Shown here: in pieces, positions 1-11,801 of the stretch | How the letters are laid out: every line of letters begins with the position of its first letter | Position numbering within the stretch: the first letter of the stretch is position 1 | Translations under genes and position numbers: made by a program | The notes under the pieces: model-generated | Told to the model about the DNA's origin: nothing | Database searches by the model: none | Seen by the model: only the letters and a program-made list of their open reading frames with translations | NCBI GenBank assembly: GCA_014239715.1 | Contig: JAAZYJ010000388.1 | Span: 1-11,801, forward strand | Direction of reading: 5' to 3' | DNA from: Flavobacteriales bacterium | GTDB lineage: Bacteria; Bacteroidota; Bacteroidia; Flavobacteriales; Parvicellaceae | Length of the DNA stretch: 11,801 bases

Positions 1-253
1 CAATTATTAATCCCTCACTTATAAGACTGAATCCAAGCCGACCAGCTAATCTTATGGCTTTATTTAAAAAAAATCGTTCGTAATTGACCGAATAAATACC
101 GGCATTTCCGCCCAATTCTAAATAAACTCCATTTTCAACATCCTCTACAGGAGGCGGATCGGTTTCTTCCAACGAGCTGGACTCTTGCGCTTCTGCGTGT
201 TTGAATAAAAACACGAGAATCAGGATCATGAAGAGAGCATTTTTTTTATTCAT
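1..253 (-). CDS. Secreted/outer-membrane protein, N-terminal part (cut by window edge)
   Basis: Partial gene: 84 codons from an ATG at 253 run off the left edge without a stop. The protein starts with a clear signal peptide: MNKK, then a hydrophobic run at about residues 6-17, and a likely signal peptidase I site AEA|Q after residue 22. An acidic, Pro-containing linker follows (about 23-40). After it comes an alternating segment, VYLELGGNAGIYSVNYERFF, that looks like the first strands of a small outer-membrane beta-barrel of the kind common as hypothetical proteins in Bacteroidota; this is inferred from pattern only. It is divergent from the TetR-type gene at 344, with a 90-base AT-rich spacer, so it is a candidate target of that regulator. 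Function unknown; barrel assignment moderate at best. Confidence 0.75.
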   Translation of the reverse strand, partial: MNKKNALFMILILVFLFKHAEAQESSSLEETDPPPVEDVENGVYLELGGNAGIYSVNYERFFLNKAIRLAGRLGFSLISEGLII

Positions 254-293
254 GCTTATTTTTTGGTAAACTTGAAGCAAACTTTAACAGTTA

Positions 294-323
294 AAAGTAA
301 AATAAATTTTTCGATTTTACTTT
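294..323. promoter_or_regulatory. Inverted repeat in divergent spacer, candidate TetR-type operator
   Basis: Perfect 10-bp arms AAAGTAAAAT (294-303) and ATTTTACTTT (314-323) are separated by 10 bases, so half-site centres are 20 bp apart (two helical turns). It sits between the divergent starts at 253 and 344. TetR-family proteins commonly bind such palindromes next to their own gene, so autoregulation is a reasonable inference. The arms are AT-rich in an AT-rich spacer, so chance is a real alternative. No convincing TAnnTTTG element was found here for either gene. Confidence 0.4.
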
Positions 324-343
324 ACTGTATAAAATAGTTTGAA

Positions 344-943
344 ATGGGGCGAAAATCAGTAGAAAAGGAAAGAAAAGAACTTGATTCGAAACAGGAAAAA
401 TGGTTGAAAAAAGTCTTGCCTTACTTCTACGAGAATGGGGTTCGGAAAGTAACCATGGATGAAATTTCAGATTACTTAGGCATCTCGAAAGCTACCATAT
501 ACAATTATTTCAAATCAAAAGAAGAATTAATAGAAGCTGCCGTTTGGTTAAAATTAAGTGACCTGGCTGTTATGAAAGAATATTTATTCAATGATGATCT
601 TGATTTTATTGAAAGATATCACGAAGGGGTAAAACACTTTACAAATAACCTGGGAGGACTGACCACCGAATATTTGAATGAGCTGAAAGTCTTCTTTCCG
701 AATTGTTGGGAGCCCATACAACTATTTCAGGACGTTTCGGTAGAGAATTTAATGGAATACTACTCCATCGGAATAGAGCGTGGAATTTTATCCAAGTTTA
801 ACATTGCACTTATGGCACAGCAAGACAGAATCTTCTTTGACCTGGTTACAGATGCTGCTTTTTTAGCGAAGCATGACTTGAGCATACAGCTGGCTTTTGA
901 AGAGTACTTCAATGCCAAGTTTAATGGTATTCTGAACAGATAA
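344..943 (+). CDS. TetR/AcrR-family transcriptional regulator
   Basis: A 199-residue protein of usual TetR length. The N-terminal DNA-binding domain is clear. After a basic leader (residues 1-20), helices at about 20-32 lead into VRKVTMDEISDYLGISKATIYNYFKSKEELI (quoted in parts: VTMDEISDYLGIS, then KATIYNYFKSKEELI), the characteristic TetR helix-turn-helix with recognition helix at about 48-54. The C-terminal two-thirds (about 70-199) is helical and variable, as expected for the ligand-binding and dimer domain; its ligand cannot be read from sequence. It is divergent from the envelope protein at 1-253 and lies 149 bases before the hydrolase gene at 1093 on the same strand. Either side could be its regulon, and autoregulation through the inverted repeat at 294-323 is possible. 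The ATG at 344 is the only start that keeps the whole domain. Confidence 0.92.
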   Translation: MGRKSVEKERKELDSKQEKWLKKVLPYFYENGVRKVTMDEISDYLGISKATIYNYFKSKEELIEAAVWLKLSDLAVMKEYLFNDDLDFIERYHEGVKHFTNNLGGLTTEYLNELKVFFPNCWEPIQLFQDVSVENLMEYYSIGIERGILSKFNIALMAQQDRIFFDLVTDAAFLAKHDLSIQLAFEEYFNAKFNGILNR

Positions 944-1092
944 GACCACGCCACTTGTATCTTATTTCAGTTTACATGCGTAGAACCGTTGATTTGTACT
1001 ACACATTATCAGTCAGGATGGACAATTCTGATTTGAGTCAATTGAATCTTAGATAACAGACATATATAATTAAATATCGTACCTCGTAAATT

Positions 1093-1950
1093 ATGCCTGA
1101 AGTAGGCACTATGATACCAGAAGAATTGCTACAGAAGTATACGAATATACATTCGAAATGGATAAATATTTCAGGTGTAAACGTGCATTATCGTGACGAA
1201 GGTGAGGGTGAAACACTTTTGCTTGTCCATGGCACTTTCTCTTCTCTTCATACATTCGACGAATGGACTTCGATCCTAAAAAGAAAATTCAGGGTTATTC
1301 GTTTGGACATACCGGGTTTCGGATTAACCGGGCCGGTCAAATCCAAGGAGTACTCGATCGATATATTTACCAAATTCCTGACCGATTTTGCAACTGCACT
1401 TGACATAAGTCAATTTCACCTTGCAGGAAATTCACTCGGTGGTTGGATGTCTTGGGAGTTCGCCTTAAGCAATCCGGACAAAGTCAGAAAACTGATACTT
1501 ATCAATTCAGCAGGTTATATTAATGACAGGAACTACCCCCTGCCATTCATTATTGCGCAAACACCTGTATTGAGAAGTGTTTTTTCCTTTGTTCCGAAAG
1601 CGGTTGTGCGCCGATTCGTTCGACAGGTATTCTACAATCAATCGAAGGTGACCAACGCTGTAGTGGATCGGTATTACGACATGCTGCACAGACCTGGCAA
1701 TAAAGAGGCCTTTGTCAGTTTAGCAAATGCTACTTTTAAGCAGAATACACACCACTTATCTGACCTAGAAATTCCTGTGCTAATACAATGGGGAAAAGAA
1801 GATAAATGGATAAGCGTGGAGCACGCCTATAAGTTCCACCGTGACATATCGGAAAATGAGCTGATCATCTACGAAAAGACCGGACACATACCCATGGAGG
1901 AATGTCCTGAAAAATCGGCAAACGATGTTATTAATTTTTTATTGAACTAG
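1093..1950 (+). CDS. Alpha/beta hydrolase
   Basis: A 285-residue cytoplasmic alpha/beta-hydrolase fold protein; no signal peptide or membrane span. Seen directly: the oxyanion-hole motif LLVHGTF (HG at 46-47), the nucleophile elbow GNSLGG with Ser114, the acid Asp237 in WGKEDKWI, and the base His265 in TGHIPME. The triad is therefore complete and in the right order. A cap region lies at about 140-220. The family includes esterases, haloperoxidases, epoxide hydrolases and C-C bond hydrolases, and the substrate cannot be assigned. The start could instead be Met7 (1111), since the first residues are not part of the fold. It follows the TetR gene by 149 bases and precedes the beta-propeller gene by 9 bases, so the latter two are likely one transcript. 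Confidence 0.9.
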   Translation: MPEVGTMIPEELLQKYTNIHSKWINISGVNVHYRDEGEGETLLLVHGTFSSLHTFDEWTSILKRKFRVIRLDIPGFGLTGPVKSKEYSIDIFTKFLTDFATALDISQFHLAGNSLGGWMSWEFALSNPDKVRKLILINSAGYINDRNYPLPFIIAQTPVLRSVFSFVPKAVVRRFVRQVFYNQSKVTNAVVDRYYDMLHRPGNKEAFVSLANATFKQNTHHLSDLEIPVLIQWGKEDKWISVEHAYKFHRDISENELIIYEKTGHIPMEECPEKSANDVINFLLN

Positions 1951-1959
1951 GCGACCCGA

Positions 1960-3438
1960 ATGAGTATGAAACAGGTTTATTTATTATTGATAACAATGCA
2001 TACAGCACACTTGTTAGGACAGTCGACAGGTGCTGTTAGGATGGACAGCAGTTTGTCTCTGCTAACTTCAATATCGGGTAATATGTCACCAAAATCGGTT
2101 GTTCATTCTGGCAACGGACAGTTCTTTTCGCAGAATATGATGTACCGACATACAGTAACAGTGCATGATCGGGAGCACAATCTTATAGCAACCATTTCTG
2201 ACGCCATTACCCCTTCGGATTATGAATTGGACGGTAACCACAAATTAAGAGGCGCTCCTGTAGAATGTGCCTTTTCTCATGAAGGAAGATATGCATGGGT
2301 TTCTAATTATAATATGACAGGCAAAGGCTTTACAAATCCAGGCTGTGACGGGTGTAACGGAAAGAAATACGATAGCAGCTTCGTTTACAAAATAGACCTA
2401 CTGAATTATCAGATCACCAATGCGATACCCGTTGGGGCTGTGCCAAAATTTATAGCTATAGCTCCCAATGACTCCTTGTTGTTAGTTAGCAACTGGAGCA
2501 GTGGAAATGTAAGTCTTGTTGACCTGATTTCCGAAAAGGAAATAAAACAAATACGTGTTGGTGCCCACCCAAGAGGAATAGCGATAAGCCCGGACTCAAA
2601 AAAAGCTTATGTGGCAATTATGGGGTCCTCCAAAATTGTCGAGATCAACCTTAATGATTACTCCAAAACTGTTCTTTCCGATATTGGTAAAGGCCCCAGA
2701 CATCTGTGTCTCGGACCAAATGGCAAGTATTTATATGTAAGCATCAATGGAGAAGGGAAGATCGGCAAATATGATCTGACCAACAAATCACTTATAAAAT
2801 TGAAAACAGGAAGGATGCCGAGGACCATGGCGCTCAGCAAAAACGGAGAGTATTTGTATGTAGTCAACTATGGTGATCACAAGCTCACCAAGATAAGAAC
2901 CGCAGATTTCACAATACGTGACAATATCAAAACTGGCAGCAAACCAATAGGCGTTACTATAGACAATGAGCTAGGAAGGGTCTGGGTTTCTTGCTATTCT
3001 GGTAAGATAAATGTATTCCAAGATTCAATCCTCGCCCAAAGTAAAAGCTTGATGGACAAAACGCTATTAGCGCTAGGGAATCCGATAGATTTTATTCCTG
3101 AAATTACAACTGCAGCTGATACGCTTTCAAGTGAAACCAAGGCCGATGAAAATGTGCCAGGTTCAACAGCTGTAGCTGCTGACAGCGTTACGCCATCATC
3201 GAACAGCTCCAATGCTATTCAATACCATATCATAGCCGGAAGCTTCAGCAATATAGACAATGCCAAAAGAGAGAAGAACAGGTGGGATAAAAAAGAGTAT
3301 GAGGTTTCTATCATTCAGTCAGAAAAAGGTCACAACTTAATCAGTATTGCTTCTGGGTATAATAAGAATGAATTAAAACTGAAATTGGCTAATTATAAAA
3401 GCGAAAGCGACGTCAGCTTCTGGATATACAGTCAATAA
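1960..3438 (+). CDS. Exported YVTN/YncE-like beta-propeller with C-terminal SPOR domain
   Basis: 492 residues. The N-terminus is a signal peptide (Lys4, hydrophobic 5-19, probable cleavage LLG|Q after 20), with no lipobox Cys. From about 40 to 357 there are repeated blades of the YVTN/YncE type: recurring PxxIAIxPNxxxLxVSN-like strands, for example at 160-180, 203-221, 246-262, 287-304 and 328-346. The blade near 117-140 carries a CxxC (Cys129, Cys132). A low-complexity Ser/Thr/Ala linker at about 383-418 leads to a SPOR domain (about 421-491; YHIIAGSFSN start, SIASGY and FWIYSQ end). SPOR domains bind glycan strands stripped of stem peptides, so the propeller is probably held at periplasmic peptidoglycan, perhaps at the septum. 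Start: ATG at 1960, with Met3 (1966) an equal alternative. It follows the hydrolase by 9 bases. The propeller's ligand is unknown. Confidence 0.87.
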   Translation: MSMKQVYLLLITMHTAHLLGQSTGAVRMDSSLSLLTSISGNMSPKSVVHSGNGQFFSQNMMYRHTVTVHDREHNLIATISDAITPSDYELDGNHKLRGAPVECAFSHEGRYAWVSNYNMTGKGFTNPGCDGCNGKKYDSSFVYKIDLLNYQITNAIPVGAVPKFIAIAPNDSLLLVSNWSSGNVSLVDLISEKEIKQIRVGAHPRGIAISPDSKKAYVAIMGSSKIVEINLNDYSKTVLSDIGKGPRHLCLGPNGKYLYVSINGEGKIGKYDLTNKSLIKLKTGRMPRTMALSKNGEYLYVVNYGDHKLTKIRTADFTIRDNIKTGSKPIGVTIDNELGRVWVSCYSGKINVFQDSILAQSKSLMDKTLLALGNPIDFIPEITTAADTLSSETKADENVPGSTAVAADSVTPSSNSSNAIQYHIIAGSFSNIDNAKREKNRWDKKEYEVSIIQSEKGHNLISIASGYNKNELKLKLANYKSESDVSFWIYSQ

Positions 3439-3439
3439 C

Positions 3440-3835
3440 CTAGCGGAAATCAAACTCTTCAACCGCCTGTACATTGAAGTTCAAGTCGTCGAACAGGTCC
3501 TTAAACTCTAAACCTGCATCTTCCATGTCCAGATCATCTTCTTCGTAGATCCACTTGATCTGCACTTTTGTGTTTCCTGACTGATTGGCCTGCCTGTACT
3601 TTTTCATTAAGTCACGGAGGAACAGTGTGGTACTCGTGTTAAAATATTCCAAATGCAGCTCTACCAAACTCACATCCAACGGGGACGATAAATATTCTTC
3701 AACCTCCAGATACAACCCTCTATAAAACTCTTTTGAGTCCTCAGGAATAGATATCCCCTTGATTTTTAACACCCCGGTTAACGGTGAAAAATCGACCTCG
3801 GGAGTTTTCTCAGTTGCGTTAATTTGAAATAACAT
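3440..3835 (-). CDS. SiaC-family regulatory phosphoprotein (DUF1987)
   Basis: 131 residues, close to the normal length for the family. Family features seen: an opening TPEVDF followed by GVLKIKGISIPEDSKEFY, the central strand LHLEYFNTSTT, and the terminal KWIYEEDDLDMEDAGLEF segment. In Pseudomonas SiaC the Thr in the NTS motif is phosphorylated by the SiaB kinase and dephosphorylated by the PP2C phosphatase SiaA, and the unphosphorylated form activates the diguanylate cyclase SiaD. Here the equivalent is Asn66-Thr67-Ser68, so the switch residue is conserved. Cytoplasmic; no signal peptide. No siaA, siaB or siaD-like gene is in the window, so its partners are unknown. It lies 139 bases downstream of icmF on the same strand and ends one base from the end of the convergent propeller gene. 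Confidence 0.83.
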   Translation of the reverse strand: MLFQINATEKTPEVDFSPLTGVLKIKGISIPEDSKEFYRGLYLEVEEYLSSPLDVSLVELHLEYFNTSTTLFLRDLMKKYRQANQSGNTKVQIKWIYEEDDLDMEDAGLEFKDLFDDLNFNVQAVEEFDFR

Positions 3836-3934
3836 GCTACTAAAATAAAAATAATATTGCTATAATCTTATTGATTTAATTGAAATAATGGTGCTTTCAC
3901 ACAATTATTTTTTCCACCAACCCTTTTTTAACAA

Positions 3935-3970
3935 CTTTTATTCGGCAGCAATAATCGGCCGTAAAAAGAG
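3935..3970. terminator. Weak bidirectional hairpin after icmF
   Basis: CGGC at 3943-3946 pairs with GCCG at 3958-3961 around an 11-base loop. The stem is flanked by T-rich sequence on the left and A-rich sequence on the right, so an imperfect longer stem forms and a U-run would follow in either direction. It begins a few bases after the icmF stop codon at 3975, the right place for a terminator on the minus strand. The GC part of the stem is only 4 bp, so this is a weak call. Confidence 0.25.
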
Positions 3971-3974
3971 TAAA

Positions 3975-6900
3975 TCACATGTTTCGTCGATATTGACCCC
4001 CAACTTCAAACAATGCGTGAGTGATCTGTCCAAGCGAACAATACTTAGTCGCTTCCATTAATTCTTCAAATATATTTTTATTCTGAATTGCTGCAGTTTG
4101 CACACTTGCTATCGAATCCGTTGATTTCTTATCATTCACATTATGGATTGACTGAAGCATTTCGATCTGATAGTCTTTTTCGGTTGAAGTGGCACGAATC
4201 ACTTCCTGCGGAATAATAGTAGGAGATCCTTTTGAGCTGAGAAAAGTATTTACGCCGATAATCGGATATTCGCCAGTATGCTTCAACGTTTCATAATGCA
4301 ACGATTCTTCCTGGATCTTGCTTCTCTGATACATTGTTTCCATCGCTCCCAGCACTCCTCCCCTTTCTGTAATTCGATCAAACTCCGCCAAGACAGCTTC
4401 TTCCACTAGGTCTGTCAGCTCCTCAATGATAAAAGAACCTTGTGTAGGGTTTTCGTTCTTAGCCAACCCTAGTTCACGATTAATGATCAGCTGAATTGCC
4501 ATAGCACGACGCACTGACTCCTCCGTTGGAGTGGTAATCGCTTCATCATACGCATTGGTGTGTAATGAATTGCAGTTGTCATATATGGCATACAGTGCTT
4601 GCAGCGTAGTTCTGATATCGTTAAAATCAATTTCCTGAGCATGCAATGAGCGTCCGGATGTCTGTATATGGTATTTCAGCATTTGTGCTCGTTTGTCAGC
4701 ACCGTACTTTTTAGAAAGTGCCTTCGACCATATCCTTCTTGCTACCCTGCCAATAACAGCGTATTCCGGATCAATGCCATTGGAGAAAAAGAAAGATAAA
4801 TTGGGACCAAACTTGTTGATGTCCATTCCTCTGCTCAAATAGTATTCAACATATGTGAAACCATTGGCAAGTGTAAAAGCAAGCTGTGAAATGGGGTTAG
4901 AACCGGCTTCAGCAATGTGATATCCGGAAATAGAAACAGAATAAAAGTTCCTCACCTTCTTTGCAATAAAATACTCCTGTACGTCACCCATTAACCTTAA
5001 AGCAAACTCCGTCGAGAAAATACATGTATTCTGAGCCTGATCTTCTTTTAAGATATCTGCTTGCACCGTGCCTCGTACTGTTGAAAGCGTTTCTTCCTTA
5101 ATTTTTTGGTAGGTCTTTGCATCCAAAACCTGATCTCCTGTTAAACCGAGCAACATCAGTCCAAGACCGTCATTTCCTTCCGGTAATTCACCTTGATACG
5201 AAGGGCGCTCAGCACCGTTGTCGTCGTAAAGGCGTTTAAACGCTTTCTCAACATCCTTCTCCAAACCATTCTTCTGAATGTGTTTTTCACAATTCTGATC
5301 AATTGCTGCATTCATAAAAAACCCTAGCAGCATAGGTGCAGGTCCGTTAATGGTCATGCTGACTGAAGTTGCCTCATTAGTAAGATCAAATCCGGAGTAG
5401 AGTTTTTTTGCATCATTCAAACAACAGATAGATACTCCAGCATTACCGATCTTCCCATAAATATCAGGACGGATCGCAGGATCACTTCCATACAATGTAA
5501 CTGAATCAAATGCGGTCGACAGTCTCTTTGCGGGCATTCCCAGACTCACGTAATGAAATCGCTTATTCGTTCTCTCAGGGCCACCTTCACCAGCAAACAT
5601 TCTGGTTGGGTCCTCTCCTTCTCGTTTAAACGGAAAAAGTCCTGCAGTAAATGGGAAATCTCCAGGAGCGTTTTCCTGTAAAAGCCATCTCAGTCGATCA
5701 CCCCAGCCGCTATATCGAGGTAACGCAACTTTAGGTATTTGGAGCTGAGACAATGATGTTGTATGCGTTTCAATAGACAACTCTTTACCCCTTACTTCAA
5801 AGCTGTATAAAGGACTTTTGTATTTTTGAATTTTTGCATCCCAAGATTCCAGCAATATCCAGTTCTTCTGATCAAGTTCAAGTTTTGTTTTTTCAAACCG
5901 ATCTTCAAGTTCTGCGACCAAATGCTCTGCACCCTGACCCGTTGATTCTTTCAGGAGACCTATTGAACTATTCAAACCAAACAGCTGGTCCGCAACAATG
6001 CTCTGTTGCCGCACCCATTCATCATAACTCCTATTTGTCTCACTGATTTCAGATAAGTATCTCGTTCTCGCCGGAGGGATAACATAGACCTTTTCTGACA
6101 TTTCTTTCGTTATTTTGAATTCCGATGTAAGCTCTGAGTCTGTTTTCTCTACAATTTTATCCATCAGCCCCTTGTACAACGAATTCATACCCGGATCATT
6201 AAACTGTGAAGCTATCGTCCCAAAAACAGGGATATTCTCATCGGCTGTTTCCCATAAATTGTGATTGCGTTTATATTGCTTCTTAACGTCTCTAAGCGCA
6301 TCAGGTGCACCTCTCTTGTCAAACTTATTAAGAGCTACCATATCCGCAAAATCAAGCATGTCGATTTTTTCCAGTTGAGTAGCTGCTCCAAATTCAGGAG
6401 TCATGACATATAAAGAGACATCGGAATGATCCAGTATCTCCGTATCGGATTGACCAATACCTGAAGTCTCAAGTACAATAAGATCGAAACCTGCTAATTT
6501 CAGAATTTCCAAGGCGGTGGCAACATGTTTGGACAAAGCAAGATTAGATTGTCTTGTTGCGAGCGAACGCATGTAGACTCTATCGTTACTAATGGCGTTC
6601 ATCCTTATTCTATCCCCCAACAAAGCTCCTCCTGTCTTTCGCTTGGAAGGATCAACTGATACGATGGCCATAGTTCTATCCGAAAAGTCAGAAAGGAATC
6701 TTCTTACCAGCTCATCAACAAGTGAAGATTTACCAGCTCCTCCGGTTCCGGTTATTCCAAGAACAGGAGTATTCTTTTTTTTAGCAGATTTTGCTATTGA
6801 TTTAAGCTCTTTGCTGCATTCTTCCGGATAATTCTCAGCTGCTGAGATCATTCTTCCGATAGATCGGTAATCCGACTTTTCAAGTGCTAAAGCCTCTCCT

Positions 6901-7355
6901 TTAATTTCTTTTCCGGTCGGGAAATCGCATTTTTCCACAAGGTCATTGATCATACCTTGCAGACCCAGATCGCGACCATCATCAGGGTGATAGATGCGTG
7001 AGATCCCATAATCATGCAATTCCTTAATTTCACTTGGAAGAATCGTACCTCCCCCCCCACCAAAGATTTTAATGTGACCCGCATTCTTCTCATGCAAGAG
7101 ATCAAACATGTATTTAAAATACTCCATGTGGCCGCCCTGATAGGACGTTAAGGCAATGGCTTGAACATCTTCCTGAATGGCACAGTTCACAATCTCCTCT
7201 ACACTACGATCGTGCCCTAAATGAATTACTTCACAACCAGTTGACTGGATAATTCTTCTCATGATGTTTATCGCCGCATCATGACCATCGAAAAGTGAAG
7301 CAGCCGTCACTATTCTAATTTTGTGAGTAGGTATGTAAGGAGTAACTTGTTTCAT
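3975..7355 (-). CDS. icmF: Fused isobutyryl-CoA mutase IcmF (B12 domain, G-protein chaperone, mutase)
   Basis: 1126 residues from the ATG at 7355; an in-frame TTG at 7358 is a less likely start. It interconverts isobutyryl-CoA and n-butyryl-CoA using adenosylcobalamin. Domains in order: B12-binding at about 12-145 (FDGHD with Asp23 and the cobalt-ligand His25, TSYQGG at 70-75, five-Gly loop at 99-103); MeaB/MeaI-type GTPase chaperone at about 190-420 (Walker [10 protein letters not shown] at 203-211, [13 protein letters not shown] at 343-346); linker at about 420-540; TIM-barrel mutase at about 545-1126 (SGYHIAEAG with His813). Phe574 stands where methylmalonyl-CoA mutase has the substrate Tyr, and Gln775 where it has Arg, the pair known to mark isobutyryl-CoA enzymes. 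Organisms of this group often have it annotated simply as methylmalonyl-CoA mutase. A longer insert is present at about 682-760. It is followed by the SiaC-like gene. The two parts of the fusion make separate chaperone genes unnecessary. Confidence 0.94.
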
Positions 7356-7379
7356 CAACTTTTATATACGAAATGGCAG

Positions 7380-7411
7380 CAAATATAAATATTCGAATGT
7401 AATTTATCAAT
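7380..7411 (-). promoter_or_regulatory. Candidate Bacteroidota-type promoter for icmF
   Basis: On the minus strand, TATATTTG (7387 to 7380) fits the Bacteroidota -7 consensus TAnnTTTG exactly. Twenty bases upstream is ATTG (7411 to 7408), three of four bases of the -33 TTTG element, at an accepted spacing. Transcription would start a few bases past the -7 box, giving a 5' leader of about 20 bases before the ATG at 7355. The translation start has only an A-rich stretch before it, as is usual in this phylum. Confidence 0.55.
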
Positions 7412-7515
7412 GGTAGACAAACGCTTCAACACATGCAATTTATCCATCTACTTTGTAGTTCAACCAAAGGAAAAATAGTTTATTAAGTTGACAGTAACGA
7501 GTAAATCATCATTTC

Positions 7516-7545
7516 AACGAATATACGCTGTAGAATTTATTCGTT
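7516..7545. repeat. 8-bp inverted repeat upstream of the lysyl oxidase gene
   Basis: AACGAATA (7516-7523) and TATTCGTT (7538-7545) are perfect inverted arms with a 14-base loop, followed by a T-run (7544-7548). The repeat ends 25 bases before the ATG at 7571. It could be an operator or a leader hairpin for the + strand gene; a terminator is less likely because no gene ends here. No exact TAnnTTTG element for the + strand gene was found in 7388-7570. An 8-base palindrome ATTCGAAT at 7391-7398 shares the TTCG/CGAA core. Confidence 0.35.
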
Positions 7546-7570
7546 TTTAAAATATATCGTAACTTTCAGC

Positions 7571-9955
7571 ATGACCCGTATTTTATTCCCCCTCTTTATC
7601 GCCATTTTCTTTTATGGTAATTTATGGTCTCAATGCACTTCTGGTTATGCCGAGCTTATCATTGAGATCGTTCCTGACAGTTATCCTTCAGAAATATCTT
7701 GGGACGTTTCAACTGCCGGAACAATTGTGGCCTCAGGTAACTCGGTCGGAGATACGATCTGCATAGACACAGCGCAATGCACGATCTTCACAATTTACGA
7801 TTCTTATGGGGATGGTATATGCTGTGGCTACGGAATTGGTTACTACAATTTGTTTGTGAACAGTGTACTCGAAGCTACAGGTGGTGAATATGACAGTTTT
7901 GAAAGCACCAGTTTCTTCTGTCCACCCGGAAGCTCCTGCGAAAATCCGTTGGTTATCACTGAGGGCACGTATTCGGCAGCCGTACTGCCAGAAACCTGGT
8001 ACGAATGGTCACCGGATTCCGCAGGAATATATGAGATCAGCACTTGCCTTGGTGCTTCGTGCGACACGAGAATCTGGGTCTACGATCTATGTGCAGGACT
8101 TGTATTTGACAGTGGCAATACAGGAACAGTATTCTACAATGATAACAACCCAACTTGCGGATCACAGGCTTATCTGACCGGCATGTTCGATCCTGCCGAG
8201 ACTTACTATATTCGTATAGGACAAGTAGGTGCATCATGCTCGTCGGCTCCAATTAGCTGGTCCCTGAGTTTTTTCTCTGCAATATCGGGCTGTATGGATC
8301 CTTCTGCATGCAATTATAATCCATTAGCAACAACAGGTGACACGTGTTATTATGCCGGTGACAGCCTCTGCCCTGATGGGCCTGACCTATGGCTACTGGA
8401 AGATGTTCTCAGAAGCACCATGTTTGTTGACAATTTGAACAACACTGACCCGTGTACCATCAATGAAGGCTGCCTCAGAGGCTATGGGGATCGGGAAATT
8501 ATTCGGTTCACTACGCACATTAAGAACATCGGTAATTCTGACTTTTACATCGGAACACCATCCTCAAATCCCGGACAGTTTGTATGGGATAACTGTCATA
8601 GTCACAATCATTATGTTGGTTATGCAGAGTACATCTTATACGACGAAGACAACTTCTCAACTCCCATTGGGTTCAAGAATGGATTTTGTGTAATGGATCT
8701 GGAATGCGACAGCGGTGGAGCAATGACCTACGGCTGTGGAAATATGGGGATCTCGTACGACTGTGGAGATTACTATGGCTATTATCTCGATTGCCAGTGG
8801 ATTGACATCACGGAAGTGGATACGGGTCGTTATGTTCTTGTGACCAGAGTGAACTGGGACCAGTCTCCGGATGCACTGGGACAATACGAAACAAGCTATG
8901 AAAACAATTGGGGACAGGCATGCTTTCATTTGGAAAGAGACCCCATTACAGGTGCTCCCTCCATAACACTTGACACAGCTTGCCCTCCTTATCTCGATTG
9001 TGCAGGAATTCCCTACGGTTCAACTTTCGTGGATTGCAATGGTGTATGCAACGGAACTGCTTTGATGGGCGACATCGATAATGACCTGGATCAGACAAGT
9101 GCAGACGCAATTCAATACGTAGATGATATTATCGGTAACAACATAAGCCCAACCAATTGCAACGACCTGAATGCTGATGGCGCTATAAGTGTATATGATG
9201 CCTCATTGATAAACAGCTGTTATTTATTCGGCAACAGCCACGCTCATAGTGGCGGAGGGTCTCACGACCACTGTAATTTGCCGTTGAACGTTCACAATCT
9301 GTATGACACGGCATATCTTAGTATCATTGGTTACAATATAAGTGCCGGCTATATCGATATCGGCATCAAAAATCCCAGCTCGAAAGTGGTAGCCTACGAA
9401 TTCACAATGGAAGGAATTACCATTGGCAGCGTTGATAATCTGCAGCCCGCTGCGCAATATCCCATTTCGCCCAGCTATTCCTTAGGGGGAACAAAAGTAA
9501 TCGGGATCTCATATGTGGATTCTGTTATTGATAAATCCAACGTTTACCAACCATTGTGTCGAATAAACATATTCAATGTGACCAGTTCAATGATATGTAT
9601 TGATGCTATTGTTGACGTTGTTGACGAGTATTATCACACTGTCGAAAACGAGATTGAAGGCTCTTGTATCTTTGTTACAGGACTAACAGAAAACCCAGAA
9701 TTTGCCGCAATGAACATCCAACCAAATCCGGCTTCAAATGCTGCAACCATCAAGCTGAATTCCACATTCGAGCTTAATGGAAACCTCGCTGTCTATGACT
9801 TTTTAGGAAGGCGCATTTATGGAAAAGCATTGAATGCTAATCAACAGGCAACAGAAAAAATAAATGTTACTAATTGGAACTCAGGCGTCTATCATGTCGT
9901 ATTTACTTCTAAGGAAGGTATTATCCAGCGGCCACTTCATGTTGTAAAAGAGTAA
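7571..9955 (+). CDS. T9SS-secreted multidomain lysyl oxidase
   Basis: 794 residues. Signal peptide with cleavage near LWS|Q (after 20). Then: a beta domain at 22-117 with IYDSYGDGICCGYG; a PPC-like beta-sandwich at about 123-236; a Cys motif GCMDPSACNYNP at 240-251; the lysyl oxidase domain at about 269-456; a Cys linker at 477-493 (DCNGVCNG); a dockerin-like pair of calcium loops (Asp501-Asp512, Asp532-Asp543); a His cluster at 557-567; a cohesin-like beta domain at about 575-702; and a T9SS type A sorting domain at about 711-794 (NIQPNPASN ... SGVYHVVF). Lysyl oxidase deaminates peptidyl lysine to allysine, releasing H2O2 and ammonia and allowing cross-links. Compared by eye with human LOX: copper ligands His343, His345, His347; cofactor Lys369 and Tyr402; Cys pairs 295/301, 342/389, 373/379, 398/408; and DCQWIDIT. 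All are present. The protein probably acts outside the cell or on its surface. The substrate is unknown. The gene is divergent from icmF and 91 bases before the PIN-PhoH gene. Confidence 0.9.
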   Translation: MTRILFPLFIAIFFYGNLWSQCTSGYAELIIEIVPDSYPSEISWDVSTAGTIVASGNSVGDTICIDTAQCTIFTIYDSYGDGICCGYGIGYYNLFVNSVLEATGGEYDSFESTSFFCPPGSSCENPLVITEGTYSAAVLPETWYEWSPDSAGIYEISTCLGASCDTRIWVYDLCAGLVFDSGNTGTVFYNDNNPTCGSQAYLTGMFDPAETYYIRIGQVGASCSSAPISWSLSFFSAISGCMDPSACNYNPLATTGDTCYYAGDSLCPDGPDLWLLEDVLRSTMFVDNLNNTDPCTINEGCLRGYGDREIIRFTTHIKNIGNSDFYIGTPSSNPGQFVWDNCHSHNHYVGYAEYILYDEDNFSTPIGFKNGFCVMDLECDSGGAMTYGCGNMGISYDCGDYYGYYLDCQWIDITEVDTGRYVLVTRVNWDQSPDALGQYETSYENNWGQACFHLERDPITGAPSITLDTACPPYLDCAGIPYGSTFVDCNGVCNGTALMGDIDNDLDQTSADAIQYVDDIIGNNISPTNCNDLNADGAISVYDASLINSCYLFGNSHAHSGGGSHDHCNLPLNVHNLYDTAYLSIIGYNISAGYIDIGIKNPSSKVVAYEFTMEGITIGSVDNLQPAAQYPISPSYSLGGTKVIGISYVDSVIDKSNVYQPLCRINIFNVTSSMICIDAIVDVVDEYYHTVENEIEGSCIFVTGLTENPEFAAMNIQPNPASNAATIKLNSTFELNGNLAVYDFLGRRIYGKALNANQQATEKINVTNWNSGVYHVVFTSKEGIIQRPLHVVKE

Positions 9956-9971
9956 TTAACCGTTAATTTTT
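9954..9971. terminator. Weak AT-rich palindrome with T-run at end of lysyl oxidase gene
   Basis: AATTAAC (9954-9960) and GTTAATT (9962-9968) form a 7-bp palindrome around one base, overlapping the stop codon and running into T5 (9967-9971). A folded RNA would have only an A/U stem of about 5 bp, so termination would be inefficient. It is the only terminator-like structure between this gene and the next. Confidence 0.25.
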
Positions 9972-9980
9972 AATAAGTTA

Positions 9981-9996
9981 ATTTGACGATTTGACG
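9981..9996 (+). repeat. Tandem 8-bp direct repeat ATTTGACG x2
   Basis: ATTTGACG occurs twice in immediate succession (9981-9988, 9989-9996), 50 bases before the start of the PIN-PhoH gene. Each copy contains TTTG, the -33 element of Bacteroidota promoters, and could mark the promoter or a binding site. No proper TAnnTTTG box follows at the right distance, so a promoter cannot be asserted. Confidence 0.35.
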
Positions 9997-10046
9997 GCTG
10001 TATAACTACTTCACTTATATTCATTCAACCAATAAGTTCAGTGCGT

Positions 10047-11384
10047 ATGGCAAAGAGGAAGAAGGTAAGTAAGATTTTTGTATTAGACACATCAGTAATT
10101 CTACACGATCACCATTCAATTGAAAGTTTCGAAGAACATGACGTAGCAATACCGATCACTGTTCTGGAAGAACTGGATAATTTCAAAAAAGGGAATGATG
10201 TAAAGAATTTTTCAGCAAGGTCTTTTATCCGGATCCTTGATAAATTGTCGAAAGAATATATGCTTCAGGACTGGATACCGATCAACGGGCCGGATAAAGG
10301 CCGGTTTAAGATCGTTATGGTCAATGAGAACAAGTATCAGGATGCGACAAAGATCTTTGCCGATAGAAAAAATGACCACCAGATCCTAAATGCTGCTTTA
10401 ACACTAACCGAACAAGAAAAAGGCAAAAAGGTAATTTTAGTATCAAAAGATATTAATCTCCGACTAAAAGCTAAGGCTCTTAATCTTGCTGCAGAAGACT
10501 TTGAAACGGGGAAAGTTGAGAACAGCAGCGTGGTTTTCTCGGGCAAATTTGAAGTTACAGACGTTGATACAGATATCATTCAGGAGCTCTACAAAAAAAC
10601 TGCATCTGAAAATGTTGATTTTCTTGGCGAACACCTGTTTAACAATGGTTTTTATGTTTTAAAAAATGGTAAATCTTCGATCTTAGGATACTACAATGCC
10701 AATAAAAAACAACTGGAACGTGTAGAAAAAAGCTACCATTATGGGATCAAGCCAAGAAATGCTGAACAAACATTTGCTTTCCATGCCCTGATGAATCCGG
10801 AAGTTAAGCTGGTCACATTGCAAGGCGTTGCGGGAACCGGTAAGACACTTCTTGCTCTTGCAAGTGCATTAGAGCAAAAAAACATGTTTCATCAAATTAT
10901 TTTAGCTCGACCAATAGTGCCTTTAAGTAATAAAGACATTGGCTACTTACCGGGCTCTGCAGAAGACAAGATCAGCCCGTACATGCAACCTTTATTCGAT
11001 AATCTTAAATTCATCAAGTCTCAGTTCAAAGAAAACGAGAAAAAGTTGAAAGCCATCGTCGAAATGGAAGAAGATGATAAGCTTAAAATAACACCTCTTG
11101 CTTTTATTAGAGGCCGCAGTTTATCCAATATCATTTTTATCGTTGATGAAGCACAAAACCTCACCCCGCACGAGGTTAAAACGATCATTACCAGAGCAGG
11201 AGAAAATACCAAGATCATTTTTACTGGAGATGTGCATCAAATTGATACGCCATATCTGGATGAGCAGAGTAACGGTTTGTCGTACCTGATCGATAAACTA
11301 AAAGGGAATGAGCTATATGCTCATATCACTCTTGAAAAGGGAGAGCGTTCAGAGCTGGCTAATCTGGCGAACGATCTGTTGTAA
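10047..11384 (+). CDS. PIN-domain PhoH-family ATPase (PhoH2/YlaK type)
   Basis: 445 residues from the ATG at 10047; an in-frame GTG at 10041 would add two residues but is less likely, since the MAKRKK basic start fits the family. N-terminal PIN nuclease fold at about 8-150 with acidic residues for metal binding: Asp14 (FVLDTSVILHD), Glu41/Glu42 (VLEELD), Asp106/Asp110 (ADRKNDHQIL) and Asp135 (SKDINL). C-terminal PhoH ATPase at about 230-445: Walker A GVAGTGKT (260-267), Walker B FIVDEAQN (Asp367, Glu368), and FTGDVHQID, which is sensor-like. Proteins of this architecture are thought to be ATP-dependent RNA helicase/nucleases; the mycobacterial relative PhoH2 shows both activities. Cytoplasmic. 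All motifs are intact and length is normal. It stands as a single gene, 44 bases before the phosphodiesterase gene, with which it may share a transcript. Confidence 0.92.
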   Translation: MAKRKKVSKIFVLDTSVILHDHHSIESFEEHDVAIPITVLEELDNFKKGNDVKNFSARSFIRILDKLSKEYMLQDWIPINGPDKGRFKIVMVNENKYQDATKIFADRKNDHQILNAALTLTEQEKGKKVILVSKDINLRLKAKALNLAAEDFETGKVENSSVVFSGKFEVTDVDTDIIQELYKKTASENVDFLGEHLFNNGFYVLKNGKSSILGYYNANKKQLERVEKSYHYGIKPRNAEQTFAFHALMNPEVKLVTLQGVAGTGKTLLALASALEQKNMFHQIILARPIVPLSNKDIGYLPGSAEDKISPYMQPLFDNLKFIKSQFKENEKKLKAIVEMEEDDKLKITPLAFIRGRSLSNIIFIVDEAQNLTPHEVKTIITRAGENTKIIFTGDVHQIDTPYLDEQSNGLSYLIDKLKGNELYAHITLEKGERSELANLANDLL

Positions 11385-11428
11385 TTGACAGCTGGGAATA
11401 AGCGCTGTTTAATGAACCACTATAGTAT

Positions 11429-11801
11429 ATGCTGAAAATCGGGCATAGAGGTTGGCGGGGGAATTACCCAGAAAACACGATAATCGGTATTCAGAAGGCG
11501 ATCGACCTTGGGGTGGGTGGTATTGAAGTTGACGTTATACCGAACAAAGACAACCAGCTTGTTGTATCGCACGATCCATGGATGTGTGAGGACATTTGTA
11601 AACCTGCCGGCAAACAATACGCTATATACAAGATGGACCAAAAAAGTGTGGAAGAACACGATTGTGGTCAGGTTTATTCTACTAAATTTCCACATCAAGA
11701 GAAACTACCTGCTGCTAAACCACTGCTGAAATTGGTAATTCAGAATATTAACTGGAATGGCTTATGGTTATTTCTTGAGATCAAGTCTAGGCCAGATTGG
11801 G
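11429..11801 (+). CDS. Glycerophosphodiester phosphodiesterase, N-terminal part (cut by window edge)
   Basis: Partial gene: 124 codons are open from the ATG at 11429 to the right edge. The opening MLKIGHRGWRGNYPENT is the GDPD signature, with His6 and Arg7 and PENT at 14-17. Metal and catalytic residues follow at the expected places: Glu33 and Asp35 in IEVDV, His48 in VVSHDPW, and Glu117/Lys119 in LEIKSRPDW. The family hydrolyses glycerophosphodiesters to glycerol-3-phosphate and an alcohol. No signal peptide is visible, which argues for a cytoplasmic enzyme as in UgpQ-like members rather than an exported GlpQ type. It begins 44 bases after the PIN-PhoH stop on the same strand. Confidence 0.9.
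   Translation, partial: MLKIGHRGWRGNYPENTIIGIQKAIDLGVGGIEVDVIPNKDNQLVVSHDPWMCEDICKPAGKQYAIYKMDQKSVEEHDCGQVYSTKFPHQEKLPAAKPLLKLVIQNINWNGLWLFLEIKSRPDW

Follow-up and report, generated by a model that had tools for sequence, protein, structure and literature searches.

Lysyl oxidases (LOX), the copper enzymes by which collagen and elastin are cross-linked in animals, are already known in prokaryotes. Grau-Bové et al. (2015) reported them in five bacterial clades including Bacteroidetes and, as they describe them, most prokaryotic LOX (all but three) consist of the domain alone, with or without a signal peptide or membrane segment (PMC4448552). Pestov et al. (2019) described a refolded LOX from the archaeon Haloterrigena turkmenica that was active, sensitive to BAPN and able to oxidise many small amines, and their account left its native function open (PMC6452851); a prokaryotic LOX can therefore work, which says nothing on the activity of the protein analysed here. 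The window (the whole 11,801-nucleotide stretch of Flavobacteriales DNA that was analysed) encodes a protein sharing the family PF01186 with both sets, but the archaeal enzyme is likened to it by published description, and the multidomain build of the window clade sets it apart from the proteins as described in 2015. A literature search covering few subscription papers found no LOX bearing a type IX secretion system (T9SS) or dockerin domain. Thus, LOX as such have bacterial precedents, and what appears new here is the build with a T9SS domain and docking-type modules, the function being a proposal.

A complete lysyl oxidase domain in a multidomain protein

The LOX gene (7571–9955, + strand, as are all its parts below) encodes 794 amino acids plus stop; its nearest relative in a named record (L001) is 84% identical over the best segment, and the closest sequences with a named record come from metagenome assemblies of Flavobacteriales and Crocinitomicaceae. 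The protein begins with a putative signal peptide (aa 1–21, 7571–7633), read by eye and helical at residues 5–17 of the predicted model, and a beta domain with the motif IYDSYGDGICC (aa 22–116, 7634–7918), whose strands are seen in the same model and which found no match in a Pfam scan of the window protein. A PPC-fold domain (aa 118–234, 7922–8272) and a cysteine linker, GCMDPSACNYNPLAT (aa 240–262, 8288–8356), follow; in the alignment of 55 sequences C241, C247, N248, P251, A253 and C259 of this linker are unvarying.

The catalytic domain occupies aa 263–470 (8357–8980), enclosing the stretch 8375–8938 in which the preliminary description had recognised a complete LOX domain, and this identification was confirmed. 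In a Pfam profile search PF01186 scored 101.6 bits against a cutoff of 20.4 (match at aa 305–449), and all 55 aligned relatives matched the same family. The copper site assigned to His343-Ser-His345-Asn-His347 (8597–8611) lies in register with LOXL2 histidines 626, 628 and 630, and the assigned precursors of the lysyl tyrosylquinone (LTQ), Lys369 (8675–8677) and Tyr402 (8774–8776), with LOXL2 653 and 689; HxHxH was unchanged, and all five catalytic residues were retained, in 205 of 205 domains. The domain has the LOX fold: human LOXL2 (PDB 5ze3) aligned over model residues 247–481, at about 29–32% identity between the catalytic domains. The cysteines within the LOXL2 stretch that gave the residue register above match those of the window protein; since that stretch stops before the last two of the ten conserved in the human catalytic domain, Cys451 and Cys471 are candidates for that pair. 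The domain is thus a genuine lysyl oxidase with every catalytic residue. A wide separation of Lys369 and Tyr402 would still be compatible with this, because in the human precursor crystal, as reported, the Lys653 amine stands 16.6 Å from Tyr689 (PMC9180022). Outside the catalytic domain the two proteins differ: the SRCR domains of LOXL2 are unmatched in the window protein, which has a bacterial sorting domain and a dockerin-like/cohesin-fold module instead.

Sorting domain and docking-type module

Downstream of the oxidase, a cysteine-rich linker of the form DCAGxPxGxxxxDCNGVCNG (aa 471–495, 8981–9055), in which C471, C477, C489 and C493 are unvarying across the 55 aligned sequences, leads to a dockerin-like pair of calcium-type loops (aa 496–555, 9056–9235), recognised with a profile of relatives, and to a cohesin-fold domain (aa 577–706, 9299–9688). 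A partly conserved His-rich linker (aa 557–567, 9239–9271) joins these two parts; taken to residue 568 (9239–9274) it reads HAHSGGGSHDHC, with His565 kept in 36 and Cys568 in 58 of 58 relatives, and a second, putative metal site is conceivable there.

The C terminus (aa 712–794, 9704–9952) forms a sorting domain of T9SS type A, matched by PF18962 (E = 1.2e-10, 42 bits against a cutoff of 27) and TIGR04183 (E = 5.3e-10, 39.1 bits against 23). The earlier view of a secreted protein thus gained a sorting domain, from which export itself can be inferred. Across 70 neighbourhoods (the window, L001, L003 and L037–L103; LOX domain of more than 150 residues required), such a T9SS-like domain stands at the end of 51 of 76 LOX proteins, and by eye the remaining 25 comprise five that appear cut or broken and 20 that finish with an extra dockerin-like repeat.

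A profile built from 58 relatives matched the dockerin structure 1daq (E = 2e-4). Individually, 27 of the 58 slices matched Dockerin_1 at E ≤ 0.1, while the window slice itself matched no family, so that the signal is weak there. At the same threshold none of the 58 slices matched a cohesin family of Pfam; therefore we call the domain at aa 577–706, which has the cohesin fold, cohesin-fold and keep it out of the cohesin family. The model of the dockerin-cohesin slice reached a pTM of 0.89, against 0.43 for the full-length model, which hints that the two predicted parts pack together. In its fold and its dockerin profile match, the predicted module resembles cellulosomal cohesin and dockerin, but here both stand in one chain behind an oxidase, and no Pfam cohesin match accompanies the fold.

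Of these 76 LOX proteins, 75 carry the module; in the one exception (L075) it is encoded by the following frame. Within the reach of the profile, which may miss distant cohesins and dockerins, 12 whole genomes gave 14 module matches at E ≤ 0.001, 13 in LOX frames and one in a paralogue that lacks LOX and adjoins a LOX gene (G063); thus, no unrelated module protein was seen in these genomes. The paralogue (L064, 7075–8757, +; 560 aa, immediately preceding the LOX gene) retains the N-terminal domains, the dockerin-cohesin module and the T9SS domain, and is possibly a partner or substrate of LOX.

Distribution and kinship

Among 299 sampled genomes from the nearest genome's order, 136 carry PF01186; 23 of these match solely the second half of the family, with low scores, leaving 113 genomes with a strong LOX after sorting by hand. 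Phylum-wide, four of 395 genomes have PF01186, two of them in divergent form. A protein database search gave 1182 relatives at E ≤ 1e-3, and among the 120 listed a few bear the NCBI name "lysyl oxidase family protein".

The window domain has a mean identity of 57% to 51 clade members (chosen so that pairwise identity stayed below 70%). The corresponding values are 32% for LOXL2, 29% for Gemmatimonadota LOX and 24% for the divergent Bacteroidota LOX. The Gemmatimonadota proteins (L107, P0121–P0240) share with it PF01186, HxHxH and a lysine four residues before a cysteine; most of the 120 listed are about 300 aa long, and in one of them (P0230) several LOXL2 cysteine positions hold other residues. 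In the tree LOXL2 groups with the window clade (97/87) on a very long branch that the tree program itself flagged, and the clade is monophyletic in 76% of 200 bootstrap trees. LOXL2 was the sole animal sequence, and besides the clade the tree included two other bacterial groups only; from so long-branched and thinly sampled a tree we draw no origin or direction of transfer.

The 23 genomes of the same order whose matches cover just the second half of PF01186 (L108–L130) carry another, divergent LOX-like class, mostly frames of 693–788 aa, with HGHNHV and KIGFC in the sequences listed. A further variant (L056, 3574–9831, −) is a 2085-aa LOX with PKD and HYR domains and putative copper-binding MopE motifs (PF11617, E = 3.6e-90).

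Proposed function and gene neighbourhood

We favour, as somewhat probable, an extracellular animal-type lysyl oxidase, exported by the T9SS, that oxidises peptidyl lysine to aldehydes which cross-link. The secretion system would export the chain and its C-terminal domain would then be cleaved off, leaving the protein surface-attached or released. Copper at His343, His345 and His347 would bring about oxidation of Tyr402, which would join Lys369 to form the lysyl tyrosylquinone; the quinone would act on primary amines, most likely peptidyl lysine of surface or matrix proteins, giving aldehydes (allysine), H2O2 and ammonia, and cross-links could then arise from the allysine aldehydes. Putative binding parts, which would position the enzyme, are the PPC-fold domain and the dockerin-like/cohesin-fold module.

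The preliminary description had placed the protein among bacterial LOX with mostly unknown substrates, and had proposed allysine cross-links as a new matrix chemistry. The first point was borne out: LOX are known in bacteria, and both studies (PMC4448552, PMC6452851) leave open what prokaryotic LOX do. The second stays a proposal: no substrate gene was found beside LOX, collagen-like genes are not enriched in genomes with strong LOX, and the archaeal LOX, as its assays are described, is unspecific (PMC6452851). No candidate matrix protein stands among the LOX neighbours in the window. A collagen-like substrate (PF01391) for the clade was unsupported: the family occurs in 162 of 299 genomes, namely in 47 of the 113 whose LOX is strong, 95 of the 163 that lack LOX and 20 of the 23 with divergent LOX, and is thus less frequent with strong LOX than without (Fisher p = 0.007, a statistic that ignores genome kinship). 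Collagen-like hits average 9.9 in the divergent-LOX genomes and 3.0 in those without LOX, kinship again being ignored. CotH, considered as a partner, is found in 281 of 299 genomes, so that its presence or absence carries no information. Lysine avoidance as self-protection was rejected: LOX is lysine-poor, yet like the secreted proteins of the same loci (mean 0.86% vs 0.89%, 24 pairs, Wilcoxon p = 0.75).

Alternatively, LOX might be a nutritional amine oxidase that frees ammonia from external amines or peptides, its products entering amino-acid and acyl-CoA breakdown. This is an unlikely reading but the strongest of the rivals, consistent with the small amines, glycine and taurine among them, that the archaeal enzyme is described as taking (PMC6452851) and with the genes near LOX in the 70 loci: a fused isobutyryl-CoA mutase/GTPase (IcmF) in 28, an S46 peptidase in 24 and, named by eye, threonine-aldolase-like and branched-chain-aminotransferase-like genes in 18 and 16. 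However, only IcmF is present in the window, these neighbourhoods come from related genomes in which the genes may be mere old neighbours, and the binding modules, together with a cysteine set like that of the animal matrix enzyme, suggest a protein target.

In the window IcmF (3975–7358, −; NF045497, 1759.5 bits, cutoff 1500) faces LOX divergently across 212 bases. It is the immediate neighbour of LOX in 11 of its 28 loci; the pair is divergent in the window, L001 and L003, co-directional in L037–L043 and L089, and further apart in the rest. IcmF occurs in 280 of 299 genomes. Among 43 strong-LOX genomes for which its place is listed, it lies within 12 kb of LOX in 19, and in one more the two genes are 340 kb apart on a single contig. 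The other 23 are no proof of separation because many assemblies are fragmented; in G249, which belongs to these 23, part of IcmF is present on the contig with LOX (L046). The loci were hand-picked (seven for having two LOX genes), have flanks of varying length and come from related genomes, and the role of IcmF is metabolic; we read this proximity as retained old gene order, possibly a metabolic hint, rather than a partnership. In the seven genomes of L037–L043 two LOX genes flank IcmF, the longer ending in a dockerin-like repeat and the other, where its end is present, in a T9SS-like domain.

Use as a weapon or shield, by H2O2 release or by oxidation of amine-bearing antibiotics against competitors, is very improbable: H2O2 is a product of LOX chemistry and the archaeal enzyme is described as oxidising aminoglycosides and polymyxin (PMC6452851), but Pfam and NCBIfam scans of the window genes recognised no defence or toxin gene and no other evidence points that way. 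An inactive LOX fold serving solely as adhesin or scaffold, which the several binding-type domains and the LOX-less paralogue keeping that scaffold might suggest, is the least credible of all given the five catalytic residues retained throughout.

Returning to the cross-linking oxidase, a bolder extension of it, to which we give little credence as yet, is that LOX clasps itself or other LOX molecules into arrays on the cell surface and cross-links the cell's own matrix, as a bacterial counterpart of animal matrix cross-linking; the idea comes from the confinement of the module matches in 12 genomes to LOX genes and the paralogue beside one. With its animal active site and cysteine positions, its sorting domain and docking-type modules, and its strong matches in 113 of 299 sampled genomes of one order, the clade is a defined system for probing the role of prokaryotic LOX; should it cross-link surface proteins, bacteria would share with animals the use of allysine chemistry in the matrix.

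Searches of the window for mobile elements gave nothing from phages and a single weak match to a plasmid, covering 42% of the query, and promoter-like sites (10 vs 7.3 expected, sd 2.7) and terminator-like sites (1 vs 1.6) gave no signal. Apart from LOX and IcmF, no window gene belongs to a cluster recurring in at least five of the 70 loci. The gene at 3440–3835 (−) encodes a SiaC-family regulatory phosphoprotein (PF09345, E = 2.1e-32; 65.2 with the NCBIfam biofilm SiaC model, below its cutoff of 150), and that at 1960–3438 (+) a beta-propeller protein of the YVTN/lactonase type whose end matches SPOR weakly. Elsewhere, 21 of the 70 loci have a member of a lamin-tail/CotH gene cluster near LOX; in L045 this gene (9855–12908), of the lamin-tail/CotH-kinase type and bearing a type IX secretion domain, shares four bases with the LOX gene (6916–9858).
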